Assembly (NCBI GenBank): GCA_012735575.1
Contig: JAAYGY010000068.1
Coordinates: forward strand, 1 to 57,339
Direction: 5' to 3'
DNA length: 57,339 nt
From: Clostridiales bacterium
Lineage (GTDB): Bacteria; Bacillota; Clostridia; Caldicoprobacterales; UBA3941
Shown here: positions 1 to 57,339 of the stretch, piece after piece
How the letters are laid out: each line of letters opens with the position of its first letter
How positions within the stretch are numbered: the first letter of the stretch is position 1
Position numbers and translations under genes: made by a program
Notes under the pieces: generated by a model
The model's input: only the letters and a program-made list of their open reading frames with translations
What the model was told of the DNA's origin: nothing
Database searches by the model: none

Positions 1-371
1 AGTACATTGATTGTGAAGATTTTAGTAACCTAGAAGGTTGTGGATTTAACGAACTTTGGATTAATACTGATAATGTCATAGAAAAATATGAATCAGCAAA
101 ACGACAAACTGCTCAGCTGCTCACTTTGGTGGACGATGAAAATGCAAATGATAAAAGTTTATCTGCCAAGATGGATAGATATCTAGAGAGTGCTGCTTTA
201 GTTGTTTCTAGCAAATACGGATCTCTTAATGACGTGTTTGAGGTTTTGCGCAACCACAGGATCAGACATGACTATATTAATAGAATAAGGGAAGATGAAA
301 AATATCTATTAGCTGAGTATATAGAAACCTTGCTAGAGCTAGATGATAAAGATAAAAAACTGGAGAAGTAA
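1..371 (+). CDS. Unrecognised protein, 5' end outside the window
   Basis: The frame is open from position 3 to the TAA at 369-371, so this is the C-terminal 122 residues or so of a longer protein. An internal GTG at 126 could be misread as a start, but the open frame upstream argues against it. The visible part is charged and helix-rich, ends in a lysine/aspartate-rich tail, and shows no membrane segment or motif I recognise. It lies on the left of tRNA-Pro, the side where elements integrating at a tRNA 3' end would sit, so it may belong to an accessory region. That placement is inference only. Confidence 0.55.
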   Translation, partial: YIDCEDFSNLEGCGFNELWINTDNVIEKYESAKRQTAQLLTLVDDENANDKSLSAKMDRYLESAALVVSSKYGSLNDVFEVLRNHRIRHDYINRIREDEKYLLAEYIETLLELDDKDKKLEK

Positions 372-439
372 TAGGTACAAGATTAAATCTAATTACAGGA
401 ATTCTAGATAGAATAAATCGATTAAAGAGAAATACTGCC

Positions 440-619
440 ATGGAAATCATGCTAAAAAATAGTTGTGACAAAGATAACTTCAAAGAGCTTAAAGATGAAC
501 TTCATCCATATACTTTAGATGATCTATTGAACCTTAAAAGATACCACTTACTTAATCTAATCAGATACGAAAAAGGCTGGGCTAAATTTATTACAAAACA
601 ACCTCCGCCTATAAAATAA
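440..619 (+). CDS. Small hypothetical protein, possibly a frameshifted tail of the upstream gene
   Basis: A 59-codon reading frame starts at ATG 440 and ends in TAA at 617-619. The product is lysine-rich with a short helical middle and a proline-rich C-terminus. The ribosome-binding site is weak (an AAGAG about 10 bases upstream). The same frame is open back to about 356, overlapping the end of the preceding gene, but has no standard start codon there. This could be a separate small gene, or the tail of the upstream protein after a frameshift. I do not recognise the family. Confidence 0.35.
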   Translation: MEIMLKNSCDKDNFKELKDELHPYTLDDLLNLKRYHLLNLIRYEKGWAKFITKQPPPIK

Positions 620-708
620 GTTTGTTGCCTGCTTGTTACCTTTATGTTACCTGTAGCCAAAAATTCTGGCGATTTTCAGCGACTTTTTAAGTAGAATAAA
701 ACATAAAG

Positions 709-742
709 AAAAACCGCCTAACCCTAATGGTTAAGCGGTTTT
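709..742 (-). terminator. Terminator of tRNA-Pro, possibly bidirectional
   Basis: The arms AAAACCGC and GCGGTTTT are extended inward by CTAACC and GGTTAA around a five-base loop. The structure starts just past the tRNA 3' end on the minus strand. The A-rich left flank gives a U tract in the minus transcript, and the right arm ends in TTTTC for plus-strand transcripts. Confidence 0.75.
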
Positions 743-745
743 CAC

Positions 746-822
746 TGGTCTGGGTGGAGGGATTTGAACCCCCGACCTCTTGAACCCCATTCAAGCGCGC
801 TACCAAGCTGCGCCACACCCAG
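746..822 (-). tRNA. tRNA-Pro (GGG anticodon)
   Basis: The 77-nt gene reads on the minus strand with acceptor arms CTGGGTG and CACCCAG, discriminator A and an encoded CCA end at 746-748. The anticodon stem CTTGA/TCAAG encloses the seven-base loop ATGGGGT, giving anticodon GGG for proline. The T arm contains GGTTCAAATCC. A promoter lies just upstream on the minus strand and a hairpin terminator follows. No other tRNA is adjacent. Confidence 0.95.
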
Positions 823-842
823 TAGTTTCTGCGACAAATAAT

Positions 843-871
843 ATAATACTACATATCCAAAGAAAAATCAA
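843..871 (-). promoter_or_regulatory. Promoter of tRNA-Pro
   Basis: On the minus strand TTGATT (866-871) is followed after 17 bases by TATTAT (843-848). This places initiation about 14 bases before the tRNA 5' end. It lies back to back with the rplU promoter. Confidence 0.7.
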
Positions 872-893
872 GGGTAATTAAAATATTTTTTGT

Positions 894-922
894 TTGACAA
901 CCTATATATGGTATGATAAAAT
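894..922 (+). promoter_or_regulatory. Promoter of the rplU operon
   Basis: TTGACA (894-899), a 17-base spacer and TAAAAT (917-922) form a near-consensus sigma-A promoter. Initiation is expected near 929, exactly where the L21 leader structure begins. Confidence 0.8.
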
Positions 923-928
923 ATTTTA

Positions 929-1020
929 GTGCGTAGCCGCACGAATATGGTTTAAATCCTTACACAAAATAGCTGTGAGGTACCAATATTCGGCGAGACT
1001 GGTTAGAGGAGGTGCATCGG
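929..1020 (+). ncRNA. Ribosomal protein L21 leader
   Basis: This is the structured 5' untranslated region of rplU. A first hairpin GTGCG/CGCAC (929-942) is followed by a long arm in which GAATATGGT (943-951) pairs with ACCAATATTC (982-991). An inner stem CCTTACAC/TGTGAGG sits inside that arm, and the segment ends in the AGAGGAGGTG ribosome-binding site. Position and shape match the L21 leader family of Firmicutes, which is thought to let L21 control its own operon. Assigned from structure and context, not from a covariance search. Confidence 0.8.
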
Positions 1021-1021
1021 A

Positions 1022-1333
1022 ATGTATGCTATCATAAAAACAGGTGGAAAGCAATACCTTGTTCGTGAAGGTGATGTTATAAGGGTTGAAAAGCTCAATG
1101 CTGAAGAAGGATCTGTAATATCCTTTGATGACGTATTGGCTATAAATGATGATCAAACTTTAAAGGTAGGAACACCTACTTTAGAAGGCTCCAAGGTTGA
1201 GGCAAAGGTCATCAAGCACGGAAAAGGTAAAAAAATTACTGTTTTTAAGTACAAGCCTAAAAAGAACTACAGGAAAAAGCAAGGTCATCGTCAACCTTAT
1301 ACCCAGGTTCAAATTAGCAAAATTATAGGCTAG
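1022..1333 (+). CDS. rplU: Large ribosomal subunit protein bL21
   Basis: L21 binds 23S rRNA in the large ribosomal subunit. The 103-residue product has the normal family length, begins [12 protein letters not shown] and ends with the [12 protein letters not shown] tail typical of bacterial L21. The ATG follows an AGAGGAGGTG site by a few bases. It is the first gene of the L21-Prp-L27 operon, directly behind its own leader RNA and a strong promoter, so autogenous control by L21 is expected. Only 12 bases separate it from prp. Confidence 0.98.
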
Positions 1334-1345
1334 TTGGGGTTAGAG

Positions 1346-1681
1346 ATGATCCATGTATTAGTATCAAGAGATGATCGGGGAAATATATCCTCGTTGAAGG
1401 TAGAGGGGCATTCCGGATTTGATGTGGCCGGGCAGGATATTGTATGTAGTGCTGTTTCAGCCATAGTCCAGACTGCAGTTATTGGCTTAATGGATGTAGT
1501 AGGAATTGAGCCCATATATCATCAGGAAAATGGTTTAGCCCATTTGGATATACCTCTGGGTCTGCCTGAGGATATAATTAAAGAAATTGGTATTGTACTA
1601 GAAACTATGTTATTAGGACTTAAAAGTATTGAATTGGGATACAGTGAATATATTACAATTCGGGAAAGGAAGGTGGAATAG
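1346..1681 (+). CDS. prp: Ribosomal-processing cysteine protease Prp
   Basis: Prp removes the N-terminal extension of ribosomal protein L27 in Firmicutes and related phyla, a step needed for ribosome assembly. The 111-residue protein carries the family signature, with His22 in EGHSGFD and Cys34 in DIVCSAVSA as the catalytic pair, spaced as in the characterised enzyme. I place the start at ATG 1346, behind GGGGTTAGAG; a TTG at 1334 has no good ribosome-binding site. It sits between rplU and rpmA, and its stop directly precedes the rpmA ATG, suggesting coupled translation with its substrate. Confidence 0.93.
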   Translation: MIHVLVSRDDRGNISSLKVEGHSGFDVAGQDIVCSAVSAIVQTAVIGLMDVVGIEPIYHQENGLAHLDIPLGLPEDIIKEIGIVLETMLLGLKSIELGYSEYITIRERKVE

Positions 1682-1960
1682 ATGTTCAGGATGGATCTTC
1701 AGCTCTTTGCTACAAAGAAGGGAGTAGGTAGCTCTAGAAACGGTCGTGACAGTGAATCTAAACGATTAGGTGTTAAAAGAGCCGATGGACAGTTTGTTCT
1801 AGCAGGAAACATCTTAGTTAGGCAGAGAGGAACCAAACTTCATCCCGGTGTCAATGTAGGTAGAGGTAAAGATGATACCCTATTTGCCTTAGTGGATGGT
1901 ATAGTTAAATTCGAAAGAAAAGGTAGAAATAAAAAGCAGGTTAGTGTTTACGCACAATAA
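1682..1960 (+). CDS. rpmA: Large ribosomal subunit protein bL27 with cleavable N-terminus
   Basis: L27 reaches toward the peptidyl-transferase centre of the large subunit. The 92-residue product begins [10 protein letters not shown] before [16 protein letters not shown] corresponds to the Prp cleavage motif of Firmicutes L27, so mature protein should begin at Thr11. The rest is full length, with the conserved NILVRQRG and [15 protein letters not shown] blocks. It follows prp without a gap and is closed by a hairpin terminator. Confidence 0.98.
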
Positions 1961-1996
1961 ACTTGCCTAGTTTTGAATTGGATATTTAAGCTTTTT

Positions 1997-2034
1997 AGGT
2001 CTATTGCATGATGAAATATGTGATAGGCCTTTTT
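1997..2034 (+). terminator. Terminator of the rplU-prp-rpmA operon
   Basis: AGGTCTAT (1997-2004) pairs with ATAGGCCT (2023-2030), with one G-U pair, and is followed by a T run. Confidence 0.7.
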
Positions 2035-2079
2035 CATATTCCTCTATCATTAAGGGAAGAATTATTGATTAGAAAATTA

Positions 2080-2108
2080 TTGAATTATATTAATAGTATT
2101 GGTATAAT
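2080..2108 (+). promoter_or_regulatory. Promoter of obgE-yhbY
   Basis: TTGAAT (2080-2085), 17 bases, then a perfect TATAAT (2103-2108), about 35 bases before the obgE start. Confidence 0.75.
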
Positions 2109-2142
2109 TCAGTAATGATTAAAACAAGGAGTTATGGATTAT

Positions 2143-3417
2143 ATGTTTGTTGATCTAGTTAAGATATATATAAAAGCTGGAGACGGAGGTAATGGTGCCG
2201 TATCCTTCAGACGAGAGAAGTATATACCTGCCGGCGGACCCGATGGAGGGGACGGAGGAGATGGCGGCAATGTTGTCTTTGTTGTTAATACAGGAAAGCA
2301 TACCTTGATGGACTTTAGATATAGGAAACACTTTAAGGCACAGTCTGGTGAAGATGGCCGCGGTAAAAATATGTATGGTAAAAGGGGCGAGGACTTAATA
2401 ATAGAAGTGCCTCCAGGAACCATTATACGGGACGCGGAGACCGATAAGATTCTTGCTGATCTGACAAAGCCTGGTGAACGAAGAATATTGGCATATGGGG
2501 GCAAAGGTGGCAAAGGCAACGCAAAGTTTGCTACTTCCACTAGACAGGCACCTAGATTTGCCAGAGAGGGCCAGAAGGGAGAGGAAAGATGGCTTGTTTT
2601 AGAGCTTAAGTCCATTGCTGATGTGGGATTGATTGGTTTTCCCAATGTGGGCAAATCTACAATTTTATCGGTCCTCACTGAATCCAGGCCAAAGATTGCC
2701 AACTATCATTTTACTACTCTTACCCCAAACTTGGGAGTGGTGAAGACAAGATTTGACAAATCCTTTGTTATGGCTGATATTCCTGGTATCATCGAAGGCG
2801 CCCATCAGGGTGTGGGTCTGGGAATTGATTTTCTCAGGCATATTGAAAGAACCAGGATATTGGTTCATGTATTGGATGCTTCAGGGGTAGAAGGCAGAGA
2901 CCCTGTTGAGGACTTTTATACAATTAACAGGGAATTGGAAACCTTTAGTAAAGAACTGGCTCAAAGGCCTCAGGTAGTAGCGGCAAACAAGATGGATATA
3001 CCTTCTGCCGAGGAGAATATTCGTAGATTGAAAGAGGAGTTGGAAATCAAGGGTATAAAAGTATTTCCAGTGTCAGCAGCTACTGCAAAGGGATTTGATG
3101 AATTGCTTGCAGAGCTGGTAAAAATGTTAGATGAACTGCCTCCCCTGGAGTCCTTTGAAGATGAATTGGATTGGTCTGATGAAGCTTTTGAGGAGGAGAA
3201 GCCTTTTGAAATTGAGATAGTAGATGGTGTATATGTTGTATCTGGACCAGCTATTGACAGGCTTTTAGGTAGTGTAAATTTGGATGATTATGAATCCATG
3301 CAGTATTTCCAAAGGGCCCTTAGGAAACAGGGGATTATAGACGCCTTAAGGGATATGGGTATCGATGATGGGGATACTGTACAGATGAATGATCTAGAAT
3401 TTGATTTTATTGAATAA
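2143..3417 (+). CDS. obgE: GTPase Obg/CgtA
   Basis: Obg is an essential GTPase acting in 50S assembly and stress responses. The 424-residue protein has the glycine-rich Obg fold at residues 1-158, a GTPase domain with GFPNVGKS at 165-172 and DIPGIIEGAH as G3, NKMD as G4, and a C-terminal OCT domain ending at an acidic tail. I start at ATG 2143, which gives the usual MFVDLVKIY N-terminus with AAGGAG 11 bases upstream. ATG 2134 lies only two bases from that site. The stop overlaps the yhbY ribosome-binding site. Confidence 0.97.
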   Translation: MFVDLVKIYIKAGDGGNGAVSFRREKYIPAGGPDGGDGGDGGNVVFVVNTGKHTLMDFRYRKHFKAQSGEDGRGKNMYGKRGEDLIIEVPPGTIIRDAETDKILADLTKPGERRILAYGGKGGKGNAKFATSTRQAPRFAREGQKGEERWLVLELKSIADVGLIGFPNVGKSTILSVLTESRPKIANYHFTTLTPNLGVVKTRFDKSFVMADIPGIIEGAHQGVGLGIDFLRHIERTRILVHVLDASGVEGRDPVEDFYTINRELETFSKELAQRPQVVAANKMDIPSAEENIRRLKEELEIKGIKVFPVSAATAKGFDELLAELVKMLDELPPLESFEDELDWSDEAFEEEKPFEIEIVDGVYVVSGPAIDRLLGSVNLDDYESMQYFQRALRKQGIIDALRDMGIDDGDTVQMNDLEFDFIE

Positions 3418-3430
3418 TAGGAGTGAAATA

Positions 3431-3724
3431 ATGCTTACAAGTAAACAGAGAAGTTATTTAAGAGGTATGGCCAATGGAATAGATAGTATATTTCAGGTGG
3501 GAAAGGGTGGAATTAACCAAAATCTAATAAAGCAGCTGGATGATGCCCTGGAAGCTAGAGAACTTATTAAAGTTAATGTATTGCCCAATGCCGAGGAAGA
3601 TGTAAAGGATATATTCCATAGAATGGCTCAGGAACTTTCCGCTGAGGAAGTACAGGTTATTGGCAATAGGTTTGTAATTTATAGAAAGTCCAAAAAGAAC
3701 CCAAAAATAGAGCTGCCCTATTGA
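3431..3724 (+). CDS. yhbY: YhbY/CRM-domain RNA-binding protein
   Basis: A 97-residue single CRM-domain protein of the YhbY family, which associates with pre-50S particles. The N-terminus LTSKQRSYLRG and the block QVGKGGIN (the GxxG loop that contacts RNA) are characteristic. The start is ATG 3431 behind AGGAGTGAAATA. It is co-transcribed with obgE, 13 bases downstream. Its last 7 bases overlap the 3' end of the convergent minus-strand gene. Confidence 0.93.
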   Translation: MLTSKQRSYLRGMANGIDSIFQVGKGGINQNLIKQLDDALEARELIKVNVLPNAEEDVKDIFHRMAQELSAEEVQVIGNRFVIYRKSKKNPKIELPY

Positions 3725-4614
3725 GCAGCTCTATCAGATGATAGAAGCTGGCTTATAAGACCTAGTACCATAAAGAGGATGGCTAATACAAAATAGTAGG
3801 GGAAGTATGAACGAAACAAAAAGGATGCTCCTAAAAACAGTAGGGAAGAGGCTGCATATTTTTTAAATCTATTGTGCGCAGGTATCTTTTCTTTATCATG
3901 GTTCAGTTTCTTTCTATATTGTCTTATTTTCTGTTGAACCAGATCATCCAGTAGTTCTTCATTAGGTCCCATATTGGCTTGCTCCATAAGGTCTAGTAAA
4001 TCATCAATGTCAAAAAGAGTAATGGGAACATCCAAATCCATATCCTGAATACCATTGCAGGCCTCTTCAAAATAGCCTGATGATATGTAGATGAGACCAC
4101 TGTATCCTCTGGAACGAAAGGAATTGTAGAATGACCAGACTTTTTCATAGGTGTCATGTCCCTTAGGAGGAGTCTGGGAATAGCCAATGGCTACTGGTGC
4201 ACCATTGTATAGAGCTTTTAAATAACCTTTTGCCTGTTCCAGATTGGCTAGTTCCTTTAGACTGGACAGCGCCCTAATAATTTGCCATTCAAACTCTTGT
4301 CTGCTAAGCAGGCTAAGCTTATTAGCCATATACTCCCGGGCTATAAGTCTACGTATGCGATTCCGGTTATTTTTGTAGCTTGATCTTTTTTTTAAGTAAA
4401 GGGCGTAGCCAAGGAGTGCTGTGACCAATAGAGAAACCATAAGGGCTAGCAGAGGAGTTTTGGTTCTGTAAACCAGCCATAGATAAAGAAGGCTAAAAAT
4501 ACCTATAAGGAGGACTAAAAAGTCTATTAGTATTCCTAGGACAGGACGGGGTTTATCTATGTTACCCATATAAAAACTAAAGGTTCGAACTTTATTGGTA
4601 TAGGTTTTAAGCAT
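3718..4614 (-). CDS. Membrane protein with Mrr-like (restriction-endonuclease-fold) domain
   Basis: The 298-residue protein has two N-terminal membrane segments (about residues 27-49 and 54-72), a soluble middle domain (about 100-220) and a hydrophobic C-terminal hairpin (about 258-290). The middle domain resembles the Mrr/PD-(D/E)XK fold: an RQEFEWQIIRAL helix, then SGLIYISSGYFEEA and VPITLFDIDDLLDLM, like the last strands of Mrr proteins. The acidic and lysine residues of a nuclease site are not apparent, so catalysis is doubtful. The start ATG 4614 has GGAGGTG 9 bases upstream; an in-frame ATG at 4647 has none. It sits convergently inside a normally uninterrupted yhbY-nadD block. Function unknown. 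Confidence 0.7.
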   Translation of the reverse strand: MLKTYTNKVRTFSFYMGNIDKPRPVLGILIDFLVLLIGIFSLLYLWLVYRTKTPLLALMVSLLVTALLGYALYLKKRSSYKNNRNRIRRLIAREYMANKLSLLSRQEFEWQIIRALSSLKELANLEQAKGYLKALYNGAPVAIGYSQTPPKGHDTYEKVWSFYNSFRSRGYSGLIYISSGYFEEACNGIQDMDLDVPITLFDIDDLLDLMEQANMGPNEELLDDLVQQKIRQYRKKLNHDKEKIPAHNRFKKYAASSLLFLGASFLFRSYFPYYFVLAILFMVLGLISQLLSSDRAAQ

Positions 4615-4728
4615 AAGAGACAACACCTCCAACACTATTATTGCCATGTTTTAGGAAATTATAATAGTTTTCTAATAATCTTGCCATTAACTAGCAATAA
4701 TTAGCTAGCAATCAAATTTTATGTATGA

Positions 4729-4734
4729 TATAAT
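4729..4734 (+). promoter_or_regulatory. Probable -10 element upstream of nadD
   Basis: A perfect TATAAT lies about 34 bases before the nadD start. I see no convincing -35 hexamer at the right distance. Confidence 0.4.
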
Positions 4735-4767
4735 TTTGCTTAACAAAAATGATTTATAAGGAGAAGG

Positions 4768-5388
4768 TTGCATAAATTGGTAAAAAAACTAGGGATATTT
4801 GGAGGAACCTTTAATCCCATACATATGGGACATTTGATAGTAGCTGAGATGGCTAGGCAGGAATGTGATTTGGAAAAGGTGCTTTTTATACCAGCTGCAA
4901 GCCCTCCCCATAAAAGTGATAAGAGTGTGAGTTGTCCAAACCACCGATTCCGTATGACTGAGCTTGCTATTGAATCTAATCCCTATTTTAAAGCGAGCGA
5001 TATTGAACTAAAAAGAGAAGGCAAAAGTTATACCATAGACACTTTGAAAAATTTGCGTGAGATTTATCCGAAAGAATATGAGTTTTGGATGATAATCGGA
5101 GGAGATTCTCTTATAGAGTTTGACAACTGGAGAAATGCTAAAGGGATAATGGAACTATGCAATTTTGCCGTATATATGAGACCTTATATTTCTATAGACA
5201 AATGCATGGCTCAGGCTGATAAAATCCGTGGACAGGCCAATAGTCGTGTAATATTTGTTCAGGCTCCTATGATAGATATATCTTCGACGGATATTAGACG
5301 CAGAGTTGTACAGGGAAAATCTATACGTTATATGGTACCCGATCCAGTAAGGGAATATATTTTAGAAAAAAGATTATTTATAAATTAA
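4768..5388 (+). CDS. nadD: Nicotinate-nucleotide adenylyltransferase
   Basis: NadD adenylates nicotinate mononucleotide to deamido-NAD in the cytoplasm; nadE later in the window performs the following amidation. The 206-residue product has the nucleotidyltransferase signature GIFGGTFNPIHMGH near the N-terminus and ISSTDIRRR near the C-terminus. Start is TTG 4768 after AAGGAGAAGG; a second TTG at 4777 is also possible. It lies upstream of yqeK and rsfS, as in many Firmicutes, with about 170 bases to yqeK. Confidence 0.93.
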   Translation: MHKLVKKLGIFGGTFNPIHMGHLIVAEMARQECDLEKVLFIPAASPPHKSDKSVSCPNHRFRMTELAIESNPYFKASDIELKREGKSYTIDTLKNLREIYPKEYEFWMIIGGDSLIEFDNWRNAKGIMELCNFAVYMRPYISIDKCMAQADKIRGQANSRVIFVQAPMIDISSTDIRRRVVQGKSIRYMVPDPVREYILEKRLFIN

Positions 5389-5423
5389 TCCGTTGTACTG
5401 GTTCATTTCATATGAATCATAAA

Positions 5424-5452
5424 GGCTATTAAACCTTCACTTATTAATAGCC
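5424..5452 (+). other. Hairpin between nadD and yqeK
   Basis: GGCTATTAA (5424-5432) and TTAATAGCC (5444-5452) form a perfect 9-bp stem. There is no T run behind it, so it is a weak terminator or an RNA-processing structure. Confidence 0.4.
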
Positions 5453-5557
5453 ATTATATAAATAGTGATCTAAAGTAGTAGTGATATAAAGTCCAACTGA
5501 CACAACAAGTTAAGTTAGAAATGATATAGAGGTATTAGGAATAAGTCTTTAAAAGGG

Positions 5558-6151
5558 ATGAGCATTTTAGTGGAAGAGAAAGAGATTTTAATAAAGCTTG
5601 GTCATTTGTTAGATGAAGAGCGTATAGAACACTCTATAGGTGTAAAGGAATGTGCTGCTGAACTGGCTAAAATTTATAATGAAGATGTGAGCAAGGCAGC
5701 CATAGCAGGACTTTTACATGACTGCGCCAAGGGCTTTGATGACCATCAACTTATACAAAAATCAAAAGAATATAATGTGAAGTTGGACCCCATAAGTGTT
5801 CTTCAAAAGGAATTAATCCATGGTCCTTTAGGAGCAAAAATAGCTAAGCATCTTTTTAATATTAAGGATAAGGATATCCTATCAGCAATTGAGTATCATA
5901 CGTATGGTAGAAAGGATATGACTGTATTAGAAAAAATTATATTTCTGGCAGATTTAATTGAACCAGGACGTGACTATCCAGGTGTGGAGAAGCTGCGAGC
6001 TTTAGCGGAAAAGGACCTTGATAGAGCAGTATTGAAAGCTTTAGATAACAATATCATATATATAGTAACCAAAGGGCAGCTTATTCATCCCAATACCATT
6101 GAAGCACGTAATTACATAATCAAGGAGTTATTTTTTGAAAAATATGAATAA
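5558..6151 (+). CDS. yqeK: YqeK-family HD-domain hydrolase
   Basis: YqeK proteins are HD-domain metal-dependent hydrolases; characterised members cleave diadenosine tetraphosphate symmetrically. The 197-residue product shows the first metal ligand in RIEHSIGV, the HD pair in GLLHDCAKG, a histidine in LIHGPLGA and AIEYHTYG, and DLIEPGRDYPG. ATG 5558 abuts an AAAAGGG site, so GTG 5570 is an alternative start with better spacing. It is followed after 9 bases by rsfS. Confidence 0.9.
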   Translation: MSILVEEKEILIKLGHLLDEERIEHSIGVKECAAELAKIYNEDVSKAAIAGLLHDCAKGFDDHQLIQKSKEYNVKLDPISVLQKELIHGPLGAKIAKHLFNIKDKDILSAIEYHTYGRKDMTVLEKIIFLADLIEPGRDYPGVEKLRALAEKDLDRAVLKALDNNIIYIVTKGQLIHPNTIEARNYIIKELFFEKYE

Positions 6152-6163
6152 GGAGGAAATTTG

Positions 6164-6517
6164 TTGCTAGAGAAATCCAAAAAAACAGCTTTAAAGATTG
6201 CTCAGATACTTGAGGACAGAAAGGCCATAGACGTGGTGGTACTGGATATTCATTCACTAACCATTATAGCTGATTATTTTGTTATTGCTAGCGGTGGCTC
6301 TGAAACTCAAGTCAGAGCACTTTATGAAGAGGTTGAAGAGAAGATGAGGCTAGAAGGAATAGAACCGGTTCATAAGGACGGTCATGGCGGAAATCGCTGG
6401 ATAGCACTGGACTATGGCGATGTTATTGTCCACATATTCCATCAGGATGATAGGAGCTTTTATAATCTAGAGCGTTTGTGGGCAGATGGAATTCCATTAT
6501 CTGTTGACAACACTTAA
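6164..6517 (+). CDS. rsfS: Ribosomal silencing factor RsfS
   Basis: RsfS binds L14 on the 50S subunit and blocks subunit joining in slow growth. The 117-residue protein has the YbeB/RsfS blocks ADYFVIASGGSETQV, KDGHGGNRWIALDYGDV and HIFHQDDRSFYNLERLW. Two tandem TTG codons (6161 and 6164) follow AGGAGG; the second has the better spacing of 7 bases. It is co-transcribed with yqeK. The leuS promoter -35 lies inside its last codons. Confidence 0.93.
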   Translation: MLEKSKKTALKIAQILEDRKAIDVVVLDIHSLTIIADYFVIASGGSETQVRALYEEVEEKMRLEGIEPVHKDGHGGNRWIALDYGDVIVHIFHQDDRSFYNLERLWADGIPLSVDNT

Positions 6518-6532
6518 TTGTTGCAATATAAT
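6504..6532 (+). promoter_or_regulatory. Promoter of the T-box-leuS unit
   Basis: A consensus-perfect promoter: TTGACA (6504-6509), 17 bases, TATAAT (6527-6532). The -35 hexamer lies inside the last codons of rsfS. Confidence 0.85.
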
Positions 6533-6569
6533 ATTTTTAATAATTTCTAGCAAAACAGCATTACAGTAG

Positions 6570-6768
6570 GAGTAGTAGGTACTGAGGAATTTTTAGAGAG
6601 TCGATGGTTGGTGCAAATCGATATTTCCGAATGCCGAACTCGCCTGTTAAAAACTGTAAGGGATCATCGCCTTATAGATGAAAGAGTGGATCTATAGGCT
6701 TACTATAGACTCAAGTAGGGTGGTACCGCGGGTTAACCTCTCGTCCCTAACGGAACGAGAGGTTTTTT
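6570..6768 (+). ncRNA. T-box leader of leuS (leucine specifier CUC)
   Basis: T-box RNAs sense uncharged tRNA and antiterminate aminoacyl-tRNA synthetase genes. The stem I region ends in GAACTCGCC, with CTC (6639-6641) as a leucine specifier codon. The T-box core AGGGTGGTACCGCG lies at 6717-6730. The terminator arms AACCTCTCGT (6735-6744) and ACGAGAGGTT (6755-6764) are followed by a T run. Specifier, position and downstream leuS agree. The 5' boundary is approximate. Confidence 0.93.
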
Positions 6769-6819
6769 ATATTTGAGAAAATACAAATGCTATATACTAG
6801 TTTAGTGGGAGGTAATAGT

Positions 6820-9297
6820 ATGGAATATAAATTTACTGAAATTGAAAAAAAGTGGCAACAAAGATGGGACGAAGAAAAAGCCTTTAAAAGGCTAGAGGAT
6901 CCTAATAAAGAAAAATACTATATGCTGGAGATGTTTCCGTATCCATCTGGAAACCTCCATATGGGTCACGTGCGAAACTATTCTATAGGGGATGTTATAG
7001 CACGATTTAAAACCATGCAGGGATATAATGTTTTACATCCTATGGGTTGGGATTCCTTTGGTTTGCCAGCCGAAAATGCTGCTATTGAAAGGGGAATCCA
7101 TCCTGATACGTGGACCAATAGCAATATTGATACTATGAGGCAGCAGTTAAAAGGCTTAGGGCTTAGCTATGATTGGGACCGAGAGGTAGCTACATCCAGT
7201 CCCAGTTACTATAAATGGACCCAGTGGTTGTTCCTCCAATTCTTCAAAAAAGGAATGGCATACAAGAAAATCTCATCGGTAAACTGGTGTCCCTCTTGTG
7301 AAACTGTTTTGGCTAATGAACAGGTGGTCAATGGTGGCTGTGAACGATGCAGTGCCCAGGTAGATAAAAAAGAACTGGAACAGTGGTTCTTTAAAATAAC
7401 TGATTATGCCGAAAGATTGCTTCAGGATATAGATAAATTAGATGGTTGGCCTGAAAAGGTTAAGATTATGCAGCAAAACTGGATTGGAAAAAGCGAAGGC
7501 GCCATGGTAAATTTTACTATCGAGGGAACGGAGGAAAAAATTGCTGTTTTTACCACCAGACCTGATACTATCTATGGGGTATCCTTTATGGTCTTAGCAC
7601 CAGAGCATCCCCTGGTATTAGAACTGGTAAAAGGCACTGAATATGAAGAGGCGGCAAAAGAGTTCCGTAAAAAGGCAGAACATATGAGTGAGATAGACAG
7701 AACCTCGACTGAAGGTGAAAAAGAAGGCCTGTTCTTAGGGCGTTATGTCATTAATCCAATGAACGGTCAAAGGGTACCTTTGTTTATAGCAAACTATGTA
7801 CTCATGGATTATGGCACAGGTGCTGTAATGGGAGTACCAGCCCATGATCAGAGGGACTTTGAGTTTGCAACTAAATATAATCTGCCTATTATCCCTGTTA
7901 TAAAGCCTAAGAATGACGAGATTGATATAGACAATCTGGATAGAGCCTTCGAAGCTGAAGGTATAATGATCAATTCAGGCCCCTTCAATGGTCTGGATAA
8001 TCAGGAAGGAATAGCAAAGATTATTGAATACATGGAGGAAAAGGGTATAGGGGAAAGCAAGGTAAATTATAGGCTTAGAGACTGGTTAATATCACGTCAA
8101 AGGTATTGGGGCGCTCCTATTCCTATAATCTATTGTGATAAATGCGGTACAGTTCCTGTGCCTGAAGAGGATCTTCCAGTAATATTGCCAACGGATGTAA
8201 AAATCTCTGGCAAGGGTAATTCACCCTTGGCTACCAGTGAGTCCTTTGTAAATACAACTTGCCCGGAATGCGGCGCTGCTGCCAAACGGGAAGTGGATAC
8301 CATGGATACCTTTGTTTGTTCTTCTTTCTACTACCTAAGATATACAGATCCCAAAAATGACCAGCATCCTTTTGAAATGGATAAGACCAAATACTGGATG
8401 CCTGTGGATCAATATGTAGGTGGAGTAGAGCATGCTATTTTGCATCTGTTGTATGCACGATTCTTTACAAAGGTACTTTATGATATGGGTCTATCACCTG
8501 TTGACGAACCATTCTCCAACCTGTTAACCCAGGGCATGGTGCTTAAAGACGGACATAAGATGTCCAAATCATTAGGAAACACTGTAAGCCCGGAAGAGAT
8601 TATTGCGAAGTATGGTGCCGATACAGCCAGACTTTTCATACTTTTTGCTGCGCCACCGGAGAGGGATTTAGAGTGGAGCGATCAAGGGGTAGAAGGAAGC
8701 TTTAGATTTTTAAATCGTATATGGAGACTGGTAACTGAAAGCATTAATGAAATCCATATAGACAACATGGTAGATACAGGTAAGCTTTCCAGCCAAGATA
8801 AGGAATTAAGATTTGTACTCCATAATACTATAAAGAGGATTACAAATGATATAAGTCAGCGATTTAACTTTAATACTGCTGTTAGTGCTCTCATGGAACT
8901 TGTCAACGCTATTTATGATTACCGTGAAAAGTGCAAAAATGGCAAGCTGAATAATGCTGTCCTATCAGACGCTATAACCTGTCTGCTGATTATGCTGGCA
9001 CCCTTCTGTCCTCATATAACTTCAGAATTATGGGAAATGATTGGCAGAGAGGACAGTATCCACGATCAGAAATGGCCTCAATGGGATGAAGAAGCCTTAG
9101 TAAAGGATCAGGTAGAAATAGTTGTTCAAGTTAACGGAAAACTGAGGGACCGCCTAATGATTTCCACTCAGGCTACCAAAGAGGAAATAGAAAAGGCAGC
9201 TTTAGGCTTGGATAAGATCCAGGAATTGACTTCAGCTAAGGATATAGTAAAGGTTATTGTGGTTCCCAAAAGATTAGTTAATATAGTGATTAAATAG
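6820..9297 (+). CDS. leuS: Leucyl-tRNA synthetase
   Basis: LeuRS charges tRNA-Leu with leucine and edits mischarged products. The 825-residue protein has the class I HMGH signature at residues 47-50, a zinc-knuckle region with CPSC and CERC, the CP1 editing domain with [12 protein letters not shown] and [12 protein letters not shown], and KMSKS at 580-584, followed by the anticodon-binding and C-terminal domains. Start ATG 6820 has GGGAGGT 6 bases upstream, preferred to ATG 6787. It is a single-gene unit controlled by the T-box. Confidence 0.98.
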
Positions 9298-9323
9298 ATT
9301 TTGTTAGCAATAACACATTAAGG

Positions 9324-9374
9324 ATTAGAAAATGGTTTATTCCCACATCTTCTTTTAGAAAACCATTTTCTAAT
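9324..9374 (+). terminator. Long inverted repeat after leuS
   Basis: ATTAGAAAATGGTTT (9324-9338) pairs with AAACCATTTTCTAAT (9360-9374), a 15-bp perfect stem with a 21-base loop. It lacks a T run; the stronger terminator follows 16 bases later. Confidence 0.5.
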
Positions 9375-9389
9375 TTGCATGAAAAACAT

Positions 9390-9424
9390 AAAAAGGCTGT
9401 TTCCAAAATGGAAACAGCCTTTTT
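9390..9424. terminator. Bidirectional terminator between leuS and dacF
   Basis: AAAAAGGCTGTTTCC and GGAAACAGCCTTTTT flank a five-base loop, giving a 15-bp perfect stem with T runs on both strands. It serves the convergent leuS and carboxypeptidase genes and overlaps the stop codon of the latter. Confidence 0.9.
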
Positions 9425-10856
9425 AATAACCTCTTTTGAATGTATATCTCCGTCGTCTTCTTCTAACAATTCTGATTCTAATAGCTAATAAGAAAATAAT
9501 AAGGGCAACTAGACCAAAGACCAATTTTGTCCATAGACTAAAGCTGGCCCAAACTGTGGCTAGGGAATGATCGATACCATCCTGTAATTTAATAAGGGCC
9601 TTTGGCAATTTTGGTTTTTCCTTTTCTACAGCTCTAGAAGTAACCAAATCAATTTTATCAAGAACCTTACCATCAAGTGAAATAATCATGGTTCCTACTT
9701 TCTGATGTTTGGATACTGGAGCTGGTATAGAGACATCAGTCTGATCCTCTCCTTGGATCACCTCATCTGCCCATTTTATTTCCTGACGGACACTGTTTAT
9801 CTTATCTTTGGGGACAAGATAACCTGGTGCTTTATCCGATATTACTCTGACCCAATTATCTTCAGTATTTCCCTGGATATTCAGGATAGAGATTTGCTGA
9901 CCATGACTAAAAGGCTCATATTTGTCAAAGTTGTTAAAGCCATAATCCAGAAGGGCTGCAGAATCAGTCCATTTTCCAATTTTTGTACTACCTAAGACTA
10001 CAGTTAACAGCTCCATATTATCCCTGGAAGCAGAAGTAACCAGACAATGCAGGGCTTTAGATGTATAGCCTGTCTTAATGCCAGTAGCATCAGCGTAGTA
10101 ATAGGTATCATTAGGGTGAATTAATGCGTTTGAGTTTCGCCAATACCTTATTTCATCTTCCACATTGGGATCATGTAGGCTGGACCAGTCTGGTATTGTA
10201 AACATCCTGGTACTAACTATTTTTCTAAACATATCATGTTTCATAGCCTCTGCAGAGATTAAAGCCATGTCATAGGCGGTGGTGAAATGCTCATCATCAT
10301 GATAACCATCAGGAGTTACGAAATGTGAATTTTTTGCACCCAATTCCCGTGAACGCTTATTCATCAAATCAATAAAGACCTTTACCGCATCATTGATGGA
10401 CAGAGTTGGATCACCTTTAACTTTACGGCCTATATGTACTGCTATAGTATATGCTGCATCGTTTCCAGAAGGAAGCATTAAACCATACAGAAGGTTTTCT
10501 AGGGTTATTTCCTCTCCGATATCGAGACCTGCCTTGCTACTGTCGTAGGGACATAGATAGGCTTCATTTCCAACAGTTACAACCTCGTCCAGGTCTCCAT
10601 TTTCCAAGGCCACCAGAGCCGTTAGGATTTTTGTAGTACTGGCGGGATAAAGCTTTTTATTTGCATCTTTTGAAAAGAGAATCTCTCCATTATCTAAGCC
10701 CATAAGAATAGCGCCTTTGGCTTCTACATTAATACTTTCTTGAGTAGTAGAAATAACATTTATGTCCACAGAATCTGTTTCTGGTGATGCTACTATGGGA
10801 TTAGCTAAGGAAATAACTAAGAGCAAAGCTAAAAACCAAGAAGTAAGTCTTTTCAT
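9423..10856 (-). CDS. dacF: D-alanyl-D-alanine carboxypeptidase (PBP5/DacF family)
   Basis: It trims the terminal D-Ala from peptidoglycan stem peptides outside the membrane. The 477-residue protein has a signal peptide (to about Ala23), the SxxK motif STTK at 73-76, SGN at 130-132, KTG at 261-263, a C-terminal beta domain, and a membrane anchor near 445-465 followed by an arginine-rich tail. Family S11. The start is the ATG at 10856, behind GGGGT. DacF, DacB and DacA cannot be told apart confidently; a sporulation role is plausible. It diverges from the comEA-like gene. Confidence 0.92.
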   Translation of the reverse strand: MKRLTSWFLALLLVISLANPIVASPETDSVDINVISTTQESINVEAKGAILMGLDNGEILFSKDANKKLYPASTTKILTALVALENGDLDEVVTVGNEAYLCPYDSSKAGLDIGEEITLENLLYGLMLPSGNDAAYTIAVHIGRKVKGDPTLSINDAVKVFIDLMNKRSRELGAKNSHFVTPDGYHDDEHFTTAYDMALISAEAMKHDMFRKIVSTRMFTIPDWSSLHDPNVEDEIRYWRNSNALIHPNDTYYYADATGIKTGYTSKALHCLVTSASRDNMELLTVVLGSTKIGKWTDSAALLDYGFNNFDKYEPFSHGQQISILNIQGNTEDNWVRVISDKAPGYLVPKDKINSVRQEIKWADEVIQGEDQTDVSIPAPVSKHQKVGTMIISLDGKVLDKIDLVTSRAVEKEKPKLPKALIKLQDGIDHSLATVWASFSLWTKLVFGLVALIIFLLAIRIRIVRRRRRRYTFKRGY

Positions 10857-11026
10857 TTTATACCCCACACCCTTTAAAACTAATGTCAAGCATAGTTTTT
10901 AGTATAGCAGATTTGCCATGTATTTGTACAGTGCAATCATGATAAAAAAACTGTGATAAAAGAGGAATTTTATTGAAAAGGTAGAATATTAAAGGAAAGA
11001 AAGTCATTGTATGAAGGATGATAGGC

Positions 11027-11677
11027 ATGCTTCATTTCAATAGCAATCAGATAAAGTTTTTAGCCCTTATGGGTGCAGTTATAATAGGGTTATTATCTTT
11101 TCTTATTTTTAAGGATCACATTCCATACGATAAAGGAGATGAAAGTGTCAACTTAATAGATAATATAGATATGGATGATGCACCTTTGCTGGATTCTACT
11201 TTACAGGAAGAACAGGAGAAGGAAGAACCTGATACTATAAAAGTATATATTGTGGGACAGGTACAGCATCCGGGAGTGTTAGAAGTGCCAATAGACTGCC
11301 GCCTCAATGAAGTAGTTGAGATGGCTGGAGGTTTTTTGCCAGAAGCTGATTTGATGAGAGTTAATCTGGCCTTAAAGGTACAGGATGAGGGCATGTATAT
11401 AATACCAAAGATAGGAGAAGAGTATCCTGAAATTGAGGATATAGCCAAAAACTCTTCAGTAATGGGAAATCAAGATAAGAATCAGAAAATAAACATTAAT
11501 ACAGCAGATCAGACCCTGTTGGAAACTCTGCCCCGTATAGGGCCTACCTTAGCTAAAAATATTATAGAATATAGAGAGCAACATGGACCTTTTAAGAAAA
11601 TAGAGGATATAATGAACGTGCCCAGGATTGGAGAAAAAACCTTTCAAGGATTGAAGGACCTTATTACCGTAAATTGA
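11027..11677 (+). CDS. comEA: ComEA-like DNA-binding protein (SLBB plus helix-hairpin-helix)
   Basis: ComEA binds DNA at the cell surface for uptake. The 216-residue protein has one N-terminal membrane anchor (about 12-30), an acidic linker, an SLBB domain (VYIVGQVQHPGVLEV), and two C-terminal helix-hairpin-helix motifs with ININTADQTLLETLPRIG and IMNVPRIGEKTF. I start at ATG 11027, 8 bases after AAGGA; ATG 11018 is an alternative. No comEC or comEB is adjacent, so a role in transformation is not proven by context. Confidence 0.88.
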   Translation: MLHFNSNQIKFLALMGAVIIGLLSFLIFKDHIPYDKGDESVNLIDNIDMDDAPLLDSTLQEEQEKEEPDTIKVYIVGQVQHPGVLEVPIDCRLNEVVEMAGGFLPEADLMRVNLALKVQDEGMYIIPKIGEEYPEIEDIAKNSSVMGNQDKNQKININTADQTLLETLPRIGPTLAKNIIEYREQHGPFKKIEDIMNVPRIGEKTFQGLKDLITVN

Positions 11678-11826
11678 TTTTAGAGGTATTATATGATAAA
11701 ATTTAATAAATAATGAATAGTGGGAATAAATAGACCTTGTGCAATTATAATTGTTATTGCCTTTCAATTCACCATTGATTCAATGCAAACAATGCCGTGT
11801 TATGAAATGGAATATGGGGATAACTG

Positions 11827-11855
11827 TTGAATTAGCACAATAGGTTAATTATAAA
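11827..11855 (+). promoter_or_regulatory. Promoter of the two-component operon
   Basis: TTGAAT (11827-11832), 17 bases, TATAAA (11850-11855), about 30 bases before the regulator gene. Confidence 0.55.
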
Positions 11856-11881
11856 ATAAATAGAAAGGGAAGGAACATGAC

Positions 11882-12571
11882 ATGCAAAAACGACTGCTGA
11901 TAGTAGATGATGAGCCTGCAATCATAAAGGGTTTAAAATTTAGTTTGGAGCAGGACGGGTATTTAATTGAAGAGGCTTATGACGGGCAAGAAGCTGTGGA
12001 TAAGTTTTCATCACAGGAATTTGATTTGGTGATTTTGGATGTTATGCTTCCCGGTCTGGATGGCTTCGGAGTTCTGCAAAGGATTCGTGAAAAATCAACA
12101 GTTCCTGTCATTATGCTGACGGCCAAGGGTGAAGACATGGATAAGATATTAGGGTTAGAATACGGAGCTGACGATTATATTACCAAGCCCTTCAATATTC
12201 TGGAGCTAAAAGCCAGAATCAAAGCAATCTTCAGAAGGGCTAATAATACAGAGGAACGTAATAAAGATCAGACTATTAAAGTCGGAAACATGACCATCAA
12301 TATTGCTAATCGAAGCGTGGTTATAGACGGTAAGGATGTGAATTTGACAGCAAAAGAGTTTGATCTGTTGCAGCTTTTTGCTACCAACCCGGGAAAAGTT
12401 TTCAGTAGGGAAAGCTTGCTAGAAACAGTATGGAAATATGACTACTTAGGTGATTTACGAACGGTGGATGTTCACATAAGACGACTTAGGGAAAAAATAG
12501 AGCCTAATCCTAGCCAACCGGAGTTTATCTTTACAAAATGGGGAGTGGGATATTACTTTGTCGATAAATAG
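11882..12571 (+). CDS. OmpR/PhoB-family response regulator
   Basis: A 229-residue DNA-binding regulator. The receiver domain (1-120) has acidic residues Asp9/Asp10, phospho-acceptor Asp53 in VILDVMLPG, a threonine in MLTAKG and the lysine of TKPF. The winged-helix effector domain (about 130-228) contains LTAKEFDLL and RTVDVHIRRLREKIE. It closely resembles the WalR/PhoP type. It overlaps the kinase gene by 14 bases, so the two are translationally coupled and form a cognate pair. Confidence 0.95.
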   Translation: MQKRLLIVDDEPAIIKGLKFSLEQDGYLIEEAYDGQEAVDKFSSQEFDLVILDVMLPGLDGFGVLQRIREKSTVPVIMLTAKGEDMDKILGLEYGADDYITKPFNILELKARIKAIFRRANNTEERNKDQTIKVGNMTINIANRSVVIDGKDVNLTAKEFDLLQLFATNPGKVFSRESLLETVWKYDYLGDLRTVDVHIRRLREKIEPNPSQPEFIFTKWGVGYYFVDK

Positions 12572-14048
12572 AAAAATATTCTCCAGCCTTCGCTGGAGGA
12601 TTTCCTTTGCCTATCTCATACTAATTGGGATAGGTTTTCTGGTGACCAATATATCTATTTTGAAAGCTTTTGAGAACCGTCAGCTCTATGAAAAACAGGA
12701 GCGGTTTAGAGCTTATGCATTACAGGTAGCCCAGGTTATAGGGAAGGATTATGCTAGCCCTGATGCTGATATTAAGGCTAATGTGGTATTCACAATTGAA
12801 GAGATTGGCGACGATATTATGTACCGCGAAGGTGGGCAACCTACTAGAATTTTAGTACTGGACAAAAACGGGATTGTAGATTTCGATTCCTATAATGATT
12901 TAAGCGAGTATGGATTTTTAAGGCGAAATCTTAGAAACGAATATCCAATTATAGATGAGCTTCTTCAGGGTAAAAATATAGATCCAACCCCTCTGTTTAT
13001 TGGTGATTTATTATCTCATCAAAAATGGGTAATGTATTCCTATGCACCTATTGTTTCCGAGAATCAAGAGATTATTGGGGCAGTTATATTATCTACTTCC
13101 CTTTCGGATATAGGTGAAATACTCCAGGCTATGCAATCTATGCTATTTAGATCTTCTATAATTATAATCGTAGTTGTTATACTAGTAAGCTTTGGAATCA
13201 GCGCTTATATAACCCGGCCAATAAAATCATTGACCGACGTTATCAGAAAGATGGGTCAGGGACATCTGGGACAGAGGGTAAAAGTCAGAGGTGGAGGAGA
13301 GTTTAGAGAACTAGGCAATGCCTTTAATATAATGAGTGAGAAGCTGGAGAATCTAGATAGAGCCAGAAACGAGTTTGTGTCCAATGCATCTCACGAGCTT
13401 AAGACACCTCTCAGTGCAATTAAGGTTTTAGCCGAATCCCTGATTCATATGGGAGGAGAGGTGCCGGACATATACATTGAGTTTTTAAATGACATCAATA
13501 AAGAGATCGACCGCCTAAACGCTATTATCACAGATTTATTGTCTCTTGTTAAAATGGATGATCAGTCGGATCTGGATCAAACAGAACCGGTTGACTTATC
13601 AATGCTGGTAGATAAGACTGTCAACGGACTTAAAGTCCTTGCTAAGAGAAAGGACATTACTCTAGAAACCATGATTGAGCCCGAAGTTATAACTAGAGGA
13701 GATGCTGCAAAACTACAGCAAGCCATTAGTAATCTGGTAGATAATGCTATAAAATATACTCCCAAGGGTGGAAGAGTTATGGTAGACGTATATAAAGGTG
13801 ATGATGAAGCTGTAGTTAAAGTATCGGATACAGGAATTGGCATTCCTGTTGAAGATATCCCTCATATATTCGATAGGTTTTTTAGAGTTGACAAGGCCCG
13901 ATCCAGAGATACTGGAGGAACAGGCCTGGGTTTATCTATCACTCATAAGATAATTCTAATGCATGATGGAAGTATCCATGTAGATAGTAAAGAGGGGAGA
14001 GGAACTACATTTTTTGTACATTTACCCTTAGGGAATTTTGAATCATAA
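12558..14048 (+). CDS. Sensor histidine kinase with HAMP domain
   Basis: A 496-residue membrane kinase: TM1 at about 16-36, an extracytoplasmic sensor domain of about 150 residues, TM2 at about 193-215, HAMP to about 262, then the dimerisation domain with phospho-acceptor His279 in ASHELKTPLSA. The ATPase domain shows DNAIKYTPKGG, DTGIGIP and GTGLGLS. There is no PAS domain, unlike WalK. The start is a TTG at 12558 within the regulator gene, with GGGAGTGGGA upstream. The signal is unknown; the downstream GerMN lipoproteins suggest envelope monitoring. Confidence 0.93.
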   Translation: MSINRKIFSSLRWRISFAYLILIGIGFLVTNISILKAFENRQLYEKQERFRAYALQVAQVIGKDYASPDADIKANVVFTIEEIGDDIMYREGGQPTRILVLDKNGIVDFDSYNDLSEYGFLRRNLRNEYPIIDELLQGKNIDPTPLFIGDLLSHQKWVMYSYAPIVSENQEIIGAVILSTSLSDIGEILQAMQSMLFRSSIIIIVVVILVSFGISAYITRPIKSLTDVIRKMGQGHLGQRVKVRGGGEFRELGNAFNIMSEKLENLDRARNEFVSNASHELKTPLSAIKVLAESLIHMGGEVPDIYIEFLNDINKEIDRLNAIITDLLSLVKMDDQSDLDQTEPVDLSMLVDKTVNGLKVLAKRKDITLETMIEPEVITRGDAAKLQQAISNLVDNAIKYTPKGGRVMVDVYKGDDEAVVKVSDTGIGIPVEDIPHIFDRFFRVDKARSRDTGGTGLGLSITHKIILMHDGSIHVDSKEGRGTTFFVHLPLGNFES

Positions 14049-14168
14049 AAAATATATTCATGGATTTGTTAACTTTGCTTAAATCTTTTGTAAACTAACT
14101 CCTCTATAATATACTGTATAATATTATGCCAATATGTTACTTACTCTGAAGCTACTGGAGGTGAGACA

Positions 14169-15203
14169 TTGGGTAAGAATATTCGTCATATAATTATATT
14201 GATACTGGTGCTTTTCCTGTTTACTGGGTGCAGTACAATGGGAGAAAAAATTAAATATTATGATGAAAATAGAAAGGATAGCAGTCCGCCGGCCCAGGAA
14301 AAGGTATTATCTGTAGATCCCGATCCTAGACCAGAGGAGCAAACTATCACAATTTATTTTAAACATAGGTATTCCGACTATTTAGTCCCGGAAGTTAGAA
14401 CTGCGGTTCGTGACAAACAATCCTGGGATCAGCTGGTGGTAGAGGAAATATTAAAGGGACCTAGTCAGCATGATAGAGTAGCCATATTACCTCCAGAAGT
14501 CAGAGTACTGGATGTAACCCGTAAAGGGGATATTGTATTTGTAAACTTTAGCCAGGAGTTTACTGGGGATATTAACTTATCCAATATACCTGGCAAAGAG
14601 GATATACCAGAGGAAAAAAGAGACGAGGTCGCAGCAGAAATGAAACTGCTAGGTATATATTCCATAGTCAATTCCCTGACAGAGTTGGAGGGGATCAATC
14701 AGGTTAAGTTTTTGGTAGAGAACAGGGCAATATCCTATACTGATATGGGCGAAAACTTGGCATCCTTGCTTTTCCCCGAAATTGAAACACCTGAGGAGGC
14801 GCAATTGACTAATCAAATGATGGTGGCTTTACCCAGAAATAGAGCCTACATCCTAACTCCTGCCATGGCAGTGGAGACAGTTTTCAAAGGTTTGCTAGGT
14901 GAGCCTAAGTGGGATACTGTCTATTCCCTACTATCAAAGGAGATGGCCAACAAAAACCAACTTCCTTCAAAAGAGGAATTGGCCAGTTTATGGTCAGCTC
15001 TAGTCAGTGGAATTGAGCTGGATGACAAGTTTATTTTGGATGAAGAGATAAAACCGGATGGCAGAGCGTTTGTTACAGTATCCTATACCATAAACTTTGC
15101 ATCGGGGAAAAAAGAAAAAATGCATAGAGATACCATTGTTGTTGTGAATGAAGATAATATTTGGAAGGTGAAGCTGCCCGAATTTGTGAGTGACTTCCGT
15201 TGA
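14169..15203 (+). CDS. GerMN-domain lipoprotein (C-terminal DUF-like extension)
   Basis: A 344-residue lipoprotein with lipobox LFTGC and Cys21 as the acylated residue. One GerMN domain lies at about 55-195 (ITIYFKHRYSDYLVPEVR, then EEILKGPS and IYSIVNSLTELEGI). A C-terminal domain of about 110 residues resembles a small beta-sheet ligand-binding module. GerMN domains occur in the spore germination protein GerM and in lipoproteins encoded beside sensor kinases. The start is TTG 14169 behind GGAGGTGAG. It follows the kinase gene by 120 bases, where TATAAT boxes at 14105 and 14117 may mark a separate promoter. Confidence 0.85.
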   Translation: MGKNIRHIIILILVLFLFTGCSTMGEKIKYYDENRKDSSPPAQEKVLSVDPDPRPEEQTITIYFKHRYSDYLVPEVRTAVRDKQSWDQLVVEEILKGPSQHDRVAILPPEVRVLDVTRKGDIVFVNFSQEFTGDINLSNIPGKEDIPEEKRDEVAAEMKLLGIYSIVNSLTELEGINQVKFLVENRAISYTDMGENLASLLFPEIETPEEAQLTNQMMVALPRNRAYILTPAMAVETVFKGLLGEPKWDTVYSLLSKEMANKNQLPSKEELASLWSALVSGIELDDKFILDEEIKPDGRAFVTVSYTINFASGKKEKMHRDTIVVVNEDNIWKVKLPEFVSDFR

Positions 15204-15222
15204 TAGTACAGGGGGAGATATC

Positions 15223-16806
15223 TTGAAAAGAATAGTATTAACTTGCCTAGCAATTTTACTCATGTACAGTTCTGTTGGATGTAGGATAGCTGGGAAGGCG
15301 CCTGAAGGATTAATAAAAAAGGATGCCGATGAATTAGATAAAGAAACCGAATTAAATTCAACCTTGATGATAGAAGAAAATAGTGATGAAACTAATGATA
15401 ATACCAATACTGTGAAACAGGAAAATATTTCATTATATTTTTGGAACAAGGAGAATAATAGGCTAATTTGTGAGACTCGAAATATAATAACAACAGATGG
15501 CAACTTAACTTTGAATGACATAGTTGTAGCCCTGTTGAAGGGACCCGATTCAAAGGATCTGCAACCTGTTATTCCAAAAGAAACTAAAATTATTGATATA
15601 GGCCAAACAGATAATATAGTAACTATTAACCTTACTGAAGACTTTCTGAATGCAGAAGATTTATTGGTTGCACGTTCCGCCTTGGTTAATACTCTGGCTG
15701 AGAGGCAAGGGGTAAAATATGTTAAAATACTTATTAACGGTAAAGAATTGACTAATGATGGAACCCTGGAAGGTGAACCCTTGGGTGTACTAAGCAAGAC
15801 AACCAATAATATTGATGAACTGTTAGCGGCTAAGAATCGTCAGGAAGAAGAGGATACCGTTAAGCAGGTTAACAGAGAGCTATTCTTTAGGGATTATAGA
15901 GGTCAATATCTCTTGTCAGAAGTAAGAACTATTAATGTAAAGAATGGTGGTATAGCAAGAGCTATAGTAGAGGAACTAATAAAAGGTCCGGTAGAAACAT
16001 CTACAGGTCTTTATCCTGTCATTCCCCAGGGAACTCAGTTATTGGATATTAACTTAGTTGAGAATGAAGACCAGGATTCAAAAGTGATTGCCCTTTATTT
16101 TTCAAAGGAGCTAAAAGATCCTTTCCTGGATAAGGTTGTAACTTCCAGAGGAAATAGAAAGGTGGCACCCCAAGGAGTTCAGGAAAAACTTGATGAAATA
16201 AAGGAAAAAGAAACTGTTATTCTAAGCGCTATAGTATATAGTTTAACTGGTTTAAATAATATCTCTGGAGTAAAAATATATTATCAGGATAGAAATGGAA
16301 ATTATACTGATGCCCCGTTGTATAGCATTGATTTAAGAAAGCCTTTAACTACTAGACAATTTCCTAACAAGTTGGGAAGGAAAATTAAGATTTACTTTGC
16401 CAATGAAAATTCTACTCACTTAGTACCCGATTATAGAGCTATGAGTAGAGAAAATGTTCAGATAGCAAAGACTATTATAGATGAATTGATATTAGGACCT
16501 CGTGAAGATACAGGGCAGAGAGCGGTTATACCCTCTAATATATCTAGGGGAGATATAAAGGTATGGATGGATGATAACAATACTAGAGTAATAGTAGATC
16601 TTCCAGCCAAGCTAGACGGTGATAAAATGGGCAGTACTGGCGCTTTGATGACCTTGTACGCTATGGTTAACTCCTTAACTGATCCAGCTAACACTTCAAA
16701 TATAAAAGAAGTACAGTTTTTAGTGGACGGTAAAGTTGTAAAGACCTTTGGAAATCTGGAGTTCAGTGAACCTTTTATAAGAAATCCCGCTATAATTGAA
16801 GAATAG
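15223..16806 (+). CDS. Lipoprotein with three GerMN domains
   Basis: A 527-residue lipoprotein; Cys20 in YSSVGC is the probable acylation site. Three GerMN repeats follow an acidic linker, at about 60-180, 215-350 and 375-510. Each contains an ELIKGP-like or LILGPRED helix-turn and a VNSLT- or YSLTGLNN-type segment. The start is TTG 15223 behind GGGGGAG; the ATG reading from 15190 would place an implausible N-terminus before the signal peptide. It lies 19 bases after the first GerMN gene and is surely co-transcribed. Its stop directly abuts the truncated TPP riboswitch. Confidence 0.82.
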   Translation: MKRIVLTCLAILLMYSSVGCRIAGKAPEGLIKKDADELDKETELNSTLMIEENSDETNDNTNTVKQENISLYFWNKENNRLICETRNIITTDGNLTLNDIVVALLKGPDSKDLQPVIPKETKIIDIGQTDNIVTINLTEDFLNAEDLLVARSALVNTLAERQGVKYVKILINGKELTNDGTLEGEPLGVLSKTTNNIDELLAAKNRQEEEDTVKQVNRELFFRDYRGQYLLSEVRTINVKNGGIARAIVEELIKGPVETSTGLYPVIPQGTQLLDINLVENEDQDSKVIALYFSKELKDPFLDKVVTSRGNRKVAPQGVQEKLDEIKEKETVILSAIVYSLTGLNNISGVKIYYQDRNGNYTDAPLYSIDLRKPLTTRQFPNKLGRKIKIYFANENSTHLVPDYRAMSRENVQIAKTIIDELILGPREDTGQRAVIPSNISRGDIKVWMDDNNTRVIVDLPAKLDGDKMGSTGALMTLYAMVNSLTDPANTSNIKEVQFLVDGKVVKTFGNLEFSEPFIRNPAIIEE

Positions 16807-16843
16807 GCACAACCTGATCTGGGTAACGCCAGTGGGGAAATGA
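16807..16843 (+). pseudogene. Truncated TPP riboswitch (3' half only)
   Basis: Directly after the GerMN stop comes AACCTGATCTGGGTAACG followed by CCAGTGGGGAAA. This matches the conserved 3' half of the thiamine pyrophosphate riboswitch, including the CTGG/CCAG hairpin. The 5' half, with GGGGTGC and CTGAGA, is absent; the space is occupied by the end of the GerMN gene. Without it TPP cannot be bound, so this is a relic. The terminator and thiT-like start behind it keep the usual order. Confidence 0.78.
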
Positions 16844-16854
16844 CTTTAGAAAAT

Positions 16855-16890
16855 AACTGCATGCCTTTAGTGCTGGTATGCAGTTTTTTT
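16855..16890 (+). terminator. Terminator, formerly the TPP riboswitch expression platform
   Basis: AACTGCATGCC (16855-16865) pairs with GGTATGCAGTT (16875-16885), with one mismatch, followed by a T run. It now probably terminates the two-component/GerMN operon. Confidence 0.8.
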
Positions 16891-16922
16891 ATTTTCCTAT
16901 TATATAAAATGAGAGATTTTTG

Positions 16923-17000
16923 ATGCTCAATAAAACCAGAATGTTGGTTGAGGCAGGTTTACTTATGGCTGTAGCTCAAATCTTAAGCTATTCTGTTTAA
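16923..17000 (+). pseudogene. Truncated thiT-like thiamine ECF transporter gene
   Basis: ATG 16923 opens 25 codons beginning MLNKTRMLVEAGLLMA and ending QILSYSV before TAA. This matches my recollection of the N-terminal helix of ThiT, the substrate-binding S component of the energy-coupling-factor thiamine transporter. Beyond this point no thiT-like reading frame continues. Together with the half riboswitch and terminator just upstream, it marks a decayed thiamine-controlled thiT locus. The product would be one membrane helix and inactive. Confidence 0.72.
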
Positions 17001-17067
17001 TCATGTTGAAATGTATAAGAGCAATACCACTTTGGATAAAAGATAATCCAGGGGCAGGACAGTATAA

Positions 17068-17096
17068 TTGATTTTACAATAGCATACTGATATAAT
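17068..17096 (+). promoter_or_regulatory. Promoter of the phosphohexomutase gene
   Basis: TTGATT (17068-17073), 17 bases, TATAAT (17091-17096), about 70 bases before the start codon. Confidence 0.75.
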
Positions 17097-17164
17097 TATT
17101 CGCGGATAAATGCAAAGACTAATGAACAGATTTATCAAAATGAAGTATCGGGAGGAACAACTAT

Positions 17165-18709
17165 ATGTTAAACAGGGACTGGAAAGCATTGCAAAATGGC
17201 AGCGATATCAGGGGAGTAGCCATTGAAGGAGTGGAAGGTGAGGAAGTAAATCTTACTGACGAAGTTGTGGAAAGACTTGGTTCAGCATTTGGCGCATGGT
17301 TAAGTGAAAAAACTAAGAAAGCGGGCAGTGATCTGAGAGTTGCCATAGGTACAGATTCAAGGCTGTCAGCATCCAGGGTTAAAAATGCAGCTATTAAAGG
17401 TCTTAACCTAGTCGGGGTTAAGGTATTCGATTGTGGCATGGCATCAACCCCTGCCATGTTTATGACAACTGTTACCCCTGGTTATGAATATGATGGAGCC
17501 ATAATGGTGACAGCTAGCCATTTACCCTTTAACAGGAATGGATTAAAATTTTTCACCAGAGAAGGAGGATTAGAAAGTAGGGACATAACTGATATACTTA
17601 TAAAGGCTCAAAACAAAGACTATACTGAGGCACAGATCCAAGGAAGTGTTAGTACCACAGATTTCATTTCAGTATACGCAGAAGGGTTGGTAGATAAGAT
17701 ACGACGAGAAGTAAATAATCCTGATAATTATGATCGTCCTCTTGAAGGCTTTAAGATAATAGTAGACGCTGGTAATGGTGCGGGCGGATTTTATGTAGAT
17801 AAGGTATTAGTACCTTTAGGAGCAGATACTACAGGCAGCCAATTTTTAGATCCTGACGGTACTTTTCCCAATCATCAACCAAACCCTGAAGATAAAGAAG
17901 CCATGAATGCTATTGTTAAAGCAGTCAAAGAAAGCAAGGCCGATTTTGGTATTATATTTGATGCTGATGTTGATCGGGCTGGAGCAGTTGACAGAAATGG
18001 TAATGATATAAACAGAAACAGGCTTATAGCTCTTATGTCAGCAATTGTTTTAGAGAAACATCCGGGTACTACTATAGTAACAGACTCCATAACCTCTACA
18101 GGACTTAAAGCCTTTATTGAAGAGGAATTAGGAGGCATACATCATAGATTTAAACGGGGATACAAAAACGTTATAATCGAGGCTATCAGACTTAATAATG
18201 AGGGCAGGGAGTGTCATTTGGCTATTGAGACCTCAGGACATGGTGCCCTAAAGGAAAACTATTTTCTAGATGATGGCGCTTATCTAATAACCACAATCCT
18301 AATAAAGATGGCGAGGATGAAAATCTATGAGAATAAAGGGATAGAAACCCTTATTGAGAATCTGGCTGAACCGGCAGAGGCCAAAGAATTCAGAATGAAT
18401 CTTTTAGTAGAGGATTTTAGTGAATACGGCCACAGCATTTTAAAGGATTTAGAGGCTTATGCTCAGCAATCGGAGGATTGGGAAATTGCTCCTGACAACT
18501 ATGAAGGGATACGGGTATCCTTTGATTCTGACAATGGGGATGGCTGGTTTTTACTCCGCATGTCCTTACACGATCCTTTAATGCCCCTTAATATAGAGTC
18601 CAACACCACAGGAGGCGTAAGAAAAATCGCATCAAAACTTCTGCCTTTTTTGAGTAAATATGATGGGCTGGACGTTAGTACATTAAATAGCTATGTTAAT
18701 GAGATATAA
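17165..18709 (+). CDS. Phosphoglucomutase/phosphomannomutase family protein
   Basis: Enzymes of this family interconvert hexose-1- and hexose-6-phosphates through a phosphoserine. The 514-residue product has the phosphoserine loop TASHLPFNRNG with Ser118, the metal loop DADVDR starting at Asp266, the sugar-binding loop ETSGHGALKEN, and a C-terminal phosphate-binding domain. Substrate preference (glucose, mannose or another) cannot be read from the sequence. ATG 17165 follows GGGAGGAA. It has its own promoter and terminator and is monocistronic. Confidence 0.9.
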   Translation: MLNRDWKALQNGSDIRGVAIEGVEGEEVNLTDEVVERLGSAFGAWLSEKTKKAGSDLRVAIGTDSRLSASRVKNAAIKGLNLVGVKVFDCGMASTPAMFMTTVTPGYEYDGAIMVTASHLPFNRNGLKFFTREGGLESRDITDILIKAQNKDYTEAQIQGSVSTTDFISVYAEGLVDKIRREVNNPDNYDRPLEGFKIIVDAGNGAGGFYVDKVLVPLGADTTGSQFLDPDGTFPNHQPNPEDKEAMNAIVKAVKESKADFGIIFDADVDRAGAVDRNGNDINRNRLIALMSAIVLEKHPGTTIVTDSITSTGLKAFIEEELGGIHHRFKRGYKNVIIEAIRLNNEGRECHLAIETSGHGALKENYFLDDGAYLITTILIKMARMKIYENKGIETLIENLAEPAEAKEFRMNLLVEDFSEYGHSILKDLEAYAQQSEDWEIAPDNYEGIRVSFDSDNGDGWFLLRMSLHDPLMPLNIESNTTGGVRKIASKLLPFLSKYDGLDVSTLNSYVNEI

Positions 18710-18740
18710 GCAGGGCTATACCCTGCTTAATTTTTTTTTT
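18708..18740 (+). terminator. Terminator after the phosphohexomutase gene
   Basis: AAGCAGGG (18708-18715) and CCCTGCTT (18721-18728) with a 5-base loop, followed by a ten-base T run. Confidence 0.9.
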
Positions 18741-18767
18741 GCAAATAAAGAACTTTTATGTTAGAAT
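18739..18767 (+). promoter_or_regulatory. Promoter of typA
   Basis: TTGCAA (18739-18744), 17 bases, TAGAAT (18762-18767) with an extended TG upstream. The -35 box begins in the T run of the preceding terminator. Confidence 0.6.
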
Positions 18768-18886
18768 TTTTTAGTCAAAGAGAATTGTAAAGAGAGTTAA
18801 ATATTCATAGTAAGGTATGCTGTTTAAATGATCTAAAGAGAATAAAAGTTAAAGATATAAACTAGAATAGAGGGATAAGATATAAA

Positions 18887-20707
18887 ATGAAGAATAGACA
18901 TGATATTAGAAATATAGCAATTATAGCTCATGTTGATCATGGAAAAACTTCCTTAGTTGATCAGCTATTGAAGCAAAGTGGTGTTTTCCGTGAAAATCAG
19001 CAGGTGGAAGACAGGGTAATGGACTCAAATGATATTGAAAGAGAGCGGGGAATCACCATATTATCTAAAAACACTGCCATATCATATAAAGGTGTAAAAA
19101 TAAATATAGTAGATACCCCGGGACATGCTGACTTTGGTGGAGAGGTTGAGCGGGTACTAAAGATGGTAGATGGTGTTCTTCTATTAGTAGATGCTTTTGA
19201 AGGTCCAATGCCACAAACCAGATTTGTGTTGTCCAAAGCTTTGGAGTTAGGTCATCCTATTGTGGTGGTAGTCAATAAAATAGACAGGCCCGACGCCAGA
19301 CCTGAACAGGTGGTGGATGAGGTACTGGAGCTTCTTATAGATTTAGATGCAGATGAAGAACAGTTAGACTGTCCTTTTGTATTTGCCTCAGCCAAAGAAG
19401 GCAGGGCATCCTTGAGTGTTAAAGACCAGGGGCGTGATATGACTCCTCTTTTTGATACTATATTGGAATATATACCAGGACCAAAAGGAGACAGCCAGGG
19501 TCCTCTTCAAATGCTGGTATCCACAGTAGACTATAACGATTATGTAGGTAGGATAGCAATAGGTAAAATTGAAAGGGGTCAAATAAATGTAGGCCAGGAA
19601 ACTTTGCTGTGCAACTATAGTGGAGGGGATCCTTCCAAGGTTAAGATAACCAACCTGTATTTATTTGATGGTTTAGAAAGGAAAGCAGCCAAGTATGCAG
19701 AAGCAGGAGATATTGTTGCAGTATCCGGTGTAGAGGGAATAAATATAGGGGATACCATATGTGATGTAGACCATCCTGAGCCCTTGCCTTTTGTAAAAAT
19801 ATCCCAGCCTACTATTTCTATGACTTTCTCGGTTAATACCAGTCCCTTTGCTGGTCAGGACGGTAAATATGTCACTTCCCGGAATTTAAGGGAAAGACTT
19901 TTCAAAGAGAGATATACTGATGTAAGTCTTAGGGTAGAAGAAACGGATTCTCCTGATGCCTTTATAGTATCAGGAAGAGGTGAGTTGCACCTTTCCATAT
20001 TGATAGAAAATATGAGAAGGCAGGGCTTTGAATTCCAAGTTTCTAAGCCAACTGTTATCTATAAAACTATTGATGGAAAACTTCATGAGCCCATGGAAAA
20101 GGTATTAATTGATGTTCCTGATGAAAATATGGGTACAGTAATAGAGAAACTGGGAAGAAGAAAAGGCGAAATTTTAAGTATCAAAGAAAGTGGAGGAGGA
20201 CGGGTTAAACTAGAATTCTCCATACCTTCAAGAGGGCTTTTTGGATATCGTTCTGAATTTTTGACAGATACCAGAGGAGAAGGAATTATAAACTCCATAT
20301 TTGACGGATATCAGCCCTACAAGGGAGATATACCATCAAGGCAGCATGGTTCACTGGTTGCCTTTGAACAGGGAGAGGCTGTAACCTACGGATTGCATAA
20401 TGCTCAGGAGAGGGGAACTTTGTTTATTGAGCCTGGCACAATGGTGTATGAAGGAATGGTAGTGGGTCAAAATCATCGCCAGGGTGATATAGAAGTAAAT
20501 GTGTGCAGAAAAAAGCATGTTACAAATATTCGGGCAGCAGGTTCAGATGAGGCACTGCGATTAACGCCGCCACGAAAACTGTCCCTGGAGGAAGCACTGG
20601 AGTTTATTGACGATGATGAATTAGTAGAGGTTACCCCTAAGAATATTCGTATACGCAAAAAAATACTTAATACTTCCCAAAGAAAAAGACAACAAAAGAA
20701 AAATTAG
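18887..20707 (+). CDS. typA: Translational GTPase TypA/BipA
   Basis: TypA/BipA is a ribosome-binding GTPase involved in 50S assembly and stress adaptation. The 606-residue protein has G1 AHVDHGKTS, the switch region [26 protein letters not shown] as G3 and [10 protein letters not shown] as G4. Domains II, III and V follow, with the BipA-specific C-terminal domain ([29 protein letters not shown]). Length is typical. It is monocistronic. Confidence 0.97.
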
Positions 20708-20775
20708 AGTTAATGGTGATGCCGCCTCCGCTCAAGCCTGATTTAAAGTATAAAACTAAAAATTAAAAATATTAC

Positions 20776-20804
20776 TTGGTAAGAAATTGGTAGTATGATA
20801 TAAT
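20776..20804 (+). promoter_or_regulatory. Promoter of the orphan P-loop gene
   Basis: TTGGTA (20776-20781), 17 bases, TATAAT (20799-20804), 49 bases before the start. Confidence 0.65.
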
Positions 20805-20852
20805 TATATTACTAAAGGAATAAAAAAAACAATATGGTGGGAGGCGGTTAAC

Positions 20853-21263
20853 ATGATACAAGCAGTGGTCGGCGGAAAAGGTACCGGCAAAACCAAAACC
20901 TTGGTGAACATGGCGAATAAGGCCTTAGAGGAAGCCAAGGGCGAGATTGTTTTTATTAGTGGTGAAAAACGTAGAATGATTGAGTTAAACCATAGAATTC
21001 GACTGGTCAGACTTAGAGAATTTGACATTAAGGACCTGGAGATGTTCTATGGTTTTTTAAATGGAATTATTGCACAGAACTATGATATCGAAATGATTTA
21101 CATTGATGGATTGTTGGAGTTCTTAAATGAAGACATTGCAAGTATTGGCGATTTCTTGTCGGATATGAACCGCATCTCTGAAAAGTTTAATATTAAATTT
21201 ATTATTTCTATGAACGGTGATCCTAGTAGCGTTCCTACCTTCTTGAAGGAGTATATAGCCTAG
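20853..21263 (+). CDS. Small P-loop ATPase of unknown role
   Basis: A 136-residue protein with Walker A GGKGTGKTK at residues 7-15 and a Walker B-like MIYIDGLLE in the middle. It reads as a compact RecA-like core without membrane segments or a DNA-binding domain. The conserved end of strand 2 is FISGEKRRM, and the C-terminal part (FIISMNGDP) looks like the sensor strand. ATG 20853 follows GGTGGGAGGCGG. It is monocistronic between typA and thrC, with its own promoter and two terminator-like hairpins behind. Similar clostridial proteins have, as I recall, been loosely labelled PilT-like, which is not justified here. Confidence 0.75.
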   Translation: MIQAVVGGKGTGKTKTLVNMANKALEEAKGEIVFISGEKRRMIELNHRIRLVRLREFDIKDLEMFYGFLNGIIAQNYDIEMIYIDGLLEFLNEDIASIGDFLSDMNRISEKFNIKFIISMNGDPSSVPTFLKEYIA

Positions 21264-21288
21264 GCGTGGTAAAAAAGAAGTAGTTGGG

Positions 21289-21322
21289 AAGCCGAGGGAC
21301 CACCATAACCCTTGGCTTTTCG
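21289..21322 (+). terminator. Terminator of the P-loop gene
   Basis: AAGCCGAGGG (21289-21298) pairs with CCCTTGGCTT (21309-21318), with one G-U pair, followed by a short T run. Confidence 0.7.
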
Positions 21323-21375
21323 TTTGAATGATTTATATGTAATAAGAATTTAACTGGATAATAAATTACTGGCTG

Positions 21376-21403
21376 CTTTCCAATAATACAGGAAAGTTTT
21401 TTT
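21376..21403 (+). terminator. Second terminator-like hairpin before thrC
   Basis: CTTTCC (21376-21381) and GGAAAG (21391-21396), followed by seven T. The stem is short. Confidence 0.5.
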
Positions 21404-21430
21404 GATGCTCTTTTTTGGGTTTTGCCAATA

Positions 21431-21459
21431 TTGACGCTAGTACCTGTGTAGGATATAAT
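21431..21459 (+). promoter_or_regulatory. Promoter of thrC-nadE
   Basis: TTGACG (21431-21436), 17 bases, TATAAT (21454-21459). I see no leader structure or threonine-rich leader peptide. Confidence 0.8.
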
Positions 21460-21508
21460 TTACTGAAAGATAGGTTAGGAATCAATGGAAGAATGGTGGA
21501 ATGGTAAT

Positions 21509-23044
21509 ATGGATTATTTAAGCACAAGAGATAGCAGCTTAAGATTAAGCTCCATGGAAATTATCAAGCAAGGTATATCATCAGAAGGTGGCTTGTTTGT
21601 ACCAGAATACATACCTAAGCTTAAAAACAATGATATAGATGATATGAGAAAGATGGATTATAGGCAGCGGGCTTACAAGGTACTTTCCTTGTTTCTTACT
21701 GATTATAGCCAGGATGATCTGAAGAATATAATCTCAGCCGCCTACAGGGAGGATAATTTTGACTGTCCTGAGATAGCTCCTGTAGCAAGTCTGGATAAAA
21801 ATCTTTTTGTTCAGGAACTATGGCACGGTCCCACTTATGCCTTTAAGGATATGGCTCTTCAGATCCTTCCTCACTTAATGACCACTGCAGCATATAGAAC
21901 CGGAGACGATAAGGAGATAGTTATCCTTGTTGCAACTTCAGGAGATACGGGCAAAGCAGCTTTGGAAGGATTTAAGGATGTGGACGGAACTCAGGTTATA
22001 GTATTCTATCCTGATGGCGGGGTAAGTAATATTCAAAAGCTACAGATGGTGACCCAGGAAGGAAAGAATGTGCATGTAGTAGCTATTGAGGGTAATTTTG
22101 ATGATACCCAGACAGCGGTAAAAACCATCTTTACAGATAGAGAATTCAACAAGAGCTTAGAAAAACATGGAAAAAGCTTCTCTTCAGCAAACTCCATTAA
22201 TTGGGGAAGACTAGTCCCTCAAATAGTCTATTATGTTTCTGCATATATAGATCTTATAGATAGCAAAGCTTTGGAAGCTGGAGAGGAATTTAATGTAGTA
22301 GTTCCTACAGGCAATTTTGGCAATATCCTGGCTGCCTATTATGCTAAGAATATGGGTATTCCCATAGGCAAGCTGATATGTGCCTCTAACCGAAACAATG
22401 TATTATCGGACTTTATAAAAAGTGGAGTATATAATATAAAAAGAGAGTTTTATAAAACCATTTCGCCTTCAATGGATATTTTAATATCCAGTAATTTGGA
22501 GAGACTATTATTTGAACTGTGTGATAGGCGGGAAGAACAAATTAAGAAATGGATGAAGGAGTTAAAAGAAACTGGTCAGTACCAGTTGGATGATCAAAGC
22601 CTTAAAAAGCTCCAATCTCATTTATGGGGAGGATACGCCAACGAGGAACAGACCCTGACAGCAATTGAAGATACCTATAACAGATATAATTACGTTATAG
22701 ATCCTCATACCGCTGTTGGAAAATGGGTATATGATGCATATAAAAAAGAAACTGGTGATAGCAGAAAAACACTTTTAGCATCTACCGCAAGCCCATTCAA
22801 ATTTCATGAAGATGTATTGCGTGCTATTCTGGAGCCGGAATCTCTTAGGGAGAAAGATGAATATCAGGGGCTGGAGATGTTGGAATCCATATCCGGGATG
22901 GAGATACCATCAGGTTTAAAGAATTTAAGAAACAAACCCATAGTACACAAGACTGTGGTTTCTAAAGAAAGAATAGGTCACGCAGTCAAAAATATTTTAA
23001 GATTAGATGGAGGAAGACATGAAGATAGCCATAGTACAGTATAA
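21509..23044 (+). CDS. thrC: Threonine synthase
   Basis: ThrC converts O-phosphohomoserine to threonine with pyridoxal phosphate. The 511-residue product begins MDYLSTRDSSLRLS, has the PLP lysine at Lys113 in GPTYAFKDMAL, and a glycine-rich phosphate loop in VPTGNFGNILAAY; it belongs to the longer threonine synthase subfamily. I prefer ATG 21509 as giving the family N-terminus, with GGTGG nearby; ATG 21485 is possible. No homoserine dehydrogenase or kinase is adjacent. Its 3' end overlaps nadE by 26 bases. Confidence 0.94.
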   Translation: MDYLSTRDSSLRLSSMEIIKQGISSEGGLFVPEYIPKLKNNDIDDMRKMDYRQRAYKVLSLFLTDYSQDDLKNIISAAYREDNFDCPEIAPVASLDKNLFVQELWHGPTYAFKDMALQILPHLMTTAAYRTGDDKEIVILVATSGDTGKAALEGFKDVDGTQVIVFYPDGGVSNIQKLQMVTQEGKNVHVVAIEGNFDDTQTAVKTIFTDREFNKSLEKHGKSFSSANSINWGRLVPQIVYYVSAYIDLIDSKALEAGEEFNVVVPTGNFGNILAAYYAKNMGIPIGKLICASNRNNVLSDFIKSGVYNIKREFYKTISPSMDILISSNLERLLFELCDRREEQIKKWMKELKETGQYQLDDQSLKKLQSHLWGGYANEEQTLTAIEDTYNRYNYVIDPHTAVGKWVYDAYKKETGDSRKTLLASTASPFKFHEDVLRAILEPESLREKDEYQGLEMLESISGMEIPSGLKNLRNKPIVHKTVVSKERIGHAVKNILRLDGGRHEDSHSTV

Positions 23045-24659
23045 TCCCAAAGTTGGGGATTTGAAAGGGAATATATCAAAAACCAAAGAGTTTATACAAA
23101 GGGCCAAGGAGGAAAACTGTGATTTGGTTGTTTTCCCTGAACTTAGCCTGACAGGATACCCTCCTAGGGATCTATTATTAAGGGATGACTTTATAAAGGC
23201 CTGTGACCGGGCTTTACAGGAGATAATTGATTTCACTCAGGGAATAGGAGTTATAATTGGCACGGTTATAGATGAAGGTAATGTTTTTTTACTGTATAAT
23301 AGCGCTCTTTTAATTGATGACAGGAAAATAATCGGAAGGGTAGACAAGAGTTTGCTGCCCAACTATGATGTATTTGAGGAAGCAAGATATTTTCAGTCTT
23401 CCAAGCAGGTAAAATGTATTGAATTTAAAGGAATGAGGCTGGGTATATCCATTTGTGAAGACATATGGAACGATGAGGATTTATTTGGTCAGGAGAGATA
23501 TGCCAGAAATATTTTGGATGAGCTCTATGCTGATAAACCTGATATATTTATAAATCTTTCGGCATCACCCTATCACTATGGTAAACATGAGATTCGAAAG
23601 GAAATGATAGCTCATTATACCCAAAAATATGGTATTCCTTTTGTTTATGTTAATCAGATAGGTGGCAACGATGAACTGGTATTTGATGGCTCCAGTATGA
23701 TATACAATGATCGAGGCCAGCTTATACTCCATGGCAAAACCTTTGAAGAGGATATGATTATTTATGACACTGATAAGTCCTACCCTGCGCTGTCAGACTG
23801 CAAAGAAGATATTTCCTGGATGTATCGAGGTTTAGTCTTTGGAGTGAAAGACTATTTCCATAAAAATGGCTTTAGTAAAACCCTTCTTGGGTTAAGTGGC
23901 GGTATAGATTCTGCTTTAGTAGCCTGTATTGCAGCTGATGCCCTAGGTAGGGAAAATGTACTTGGTGTGATGATGCCATCAAGATATACCTCCCGGGAGA
24001 GTAAGGATGATGCAAGGCAGTTAGCAAAGAACTTGGGTATAGAATACAGGGAGATTTCCATTGAAAAACTATTCGATGAGTATATGAGCATATTCAATCC
24101 GGAAGGGAAAATTCATGGTGATTTGGCAGAAGAGAATATACAGGCCCGTATCAGAGGTAATCTTTTAATGTTTATATCAAACAGGGAAGGCAGGGTATTG
24201 TTGTGTCCTAGCAATAAGTCAGAAATAGCTGTAGGCTATTCTACCCTATATGGTGACTCTTGTGGCGGACTTGCCGTTATTGGCGATGTCCTAAAGTCAG
24301 AAGTATATGAACTGTGCAGATATATAAATCGAGACATGGAGATAATACCCAATAATATTATAACCAAGGCACCAACGGCTGAACTGCGAGAGGGTCAAAA
24401 AGATGAAGACTCCTTACCCCCCTACTCTATACTTGACAAGGTTTTGAAAATGTATGTTGAGGACAGAGTGTCTTTAGAAGAAATTATAGACAAAGGATAT
24501 GATAGGCAAACCGTCTATCGAATAATAGGTATGATAGACAAAGCTGAGTACAAACGCAGACAAATACCCCCTATTATAAAACTCAGCCACGGAGATTTTG
24601 GTATGGGAAGAAAACATCCTGTGGTTCATGGATTCAGGCCGGAAGTGTATGAGCAATGA
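23019..24659 (+). CDS. nadE: Glutamine-dependent NAD+ synthetase
   Basis: NadE amidates deamido-NAD to NAD. The 546-residue protein is the two-domain type: an N-terminal nitrilase-like glutaminase with Glu41 in FPELSLTGYPPRDLL, Lys110 in VDKSLLPNYD and Cys146 in GISICEDIW, then the synthetase domain with the SGGIDSA pyrophosphate loop from Ser293. ATG 23019 has GGAGGAAG just upstream within thrC. The last bases overlap the DUF503 gene in an ATGA arrangement, indicating translational coupling. It works downstream of NadD. Confidence 0.96.
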   Translation: MKIAIVQYNPKVGDLKGNISKTKEFIQRAKEENCDLVVFPELSLTGYPPRDLLLRDDFIKACDRALQEIIDFTQGIGVIIGTVIDEGNVFLLYNSALLIDDRKIIGRVDKSLLPNYDVFEEARYFQSSKQVKCIEFKGMRLGISICEDIWNDEDLFGQERYARNILDELYADKPDIFINLSASPYHYGKHEIRKEMIAHYTQKYGIPFVYVNQIGGNDELVFDGSSMIYNDRGQLILHGKTFEEDMIIYDTDKSYPALSDCKEDISWMYRGLVFGVKDYFHKNGFSKTLLGLSGGIDSALVACIAADALGRENVLGVMMPSRYTSRESKDDARQLAKNLGIEYREISIEKLFDEYMSIFNPEGKIHGDLAEENIQARIRGNLLMFISNREGRVLLCPSNKSEIAVGYSTLYGDSCGGLAVIGDVLKSEVYELCRYINRDMEIIPNNIITKAPTAELREGQKDEDSLPPYSILDKVLKMYVEDRVSLEEIIDKGYDRQTVYRIIGMIDKAEYKRRQIPPIIKLSHGDFGMGRKHPVVHGFRPEVYEQ

Positions 24660-24943
24660 GAATGTTTATTGCTGGTGCCGAGATAGAGCTGTTGTTATAC
24701 GAGTCACAATCACTGAAGGAAAAAAGAAAGATTGTCAACAGCCTTATTGCAAAAATACTCAATCAATTTAATGTAGCCATAGCAGAGATTGATTATTTGG
24801 ATACCTGGCAACGCACAAGTTTAGGGCTTGCATGTGTTGCCAATTCATCAAAACATGCTCAAAAACAACTGGATAAGGTTTTAGAATATATAGAACAGGA
24901 TGGACGTTTTGAGATTATAAATATATACAGGGAAGTATTCTAA
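24656..24943 (+). CDS. DUF503 (YlxP-family) protein
   Basis: A 95-residue DUF503 protein with the family pattern: an N-terminal strand, the motif SLKEKRKIVNSLIAKI, a VAIAEIDYLDTWQ strand-turn and a C-terminal HAQKQLDKVLEYIE helix. It looks like a small ferredoxin-like fold. Relatives sit near infB and rbfA in Bacillus (YlxP), hinting at a ribosome or RNA link that has not been established. It is the third gene of the thrC-nadE operon. The gap after it (24944-25140) has no clear gene or terminator, only a weak GGCAAT/ATTGCC hairpin near 25091-25117. Confidence 0.85.
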   Translation: MRMFIAGAEIELLLYESQSLKEKRKIVNSLIAKILNQFNVAIAEIDYLDTWQRTSLGLACVANSSKHAQKQLDKVLEYIEQDGRFEIINIYREVF

Positions 24944-25154
24944 AATAACACAATGTGTTTTGATGGCAATAGCTATTAAAAGCAAAGAATTAAGAAAAAC
25001 GTTAGTTAAATCATAGAACAAATTTTATATGAAATAAATATATTAAAGAGATGGATTAAAAATCAGCAAAAGTGTGTATGTATAGTAATAGGCAATGTCA
25101 AATATTTGTTAATTGCCCCAGTATAGTTGAAACTGCTTGAAGGGGGGATAGGCT

Positions 25155-25493
25155 ATCAAAATATATCGAGATAACAATACAGTTTTTGTTCAACCAAAAG
25201 AAACCATATCCTTTTTGACCATGGACCAGATAAAAAAACAGGTTTATGATTTTATAAATCCTGATGACACTGTATTAGTGGTAGATCTTTCAAAGGTAGA
25301 CTTTATAGATAGTTCAGGTTTAGGTCTTTTGATTTCCTTTCTTAAACATATGAAAAGTCGTGGGGGAAAAGTGGTTTTAGAATACCCCAAGCTAGGTGTA
25401 CAGAAACTACTGGAAATGACTCGAATAGATGAGCTGTTTGAAGTCAAGAAAAGACCGGAGCCCACTACGGGCAGTTGGGAAGAATTTATGTGA
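25155..25493 (+). CDS. STAS-domain protein (anti-sigma-factor antagonist-like), non-canonical start
   Basis: A single STAS domain of about 112 residues with the phospho-acceptor region VDFIDSSGLGLL (Ser53) and the second half MKSRGGKVVLEYP. Family members bind anti-sigma kinases of the SpoIIAB/RsbW type, but none is encoded nearby. The first strand (IKIYRDNNTVFVQPKE) is encoded from 25155, yet that frame has no ATG, GTG or TTG before TTG 25215, which would cut off this strand. A strong AGGGGGGA (25141-25148) lies 7 bases before ATC 25155, so an AUC start, or a sequence error, is likely. A 20-residue tail ends in SWEEFM. Confidence 0.75.
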   Translation: MKIYRDNNTVFVQPKETISFLTMDQIKKQVYDFINPDDTVLVVDLSKVDFIDSSGLGLLISFLKHMKSRGGKVVLEYPKLGVQKLLEMTRIDELFEVKKRPEPTTGSWEEFM

Positions 25494-25504
25494 ACAGTAT
25501 AAAC

Positions 25505-25550
25505 ACCGAATATGCATTTTTATATTTGCATATTCGGTTTTTTCTTTTTT
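25505..25550 (+). terminator. Terminator of the STAS gene
   Basis: ACCGAATATGCA (25505-25516) and TGCATATTCGGT (25527-25538) form a 12-bp perfect stem followed by a T-rich run. Confidence 0.9.
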
Positions 25551-25648
25551 AGTTAAATGATTAACAGGATGATAGATTGGTCATGCTCACCTTGCTGTCT
25601 GGTTGCATAGTATGTAAACAAAATACATTTATATGGAGGGAGTAGAAC

Positions 25649-25873
25649 ATGATTGACGGATATCCATATAATCAACCTATAATCCCCTGGGATAAAAATT
25701 ATCCTATAACTTCATATATACCTCCATTTCCGCCCAATTCAAAGCTGGCACGAGCCTATTTTATCTATCAAAGGTATACAAGAAGTTATCCCCCAAAAGA
25801 AGCATTGGACAAAGGGACAATGTTTCCTGAACTATATAGTCCTTATCCTTATCACAACAGGAAGGGCATATAA
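25649..25873 (+). CDS. cotJA: Spore coat protein CotJA
   Basis: CotJA is a small coat component made in the mother cell during sporulation. The 74-residue product is proline- and tyrosine-rich and has the family blocks LARAYFIYQRYT and KEALDKGTMFPELYSPY. ATG 25649 follows GGAGGGAG. It is the first gene of cotJABC, 15 bases before cotJB. A sigma-E promoter is expected upstream; I could not place one convincingly. Confidence 0.9.
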   Translation: MIDGYPYNQPIIPWDKNYPITSYIPPFPPNSKLARAYFIYQRYTRSYPPKEALDKGTMFPELYSPYPYHNRKGI

Positions 25874-25888
25874 AGGAGGATGAGATTC

Positions 25889-26146
25889 ATGAGAAATAAT
25901 GATAGGACTAAACTTTTGGATGAAATTCGTGCTATAGAATTTATGACCGTGGAGTTGAATTTATATTTAGATACACATCCCGATGATCAAAAAGCATTGA
26001 ATGATTATAATTCCTATACCAAGCAGTTAATGGCCTTAAAGGATGAATATCAAAGACGCTACGGTCCCTTAAGTAATTTTGGAACCGCTGTTAGTGATTA
26101 TCCCTGGGCTTGGATAAATAGTCCCTGGCCATGGGAATTTGATTAA
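25889..26146 (+). CDS. cotJB: Spore coat protein CotJB
   Basis: An 85-residue CotJB protein, with a helical core (LLDEIRAIEFMTVELNLYLDT, PDDQKALNDYNS) and a tryptophan-rich C-terminus (YPWAWINSPWPWEFD). The start is ATG 25889 with AAGGAGG 9 bases upstream; ATG 25880 touches that site and cannot be used well. The coding end overlaps the cotJC ribosome-binding region. Confidence 0.9.
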   Translation: MRNNDRTKLLDEIRAIEFMTVELNLYLDTHPDDQKALNDYNSYTKQLMALKDEYQRRYGPLSNFGTAVSDYPWAWINSPWPWEFD

Positions 26147-26162
26147 AGGGAGGAATAATCAC

Positions 26163-26735
26163 ATGTGGATATATGAAAAAAAACTAGAGTATCCGGTAAG
26201 GATTAAGAACCCCAATCCCAAAATGGCAAAGCTGATAATTACCCAGTATGGTGGTCCTGATGGTGAGTTGGCGGCATCGCTTAGGTATCTTTCTCAGCGC
26301 TATACAATGCCCATACCTGAAGCCAAGGCATTATTGACAGATATTGGCACGGAAGAGCTAGCCCATTTTGAAATAGTAGGTACCATGGTCTATCAGTTAA
26401 TGAAAGGTTCTAGTCCAGAAGAGATAAAGGCGGCTGGTGCAGCAGATTATTTTGTTGATCATGGGCATGGAGTATACCCTCAGTCAGCTGCAGGGAATCC
26501 CTTTACAGCTGCGTACATTCAATCAAAGGGTGATCCTGTAACGGATCTATATGAGAATTTAGCAGCCGAACAAAAAGCCCGATCAACTTATGAATATCTT
26601 ATTCAGGTAGCAGATGATCCAGATGTTATAGATCCATTAAAATTTCTAAGAGAACGTGAAGTCGTTCACTTCCAAAGATTTGGAGAAGCGTTGATGAAGG
26701 TTCAAGAGTACTTAGAATCAAAGAAACTTTTTTAA
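26163..26735 (+). CDS. cotJC: Spore coat protein CotJC, manganese-catalase family
   Basis: CotJC is a coat-associated member of the manganese catalase family. The 190-residue four-helix protein retains candidate dimanganese ligands: the glutamate of GGPDGELAASLRYL, those of GTEELAHFEIV, the glutamate in NLAAEQKARSTYEYL and the glutamate/histidine of REREVVHFQRF. It is shorter than full Mn-catalases, as usual for CotJC. Start ATG 26163 follows GGGAGGAATAATC. Activity against peroxide is likely but not shown by sequence. Confidence 0.92.
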   Translation: MWIYEKKLEYPVRIKNPNPKMAKLIITQYGGPDGELAASLRYLSQRYTMPIPEAKALLTDIGTEELAHFEIVGTMVYQLMKGSSPEEIKAAGAADYFVDHGHGVYPQSAAGNPFTAAYIQSKGDPVTDLYENLAAEQKARSTYEYLIQVADDPDVIDPLKFLREREVVHFQRFGEALMKVQEYLESKKLF

Positions 26736-26753
26736 TTAATAGTCCATATATTC

Positions 26754-26780
26754 AAGAGGCCTGAAATGGGGCCTCTTTCT
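26754..26780 (+). terminator. Weak terminator of cotJABC
   Basis: AAGAGGCC (26754-26761) pairs with GGCCTCTT (26770-26777), followed by TTTCT. Confidence 0.6.
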
Positions 26781-26913
26781 AATTTGCTCAAATTATTATA
26801 GGAATCTCATCAGATAACAACATTTTTATCATATAGAATTCCAGTAATATATAGACAAAAAAAGAATCCAATTATTGTATTTAAAAAATATGTTAAAGAG
26901 GATAAATGATATT

Positions 26914-26941
26914 TTGAGATAGCTATATATTGTAGTATAAT
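26914..26941 (+). promoter_or_regulatory. Promoter of hflX
   Basis: TTGAGA (26914-26919), 16 bases, TATAAT (26936-26941), about 70 bases before the start. Confidence 0.6.
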
Positions 26942-27012
26942 GATAAAAAGAGCATTTAAAGGTAATAATCTAATTATTATATACTAGAAACTATGCTAGA
27001 AGGAGGTGCAGC

Positions 27013-28785
27013 ATGATACAAGGAAATACTGATGGATTATCCAAGGCGGTCATTGAAGAATTGGAATCTATTTATGAGATGGAAATTCCTAAGGATGTTT
27101 TCTGTACTCCTGAACTGGTAGAGATCCTTTGCAGGATAACAACCAATATTAATAGGGAAATTTCTATATATATCGATCGCAGAGGCGATATACTAGACGT
27201 TTCAGTGGGAAATGCCAGCCAGGTCTCCCTGCCATATATGAGTGTACGTAGAAGTGAAACAAGGCTCAATGGTATAAGATGTATTCATACTCATCCAGGA
27301 GCCAGCGGCTGGCTTTCTAGAGTGGATTTGAATTCTTTAGTAAATATGAGAATGGATTCAATGGCTGCAATTGGAGTGAAGGATGGGAGATACAATCATG
27401 GATATGCAGCTTTTATCAATCCTCCTGAAAGCCATGAGGAAATATCAATTGAAGGCCCCCTATCATTGGACGAGTTTTGCAGCAGTATATTGATGGACCA
27501 AATATATATTAGGGACAAGGAAATAAGGCATGAAAAAATAGTTGAAGTTATAGAAGAAGAACAGGAAAGAGCAATACTGGTAGGCGTAGATACCGATGGC
27601 CAAGGTGCTGTTTCCATAAATGAACTGGCGCAGTTGGCAACTACAGCAGGCGCTATAGTTGTGGATAAGATGATCCAAAGTAGAAAAGTTCCCGATCCTT
27701 CTACTTATATTGGGAAAGGGAAGGCTGAAGAATTGGCCTTGCTGTGTAGAGCCAATAATGCAAATTTAGTTATATTTGACGATGAATTAACCGCATCACA
27801 AATTCGCAATCTGGAAAACATTATCGGACTGAGAATTATTGACAGAACTGCACTTATTCTTGATATTTTTGCAGGCAGAGCCATATCAAAGGAAGGTAAG
27901 CTGCAGGTGGAGTTAGCTCAACTAAAATACAGGCTGCCCCGGCTAACAGGAATGGGTATAGTCCTTTCCAGATTGGGTGGTGGAATAGGTACCAGAGGTC
28001 CTGGAGAGAAGAAACTGGAAACCGATCGCAGGCATATATACAGACGTATCAGAGAGATAGAAAGAGACTTGGAAAAAGTAAAAGACAGACGCCAGGCTTT
28101 GAGGGAAAGAAGGCAAAAAAACCGGATGCCAGTGGTGGCACTGGTGGGTTATACCAATGCAGGTAAAAGCAGCTTAATGAATGCTTTAAGCGGTAGCAAT
28201 GTGTTGGTTGAAGACAAGCTGTTTGCTACTCTTGATCCCGTTTCAAGGATTATTGATCTTCCTAATGGACAGGAGGCACTTTTAGTAGATACTGTAGGAT
28301 TTATTAACAAGCTGCCCCATGATTTGGTTGAAGCCTTTAAATCTACTCTGGAAGAAGCAACCTACGCCGATTTATTGCTTCATGTAGTGGATTGCGCATC
28401 CCCAAATATCATTGAGCAGATAGATGTAGTAGAAGAATTGTTAGAGTCATTGGGCTGTAATCAGTCAATTATAACAGTCTACAATAAAATAGACCTATTA
28501 GATAACCAGCAACCCATATTACCTATAAAAAAGCCAGCAGTATATATTTCAGCAGTTAAAAAGACTAATTTGGATAAGCTGATCGAAGAAATAGCAGAGA
28601 ATTTACCAATAAAAAGACGAAAAATCCAACTATTAATTCCTTATACAGAAGGACAAGTGCTGTCACAAATCCATGATCAGGGGCAGGTCTTAGAGGAAGA
28701 ATACAGGGAAGATGGTATTTTTGTCTTTGCAGACTTGGACTCGGCGGCCTATGGAAAATTTGAGAAATATAAAATCGCAGATTAA
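27013..28785 (+). CDS. hflX: HflX GTPase with an N-terminal JAMM-like domain
   Basis: HflX binds the large ribosomal subunit and can split stalled ribosomes. The product is 590 residues, about 170 longer than standard HflX. The HflX part begins near residue 190: VGVDTDGQG, the [18 protein letters not shown] block, G1 GYTNAGKS at 379-386, G3 [13 protein letters not shown] and G4 NKID. The extra N-terminal domain contains HTHP at 92-95 followed by Ser102 and Asp105, i.e. HxHPx6SxxD, the metal signature of JAMM/JAB proteases, plus Glu49 in a preceding strand. ATG 27013 follows AGGAGGTG. The fusion is intact in frame. Peptidase activity is inferred only. Confidence 0.9.
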
Positions 28786-28794
28786 GTATATTTT

Positions 28795-28824
28795 TTGTTT
28801 TGATGAGCAGGATAGTGGTATAAT
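28795..28824 (+). promoter_or_regulatory. Promoter of the ferredoxin gene
   Basis: TTGTTT (28795-28800), 18 bases, TATAAT (28819-28824), about 33 bases before the start. Confidence 0.6.
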
Positions 28825-28856
28825 AAATTGAATAATCAAATGTAGGAGGAATGGTC

Positions 28857-29048
28857 TTGAAGGTATACGTTGATCAGGATTTATGTATAAGTTGCGGACT
28901 ATGCATAAGCATCTGCGATGAAGTCTTCTCCTGGAATGACGATGATAAGGCCCAAGCCATAGATCAGGAGATTCCGGAGGAGCTTACCGATGATGTGGAA
29001 GAGGCAGTAGAAAGCTGTCCCACTGAAGCAATTAAATATCAGGAATAA
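28857..29048 (+). CDS. Single-cluster [4Fe-4S] ferredoxin
   Basis: A 63-residue electron carrier. The cluster ligands are Cys10, Cys13, Cys16 and the cysteine of ESCPTEAI near residue 54; Cys20 lies where related monocluster ferredoxins have a disulfide cysteine, but its partner is missing. It is acidic overall, as usual. I start at TTG 28857 with AGGAGG 7 bases upstream; ATG 28851 is too close to that site. The gene is monocistronic between its own promoter and terminator, so its redox partners are not evident from context. Confidence 0.9.
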   Translation: MKVYVDQDLCISCGLCISICDEVFSWNDDDKAQAIDQEIPEELTDDVEEAVESCPTEAIKYQE

Positions 29049-29057
29049 CCATTATAT

Positions 29058-29096
29058 AACCCGTCGATTTATCAGTTGTTTTCGACGGGTTATTCA
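29058..29096 (+). terminator. Terminator of the ferredoxin gene
   Basis: AACCCGTCGA (29058-29067) and TCGACGGGTT (29082-29091), with a short weak T-rich tail. Confidence 0.7.
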
Positions 29097-29200
29097 TATA
29101 TAATAAAAAAGAATTTAACAATAAAAAGTATTACATATATTATACACTTATTCCACAATATGCAAATTTTCCAAATTTCTTTATGCAATTGTTTTAAAAA

Positions 29201-29231
29201 AATAGCTATGTTTTTTGTTAATAATAGCTAT
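29201..29231 (+). repeat. Two AATAGCTAT copies upstream of the sugar ABC ATPase gene
   Basis: AATAGCTAT occurs at 29201-29209 and 29223-29231, 22 bases apart start to start, about two helical turns. ATAGCTAT is itself palindromic. This could be a paired operator; the region is AT-rich, so chance is possible. Confidence 0.3.
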
Positions 29232-29238
29232 AGTCAGA

Positions 29239-29267
29239 TTGTCCCTATAAGGATATAATTGTAATAT
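29239..29267 (+). promoter_or_regulatory. Possible promoter of the ABC ATPase gene
   Basis: TTGTCC (29239-29244), 17 bases, TAATAT (29262-29267). A separate TATAAT at 29254 has no matching -35. Confidence 0.4.
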
Positions 29268-29324
29268 ACTAAAAGCCCTTGAATTGCATCTTGTGGTGCC
29301 AAATAAAAAAATGGAGGGATATTA

Positions 29325-30440
29325 ATGGCAAGTGTAACTTTAAAGAATGTTTATAAGGTATATCCAGGAGGAGTCACAGCTGTTAGTGATTTTAACCTTG
29401 ATATTGCCGATAAAGAATTTATCGTTCTAGTAGGACCTTCTGGATGTGGAAAATCTACTACACTAAGAATGGTTGCCGGACTAGAAGAGATTACTGAAGG
29501 GGAGCTTTTTATTGGAGATAAACTAATGAATGACGTTGCCCCTAAGGATAGAGATATTGCGATGGTTTTCCAAAACTACGCTCTTTATCCACACATGACC
29601 GTTTATGACAACATGGCTTTCGGGTTGAAACTGAGAAAAACCCCCAAGGCTGAAATTGACCGTCGTGTTAAAGAAGCAGCCAGAATTTTGGATATCGAAC
29701 ACCTACTCAACAGGAAACCAAAAGCTCTGTCAGGAGGACAAAGACAAAGGGTTGCTCTAGGTCGTGCTATTGTCCGTGAGCCTAAAGTTTTCCTAATGGA
29801 CGAACCTCTATCTAACTTGGACGCCAAGCTAAGGGTTCAGATGAGAACTGAGATCACCAAGCTTCATAATAGATTGCAAACAACCTTTATCTACGTAACC
29901 CATGACCAGACTGAGGCTATGACCATGGGTACCAGAATCGTTGTTATGAAAGATGGATTTATCCAACAGGTAGATTCTCCTCAGAATCTATATGATTATC
30001 CTGTAAATCTCTTTGTTGCTGGATTTATTGGAAGCCCACAAATGAACTTTATCGATGTAACTCTGACCAAGGAAGGCGACTCCGTATACGCAGTATTCGG
30101 AGAAAACAAGATCAGAATTCCTGAAGGAAAGGTTAAGAAACTTAAGGATCCTTCCTATATCGGTAAAGAAGTAATCATGGGTATCAGACCTGAGGATCTA
30201 CATGACGAGGAAATCTTCCTGCAAAGTGCAGCAGACAGCACAATTAAGGCATATGTTGATGTTGTTGAATTGATGGGTTCTGAAACCTACCTGTACCTGA
30301 ATGTTGCAGGTACCAACATCACTGCTAGAGTTGATCCCAGATCTACTGCTAGAGCAGGCGATACTATCAAGATCGCTTTAGATACCAACAGATTACACTT
30401 CTTTGATAAGGAAACAGAAGAGACTCTCTTGGAAAGATAA
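29325..30440 (+). CDS. ugpC: ABC transporter ATPase, MsmX/UgpC (MalK) type
   Basis: A 371-residue cytoplasmic ATPase of the carbohydrate-import class. It has Walker A GPSGCGKST, Q-loop FQNYALYPHMTV, signature LSGGQRQRVALGRA, Walker B VFLMDEPLSNLD, the switch histidine in VTHDQTEAM and a C-terminal TOBE-like regulatory domain (MGIRPEDL, VVELMGSETYLYL). No permease or binding protein is nearby. In Bacillus the homologue MsmX energises several sugar importers encoded elsewhere, and the same is likely here. ATG 29325 follows ATGGAGGG. Confidence 0.93.
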   Translation: MASVTLKNVYKVYPGGVTAVSDFNLDIADKEFIVLVGPSGCGKSTTLRMVAGLEEITEGELFIGDKLMNDVAPKDRDIAMVFQNYALYPHMTVYDNMAFGLKLRKTPKAEIDRRVKEAARILDIEHLLNRKPKALSGGQRQRVALGRAIVREPKVFLMDEPLSNLDAKLRVQMRTEITKLHNRLQTTFIYVTHDQTEAMTMGTRIVVMKDGFIQQVDSPQNLYDYPVNLFVAGFIGSPQMNFIDVTLTKEGDSVYAVFGENKIRIPEGKVKKLKDPSYIGKEVIMGIRPEDLHDEEIFLQSAADSTIKAYVDVVELMGSETYLYLNVAGTNITARVDPRSTARAGDTIKIALDTNRLHFFDKETEETLLER

Positions 30441-30501
30441 GGGACAATTTTTCTTAAGGGATGTCAGTTTTTAAATAAAAAAGAAGGATTTTAAAAATAA
30501 G

Positions 30502-30542
30502 AGCAGAAATATTATCTTAGTATAGTATTTCTGCTTTCTTTA
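30502..30542 (+). terminator. Terminator of the ABC ATPase gene
   Basis: AGCAGAAATA (30502-30511) and TATTTCTGCT (30526-30535), followed by TTCTTT. Confidence 0.75.
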
Positions 30543-30642
30543 TAGGACAAATTTCCCACTTTATTATAAAGAGAAAATTATGTATACTAGTACATATAAG
30601 CTAAATACCTGAGGATGGAAAAAGGCGGCTGGAAAAGTAGAA

Positions 30643-31734
30643 ATGGGTGAAGAAATGCAAATTGAGAAGCGCATGCAAAAGATTTTAGATAAAATAGCCA
30701 AAACTATCCAAGTCGAAACAGATGTTGTAAATTTTGATGGAATTATTGTGGCCAGTAGTGATAAATCACGAATCGGGAATAGAGAGAATTTTATAAAAAC
30801 ACGGGTTGCGGCAGAGAAGAAAAATAGATTTATATTTTCTGGACGAACCTATATAAAATTTAATGTAAATTTTAATCACGCGTACTACCTATCAATGGCA
30901 GGAACCGGTAGAGTTATTAGAAACTATTGTATATTGGTTATTTCCCTTATAGAACTCTATCTTAAATCTACTACACAGCGGATGGATAGAGAGGATATTA
31001 TATGTGCTGCAATGTTGGGGCAGATATCGGATCTGGAATTTCAGGAAGCTGTAAGAGCACATAATATTGATCCTGTAACTCCAAGGTGCGTTTTTGTAAT
31101 AATGACCGAAGGAATGGAGGCTGCTGAAATCTATAGGGTTATGCTAAATGTGTTCCCTAAAAATATGGGTGATTTCCTGGTTCTTATAGATAGCCAAACT
31201 GTGGGTTTAGTTAAAACTGTAATGGATGAAATGGAAGAGGAAGAGTTAATACAGTTAGGCGCTGCAATAGAAGATACCATTTTAAGTGAGACATCGGTAA
31301 AATCATATATAGGAATTGGCCAGGTCAAGAATAGTATTTATGATATACGAAAGTCCTACAAAGAGGCAATCAAAGCTATGGACATAGGAAGAACCTATGA
31401 GCCTAATAATAGAATATTTTTTTATGAGTCCTTGCTATTAGAACGATTTCTAAGCGAAGTGCCTATGAATATAAGTGAAAGATATTATAAACATATATTC
31501 AATGGTGAATTTGACAGACTTTTAAATGATGAAATGATTATAACCATTGAAAAGTTTTTTGAGAACAATCTGAACTTAAGCGAAACTTCTCGGCAGTTAT
31601 ATATTCATAGGAACACTTTAGTTTACAGGCTGGATAAGATACAAAAGGCATTGGGACTAGATTTAAGAAATTTCCATGATGCAGTAACATTCAAAATTAT
31701 GATGATGCTAGAAAGACAAAGTCGGGAGTGTTAG
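30643..31734 (+). CDS. PucR/CdaR-family transcriptional regulator
   Basis: A 363-residue regulator. The N-terminal 120 residues resemble the sugar-diacid recognition domain of CdaR-type proteins (IAKTIQVETDVVNFDGIIVASSD). A GGDEF-like middle region follows, and the C-terminus has the PucR helix-turn-helix (LSETSRQLYIHRNTLVYRLDKI). Such proteins usually control carbohydrate or purine use. The start is uncertain between ATG 30643 and ATG 30655, neither with a strong site. It lies between an orphan sugar ATPase and ftsE, so the target could be the ATPase gene. Confidence 0.85.
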   Translation: MGEEMQIEKRMQKILDKIAKTIQVETDVVNFDGIIVASSDKSRIGNRENFIKTRVAAEKKNRFIFSGRTYIKFNVNFNHAYYLSMAGTGRVIRNYCILVISLIELYLKSTTQRMDREDIICAAMLGQISDLEFQEAVRAHNIDPVTPRCVFVIMTEGMEAAEIYRVMLNVFPKNMGDFLVLIDSQTVGLVKTVMDEMEEEELIQLGAAIEDTILSETSVKSYIGIGQVKNSIYDIRKSYKEAIKAMDIGRTYEPNNRIFFYESLLLERFLSEVPMNISERYYKHIFNGEFDRLLNDEMIITIEKFFENNLNLSETSRQLYIHRNTLVYRLDKIQKALGLDLRNFHDAVTFKIMMMLERQSREC

Positions 31735-31736
31735 AA

Positions 31737-32432
31737 TTGATACAGTTTAAGAATGTCTCAAAGGTATATGAAAACGGTACAAAAGCGTTATCTAATGTAA
31801 ATTTTACTATTAATAGCGGCGAGTTTGTTTTTCTAGTGGGTGCTAGTGGAGCCGGGAAAACTACTGCAGTCAAGTTAATTTTGAGAGAGATCCTGCCTAC
31901 ACAGGGAGAGATTATAGTAAATGGCAGGGATATAACCAAGCTGAAAAAGAAAGAGATACCTTATTATCGAAGGAATTTAGGAGTAGTCTTTCAAGATTTT
32001 AGGCTATTGCCTGATAAAACCGTATATGAAAATGTGGCCTTTGCTATGGAAATTGTAGAAGCAAGGGAAAGGGATATAAGAAGGCAGGTCCCCAGCGTCT
32101 TATCGATGGTGGGCTTAGCATCTAAAGCTGAATCCTACCCCCACCAATTGTCCGGGGGAGAGCAGCAAAGGGCAACTTTAGCCAGAGCCATAGTCAATAA
32201 TCCATCTATTCTAATAGCTGATGAACCTACAGGGAATCTTGATCCTGACACAGCAATGGATATAATGAGGCTTATTAATATGATTAACCATAGAGGGACT
32301 ACAGTTATTATGGCTACTCATGCCAGTGAAATAGTTGATGCTATGAAGAAGAGAGTTATAACCTTTAAAAAAGGAATAGTGGTTAGAGACGAGGAGAAGG
32401 GTGGCTACGCTAATGAAGCTTCGAACATATAA
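31737..32432 (+). CDS. ftsE: Cell division ATP-binding protein FtsE
   Basis: FtsE is the ATPase of the FtsEX complex, which transmits a division signal to a peptidoglycan hydrolase. The 231-residue product has Walker A GASGAGKTT, the FtsE-type VFQDFRLLPDKTVYENVAFA, signature LSGGEQQRATLARA and Walker B ILIADEPTGNLD. I start at TTG 31737, 8 bases behind GGGAG, giving the usual MIQFKNVSKVY; GTG 31728 overlaps that site. It overlaps ftsX by 20 bases. Confidence 0.95.
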   Translation: MIQFKNVSKVYENGTKALSNVNFTINSGEFVFLVGASGAGKTTAVKLILREILPTQGEIIVNGRDITKLKKKEIPYYRRNLGVVFQDFRLLPDKTVYENVAFAMEIVEARERDIRRQVPSVLSMVGLASKAESYPHQLSGGEQQRATLARAIVNNPSILIADEPTGNLDPDTAMDIMRLINMINHRGTTVIMATHASEIVDAMKKRVITFKKGIVVRDEEKGGYANEASNI

Positions 32433-33321
32433 AAACTTTTTTAAAGAGGCATTACGCAATATTTTTCGTAACAGAGTTATGTCCCTGGCCTCTATTGTTG
32501 CTATAATGTCAGCCTTGTTTATATTAGGCGTAGTACTAATCCTGGCCTTTAACCTTGAGCATATTGCTGGAGGGCTGGAATCAAAAGTTGAGATTTCTGT
32601 CTTTTTGGATAAAGATATTGGCAGCAATCAAGCCAGAGCAGTTGTGGAGCAGATAGAAAAGAATGATGGAATTTATGAAATAGAATTTATTTCCAAAGAG
32701 GAAGGTTTGGCCCAGTGGAAGAAGGAGTTAGGTGAGAAGGGAGATCTCCTCGAAGGTTATGAGGGCAATAATAATCCTTTGCCAGACAAGCTTATACTTA
32801 GAATAGAGAAACCAGAGTATGTAGATGGCATTATTTCTATACTTAATGACATACCGGAAGTAGACAAGGTTAACTATAGCCAGGAAGTAGTAGATTCTAT
32901 TAGTAGAATTGTACAAACTACTAGACTGGTAGGCCTTTTGTTAATGCTGATGCTTATAATTATAGCTATGATAATTATAAACAACACCATAAAAATCAAT
33001 GTTTATTCCAGACGCAGGGAAATAAGAATAATGAAGTATATTGGAGCTACGGATAGTTATATCCGCTGGCCTTATATTATAGAAGGTTTTACCTTGGGAA
33101 TTTTTGCAGCCTTTTTTGCTGGTGCACTGGTTATAGGTGGATATAACCTTCTGCTAAGCAGAGCTGGACAGATGGCAGGAAACTATGCCTTTTTCAACCT
33201 ATTTCAGCTCTTACCCACAGAGAAAATGATATATGATATAAGTCTGACATTTTTGCTGGTAGGATGCGGTGTTGGAATAATTGCCAGCATTATCTCAACT
33301 AGAAAGCATCTAAAGGCATAA
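32413..33321 (+). CDS. ftsX: Cell division protein FtsX
   Basis: FtsX is the membrane partner of FtsE. The 302-residue protein has four membrane segments (about 25-48, 175-200, 225-250 and 270-295) with a large extracellular loop between the first two, containing VEISVFLDKDIG and FISKEEGLAQWKKELG, the region that recruits the hydrolase. The start is ATG 32413 inside ftsE; GTG 32401 is an alternative. The M23 hydrolase gene follows 36 bases later and is the probable partner. Confidence 0.95.
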   Translation: MKLRTYKNFFKEALRNIFRNRVMSLASIVAIMSALFILGVVLILAFNLEHIAGGLESKVEISVFLDKDIGSNQARAVVEQIEKNDGIYEIEFISKEEGLAQWKKELGEKGDLLEGYEGNNNPLPDKLILRIEKPEYVDGIISILNDIPEVDKVNYSQEVVDSISRIVQTTRLVGLLLMLMLIIIAMIIINNTIKINVYSRRREIRIMKYIGATDSYIRWPYIIEGFTLGIFAAFFAGALVIGGYNLLLSRAGQMAGNYAFFNLFQLLPTEKMIYDISLTFLLVGCGVGIIASIISTRKHLKA

Positions 33322-33357
33322 CCATTTACATTACAAATGAATATAAGGGGTGTTACT

Positions 33358-34794
33358 GTGAGGCGTTTAATGGTTTTGATTTGTGCATTGGCATTTTTAT
33401 TGTCTCCGACAACTTTGGTATATGCTGATGAAATAGATCAGCATAGGAAAGAGGCAGAAGCTGTAAAACAAGATATTAATAATACCAGAGAGTTATTGGA
33501 TCAGGTTAAGGGTGATCAAGCCGCAGTAATTCAGCAACTTCAAGCTATAGAAAATGACATAAAGGAAAAAGAGGATGAACTGTTAAAGATCGAAAAAAAA
33601 CTTGAAGATACCTTGTTTTTGCTGGAAGATACGAGAGTGGAATTAGAAAGAGCAGAAGATGAAGCACGTCAATTTAAGGAAATGATGGCAGAACGTTTGT
33701 GTGCCATGTATACAATGGAAGACGTATCGTATCTGGAGCTTTTATTAACCGCCAAAAATTTAAATGAATTCTTGGACCGTTTGCAAATGGTCAAGTTTAT
33801 GATTACATATGACAATCAAGTCCTTGATAAGATGCTGGAACTGCAAAATGCTATAAAGGAAAAGGAAAAGGGATTAAAAGCTCAGGAAGAAACTATCCGT
33901 GAAACACAAGCTCAAATCCTTAAACAAAAGAAAGATATTGAAAGTAAAAAGCAAGAACGACTCCTGTTAATGGACCAGCTTAAGGGGCAAGAACTGCAAT
34001 ACATTAAGGATCTGGAAGCTTTAGAACAGACATCAAAGGATATTGAAAAAACCATCCAGAGGCTATTGCATGAGCAGGAACTGAAGAGAAAACAGGAAGA
34101 GCAAAGGCGTAAAGAAGAAGAACAGAAGCGCAAAGAAGAAGAGCAAAAGCGTTTAGAGGAAGAGAAGCGCAAAAAAGAAGAACAGCAGAAAAAAGAGGAA
34201 GAGCAAGGACAAAAACAGGAAGAACAACAACAGAAAAATGAAGAAGAGAAGAAGGAATCCAGTAATGAACAGAGTAAAGGAGATAGCAGCCAGAGTTCAG
34301 GTAAAAAGGATCAAAACAGGGGAAGTAATGACAAGCAGGATAATAAACAAGAAGGTAACAGCCAGCATAGCGGTAGTACCTTAACTTGGCCAGTACCAGG
34401 CTTTTACCGTGTTACATCATATTATGGTAGACGAGTTGACCCATTTACTGGAGTGATTTCTTTTCATCACGGTATTGATTTAGGGGCCAATATCGAAGGT
34501 GGAAAAAGAACAGAAATTAATGGCAGAAATGCTGTTGCAGCTGCAGATGGAGTTGTAACTATATCCACATATAGCAATTCTTATGGACATTATGTACGCA
34601 TTGATCATGGGGGAGGAATAACCACAACCTATGCTCATGGATCTGCCAGGTTAGTATCTGTCGGTCAGAAGGTGTCAAGAGGACAACCTGTTTTAGTAGT
34701 AGGGGATACAGGAAGATCGCAAGCACCACATCTTCATTTTGAAGTTCGAATAAATGGACAATCAACAGATCCCTTACCCTATCTAGGTAGATAA
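33358..34794 (+). CDS. Coiled-coil M23 murein hydrolase, probable FtsEX partner
   Basis: A 478-residue secreted protein: signal peptide ending near VYA|DE, a long coiled coil (about 30-240), a very charged low-complexity stretch rich in EEQKRK and then Q/S/N (about 240-340), and a C-terminal LytM/M23 endopeptidase domain with FHHGIDLG and HLHFEVR as zinc ligands. This layout matches EnvC, PcsB and CwlO-type proteins gated by FtsEX. The start is GTG 33358, 7 bases after AAGGGG. The repetitive linker may vary between strains. Confidence 0.9.
   Translation: MRRLMVLICALAFLLSPTTLVYADEIDQHRKEAEAVKQDINNTRELLDQVKGDQAAVIQQLQAIENDIKEKEDELLKIEKKLEDTLFLLEDTRVELERAEDEARQFKEMMAERLCAMYTMEDVSYLELLLTAKNLNEFLDRLQMVKFMITYDNQVLDKMLELQNAIKEKEKGLKAQEETIRETQAQILKQKKDIESKKQERLLLMDQLKGQELQYIKDLEALEQTSKDIEKTIQRLLHEQELKRKQEEQRRKEEEQKRKEEEQKRLEEEKRKKEEQQKKEEEQGQKQEEQQQKNEEEKKESSNEQSKGDSSQSSGKKDQNRGSNDKQDNKQEGNSQHSGSTLTWPVPGFYRVTSYYGRRVDPFTGVISFHHGIDLGANIEGGKRTEINGRNAVAAADGVVTISTYSNSYGHYVRIDHGGGITTTYAHGSARLVSVGQKVSRGQPVLVVGDTGRSQAPHLHFEVRINGQSTDPLPYLGR
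34075..34260 (+). repeat. Coding low-complexity repeat in the M23 protein
   Basis: Tandem near-repeats of an AAAGAAGAAGAGC-type unit encode EEQKRK/EEEQKR motifs. Highly purine-rich on the plus strand and prone to length change by slippage. Confidence 0.6.
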
Positions 34795-34816
34795 TTGTAA
34801 AATAAATCAAGAACAA

Positions 34817-34872
34817 AATGCTCTTTTCTGGTTAGAATTAAATATGGTTAGAGCCAGAAAAGAGCATTCTTT
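34817..34872 (+). terminator. Terminator of the ftsEX-M23 operon
   Basis: AATGCTCTTTTCTGG (34817-34831) and CCAGAAAAGAGCATT (34854-34868) form a 15-bp perfect stem with a 22-base loop, followed by CTTTATT. Confidence 0.85.
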
Positions 34873-34967
34873 ATTCCAATTCATACTGATAGGATACTAT
34901 TTTCAACACTGAATTATGTTGATCATAAAATGCATTGTTATAGAATTAACATACTCTTAGAATTTTA

Positions 34968-34996
34968 TTGCAAATTAGGTAAAAAAACATTATAAT
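34968..34996 (+). promoter_or_regulatory. Promoter of the alpha-galactosidase gene
   Basis: TTGCAA (34968-34973), 17 bases, TATAAT (34991-34996). It would leave a 200-base AT-rich leader before the gene; a second TTGACA at 35049 lacks a well-spaced -10. I see no gene in 34873-35203. Confidence 0.65.
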
Positions 34997-35148
34997 ATAT
35001 AATAAATAAGAATTATTCCCATTTACAAAAGGAAATTAGGTTAATATATTGACAAATCAGATCGGGTATATAAAAATTCTGTAATTCTTTTTTCTTCTAA
35101 ATCTTAAATAACATATCATTAAACATAGCTAACCTCTCTGTTTTCAAG

Positions 35149-35175
35149 TAATCTATTATTCATTTAAATAGATTA
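35149..35175 (+). promoter_or_regulatory. Inverted repeat (9-9-9) before the alpha-galactosidase gene, possible operator
   Basis: TAATCTATT (35149-35157) and AATAGATTA (35167-35175) are perfect inverted arms around 9 bases, about 20 bases before the ribosome-binding site. Size and symmetry suit a repressor site; a weak hairpin is the alternative. Confidence 0.4.
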
Positions 35176-35203
35176 ATAAAAGAGAAAGGCCAGGAGGGAT
35201 ATT

Positions 35204-37453
35204 ATGGGAATTACATTTTATGAAAAAGAAAGAATTTTTAAATTAGATACTCCCAATACTACATATTTAATTGGCATAGTAGGAAAACTTGGTTTTTTTG
35301 GGCACATCTATTACGGAAAGAAGTTAAATGGAATAGAGGGAGCATGGGAGCTGCTACGAGTGGATGAGGATGATCCTTCTTTATGGGATGAAGAAGCTAA
35401 GTACAGGGTTTTATTCCTTAACCGTTTTCCAACAGAATATTCCTCCCATGGAGTAGGTGACTATAGAGAAAGCAGTATCCGGGTGAGAACCAAGCAGGGG
35501 CACAATGCTGTCCTTTTAACCTATCACAGCCATCGTATTATAGAAGGCAAACCACCTTTGGAGGGATTGCCTGCTACTTTTGGACAGGAAGGAAAATCTG
35601 ATGTTACCACCCTTATCATTACCTGTGTGGACAAGGTCCTAAATTTAAAGGCTGAGCTATATTACAGCGTATTTGCAGATACCGATGCAATTGCTAGAAG
35701 TGTTCGGATAACTAATGAGAATTCTGAAGCAATTTATTTGGAAAAGGTAATGAGCGGCTGTCTGGACATGGAAAATAAGGATTTTGAAATATTGTCTATG
35801 CATGGTTCCTGGTTTAGAGAGCGTTATTTAGAACGCAAAAAGCTAGGGCATGGAAAGTATAGTGTGAGCACAACAAGGGGAGGTAACTGCCATCAAGAAC
35901 ATCCCTTTATGGCACTTCTTGCCCAAGGTGCGAATCAAACAATGGGAGAGGTCTATGGCTTTAATTTTGTATATTCTGGAAACTTCCTCATTCAGGCAGA
36001 GCTTGATCAGATGGACAGTGTACGTGTGGTTGTAGGAATTCATCCTGAAGATTTTTGCTGGAAATTAGAACCCGGAGAGGCTTTCCAAGCGCCAGAAATG
36101 ATTATGACTTATTCTTCTCAAGGATTGGATGCCATGACTCACTCCTTCCATAAACTATACAAAAAGCACATAATTAGAAGTCCCTATCGCGATAAAAAGC
36201 GACCTATTTTGATTAATAGCTGGGAAGCTGCCTACTTTGATTATGACGAGAAAAAACTTTTGGACATTGCCAGAGAAAGCGCAAAGCTGGGAATAGAGAT
36301 GCTGGTTGTTGATGATGGATGGTTTGGCAATCGTTATGATGATAATAGAGCTTTGGGTGATTGGTATGTTAATGAAGAGAAGTTAAAGGGTGGGCTAAAG
36401 TACCTGGCCGATGAAGTTAATAAGTTGGGAATGAAACTGGGTATTTGGATGGAACCTGAGATGATAAGTCCCGATTCCGACTTATATAGGGCACATCCAG
36501 ACTGGGCTATTGCAATTCCTGGCAGGAAACCCAGTAGACACCGTAACCAGTATGTGCTGGACATTAGCAGGAAAGAAGTCAGAGATCATATTATGGATAT
36601 GATATGCAAAGTACTTAGCAGTGCAAATATCAGTTATGTAAAATGGGATATGAACAGGCCCCTAAGCGATTTAGGAAGCGCTGCACTGCCACCGGATAGG
36701 CAGGGTGAGCTGTATCATCGCTTTATATTAGGTCTTTATGAAATGCAGCAGCGTTTATTAGATGAATTCCCAGATCTGCTTTTAGAGAACTGCAGCAGCG
36801 GTGGAGGACGATTTGATCCTGGCATGCTGTATTTCAGTCCACAGATATGGTGTTCTGATAATACAGATGCCATAGATAGGTTGATCATCCAGGAGGGTAC
36901 TGCCTTGGTGTATCCTCTGTCTGCCATAGGTGCTCATGTTAGCGTATGTCCGAATCATGTGACAGGCAGGACTACACCCTTTGATACCAGAGGCGTTGTG
37001 GCACTTGCTGGAACCTTTGGTTATGAATTAGATGTTACAAAACTCACTGAGGAGGAAAAGGAGCAGATTAAGATCCAGACCGCCTATTATCACAAGCTAA
37101 ATGATTTAGTACGTGAAGGTGATTATTATCGACTGGCATCCTATTGGCAAAATGGAACCCATGACTGCTTCCAGGTGTGCAGTCCAGACAGACGAAAGAG
37201 CCTGGTATTTTATGTGCAGGTAAAAAATCCTGTTAGCTTCCCTTATCAACTGAGCCGTCAGATTAGGCTCAGAGGACTTAATGAAGATGCATTGTATGTT
37301 GTAAAAGAACTGGACTTGACCAAGGAGGATGAATCGGATGATCAACAGGGTGGTAAAGCACTTAATGGCGGAGTATTGATGAACGGAGGCCTTAACTTTG
37401 ATTGGATGTGGGGAGATTTCCAAGCAAAACTCTTTTACCTGGAACAAGTTTAG
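35204..37453 (+). CDS. Alpha-galactosidase, glycoside hydrolase family 36
   Basis: A retaining alpha-galactosidase acting on melibiose, raffinose or related oligosaccharides. The 749-residue product has the size of the cytoplasmic GH36 group and no signal peptide. The nucleophile is Asp482 in YVKWDMNRPL and the acid/base Asp552 in WCSDNTDAIDRL; ENCSSGGGRFD and DDGWFGNRYDDN are further family blocks. ATG 35204 follows CAGGAGGG. It has its own promoter and a possible operator, and splits the otherwise coherent ftsEX-M23/ctpA-minJ block, suggesting insertion. Confidence 0.94.
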   Translation: MGITFYEKERIFKLDTPNTTYLIGIVGKLGFFGHIYYGKKLNGIEGAWELLRVDEDDPSLWDEEAKYRVLFLNRFPTEYSSHGVGDYRESSIRVRTKQGHNAVLLTYHSHRIIEGKPPLEGLPATFGQEGKSDVTTLIITCVDKVLNLKAELYYSVFADTDAIARSVRITNENSEAIYLEKVMSGCLDMENKDFEILSMHGSWFRERYLERKKLGHGKYSVSTTRGGNCHQEHPFMALLAQGANQTMGEVYGFNFVYSGNFLIQAELDQMDSVRVVVGIHPEDFCWKLEPGEAFQAPEMIMTYSSQGLDAMTHSFHKLYKKHIIRSPYRDKKRPILINSWEAAYFDYDEKKLLDIARESAKLGIEMLVVDDGWFGNRYDDNRALGDWYVNEEKLKGGLKYLADEVNKLGMKLGIWMEPEMISPDSDLYRAHPDWAIAIPGRKPSRHRNQYVLDISRKEVRDHIMDMICKVLSSANISYVKWDMNRPLSDLGSAALPPDRQGELYHRFILGLYEMQQRLLDEFPDLLLENCSSGGGRFDPGMLYFSPQIWCSDNTDAIDRLIIQEGTALVYPLSAIGAHVSVCPNHVTGRTTPFDTRGVVALAGTFGYELDVTKLTEEEKEQIKIQTAYYHKLNDLVREGDYYRLASYWQNGTHDCFQVCSPDRRKSLVFYVQVKNPVSFPYQLSRQIRLRGLNEDALYVVKELDLTKEDESDDQQGGKALNGGVLMNGGLNFDWMWGDFQAKLFYLEQV

Positions 37454-37478
37454 CAGTAACCTTCATATTAAATTGCTT

Positions 37479-37506
37479 GGCCTTTCGGCTTGAATGCTGA
37501 AAGGCC
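37479..37506 (+). terminator. Terminator-like hairpin after the alpha-galactosidase gene
   Basis: GGCCTTTCGGC (37479-37489) and GCTGAAAGGCC (37496-37506), with one G-U pair and a 6-base loop. The tail is T-poor. Confidence 0.65.
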
Positions 37507-37556
37507 TTAAATATAATGATTTTTGATTTGATAGACTTATTTAAAACCATTTTGGT

Positions 37557-37585
37557 TTGTACCCTTGAATAATAAGTGCTATAAT
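37557..37585 (+). promoter_or_regulatory. Promoter of ctpA-minJ
   Basis: TTGTAC (37557-37562), 17 bases, TATAAT (37580-37585), about 50 bases before ctpA. Confidence 0.65.
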
Positions 37586-37635
37586 AGAATATGATTTTAA
37601 AAATGAACTAGACCCACGTTAGGAGGATTTAATAC

Positions 37636-38880
37636 ATGATAAGCAAAAAATCAGCTGCTCTGGGAGCAGTTGCCCTTATACTTGTAACAGCTTTTTTAAC
37701 AGCTTTTCTAACAGTACAGGTTGGCACATATATAGATATTAAAAGCGGTGACAGAATAATAATTTCCAAACAGGACTACCAGCTATTAAACAATTTCTAC
37801 AGGAAACTTGACAATGTTAGAAGAGATATAGAAAAAAATTATATTGAAGAAATCGATAGGGAAAAGCTCTTTGAAGGCGCATTAAAAGGTATGGTATCAT
37901 CTTTAGAAGATCCTTATTCCTATTATTTGACTGAAGAGGAACTGGAGGATTTTAACGTCGCTACTTCTGGAACCTATCAGGGTATAGGTGTTTCCATCGA
38001 GAAATCCGAAGATAACCAGATAATGATATTCCAGGTGTTTAAAAACAGTCCAGCCATGGAGGCGGGCTTATTAACAGGTGATAAGATTATAAAGGTAGAC
38101 GGGCAAGATGTGGACTGGAGTGTCTATGAACAGGCTGTGGCCATGATGAAGTCCGGTGAGCCGGGAAGCACCGTCAAGCTTACCATCATTAGAGATGGTG
38201 AGACAAAGGAAGTAGAGGTACGTAGGGATATTGTGGAAATTCCTGATATGGAATATGAAATGCTGGATAATGATATAGGATATATATGGTTGTACAGCTT
38301 TGATGGGCCTGCAGCTAAAAACTTCAAAAATGCTATAGAGGAATTACAGGATCAAGGTATGAAAGGGCTTATCCTGGATCTTCGAGGTAATGGAGGAGGA
38401 CTTCTGGAAGTATGTAGGGAGATAGCAGATGTTTTACTGCCAGAAGGCTTAGTGGTTTACAGTGAAAGTCGAAGCGGACAGCGAACCGAGTATAAGTCAG
38501 ATGCCGATGCACTAGGAATACCCTTGGTTATACTAGTCAATGAGTATAGTGCCAGTGCTTCAGAGGTATTAACGGGTGCAATTCAGGATTATGGCATGGG
38601 CACAGTTATAGGTACAACTACCTTTGGAAAAGGGGTAGTACAGACCATGAAACCTTATGAAGATGGTGGAGCATTGAAACTTACTACTTATAAATATTTC
38701 ACTCCCAAAGGAAGAGATATTAATAAAAAGGGTATAGAACCAGATATAAAAGTGGAGATGACCGAAGAAGCTATTGAGTTTTTGAAGGAGAATCCCAGGG
38801 AAAGCTTACCAAAGGAACTGGATGCGCCACTGTTAAAAGGAATAGAAGTGATAAAAAAGGAATTGGAGGAAACGCCTTAA
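37636..38880 (+). CDS. ctpA: C-terminal processing peptidase, family S41
   Basis: A membrane-anchored serine protease that clips C-termini of exported proteins. The 414-residue product has one N-terminal membrane segment (about 8-30), a helical domain, a PDZ domain (about 105-190, GTYQGIGVSIEK to VKLTIIRDG), and the S41 core with the catalytic serine in SASASEVLTG and lysine in TTTFGKGVVQT. In sporulators the related CtpB signals in the sigma-K checkpoint; which role applies here is not clear. It is followed by the MinJ-like gene after 36 bases. Confidence 0.93.
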   Translation: MISKKSAALGAVALILVTAFLTAFLTVQVGTYIDIKSGDRIIISKQDYQLLNNFYRKLDNVRRDIEKNYIEEIDREKLFEGALKGMVSSLEDPYSYYLTEEELEDFNVATSGTYQGIGVSIEKSEDNQIMIFQVFKNSPAMEAGLLTGDKIIKVDGQDVDWSVYEQAVAMMKSGEPGSTVKLTIIRDGETKEVEVRRDIVEIPDMEYEMLDNDIGYIWLYSFDGPAAKNFKNAIEELQDQGMKGLILDLRGNGGGLLEVCREIADVLLPEGLVVYSESRSGQRTEYKSDADALGIPLVILVNEYSASASEVLTGAIQDYGMGTVIGTTTFGKGVVQTMKPYEDGGALKLTTYKYFTPKGRDINKKGIEPDIKVEMTEEAIEFLKENPRESLPKELDAPLLKGIEVIKKELEETP

Positions 38881-38916
38881 TAGCCTTACCTATTGCAGAG
38901 TTAGGAGGCCGGATAA

Positions 38917-40050
38917 ATGCAGTTTATCAAACTACTTTTTACTGCATATTCACAAGCCATTACTAGTTTTTTCTATATAGCAATTGTTCTGGTGGTTTAT
39001 TTTGAAATACAAAGAAATGCCCAACTGGAAGAATCCTGGTTGGGCATTATTCGCAATCCAGTGACCACTAAGCTTTATTATGTTATACTTTATGGTTTAT
39101 TGGGGGGCTTAGTGGCCAGTTCCATTATTTTAATATTTCGTATTGCTATAGATTATCAGGTAATGCTAAGCATATGGTCTCTATCCTTATTTTTGTCTCT
39201 CTTTAATCAACGTTATCTCTGCTTATCCTATTCCGTTGGTATTATCTCTTTAGTTTCATTAATATTTGGTTGGTCTAAGGTAAATGTTCCGTCTTTAATT
39301 GTTGTAGTGGGCATACTTCATTTAGTTGAAAGTATTCTTATACTGATAGATGGTACCAGAGATATTATCCCTGTTTATATAGAGCATAGCAGGTTTACTC
39401 CAGCGGGTGCTTATATAATGAGCAAAATGTGGCCTGTTCCCTTAGTTACTCTTTTGACCACAGGGCAGATTACTTTTCCCATAGTAGCAGTATTGATCTA
39501 TGAAGATGAGGCTATTACACAAATCCCCCTTAAAAGAGCTAGAGAATCTAGCTTTTGGATAGCCTCATATGGGCTTGTTATACTCATCTTGGCTATGATC
39601 TCCTATAGAGTTCGATGGATGGCATATATAGCAGCCTTAGCAACTCTTTTTCTACATGAACTATTATTTATACTAAATAGAAGAGGGCAGCGCAGAGGAG
39701 AGCCTGCTTTTGCTGCGCCCTGGAGAGGTATTAGAGTTTTAGAGGCCCTACCAGAGAGCATAGGCGAGAGGATGGGTATAAAACGAGGAGATATAATTCT
39801 AACTGTCAATGGCAAACAGGTAAACAGCGAGGCAATGCTTGGAGAGATTTTAGAAAGTTTCCCCTCCCTTATATGGATGGATGTATTAAGGAATGATAAT
39901 GAAACCGTGGAACTAGAGTATAAGGACTATGGAGATGGTATAAGTGATCTGGGAATTATATTAGTCCCTCGGACCACAGGGAAATTCTATCTCTTTGATC
40001 AACATACTGGTTTGTTATCAAGAATATGGGGTAAATATATAAGCAAATAA
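38917..40050 (+). CDS. Polytopic membrane protein with C-terminal PDZ domain, MinJ-like
   Basis: A 377-residue protein with about eight membrane helices in the first 250 residues and one cytoplasmic PDZ domain at about 275-345 (RVLEALPESIGERMGIKRGDIILTVNG). In Bacillus subtilis MinJ has this layout, bridges DivIVA and MinD at division sites, and lies near ctpB, ftsEX and uvrBA. The shared neighbourhood supports orthology, though sequence identity cannot be judged here. ATG 38917 follows TAGGAGG. Confidence 0.78.
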   Translation: MQFIKLLFTAYSQAITSFFYIAIVLVVYFEIQRNAQLEESWLGIIRNPVTTKLYYVILYGLLGGLVASSIILIFRIAIDYQVMLSIWSLSLFLSLFNQRYLCLSYSVGIISLVSLIFGWSKVNVPSLIVVVGILHLVESILILIDGTRDIIPVYIEHSRFTPAGAYIMSKMWPVPLVTLLTTGQITFPIVAVLIYEDEAITQIPLKRARESSFWIASYGLVILILAMISYRVRWMAYIAALATLFLHELLFILNRRGQRRGEPAFAAPWRGIRVLEALPESIGERMGIKRGDIILTVNGKQVNSEAMLGEILESFPSLIWMDVLRNDNETVELEYKDYGDGISDLGIILVPRTTGKFYLFDQHTGLLSRIWGKYISK

Positions 40051-40060
40051 TAAATTTGAT

Positions 40061-40103
40061 AACTTCATTCAAACAAAAGTTTGTCTGAAGTTTTTCTTTT
40101 TTT
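40061..40103 (+). terminator. Terminator of ctpA-minJ
   Basis: AACTTCA and CAAAC pair with GTTTG and TGAAGTT around AAAA, with a small internal bulge, followed by a long T-rich run. Confidence 0.85.
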
Positions 40104-40117
40104 CGAACAGACGTTCT
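40104..40117 (+). promoter_or_regulatory. LexA (SOS) operator of uvrBA
   Basis: CGAACAGACGTTCT matches the Gram-positive LexA/DinR box CGAACnnnnGTTCG at all but the last base. It overlaps the -35 region of the uvrB promoter, an effective place for repression. Confidence 0.85.
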
Positions 40118-40142
40118 AAAATTGCATATAGTATGGTATAAT
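40114..40142 (+). promoter_or_regulatory. Promoter of uvrBA
   Basis: TATAAT (40137-40142) with an upstream TG (extended -10) and a poor -35, TTCTAA, 17 bases away within the LexA box. Confidence 0.7.
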
Positions 40143-40167
40143 GTAGTTTTAGAGGAGTGTGAAATAT

Positions 40168-42147
40168 ATGAGGTTTAAGATAAAGTCCTCCATGAAACCC
40201 CGGGGCGATCAGCCAAAAGCTATCTCCTCACTGGTGGAAGGATTAAATAACGGGGAAAAGTATCAGACCCTCCTTGGTGTAACTGGTTCTGGTAAGACAT
40301 TTACCATGGCCAACATCATAGAGAGAGTGCAGCGGCCTACGCTAGTGATAGCGCATAATAAAACACTGGCAGCGCAGCTATACAATGAGTTTAGAGAGAT
40401 TTTCCCAGACAATGCTGTGGAATATTTTGTAAGCTACTATGACTATTATCAACCAGAGGCATATATGCCAGTAACTGATACTTATATAGAAAAAGACGCA
40501 TCTATCAATGATGAGATTGATAAGCTGCGTCACTCAGCCACCTCTGCCCTCATTGAGCGACGGGATGTAATAGTGGTGGCCAGTGTTTCCTGTATCTACG
40601 GATTGGGAAATCCTGTGGAGTATAAGGAGCTTACTTTGTCCTTACGGGTAGGTATGAATAGGGACCGTAATGAAGTAATAAGAAAATTGGTTGATATTCA
40701 ATATGAGAGAAACGATATCAACTTTATTCGGGGAACTTTTAGAGTTCGGGGCGATGTATTGGAGATCTTTCCTGCCTCTTCAACAGAGCGTGCAGTAAGG
40801 GTAGAATTTTTTGGTGATGAGATTGATAGAATATCTGAGATTGATGTGCTTACAGGGGAAATACTAGGGCTTCGAAATCATGTAGCTATTTTCCCAGCCT
40901 CTCACTATGCAGCTTCCAGAGAAAGCCTGGAGAGAGCCATTGCCATGATAGAAGTGGACCTGGAAAAGAGGGTTCAGGAGCTGAGAGAACAGGATAAGCT
41001 ATTAGAAGCACAGCGGCTACTACAGAGGACAAACTATGATATTGAAATGATGCGGGAAATAGGTTATTGTAGTGGGATAGAAAACTACTCCCGTTACATG
41101 GACAACAGACAGCCTGGTGAACCTCCTTTTACTTTACTGGACTATTTTCCCGAAGACTATTTGCTGTTTATAGATGAATCCCATGTAACCCTGCCACAGA
41201 TTAGGGCTATGTATGCTGGGGACAAGTCACGAAAGGATAGTTTAGTGGAGTACGGTTTTAGGCTGCCAGCAGCCTATGATAACCGGCCTTTAAAGTTCGA
41301 GGAGTTTGAGGAGCGTATTAATCAAATTATATGCGTAAGCGCTACTCCTGCTGAATACGAGCTAAGTCTGTCATCTCGAATAGTTGAGCAGATTATCAGA
41401 CCCACAGGACTGGTAGACCCTGAGATAGAGGTTCGCCCTGTAGAAGGTCAAATTGATCATTTAATAGGTCAAATACGAAAGAGGGTTGAAAGAAATGAAA
41501 GGGTACTTATAACTACTTTAACCAAGAAGATGGCAGAAACTTTAACAAGCTTTTTAAAGGAGATGGATATTCGGGTACGATATCTTCATTCAGATATTGA
41601 TACTCTTGAAAGAGTTGAGATTATTCGAGATTTACGCCTGGGAGAATTTGATGTACTAGTTGGTATAAATCTTTTAAGGGAAGGTTTGGACTTACCTGAG
41701 GTCTCTTTGGTAGCCATTTTGGATGCAGATAAGGAAGGCTTTTTGAGATCAGAAACCTCCCTCATTCAAACCATAGGGCGTGCAGCAAGAAATGCTCAGG
41801 GTAAGGTAATTATGTATGCCGACACCATTACTGGGTCAATGAGAAGGGCTATTGATGAGACCAATAGAAGAAGAGCAATACAAATGGAATATAATAAAAA
41901 GCATGGAATTGTACCCACTACCATTGTTAAGGATGTACATGACCTAATAGAGGCTACCCGTGCAGCAGAGGAGACTTCAGAGTACCAGGTGCCTAAACCT
42001 AAAACTCAGGAAGGATTAAAGCAACTCATAGAAGACTTAGAAAAAGAAATGAAAAATGCAGCTGCGGCATTAGAGTTTGAAAAAGCAGCAAAATTGAGGG
42101 ATGAGATATTTAAATTGAAGGAAGAGTTAGAAAAAAGTATACATTGA
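40168..42147 (+). CDS. uvrB: Excinuclease ABC subunit B
   Basis: UvrB verifies DNA damage after UvrA loading and positions UvrC. The 659-residue protein has Walker A GVTGSGKT, the beta-hairpin [12 protein letters not shown], helicase motifs [24 protein letters not shown] and QTIGRAARN, and a C-terminal UVR coiled coil ([12 protein letters not shown]-like). Start ATG 40168 is 10 bases after AGAGGAG; GTG 40159 is too close to it. It is directly controlled by a LexA box and co-transcribed with uvrA. Confidence 0.98.
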
Positions 42148-42170
42148 CATAATTGAAAAGGAGACGAAAG

Positions 42171-45005
42171 ATGGAAACAGCAAGTATATTGGTAAAAGGA
42201 GCCAGGGTAAACAATCTTAAAAATATAGATTTGGAAATTCCAAGGAATAAACTGGTTGTATTTACTGGGATCAGTGGTTCAGGAAAATCTTCTTTGGCTT
42301 TTGATACCCTATATGCCGAGGGTCAAAGGAGATATGTGGAATCCCTTTCTGCCTACGCAAGGCAGTTTTTGGGGCAGATGGACAAGCCGGATGTGGACTA
42401 TATAGAAGGATTGTCTCCAGCTATATCTATAGATCAGAAAACCACTAGCCATAATCCCAGGTCTACTGTAGGTACAGTAACTGAGATTTATGACTATTTA
42501 AGGCTTTTATATGCTAGAATCGGTACCCCTCATTGTCCAAAATGCGGCAGGGTTATAGAGCAGCAGACTGTAGAGCAGATGGTTGACAGTGTTATGTCTC
42601 TAGAGCATAGAAGCCGTATACAAGTGTTAGCTCCTGTTGTTAGGGGAAGAAAGGGAGAGCATGTTAAGCTTTTGGATAGGATACGAAAAGAGGGATATGT
42701 CCGGGTCCGTATAGACGGTGAAGTTATGGAACTTTCCCAGGAGATTAAGCTGGAAAAGAATAAGAAACATACTATCGAGGTGGTAGTAGATCGTCTTATT
42801 GTAAAAGAGGGAATTGAACAGAGGCTGGCCGATTCTTTGGAAACTGTTTTAGAGTTAAGTGGTGGGCTGGCTGTTGTGGATGTTGTTGGTGGAGAAGAAA
42901 TACTCTTCAGTGCAAACTATGCTTGTCCTGAATGTAATATAAGCATCGAAGAGTTAAGTCCCAGACTATTTTCCTTTAACAATCCCTATGGCGCCTGTGA
43001 AACCTGTAGTGGGTTAGGGTCTAAGATGGAAATTGACCCCGATCTGGTAATTCCAAATAAAGAGTTATCACTTATGGAAGGAGCTATTGTGGCACCAGGC
43101 TGGAGTACACTGAAGGAAGAAAGTATTGCATTGGCATACTTTACTGCCCTAAGCCGTCATTACAACTTTGATTTAAATACTCCTGTCAAAAACCTAAGTA
43201 AAGATATAATAGACATTATTCTTTATGGTACCAAAGGAGAGAAAATTACCATAAACTATAAGGCCAATGGTAGATCTGAAACTTTTGTACGTTCCTTTGA
43301 AGGTATAGTTAATATCTTGTATAGAAGATATATGGAAACCCGTTCCGATTATAGCAAGGATTATATAGAAAGATTAATGAGTGAGAGGACATGTAATGCA
43401 TGTAAGGGTGCTAGATTAAAACCCGAGGTATTGGCAGTAAGAGTAGGAGATAAAAACATCTATGAACTGACCTGCATGTCCATTAAGGACATTAGGAGTT
43501 TTCTGGATAATCTAGATCTAACACCTACACAAGAGATGATAGGGCGCCAAATTTTAAAAGAGATTGGATCCAGGCTTGGTTTTCTTGTGGATGTGGGACT
43601 GGATTATTTAACCCTATCCCGATCTGCTAGCAGCCTTTCTGGCGGAGAAGCTCAGAGGATCCGACTGGCCACTCAGATTGGATCCAGCCTGGTAGGGGTT
43701 TTGTATATCCTTGACGAGCCTAGTATAGGACTTCATCAACGGGATAATAACAAGCTTATAAAAACCCTTAAAAGCTTAAGAGATCTAGGAAACACCCTTA
43801 TAGTGGTAGAGCATGATGAAGATACGATGCTGGAATCAGATTATATAGTGGATATAGGGCCAGGAGCGGGAAGGCATGGAGGAGAAATAGTAGCTGTAGG
43901 TACACCTGAAGAAATAATGAATAATGAAAAATCCATTACCGGGCAGTATTTGACGGGAAAGAAGCGAATAGAGATTCCCCAAAAGCGTCGGAACTCCAAT
44001 GGTAAATACCTGGAAATAAAAGGTGCAAGGGAGAATAATCTAAAAAATATTGACGTAAAGATACCCTTAGGCATGATTACCTGTGTAACAGGAGTATCAG
44101 GGTCGGGTAAGAGTACCTTGGTCAATGAGATACTGTATAAAACTTTGGCCAGGGAGTTAAACCGTGCCAGGGTTGTAGCTGGGGATCATGATGAAATACT
44201 GGGAATAGAGCATTTAGATAAGGTAATAGATATCAATCAGTCACCTATTGGTAGAACACCAAGATCAAACCCTGCTACCTACACAGGAGTGTTTGATGAT
44301 ATAAGGGAAGTTTTTGCCATGACAAATGAGGCCAAGGCCAGAGGGTACATGAAAGGAAGATTTAGTTTTAACGTCAAAGGTGGCAGATGCGAAGCTTGCC
44401 GAGGCGATGGAATTATCAGGATAGAAATGCACTTTTTGCCCGATGTCTATGTACCCTGTGAAGTATGTAAAGGCAAGAGATATAACAGGGAAACCCTGGA
44501 GGTCCGCTATAAGGGTAAGACCATTGCTGATATATTAGATATGACAGTAGATGATGCTCTGGAGTTTTTCAAAAACATACCTAAAATCAAGAGAAAACTC
44601 CAAACTTTAAAGGACGTGGGCTTAGGATATATCAAGCTGGGGCAATCCTCAACCACCTTGTCTGGAGGCGAGGCTCAAAGGGTAAAATTGGCAACAGAGC
44701 TTAGCAGGAGAAGTACTGGTAAGACCTTGTACATTTTGGATGAGCCTACTACAGGATTGCATATGGCAGATGTTAATATGCTAATAAAGGTTTTACAGAG
44801 ACTAGCTGATGGAGGCAACACCGTAGTAGTTATTGAGCATAACTTGGATATTATTAAAGTAGCAGACTATATAATCGATCTGGGACCGGAAGGTGGAGAT
44901 AGAGGAGGTACAGTGGTGGGAGTTGGTAGTCCGGAAGAGCTGGCTCAGATGGAGCACAGCTACACAGGACAGTTTATTAAAAAAGTGCTGGAAAGGGGCT
45001 ATTAA
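42171..45005 (+). CDS. uvrA: Excinuclease ABC subunit A
   Basis: UvrA is the damage-sensing ATPase of nucleotide excision repair. The 944-residue protein has two ABC modules: [14 protein letters not shown] with signature [14 protein letters not shown], and [13 protein letters not shown] with [14 protein letters not shown]. Zinc-binding modules appear as CPKCGR, CPEC, CNAC and CEACRGDG...CEVCKGKRY. Start ATG 42171 follows GGAGACG. It ends 3 bases from the convergent DUF4363 gene with no visible terminator between. Confidence 0.98.
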
Positions 45006-45008
45006 ACA

Positions 45009-45389
45009 CTAGAAAATATTGGACAAGCTTAAGATTTCCTTATCAGCAAGATCATGTAGTAAGAATCTAAGCTCTGCAATATCAGATAGTAGCTGTTCTT
45101 TTTCCTGTAGTTTTGCCATTTCATCAATTTTATATATGGCAAGATCGATGTCATCAATATCTTCGTGATCAACCAGGAGTAACCAGGTCTTTTTGTGATG
45201 GCCCCAAAGGCGACGGAGCTGCATTACCTGGGTATCTACTTCCTCCCATAGTTCTTCTATTACGGCTTGGCGTATGTTTTCAGCTTGTTGTGCTAATTGC
45301 TCTGATGTTCTTACAAGATATTTTGCATTCCACCATGCCAGTCCTAAAAATAGGAATAAAAATATAGTTATAGCAATAAAGGTTCTCAT
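45009..45389 (-). CDS. DUF4363 family protein
   Basis: A 126-residue protein with one N-terminal membrane anchor (about 3-23) and a helical extracytoplasmic domain (LAQQAENIRQAVIEELWEEV, then a WGHHKKTWLLLVDHEDIDDID segment). This matches DUF4363, which in Clostridia is regularly encoded beside a DUF421 membrane protein, as here. The start follows an AAGGAG that overlaps the DUF421 stop region, so the two genes are coupled. Function unknown; a two-component membrane unit with DUF421 is inferred. Confidence 0.8.
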   Translation of the reverse strand: MRTFIAITIFLFLFLGLAWWNAKYLVRTSEQLAQQAENIRQAVIEELWEEVDTQVMQLRRLWGHHKKTWLLLVDHEDIDDIDLAIYKIDEMAKLQEKEQLLSDIAELRFLLHDLADKEILSLSNIF

Positions 45390-45394
45390 TGGGC

Positions 45395-46069
45395 TTACTC
45401 CTTTTGCTTAGGTATTATTTTTAGTTGACCCTGGGTATCAAGATAAGCAAAGAAGACACATTTTCTATCCAGCCCGTGTTCCTTTATTTGTGATAGGAGC
45501 CAGTCTATATCCAGGTTTGCTTTCTTTAGATTTTTGTGCATTATACGCCCATCCATGACCAAGGTGATTGGGATGGATTCAGGCTGAGCCTGCAGCCCCA
45601 GGTCTTCCAGGGTTGCAGTTTTTTTTTCACTTTTTGGGAATACAGTAAGATTGCCATTGGTTTCTAGAATAGCAAACTCCACATCATGGATGTTAGCAAT
45701 ATCTTTACCTCTTAGTTGTTCTAATAGATCATTTATATTTATCCTTAGGTGCTTTAGATTTTTTTGCTGGATCTCACCATTTTCAATTAATATGCTGGGA
45801 GATCCGCAGATTAACCCTCTAATTCGTTCGCTTTTTAAAGATAAATATGAAATGGTAACCTGTGCAAAAACTAAGGCAAATATAGGCACAAGACCTTTGG
45901 CTAAAGGTATACCTACATCATCAGTAGGAATGCCAGCAAGCTCGGCAATCATTATAGCAATAACTAATTCAAAGGGCTGCAATTCACCAACCTGCCGCTT
46001 GCCCATTACTCTTACCACCAGTACAACTACCATATAGAGAATAAGTGCTCTAAAAAAAACATTAAGCAA
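45395..46069 (-). CDS. DUF421 (YetF-family) membrane protein
   Basis: A 224-residue protein with three N-terminal membrane helices carrying RVMGKRQVGELQPFELVIAIM, the DUF421 signature, and a soluble C-terminal domain with GSPSILIENGEI and two alpha/beta repeats ending in LIMHKN-like strands. It starts at TTG 46069, 8 bases from AAAGGAG. The start region is one arm of a 19-bp perfect inverted repeat that encloses the ribosome-binding site, so expression may be limited by RNA folding. YetF relatives are linked to spores or envelope in Bacillus, but the function is unknown. Confidence 0.85.
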   Translation of the reverse strand: MLNVFFRALILYMVVVLVVRVMGKRQVGELQPFELVIAIMIAELAGIPTDDVGIPLAKGLVPIFALVFAQVTISYLSLKSERIRGLICGSPSILIENGEIQQKNLKHLRININDLLEQLRGKDIANIHDVEFAILETNGNLTVFPKSEKKTATLEDLGLQAQPESIPITLVMDGRIMHKNLKKANLDIDWLLSQIKEHGLDRKCVFFAYLDTQGQLKIIPKQKE

Positions 46070-46127
46070 TGGACATACTCCTTTTCTAACTTACTATTAA
46101 GTATCTTGCCATTGCTTAATGTTTTTT
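46054..46127 (-). terminator. 19-bp inverted repeat across the DUF421 start; terminator or translation switch
   Basis: CCATTGCTTAATGTTTTTT (46109-46127) and its exact reverse complement (46054-46072) flank 36 bases. In the minus transcript the upstream arm lies in the untranslated gap, the AAAGGAG site is in the loop, and the TTG start and first codons form the second arm, followed by a U run. It can terminate read-through from the TPM gene, or mask the start codon. Confidence 0.6.
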
Positions 46128-46138
46128 ATTCCTTTAGT

Positions 46139-46936
46139 TTACCAGCTCCGGGAACTGCCTCCGCCACCCCCGGAACCGCCTCCGCCACTATAACCTCCAC
46201 CGCCGGACCAGCCACCTCCGCCCCAGTTGCCCCCACCTCTAGGGCCGCCCCTTCGACCAGAGAAGAGCATGATAAGGAGTAAACGCAATATTCTACCACC
46301 TAAAAAGAGCCTGTCGAATAAGAGAAAAACTATTATAAAGATGACGAAAAATTTGCCGTCAGAAGATTCCTGGGATTCTTCGGTATACTCATGGGGAGTT
46401 GGAACAGGACTTAATTCTTCTAAGCTGTCAGTTTCCAGATTATATTCATTGTAAATTTCCGCCACAATAGCTTTATACCCTTCTAAGATACCTGTGGAAT
46501 AATCGCCTTCTGAGAAATAGGGGATCATGTAATCATCCTGTATCCAGCCGGTTTTGCTATCAGGCAGTGCTCCTTCCAGGCCATATCCCACCTCAATCCT
46601 GGATTTTCTATCTTCCACAGCAATCAAAATGAGTACGCCATTATTTTTATCCTTACTTCCAATGCCCCATCCTCTTAGGATACTTAAGGAATATTCCTCT
46701 AGGGGGATGTCGCCAATACTGTCTATGGTTACTACTACAACCTGAGCGCCGGACAATTCATAAAGCCGAATACTCTGTTTCATAATATACTCTTTCGCTT
46801 GACTATCTAAGACGTTGGCATAATCATTTACATAAAAGTCTTGGGTATGAGAAGGTATATCCTCCTCTTGTCCATATACTATTATTGGTATAACTAGAAC
46901 AAATAGGGCCAGTAAAAAGGATGTAATCTTTTTCAT
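46139..46936 (-). CDS. TPM-domain protein with Gly-rich tail (YgcG family)
   Basis: A 265-residue exported protein: signal peptide ending near VYG|QE, a TPM domain (about 30-175: DYANVLDSQAK, QVVVVTIDSIG, GVLILIAVEDRKSRIEVGYGLEG, DDYMIPYF), a membrane helix (about 195-222), and a tail of Gly/Ser with interspersed Trp. This is the YgcG/Psb32 type, commonly paired with lemA as here, 17 bases downstream of it. TPM domains have been linked to phosphatase or photosystem-repair roles in plants; the bacterial role is unclear. The start follows AGAGGAG. Confidence 0.87.
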   Translation of the reverse strand: MKKITSFLLALFVLVIPIIVYGQEEDIPSHTQDFYVNDYANVLDSQAKEYIMKQSIRLYELSGAQVVVVTIDSIGDIPLEEYSLSILRGWGIGSKDKNNGVLILIAVEDRKSRIEVGYGLEGALPDSKTGWIQDDYMIPYFSEGDYSTGILEGYKAIVAEIYNEYNLETDSLEELSPVPTPHEYTEESQESSDGKFFVIFIIVFLLFDRLFLGGRILRLLLIMLFSGRRGGPRGGGNWGGGGWSGGGGYSGGGGSGGGGGSSRSW

Positions 46937-46953
46937 TAAATATTTCTCCTCTT

Positions 46954-47523
46954 TTAATCACTAAAATCCACCTTTGGAACTTCTTGAGCACCTTCCTGAG
47001 CTTCAAAATACTCCACTCGTTCAAAGCCAAAGATTTTTGCCATTATATTGGTGGGAAAGCGTCTTATGGCTGTATTATAGCGGGTAGCCGCCTGGTTATA
47101 ATCACGTCTTGCTACAGCAATTCTATTTTCAGTGCCTGCCAGATTATCCGATAGCTGTCTAAAATTAGCGTCAGCCTTTAATTCCGGATAGTTTTCCACT
47201 ACAACCAATAGTCGGGATAGAGCATTTGATAACTCTGCATCTCCTTCAATAACCTCTTGTGGGCTGGATGCACCAGCCAGCTTTGACCTGGCTTCTGTTA
47301 CACTATTTATGACCTCTTCCTCGTGAGCAGCATAGCCTTTTACAGTTTCAACGAGATTTGGTATTAAATCATTCCTTCGCTGCAATTGATTGTCGATTTC
47401 ACTAAGTTTATTATTTACATCTTCACTATAGTCAACTAGCCTATTGTAGCCTCCTGCAAGGTTAAAGATAAGGATTAGGGCTATAACTCCTATAACTATC
47501 CATGTAATCTTTTTGCTGTTCAT
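46954..47523 (-). CDS. lemA: LemA family protein
   Basis: A 189-residue protein with one N-terminal membrane helix (about 5-23) and a cytoplasmic or external helical bundle, with the family blocks YNRLVDYSEDVNNKLSEIDNQLQRR-type start, RRNDLIPNLVETVKGYA, AENYPELKADANF-like VVENYPELKA and YNQAATRYNTAIRRFP. The start is the ATG at 47523 behind GAAAGGAG, giving a normal N-terminus; reading from 47622 would add a spurious extension. Forms an operon with the TPM gene. Confidence 0.92.
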   Translation of the reverse strand: MNSKKITWIVIGVIALILIFNLAGGYNRLVDYSEDVNNKLSEIDNQLQRRNDLIPNLVETVKGYAAHEEEVINSVTEARSKLAGASSPQEVIEGDAELSNALSRLLVVVENYPELKADANFRQLSDNLAGTENRIAVARRDYNQAATRYNTAIRRFPTNIMAKIFGFERVEYFEAQEGAQEVPKVDFSD

Positions 47524-47575
47524 AAAAAATCTCCTTTCAAATAAATAGTTTAATAGCTGTATCGCATATCCTGTT

Positions 47576-48037
47576 CTAAAGACCCAAGACTCTTTTACAA
47601 AGCTTTCGAAAGGACTTTTCAAAACTTATGTCGGATTTCACATTACGTTTTCTGGGATTGTGGGTTCGGCCGCCTCCTCTTCTTATTTTTTGTGAGAGAT
47701 ATCTTTCCATCAATAATCTATCAATATTGGTTTCATCATAGATTAAACCATTTTGATTAATTGCATAGGCCTGTTTACCCAAAGCCATGGAGGCTACTCC
47801 ATAATCTTGAGTGACAACAATGTCACCTTTTTGAGTCTGGTTAATAAGAGCAATATCTACTGCATCCTTTCCCTGGGATACGGTAATAACCTGGGAATAT
47901 TCCTCTTCTATTATATGACTGGTATCAGTGAACATTATTACCTTAAGTTTAAATTCTTTTGCTACTTTGACAATAATATCCTTAACAGGACAAGCATCAG
48001 CGTCTACCAATATTCTAGTATTATAAGTATTATACAA
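47576..48037 (-). CDS. UPF0178/YaiI-family protein (DUF188)
   Basis: A 153-residue PIN-like fold protein. The family blocks are ILVDADACPVK near the N-terminus, VVTQDYGVASMAL in the middle and RGGGRTHNPRKR near the end. The aspartates of the first block and of VTQDYG could bind metal as in PIN nucleases, but activity is unproven. It starts at TTG 48037, 8 bases from GGAGGAT. It lies 52 bases upstream of lemA on the same strand. Confidence 0.9.
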   Translation of the reverse strand: MYNTYNTRILVDADACPVKDIIVKVAKEFKLKVIMFTDTSHIIEEEYSQVITVSQGKDAVDIALINQTQKGDIVVTQDYGVASMALGKQAYAINQNGLIYDETNIDRLLMERYLSQKIRRGGGRTHNPRKRNVKSDISFEKSFRKLCKRVLGL

Positions 48038-48180
48038 TATAAAATCCTCCGGTTAATATTTAGTCTTTCACTTTTTATTATACATATATTCTAATTATAT
48101 ATATAAATGTTGTAGCGTACAAATAAAAAAATGAGGAATTTGTAGTCATGTCCTTAAATGAAGGGCGTGAAAGCAAAGAA

Positions 48181-48207
48181 CCTCTTTGCCTGTATTAGGC
48201 AAAGAGG
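48181..48207 (-). terminator. Terminator of the siderophore transport operon
   Basis: CCTCTTTGCC (48181-48190) and GGCAAAGAGG (48198-48207) form a 10-bp perfect stem with a 7-base loop. It lies just past the binding-protein stop on the minus strand, with a T-rich tail. Confidence 0.8.
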
Positions 48208-48211
48208 TCTG

Positions 48212-49168
48212 TCATTTGCTTATAGCTGATTGTACTTCGTCGATCATTGCTTTTAATCCCGTGATTCCACCTGAAGCCATATACCATACAAAGGGGTCTA
48301 GATAAATCATATTTTGATTTTTATAGGCTTTGGTAGATTTAAGAAACTCATTATCCATCACTTGTTGTGCAGAGGTTTCACCGCCCACTACAGCGGCTCT
48401 GTCCATTACAAAGAGATAGTCAGGATCTTTATCAAGAATATATTCAAAGGTAATTTTCTGACCATGAGTACTAGCCTCTATATTTTCATCAGCTTGAGCT
48501 AATCCAAACTCGTTATGAAGAATTCCAAATCTGGAATCTGCTCCATAAACGCTTAAGTTGCCGTCATTAGCCATAATAAATAATGCAGTGGCTGAGCTGG
48601 CTGATGCTTGTTCATGCAAAGCTTTGATTTCTTTCTCTATAGTTTCAATCTCTTGAACCAGCATTTCTTCTTTGTCAAAGATCTGTCCTAGGATAGTCAC
48701 GTTGTTTTTAAAAGAATTCAGGTAGTCTTCACCTTTAAAATCTAAGTACAAAGTAGGAGCAATCTTTTCAAATTCATCATATAAACTAGCCTGCCTGGCG
48801 GAGATAATTATTAAATCCGGTTTAAGCTCATAAATAGTTTCGAAATTAGGCTCTTTTAGAGAGCCCACATTAGTATATTGGTCATCATTGTATTTGTCCA
48901 GGTAAGGAGGGAGGGATTGCTTTGGTAAACCAACAACATCCTCTCCAATATAATCCATTATATCTAATACTCCAAAATCAAAGACCACAACTCTCTCAGG
49001 TTTTTTCTCTAAGGTGATTTCATCCAGTTCATGTTTTATGGTTAGGCTAGAATTTTCATCTGATCCTGGTTCTTCGGATGCTGTACCTGTAATAGAACCA
49101 CAGGCTGATAAAACAATAATGGAGACAATTAATGATAAAGCTAATGCAAATCTTATAATTTTATTCAT
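48212..49168 (-). CDS. Siderophore ABC transporter substrate-binding lipoprotein (YclQ/FatB type)
   Basis: A 318-residue lipoprotein; the lipobox is LSAC at about residue 23. The type III periplasmic-binding fold follows, with RVVVFDFGVLDIMDYIG, NFETIYELKPDLIIIS and the C-terminal lobe SVYGADSRFGILHNEFG and YLDPFVWYMASGG, as in petrobactin/catecholate-binding YclQ. It binds a ferric siderophore outside the membrane. Last gene of the permease-permease-ATPase-binding protein operon, in the same order as Bacillus yclNOPQ. Iron control through the upstream Fur box. Confidence 0.9.
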   Translation of the reverse strand: MNKIIRFALALSLIVSIIVLSACGSITGTASEEPGSDENSSLTIKHELDEITLEKKPERVVVFDFGVLDIMDYIGEDVVGLPKQSLPPYLDKYNDDQYTNVGSLKEPNFETIYELKPDLIIISARQASLYDEFEKIAPTLYLDFKGEDYLNSFKNNVTILGQIFDKEEMLVQEIETIEKEIKALHEQASASSATALFIMANDGNLSVYGADSRFGILHNEFGLAQADENIEASTHGQKITFEYILDKDPDYLFVMDRAAVVGGETSAQQVMDNEFLKSTKAYKNQNMIYLDPFVWYMASGGITGLKAMIDEVQSAISK

Positions 49169-49193
49169 TTTACATCTCTCCTTGTCTAATTAT

Positions 49194-49949
49194 TTAGTAG
49201 TAAACACACAGTTTCATATTGTTGACGTCAGCAATGCTAAATTCCATATCATATATTTGCCCTAGCAGATCTTTATGGATTATTCTATTAATACCTCCTT
49301 CATCTACAATTTTCCCGTCCTTCAAAGCTACAATATGGTCAGAATAACAGGATGCAAAGTTAATATCATGGATAACAATAGCAATAGATTTGCCTAAATC
49401 ATCCACTAGATTTCTAAGCATTTTCATGATCTCAACAGAATGTTTTATATCCAGGTTATTAAGCGGCTCATCCAGTAAAATATAGTCAGTATTTTGTGCC
49501 AGGACCATAGCGATAAAGGCTCTTTGTCTTTGACCACCACTTAATTGATCTAAATACATATTTTGAATATCTCGTAGCTGCATGTAGTCCAAAGCTTCAT
49601 CTATATAAATTTCATCTTCTTTTGTCAAATAGCCATTGCTGTATGGGAAACGACCAAAGCTTACCAATTCCCTAATCTTGAGCTTGATATTTAAGTGATT
49701 TGATTGCTTTAGAATAGAAAGTTTCTTGGCTAGTTGATTACTCTGCCATTTTTCCAAAGGTTTACCGTCAATGATTATCTCTCCACTGTTTTTGGGTATT
49801 AGGCGACTTACAATGGATAGTAGTGTACTTTTACCTGCACCGTTTGGGCCGATAAAGGAAGTAATCTTTCCTTTATCAATTACGGTAGAAACATCATCCA
49901 ACACTCTTTTATCCCCATACTGTTTTACAATATTACGAATTTCTATCAT
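49194..49949 (-). CDS. Siderophore ABC transporter ATPase (YclP type)
   Basis: A 251-residue ATPase with Walker A GPNGAGKST, Q-loop LSILKQSNHLN, signature LSGGQRQRAFIAMVLA, Walker B YILLDEPLNNLD and the switch histidine in VIHDINFA. It has the FecE/FepC-type length. Its start overlaps the end of the second permease gene by four bases, showing coupled translation. It powers siderophore uptake with the two neighbouring permeases. Confidence 0.93.
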   Translation of the reverse strand: MIEIRNIVKQYGDKRVLDDVSTVIDKGKITSFIGPNGAGKSTLLSIVSRLIPKNSGEIIIDGKPLEKWQSNQLAKKLSILKQSNHLNIKLKIRELVSFGRFPYSNGYLTKEDEIYIDEALDYMQLRDIQNMYLDQLSGGQRQRAFIAMVLAQNTDYILLDEPLNNLDIKHSVEIMKMLRNLVDDLGKSIAIVIHDINFASCYSDHIVALKDGKIVDEGGINRIIHKDLLGQIYDMEFSIADVNNMKLCVYY

Positions 49950-50896
49950 GCTCCATTCTCCTTTAACAATAAATATAAGAAGTAAACTCCACCAATTAGA
50001 TTTATGACAACACTGATAGGTGTACTAAAATTAAATACTCTTTCAATTAATAGCTGGCCACCCAACAGAGCCACTATACTGATTAAAGAGGATCCTATGA
50101 ACAAGTATTTGTGTTCATAGGTATTTAGAAACTCTCTGGCTAGATTGACAACTAATAGTCCCAAAAAGGTAATTGGTCCAACGAGGGCTGTAGAAACTGA
50201 TACCAGTATAGCTACAATTACCACCATATTTCTTATGGTTTTATGATAATCAAGCCCTAGATTTATGGCATGATCCCTTCCAAGGGATAAGACATCCCAT
50301 AGCTTAAAGTATTTTATGGAATAGAGGACAAGGGCTAAAATTATAATAAAAGCTATAATTAGAATTTCAGTATTAATATGATTAAAACTGGCAAACATCC
50401 TGTCCTGAATATGCAAAAACTCATTAGGGTCCATCATCATTTGCATAAAAGTAGATAAGCTTTGAAAAAAGGTCCCCAGTATTAGTCCAAACAATAAAAA
50501 AAACATAATATTGCTTCTATCCCTTTTAAAAAGGCCCTTAAATAGTAGGCTGGAAAATATCAACATCAAGCCTACCGATATAAAGAAGTTTATTTTATTA
50601 TTTATTAGAATAAGGCTGGTTGAGCCTAGGATAAATATTACCATTGTTTGTATTAACATATATAAAGAGTCCAGACCTAATAAGCTGGGAGTCAATATAC
50701 GGTTATTAGTTAATGTCTGAAAGAGTAGAGTGGAAAAAGCTATAGCTACTCCTGTAATCACCAACGCTGTAACCTTTGGAATTCTCAGGGACAGAAAATA
50801 TCTCCAATTACTGCTGTTAAGACCCCAGAAAACAAAAAGCAGTATAAGAACTATTGAAAAGATAGCAAGAAACCATATAGACTTTTTTTTGACCAT
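49946..50896 (-). CDS. Siderophore ABC transporter permease (YclO type)
   Basis: A 316-residue FecCD-family permease with eight or more membrane helices. The ATPase-contact loop appears around LSLGRDHAINLGLDYHK and the family block ALVGPITFLGLLVVNLARE is clear. The start ATG shares a base with the stop of the preceding permease (TAATG). It forms a heterodimeric channel with it. Confidence 0.92.
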   Translation of the reverse strand: MVKKKSIWFLAIFSIVLILLFVFWGLNSSNWRYFLSLRIPKVTALVITGVAIAFSTLLFQTLTNNRILTPSLLGLDSLYMLIQTMVIFILGSTSLILINNKINFFISVGLMLIFSSLLFKGLFKRDRSNIMFFLLFGLILGTFFQSLSTFMQMMMDPNEFLHIQDRMFASFNHINTEILIIAFIIILALVLYSIKYFKLWDVLSLGRDHAINLGLDYHKTIRNMVVIVAILVSVSTALVGPITFLGLLVVNLAREFLNTYEHKYLFIGSSLISIVALLGGQLLIERVFNFSTPISVVINLIGGVYFLYLLLKENGA

Positions 50897-51840
50897 TATC
50901 GACTCCCCCTAACTAATAAACCAAGAAAGATAACACTTCCTATTACTCCAACTGTGAGGCTTATAGGTATTTCATAAGGATATATAATTATTCTTCCAAG
51001 AATATCACAGGACAGGAGAAAGACTGCTCCTAAGAGGGCAGTATTGAATATGTTTTTTCTTATATTATCCCCTTGAAAGATGGTGACGATATTAGGGACT
51101 ATAAGGCCCAGAAAGGGGATTCTGCCCACTGTGATTATGACCAAAGATGATATTAAAGCGACAATACTAACACCAACATTGACCACCCTGTTATAGCTAA
51201 GTCCCAGATTGGCTGCGAAATCTTCACCCATACCTGCTATAGTGAACTTATTAGCATATAGGAAGGCCACTACTAAAAGGGGGATACTTATATATAAAAG
51301 CTCATATCTGCCCTTAATAATCATAGAAAAATCTCCTTGCAACCAAGCTGAAATACTTTGGATCATATTAAGCTTGTATGCAAAGAAGGTAGTTATGGAA
51401 TCGATTATATTGCCAAGCATAATACCTACTAGGGGAATGAAAATTGCATTCTGAAATTTTATTCTTTTTAATACTTGCATAAATAAAAGAGTCCCAGCTA
51501 TGGCAAATATAAAGGATACCAGCATTTTATGCAGCGGTCTTGAACCGGCAAATACTATCAAAGATATCAATACCCCTAATTTTGCAGAATCTATGGTTGC
51601 TGCAGTACTAGGGGATACAAACTTATTTCTGCTGATAGATTGCATAATTAGTCCCGATACACTCATACCCATGCCTGCAACAATAATGCTTATTAGCCGC
51701 GGCAGTCTGCTAAGCAGCAATATACGAATTCCTTCACTTTCAAAATTTAGAATGTCCTGTATCTTTACTTCCTTAACTCCTATAAATAGAGATACTATGG
51801 ATAGTAAAACTAATAGTAGAATTAAATATCTTTTTTTCAT
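50896..51840 (-). CDS. Siderophore ABC transporter permease (YclN type)
   Basis: A 314-residue FecCD-family permease, first gene of the operon. It shows GMSVSGLIMQSISRNKFVSPST, the family N-terminal block, the coupling segment MGEDFAANLGLSYNRV and GRIPFLGLIVPNIV. The ATG at 51840 follows GAGGAGC. It lies downstream of the Fur box and opposite the AraC gene. Confidence 0.92.
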   Translation of the reverse strand: MKKRYLILLLVLLSIVSLFIGVKEVKIQDILNFESEGIRILLLSRLPRLISIIVAGMGMSVSGLIMQSISRNKFVSPSTAATIDSAKLGVLISLIVFAGSRPLHKMLVSFIFAIAGTLLFMQVLKRIKFQNAIFIPLVGIMLGNIIDSITTFFAYKLNMIQSISAWLQGDFSMIIKGRYELLYISIPLLVVAFLYANKFTIAGMGEDFAANLGLSYNRVVNVGVSIVALISSLVIITVGRIPFLGLIVPNIVTIFQGDNIRKNIFNTALLGAVFLLSCDILGRIIIYPYEIPISLTVGVIGSVIFLGLLVRGSR

Positions 51841-51889
51841 AAGCTCCTCGTATTAACCTCATTTTATTTGCATACCAATAAATTCAATG

Positions 51890-51918
51890 ATATAATTGAG
51901 AATGATTATCACTATCAA
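51890..51918 (-). promoter_or_regulatory. Promoter of the siderophore operon
   Basis: On the minus strand TTGATA (51913-51918) is followed after 17 bases by TTATAT (51890-51895). The Fur box fills the spacer. Confidence 0.6.
51898..51916. promoter_or_regulatory. Fur box
   Basis: GAGAATGATTATCACTATC matches the 19-base Fur consensus GATAATGATAATCATTATC at 16 positions. It sits between the divergent transporter and AraC genes and inside the transporter promoter, so Fe-Fur should repress import and perhaps the regulator. Confidence 0.85.
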
Positions 51919-52003
51919 GTAATATATCAGAGTGTTGGAGACAGTTGTATTAGGATATTTGTATTTTTATAACTATTTTTTGTAGATTAAGAGGGATGCT
52001 AAA

Positions 52004-52756
52004 ATGTTCAACACAATTGTGAAGATAATGGAGAGATTTTTTATAATAACAAACCTACCCATTATTGCTTTTAAATCCGATGGCAGCATCATAAGTTCGT
52101 CGGGCTATACAGATAAGTATATGGAAATGCTAGATGAAAACAATATTTATGAAAGAGTGCTAAAAGAATTACAAGAAGAGGACGCAAAAAATAGAGTAAC
52201 AATGCCTTGTTCATATAAGATATTTTTTACGGCTTTCTATGTGGAATCTAACGATGTATATAGAGGTCTGGTAATAATGGGGCCCCATACATGTTGTAAA
52301 AATCATCCTTTGGGTATACCCTATAAGCCAAGATGCTTGATGAACAATTTGATTTCACTTTTTAAAATAATCGAAAAGGATATAAATTATGGAAGATTTA
52401 TCAAACCAGGTTACAGTTTCCATGTAAAGAGAGCTTTGGATTATATTGATTCAAGGTACAGCGATCCTATTACCCTTGAAGATGTAATAGATTATCTTAA
52501 TATTAATAAATCCTACTTTTGTACCCTATTTAAGAAGGAAACTGGCAAAACCTTTACCGAATATTTAAACCTGACAAGAATTGAAAAGAGTAAAGACCTG
52601 CTCCTAGAAGAGACTTCTTCCATATTAGATATAGCCCTGGCTGTAGGATTTAGCAACCAGAATTATTTTAGTATTTTGTTTAAAAGATACACAGGCCTTA
52701 CTCCCATGCAGTTTAGAAAAAATGGAGGATTGGAGAAGGTTGATGTCAAATATTAA
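52004..52756 (+). CDS. AraC-family regulator of the siderophore operon (inferred)
   Basis: A 250-residue regulator with a C-terminal AraC DNA-binding domain: two helix-turn-helix motifs, ITLEDVIDYLNINKSYFCTLFKKETG and SSILDIALAVGFSNQNYFSILFKRYTG in parts, ending in TPMQFRKNGG. The N-terminal sensor domain contains four cysteines (69, 97, 98 and 111), around GPHTCCKNHP, which could bind a metal or sense redox. It diverges from the transporter genes and shares their Fur-box region. Ligand unknown; siderophore-responsive activation is a reasonable guess. Confidence 0.85.
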   Translation: MFNTIVKIMERFFIITNLPIIAFKSDGSIISSSGYTDKYMEMLDENNIYERVLKELQEEDAKNRVTMPCSYKIFFTAFYVESNDVYRGLVIMGPHTCCKNHPLGIPYKPRCLMNNLISLFKIIEKDINYGRFIKPGYSFHVKRALDYIDSRYSDPITLEDVIDYLNINKSYFCTLFKKETGKTFTEYLNLTRIEKSKDLLLEETSSILDIALAVGFSNQNYFSILFKRYTGLTPMQFRKNGGLEKVDVKY

Positions 52757-52875
52757 ATAGTGGGAGGGCATGGCTAATAATTATAGAGGTTTGTAATATG
52801 ATAAACTAAAATGGTGTAGTAGTTATTGAATAGGTTGTAAGAATATTTTAAAACATATGGTGGAGGAAACAGCTC

Positions 52876-53013
52876 ATGAAGTCCTTAATTATATATTACT
52901 CTGGTTATCAAGGTAATACTGAAAAAATAGCGCAGCTATTTGCTAAAGAAATAAATGGGGTCCTAATTAATCTAAAGAATATAAATGATGTTGAAAAAGG
53001 ATATTTTATTTAG
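52876..53013 (+). pseudogene. Truncated flavodoxin gene
   Basis: ATG 52876, behind GGTGGAGGAAAC, opens 45 codons reading MKSLIIYYSGYQGNTEKIAQ and ending DVEKGYFI before TAG. This is the first strand, the FMN phosphate loop (YSGYQGNTEKIA) and the first helix of a flavodoxin-like domain; the remaining 100 or so residues are gone. The site and start are well preserved, so the truncation may be recent. Flavodoxins are often made under iron limitation, fitting the adjacent Fur-controlled genes. It and its flanks fill the 309-base gap here. Confidence 0.72.
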
Positions 53014-53065
53014 AAATAGAATAATTAAATAATGCAATACTCTAAAGATATTGGAGGATTACAAT

Positions 53066-53644
53066 ATGCTACAGCATAAGGGAACAGTTACACTTGAAAC
53101 CCATAGATTAATACTTCGCAGATTTACCTTAGAAGATGCTGAGGATATGTTTAGTAATTGGGCAAATGATAGCGAAGTTACAAAATATTTAACTTGGTGG
53201 CCTCATGATAGCATTGATACTACGAGAGAAGTACTCTCTATATGGATAAATGAGTACTCAAACAACACTGCATATAACTGGGCAATTGAACTGAAGGAGA
53301 CAGGGCAAATAATTGGTTCAATAAGTGTGGTTGATTTATGTAGCAAAGATTGTCGCTGTGAGATTGGTTATTGCATCAGCAAAGTCTATTGGAATAAAGG
53401 TATTACCACTGAAGCACTTAAGGAAGTGATCGGATTTTTATTTTCACAGGTTGGGATAAATAGGATTCAAGCAAAACATGATGTACTAAATATTGGATCA
53501 GGCAAAGTTATGCAAAAAGCAGGTATGAAGTATGAAGGAACCTTCAGACAATTTTATGTGCGCAAAGATGGATCATTTGGGGATGTTAATATGTATGCTG
53601 CCTTGCAAGAAGATTATACACTAGACAAACTAGAGAGGAAATAA
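53066..53644 (+). CDS. GNAT acetyltransferase, RimJ/RimL type
   Basis: A 192-residue GNAT enzyme. It has the RimJ/RimL start LETHRLILRRFTLEDAEDMF, the core WAIELKETGQIIGSISV and the acetyl-CoA loop CEIGYCISKVYWNKGITTEALKEV (read in parts), ending in a QAKHDVLNIGSGKVMQKAGM block. Such enzymes acetylate ribosomal-protein N-termini, or small molecules including antibiotics; the substrate is unknown. Start ATG 53066 follows GGAGG; TTG 53051 lies before that site. First of four stand-alone accessory genes. Confidence 0.9.
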   Translation: MLQHKGTVTLETHRLILRRFTLEDAEDMFSNWANDSEVTKYLTWWPHDSIDTTREVLSIWINEYSNNTAYNWAIELKETGQIIGSISVVDLCSKDCRCEIGYCISKVYWNKGITTEALKEVIGFLFSQVGINRIQAKHDVLNIGSGKVMQKAGMKYEGTFRQFYVRKDGSFGDVNMYAALQEDYTLDKLERK

Positions 53645-53714
53645 AGCCAGTATTCACAAACTCATAAATTTAAATTGTATGTAGTTAAATAATTATAAAT
53701 AGGAGGCTAAGATA

Positions 53715-54242
53715 ATGGCACAAATTATTAAGACTTACAGACAATCTGTTCCGGCTATGCGTTTCATCGGAAAAAAGTATGAGGATGGAGATAGGGTTAA
53801 TGGTGGATTTGGAAAGCAGTGGGGTGAATGGTTTTTCAATGGATGGTTTGAAGTCTTGGAAAAGACCTGTAATCCAAAATCAGCCTATGAGAATGGTGAT
53901 GCATTCATTGGGCTCATGCGCTGGAAAGAGGGAGAGCCTTTTGAATATTGGATAGGTATGTTTTGCCCAGCCAATACACAAGTACCTGCAGGATACTCTA
54001 TTATTGATTTTGATGAATCTGACTTAGGTGTTGTATGGCTTTATGGTAAAGAGCATGAGGTTTATGGGCAGGAACATAAATGTGCTGATAGCTGTTTTAA
54101 AGAAGGATATAAAATTATTCCAGACGAGCAAGGTGCTTATTGGTTTTTTGAAAGATATGTTTGTCCTAGATTTACTACACCAGACGAGGAGGGTAATATT
54201 ATCCTAGATATCTGTCATTTTATTGAAAAAGCTGAAAAATAG
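53715..54242 (+). CDS. GyrI-like/AraC effector-binding domain protein
   Basis: A 175-residue stand-alone effector-binding (SHV2/GyrI-like) domain without a DNA-binding part. Features are VPAMRFIGKKYE in the first strand, WFFNGWFEVLEK, EYWIGMFCPA in the core strand and VWLYGKEHEVYG later, with the C-terminal GYWFFERYVCP-like strand. Related proteins bind hydrophobic drugs or act on cyclopropanoid compounds. ATG 53715 follows AGGAGG. No regulator is fused or adjacent. Confidence 0.82.
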   Translation: MAQIIKTYRQSVPAMRFIGKKYEDGDRVNGGFGKQWGEWFFNGWFEVLEKTCNPKSAYENGDAFIGLMRWKEGEPFEYWIGMFCPANTQVPAGYSIIDFDESDLGVVWLYGKEHEVYGQEHKCADSCFKEGYKIIPDEQGAYWFFERYVCPRFTTPDEEGNIILDICHFIEKAEK

Positions 54243-54427
54243 GATAATAAAATTTAGGTATTATTAAATATTAAAGGTCCTGAGCCATCAGAGTTCTATA
54301 TATTTATGCAAAGATTATCCTGGCATATCTCTCCTATAATTGGTATTATTTTAATGTTGGGATCTATTTATTAATTCTAAAAATACCATCATAAAATTGA
54401 AGGTGGTTTAAAGGGAGAGAATTATAG

Positions 54428-55330
54428 GTGGATAATGTGTTAGAGAATGCTTTATCAATAATAAGAAAAGAATTTAATAAGGTCCCCATAGACAGTATCA
54501 AAATTTTGGCTAGCGGCTTTGGAAGTATTGTCATTGAAGGTAATCAAGGAATCATATTTAGGATTGCCAGAAATGTAGATATTGCAAAAAAATATGTAAT
54601 GGAATGTAAGGTTTTACCTCAAATTGAGAAGTATCTTAATGTCAATATACCTAAGCCCATTTGGTATAAATTTAATAGGGCTTTACCTCCGTACGGAATT
54701 ATGGCATATAGGAAGTTAGAAGGAAATCCAATTGCTTTCAGTAAAGTAAATCAAAGAAACAGAGATATACTAGCGAAAGAGGTTGCGAACTTCATAGCTT
54801 CACTTCATAAAATTCCATATTATAAACATAATTTTAGGATTATCCCCAAAATTGAGAATGACAAAAGGGTCTTAAGGGTACTTCGTAATGCTACTTCAGA
54901 ATTCTTAAAAAGCAATTTGACTGACAATGAGTATAAAAAAATGGAAACCTGGTGGGAGAAAATTTTGTCTGATGAGACCTTTTACCATCATAGGTTGGCA
55001 TTATGCCATGGAGATATTTGGTATGAAAACATACTTGTTGATGAAAGCTATACTCGTATAGTTGGAGTTGTTGATTTTAGTGATATGAAGATAGCCGACC
55101 CTGCTGTAGATCTAGCGCCCCAGATATACTTAGGCAGAGAATTTCATAATGCAGTATTACATGAATATATAAATGTCTTTGGACATGATAAGAGCATTAA
55201 ACATAGAATAAAAAGGCACCGGGAGCTTAGGGAAGTATATGGACTTTATTATGTTATAAAGCACAATCAAGTCGAGGAATATGAAGATACTATTTCCAAG
55301 ATCCGTAATAACATCATTTTAAATAATTAA
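54428..55330 (+). CDS. Aminoglycoside-phosphotransferase-family kinase
   Basis: A 300-residue APH-family enzyme with the eukaryotic-kinase-like fold. The nucleotide lobe has ILASGFGSIVIEG, the catalytic loop CHGDIWYENILVD holds the base aspartate, and the metal aspartate follows in VVDFSDMKIADPAVDLA. It is closest in look to the APH(2'')/general phosphotransferase group (PF01636); an antibiotic substrate is not established. Start GTG 54428, 10 bases after GGGAG. The 185-base gap before it holds only a weak short hydrophobic reading frame. Confidence 0.87.
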   Translation: MDNVLENALSIIRKEFNKVPIDSIKILASGFGSIVIEGNQGIIFRIARNVDIAKKYVMECKVLPQIEKYLNVNIPKPIWYKFNRALPPYGIMAYRKLEGNPIAFSKVNQRNRDILAKEVANFIASLHKIPYYKHNFRIIPKIENDKRVLRVLRNATSEFLKSNLTDNEYKKMETWWEKILSDETFYHHRLALCHGDIWYENILVDESYTRIVGVVDFSDMKIADPAVDLAPQIYLGREFHNAVLHEYINVFGHDKSIKHRIKRHRELREVYGLYYVIKHNQVEEYEDTISKIRNNIILNN

Positions 55331-55427
55331 TTACTGGAAGATTGGATATTGCTTGATGAATGAGTATAATGACATAAGTATATGTTAATAAAATTTAGTC
55401 GTCAAAGAATGAGGAAGAGGTGATAAA

Positions 55428-55991
55428 ATGGCAGTGCCCTATCTATTAGTTGTTACAGGAAGACCTGGCTCAGGGAAAACCACATTTTCCAAAAAACTTG
55501 GCGAGAAATTATTTCTACCGGTAATAAGCCGTGATGAGATAAAGGAAGGATATGTACATACATTTCAAAAGCCACATGTAGAATTACCCCGAGAATCAAA
55601 TAGAATTGTGACTGATATATTTTTTAGAACGGTTACAGATTTAATAGACAATAATGTGTCTGTAATAGCAGAGGCTGCATTTCAACATAAAGTGTGGGTA
55701 TGTCAATTGGACAAACTTAAGAAAAAATCCAGATTATTCGTTTTAATATGCAAGGTTGATGGTAAAACTGCTCTTGATAGATTTATAAAACGTGGATTGG
55801 TAAATCCAATGAGAGGATATTTTCATGGAGATAAGGGCGTTGGGATGGCAAAACAGGGAATTAAATTATCAGTAAGCAGTTATGACGAACCTAGGCTAGA
55901 TGTGCCAACTTTTCATATCGATACAAGCAATGGCTATAGACCATCCATAGATGAGCTGAGAGCAAAAATTTTTGCCACAGATTTTTATTAA
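55428..55991 (+). CDS. P-loop kinase, AAA_33/zeta-toxin-like
   Basis: A 187-residue kinase with Walker A GRPGSGKTT at about 11-19, SRDEIKEGY after strand 2 (kinase-type acceptor region), VSVIAEAAFQHKVW, and a lid segment (ALDRFIKRGLVNPMRGYFHG). It resembles gluconate-kinase/polynucleotide-kinase and chloramphenicol-phosphotransferase-like families; the substrate is unknown. ATG 55428 follows AAGAGGTG. It lies about 100 bases after the phosphotransferase gene and could be co-transcribed. Confidence 0.85.
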   Translation: MAVPYLLVVTGRPGSGKTTFSKKLGEKLFLPVISRDEIKEGYVHTFQKPHVELPRESNRIVTDIFFRTVTDLIDNNVSVIAEAAFQHKVWVCQLDKLKKKSRLFVLICKVDGKTALDRFIKRGLVNPMRGYFHGDKGVGMAKQGIKLSVSSYDEPRLDVPTFHIDTSNGYRPSIDELRAKIFATDFY

Positions 55992-56320
55992 AGAAGATGA
56001 AACAATATAAAAGCTTTAAGTTCAAATGTAAAGTGGGTATTAAATTATAGTATAAGAATATCCTCATTTGTTAATCTGCGGATATGTATGATATCTAACA
56101 GATGTGAAGATATTTTATTTTTATCCAAACAAGCAGGATAAGAAGCAGAAGTAAAAGCATATAGAAAATAAAGTACCGAATTTTTCTCCACTTATAGTTA
56201 ATAATGTAAATCATTATGTATTAAATTGTGGTATTATATTTAGCGGAAGTATTTATGAAATGGTGTTTATAATATTATTTTCTGCACAAATATTGTAACA
56301 ATTAATAAGTGGAGGTTTTT
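55992..56320. other. AT-rich intergenic region with a Fur-like site
   Basis: A 329-base gap without a credible gene. It contains a TATAAT at 56268-56273 without a matching -35, an ATATCC/GGATAT inverted pair, and a Fur-family-like palindrome, AATAATGTAAATCATTATG, at 56200-56218 (15 of 19 matches to the Fur consensus). The ribosome-binding site GTGGAGG is just before the next gene. Confidence 0.5.
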
Positions 56321-57313
56321 ATGAATATTGGTAAGATTCCTAATGATATACTAGAAAAACTGTTATATAAAAATATAGGTAAAAAACAACCTGAAATCTT
56401 GGTAGGACCAGGAATAGGTAAAGATTGTGGTGTAATTGATTTTGGAGATGATGTATGTGTAATTTCAACTGATCCAATAACCGGAGCTGTTAACAAGGTA
56501 GGCTATTTAGCTATACATATATCCTGTAATGACGTGGCTACTACTGGAACTAAACCCATTGGAGCCATGGTAACTATTATAGCTCCCGCCAATACCCAGC
56601 TTACAGAAATTCAGAGCATTATGGAAGATATCAATCGAGCAGCCAATGAGTTAGATTTGGAAATTATAGGAGGACACACGGAAGTCTCTCCTGCAGTTAA
56701 TCAAGTGGTTATATCTGTCACAGCCCTAGGCAAAATTGCTAAAGAGAAATTAGTTCATCCTGGAAAGGCACAGGTTGGTGATGACATATTGGTTACCAAG
56801 ACAGCAGGGCTGGAAGGAACAGCAATTATAGCTATGGATCGGGAGGATATATTAGCCAGGTATTTTAGTAGAGATTTCATAGACAGGGCAAGCAGGTTTA
56901 TAGAGGAAATTAGCGTAGTAAAAGAAGGGTTAATAGCAGGAAAATTTGGTGCCCATGCCATGCATGATGCCACTGAAGGTGGAATTTTGGGTGCACTGTG
57001 GGAGATGTCCAAGGCAATGAATAAGGGATTTGAGGTAGATATAAATAAGATTCCGATAGCTAAGGAGACCAGGAAAATATGCAAAATATTTGACATCGAT
57101 CCATTGCGCCTAATATCCAGCGGTTCTATGATTATTGTAACACCTGATGGAGAGCAACTATTAAAGCTGCTGTCAAATGCGGGGGTTTCTGCCACCATAA
57201 TTGGCAAGGTAGTTGGTGGAACAACTCCCCTAGTAATCTATGATGGAGAAAAACATGTTTTAGAGCCACCGGAATCTGATGAATTATATAAAGCTATAAA
57301 TTATAGAGAATAA
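56321..57313 (+). CDS. AIR-synthase-related (PurM/HypE-fold) protein
   Basis: A 330-residue member of the PurM superfamily, which contains AIR synthase, ThiL, SelD and HypE. Visible blocks are GPGIGKDCGVIDFG, STDPITGAVNKVGYLAIHISCNDVATTG in parts, IGGHTEVSPAVNQ and MHDATEGGILGALWEM. HypE proteins end in a modified cysteine; this one ends INYRE and has no C-terminal cysteine, so it is not a functional HypE. Many clostridial homologues are labelled hydrogenase maturation factor for this reason alone. Start ATG 56321 follows GGAGG. The substrate is unknown. Confidence 0.85.
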   Translation: MNIGKIPNDILEKLLYKNIGKKQPEILVGPGIGKDCGVIDFGDDVCVISTDPITGAVNKVGYLAIHISCNDVATTGTKPIGAMVTIIAPANTQLTEIQSIMEDINRAANELDLEIIGGHTEVSPAVNQVVISVTALGKIAKEKLVHPGKAQVGDDILVTKTAGLEGTAIIAMDREDILARYFSRDFIDRASRFIEEISVVKEGLIAGKFGAHAMHDATEGGILGALWEMSKAMNKGFEVDINKIPIAKETRKICKIFDIDPLRLISSGSMIIVTPDGEQLLKLLSNAGVSATIIGKVVGGTTPLVIYDGEKHVLEPPESDELYKAINYRE

Positions 57314-57330
57314 GTACAATGTAGTTATCA

Positions 57331-57337
57331 GGGAGGC
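57331..57337 (+). promoter_or_regulatory. Ribosome-binding site of the next gene
   Basis: AGGGAGG lies 18 bases after the AIR-synthase-like stop, at the window edge, so a downstream gene of the same operon begins just outside. Confidence 0.5.
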
Positions 57338-57339
57338 TG

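Follow-up and report, generated by a model that had tools for sequence, protein, structure and literature searches.

Between two protein-coding genes of the window (the whole stretch of 57,339 nucleotides analysed here) lies a short interval in which half of a TPP riboswitch, an intrinsic terminator and the first codons of the thiamine transporter gene thiT follow each other. The question raised by this locus is whether these pieces are a working device, an artefact of assembly or the remains of a unit that has been lost. The window corresponds to contig C42 of a genome assembly of 2.59 Mb and 105 contigs, the only one analysed from its species. In our view the locus is, with a probability of about 0.85, a recently wrecked thiT gene of the standard type under TPP-riboswitch control, which a second thiT in the same genome made dispensable and whose terminator has been left unopposed.

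The gene upstream of the interval (15190–16806, plus strand) encodes a spore-germination-type protein with a GerMN (Germane) domain (Pfam PF10646, 7.5e-48), and the fossil region begins directly behind its stop at 16806. The gene downstream (17165–18709, plus strand) belongs by Pfam to the phosphoglucomutase/phosphomannomutase family. The GerMN protein served as query against 60 related genomes. The window genome (G000) and G001–G005 belong to one family; the family and kinship labels of the relatives are those of the search tool. The sole member of the same genus among the 60 is G001, a metagenome-assembled “Clostridiales bacterium” (contig JAAYKZ010000046.1), hereafter the sister. Its gene order is that of the window (histidine kinase, GerM and GerMN, then the phosphoglucomutase family and TypA), its GerMN gene is 79% identical, and the downstream flank common to both encodes 514 aa in each. 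Between GerMN and the phosphoglucomutase-family gene the sister has a promoter-like site (TTGACA-17-TAATAT in a promoter scan), a full TPP riboswitch (72.5 bits to RF00059), a terminator and a complete ThiT (150 bits to PF09515, and over the cut-off of TIGR02357). The DNA at 16807–17164 matches the sister with E = 3e-34, and the match falls precisely on the riboswitch, terminator and thiT start. Because the sister holds an intact orthologous unit between the same two genes, positions 16811–16991 are identified, by sequence comparison, as the fossil of a TPP riboswitch-thiT unit with losses to either side of an intact terminator; homology together with synteny excludes chance. The comparison with a sister genome, as recommended by the initial annotation (made from the letters of the window), thus revealed the intact unit at this very site.

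The aptamer remnant (16811–16841, plus strand; AACCTGATCTGGGTAACGCCAGTGGGGAAAT) begins 5 nt past the GerMN stop with AACCTGATCTGGGTAACG...CCAGTGGGGAAA, and 29 of its 31 aligned positions, apart from a 2-nt gap, are identical to the sister. When aligned with ten intact homologues, the 3' half of the aptamer, ACCUGAUCUGG..UAAUgCCAGCGUAGGGA (P4/P5, the pyrophosphate side), is recognisable, with two substitutions and one 2-nt deletion (TAAT to TAAC, GTAGGG to GTGGGG, and CCAGCG to CCA--G), all at sites that are otherwise conserved in the ten. The 5' half with GGGG..GC and CUGAGA (P2/P3, the pyrimidine side) is absent from the window and has been deleted relative to the sister; no CTGAGA occurs between 15698, inside GerMN, and 17333. 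The RF00059 match (16788–16855) reaches 17.6 bits against a gathering cut-off of 54.3 and involves only the 3' (P4/P5) side, and the covariance model alone is insufficient to call the element a TPP riboswitch; at the gathering threshold, Rfam finds only a single tRNA in the whole window and nothing at the fossil site. Taken together, the weak match, the missing CTGAGA and the sister alignment agree with the earlier proposal of a riboswitch 3' half behind the GerMN stop with its 5' half gone. A ligand-dependent change of expression is predicted to be absent for this element. Other Rfam matches with E <10, among them SNORA79, RsaE and DLEU2_1, were rejected, as they do not reach their cut-offs and owe their scores to the terminator hairpin or to A+T-rich sequence. 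DNA comparison within the own genome gave no second copy of the remnant.

The terminator (16855–16890, plus strand) is intact, as was first suggested. It has an 11-bp stem, AACTGCATGCC/GGTATGCAGTT at 16855–16865/16875–16885, a 9-nt loop and seven T, and its predicted fold (-15.9 to -16 kcal/mol) places a stable stem directly before the T run, as in intrinsic terminators. A simple promoter/terminator scanner overlooks it, since the loop limit of that program is 8 nt. Relative to the homologous terminator of the sister, AACTGCATGCC-loop-GGTGTGCAGTTTTTTT, all 11 stem pairs still pair; one G-U pair has become A-U, and a twelfth, outer G-U pair is lost. The hairpin energies are alike (-15.9 kcal/mol in the fossil, -12.5 to -18.1 kcal/mol in the intact set).

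The antiterminator is in a different state. Folding of the sister RNA to the terminator loop predicts a structure in which AGCGUAGGG pairs with the loop sequence CCUUUUUAUGCU and CAGUU with the 5' arm AACUG, mutually exclusive both with the closed aptamer and with the terminator. The linker in the window (16842–16854, plus strand), once one side of this structure, is identical to the sister at 6 of 13 positions, and 8 of the 14 antiterminator pairs survive, compared with 11 of 11 in the terminator core stem. For the duplex of aptamer tail and linker with terminator arm and loop we obtained -4.6 kcal/mol in the fossil, which does not surpass shuffled sequence; in ten intact relatives, of which only some are clearly above the shuffled level, it was -8.0 to -15.1 kcal/mol. 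Because the duplex is near that level in several relatives too, the energy comparison should be read as supporting evidence and not as proof.

A working switch of the sister type would respond to ample TPP with transcription termination, which turns thiT off; when TPP is lacking, AGCGUAGGG on the aptamer 3' side and the CAGUU behind it would pair with the loop and the 5' arm of the terminator, which then could not form. The point changes and the 2-nt deletion in the window appear to have broken this antiterminator while the 11-bp stem was kept, and for this reason the terminator is predicted to be always on and independent of thiamine. Transcripts running on from GerMN would then stop at 16884–16890 whatever the thiamine level.

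Downstream of the terminator, a short frame (16923–17000, plus strand; translation MLNKTRMLVEAGLLMAVAQILSYSV) opens with 23 codons (16923–16991) that share ancestry with the S-type thiT in the sister, followed by two further codons and a stop. It is 88% identical to the sister ThiT over 25 residues (E = 1.9e-5 in the genome search), at the same position and with the same flanks. The initial annotation had taken all 25 codons for the start of ThiT; the assignment to ThiT holds, but the homologous stretch is only the first 23 codons, and the last two do not align with the thiT start. Pfam gave no match for the 25 residues alone, which are too short, and a search of the own genome for the ThiT family (PF09515) gave none at the fossil site, where the full S-component domain is absent. 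The ribosome-binding site GGAGAG of the sister reads TGAGAG in the window. Positions 16988–17044 (plus strand) are probably what is left of the thiT 3' end with its trailer, which a deletion has brought up against codon 22/23, as suggested by a weak alignment to the last codons of the sister thiT plus TGGATAAAA that 55 of 2000 shuffles score as high; the 40 nt past codon 23, aligned to thiT without the trailer, are unconvincing (122 of 300 shuffles as high).

The interval between the two flanking genes measures 984 nt in the sister and 358 nt in the window, so that about 630 bp have been lost. At the first junction (16807–16810, plus strand) 4 nt stand in place of about 121 nt that hold the promoter and the aptamer 5' half in the sister; the second deletion starts at codon 23 of thiT and extends almost to the end of the gene; and at the third junction (17045–17057, plus strand) the terminator that trails thiT in the sister, ATGCGTGCC..GGTACGCATTTTTT, is missing. 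The idea of two deletions flanking the terminator is right in that the unit was cut on both sides, but three losses are needed relative to the sister, the third being that of the post-thiT terminator. In sum, the window has lost the promoter along with half of the sensor, the bulk of thiT and the terminator behind it.

An assembly in 105 contigs, and a species represented by a single genome, invite the objection that the locus is an intact unit misassembled or misbinned with deletions in a metagenome-derived genome. We regard such an artefact as very improbable: the conserved aptamer positions carry substitutions and a 2-nt indel relative to the sister, the ribosome-binding site is lost, three separate deletions would be required, and the flanking genes align with the sister without a break at the usual divergence.

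The wreck appears to be young. The 23 thiT codons differ from the sister by 10 synonymous and 2 nonsynonymous changes, the latter over 54 nonsynonymous sites, while dS in the neighbouring genes is near 1.0–1.35, and the window branch has accumulated some 0.55 neutral changes per site. Long neutral drift would leave many more amino-acid changes, and by rough arithmetic the loss of thiT would date to about the last tenth to sixth of that branch. The few nonsynonymous changes and the persistence of the open frame could also be read as signs of function, either as a truncated sensor RNA or as a 25-residue membrane peptide. This seems highly unlikely to us, since the low number of changes is accounted for by recency, a scan gave no promoter-like site before the remnant, the ribosome-binding site is degraded, and the aptamer lacks the whole P2/P3 side that is needed for binding the pyrimidine of TPP.

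That the unit is a wreck does not mean that the organism has given up thiamine uptake. The initial annotation had suggested that uptake was lost or moved in this lineage; it was moved, not lost. The search for another thiT, advised at the same time, led to the only TPP riboswitch of the own genome over the cut-off (70 bits) and the only full ThiT, both on contig C105, where three genes for an ABC transporter come next, with a binding protein of the NMT1/THI5-like group (L002, G000:C105, 2028–5352). Orthologous ABC genes with a binding protein of 72% identity lie elsewhere in two relatives (L144, G003:C35; L145, G005:C8), and no TPP riboswitch was detected before the ABC genes at these two sites. 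ThiC was not found in G000–G005, ThiE gave no match over the cut-off in the same genomes, and thiamine pyrophosphokinase was matched in all of them, in three only through a short partial match. The family members appear to be thiamine auxotrophs dependent on ThiT.

In a ThiT tree the C105 copy groups with those of G003, G004 and G005 (X-type; support of 100/97 for the family group), and that of the sister is placed with families f2 and f3 (S-type), having 61–64% identity to f2 versus about 40% to the X-type. It is likely that the genus ancestor had both types, and that the window lineage lost S and the sister X in a recent reciprocal loss of redundant transporters; the sister assembly, which has no X-type thiT, is 95% complete and may have missed the gene. 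Thiamine uptake continues by a different ThiT lineage, which is replacement by reciprocal loss and not a loss of function. The presence of the second TPP-thiT unit on C105 would have made the S-type copy dispensable.

Several observations on thiT in the relatives may be added. In G003:C84 and G005:C73 (L008, L009, L037, L038) an X-type TPP-thiT unit follows GerMN directly and precedes typA, and in G004 it is located elsewhere, not behind GerMN. The interval between GerMN and typA has therefore housed TPP-thiT units of both ThiT lineages, which may be either coincidence or exchange at a shared site. G002 (2.1 Mb, 92% complete) has thiamine pyrophosphokinase and no TPP riboswitch, ThiT, ThiC or ThiE over the cut-off, and its thiamine genes may be absent from the incomplete assembly. 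A weak PF09515 match in the window genome (G000:C28:9506–9871; 23.1 bits, below the cut-off) lies in a 206-residue frame that is probably another ECF S-component, and an X-type-like thiT match with one in-frame TGA (G026:C94:2815–3279) may represent a second thiT pseudogene, this time in a relative.

The surroundings of the unit seem to have changed in another respect. A promoter-like site of the next gene (TTGATT-17-TATAAT; 17068–17096, plus strand) is conserved in the sister and in G002, where it stands directly before typA. In the genus of the window, the phosphoglucomutase/phosphomannomutase-family gene sits between this conserved promoter and typA. Since G002, G003, G004 and G005 have no such gene between GerMN and typA (loci including L036 of G002 and L039 of G004), it seems, from gene order, to have been inserted behind the typA promoter in this genus.

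There remains the use of the surviving terminator, which was initially described as reused to end the GerMN operon. Such reuse is plausible, as the riboswitch terminator is the sole recognisable one in the window between GerMN and the promoter at 17068–17096. In the sister too, however, no terminator separates GerMN from the riboswitch, which means that read-through from GerMN already met the riboswitch terminator when the unit was intact, and the loss happened too recently for conservation of the stem to prove selection. In G002, which has no TPP or thiT match, the terminator behind GerMN resembles the post-thiT terminator of the sister, and the segment around it aligns with the sister post-thiT segment at a score reached by none of 300 shuffles. 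Accordingly, the TPP-thiT unit seems to sit between GerMN and what was once the GerMN terminator. The third deletion removed that old terminator, which leaves the riboswitch terminator as the only one before 17068–17096, and this status fits with retention for use.

One may go further and propose that selection keeps the terminator for the GerMN operon and that loss of the antiterminator was favoured as it made termination unconditional. The kept stem pairs, with one G-U turned into A-U, the lack of any other recognised terminator before the next promoter, and G002, which without the unit has its own GerMN terminator of the kind that the window has lost, all speak for this. We consider it possible but rather doubtful: with a decay so recent, an untouched 22-nt stem is expected without selection and is no evidence for it, and the sharing of the terminator with GerMN is older than the decay. 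The wider proposal, that a conditional terminator became unconditional through loss of sensor and antiterminator and is now selected as the sole terminator of the GerMN operon, beside the reciprocal loss of ThiT types, is likewise tentative; if true, an expression platform would here be caught in the course of its exaptation. A recently decayed unit is the reading that we prefer.

In comparison with the TPP riboswitch (THI element, RF00059) and terminator that precede thiT in the sister and in the f2 and f3 relatives, the window shares the sequence of the aptamer 3' half and a homologous terminator, and keeps the order and spacing of aptamer, terminator and thiT start. It differs in having no promoter and no aptamer 5' half, a broken antiterminator and only 23 codons, and is predicted to be unable to sense TPP. 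ThiT (YuaJ) is the S-component of an ECF thiamine transporter (PF09515, TIGR02357); the first 23 codons in the window are homologous to the S-type gene of the sister, while the rest is deleted and the active copy in the genome is the X-type on C105. RSthiT of Lactococcus lactis is a TPP riboswitch directly upstream of thiT that was shown to be thiamine-responsive (PMC8862789), whereas the element described here is a remnant. In the case of DUR31 in Candida and Saccharomyces, one thiamine transporter displaces another, and the TPP riboswitch disappears together with the lost gene (PMC5997356); the yeast riboswitch, however, is in an intron and its loss is inferred from absence, while in the window the wreck is still in place. 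We found no bacterial precedent for riboswitch remnants or decay in the open literature, which is not proof that none exists.

Riboswitch loss is usually inferred from absence, and here the wreck and its intact sister orthologue let the order and kind of the damage be read. With this locus one can ask in a concrete setting whether expression platforms persist after their sensors are gone, and annotators are warned that half aptamers before good terminators can be fossils and not new RNA classes. It is a regulatory pseudogene in a good state of preservation, whose terminator survives; events of this kind are to be expected, and the clear intermediate with an intact sister makes it useful. For the family, redundant TPP-thiT units sorted in opposite ways among thiamine auxotrophs represent ordinary gene-content evolution.
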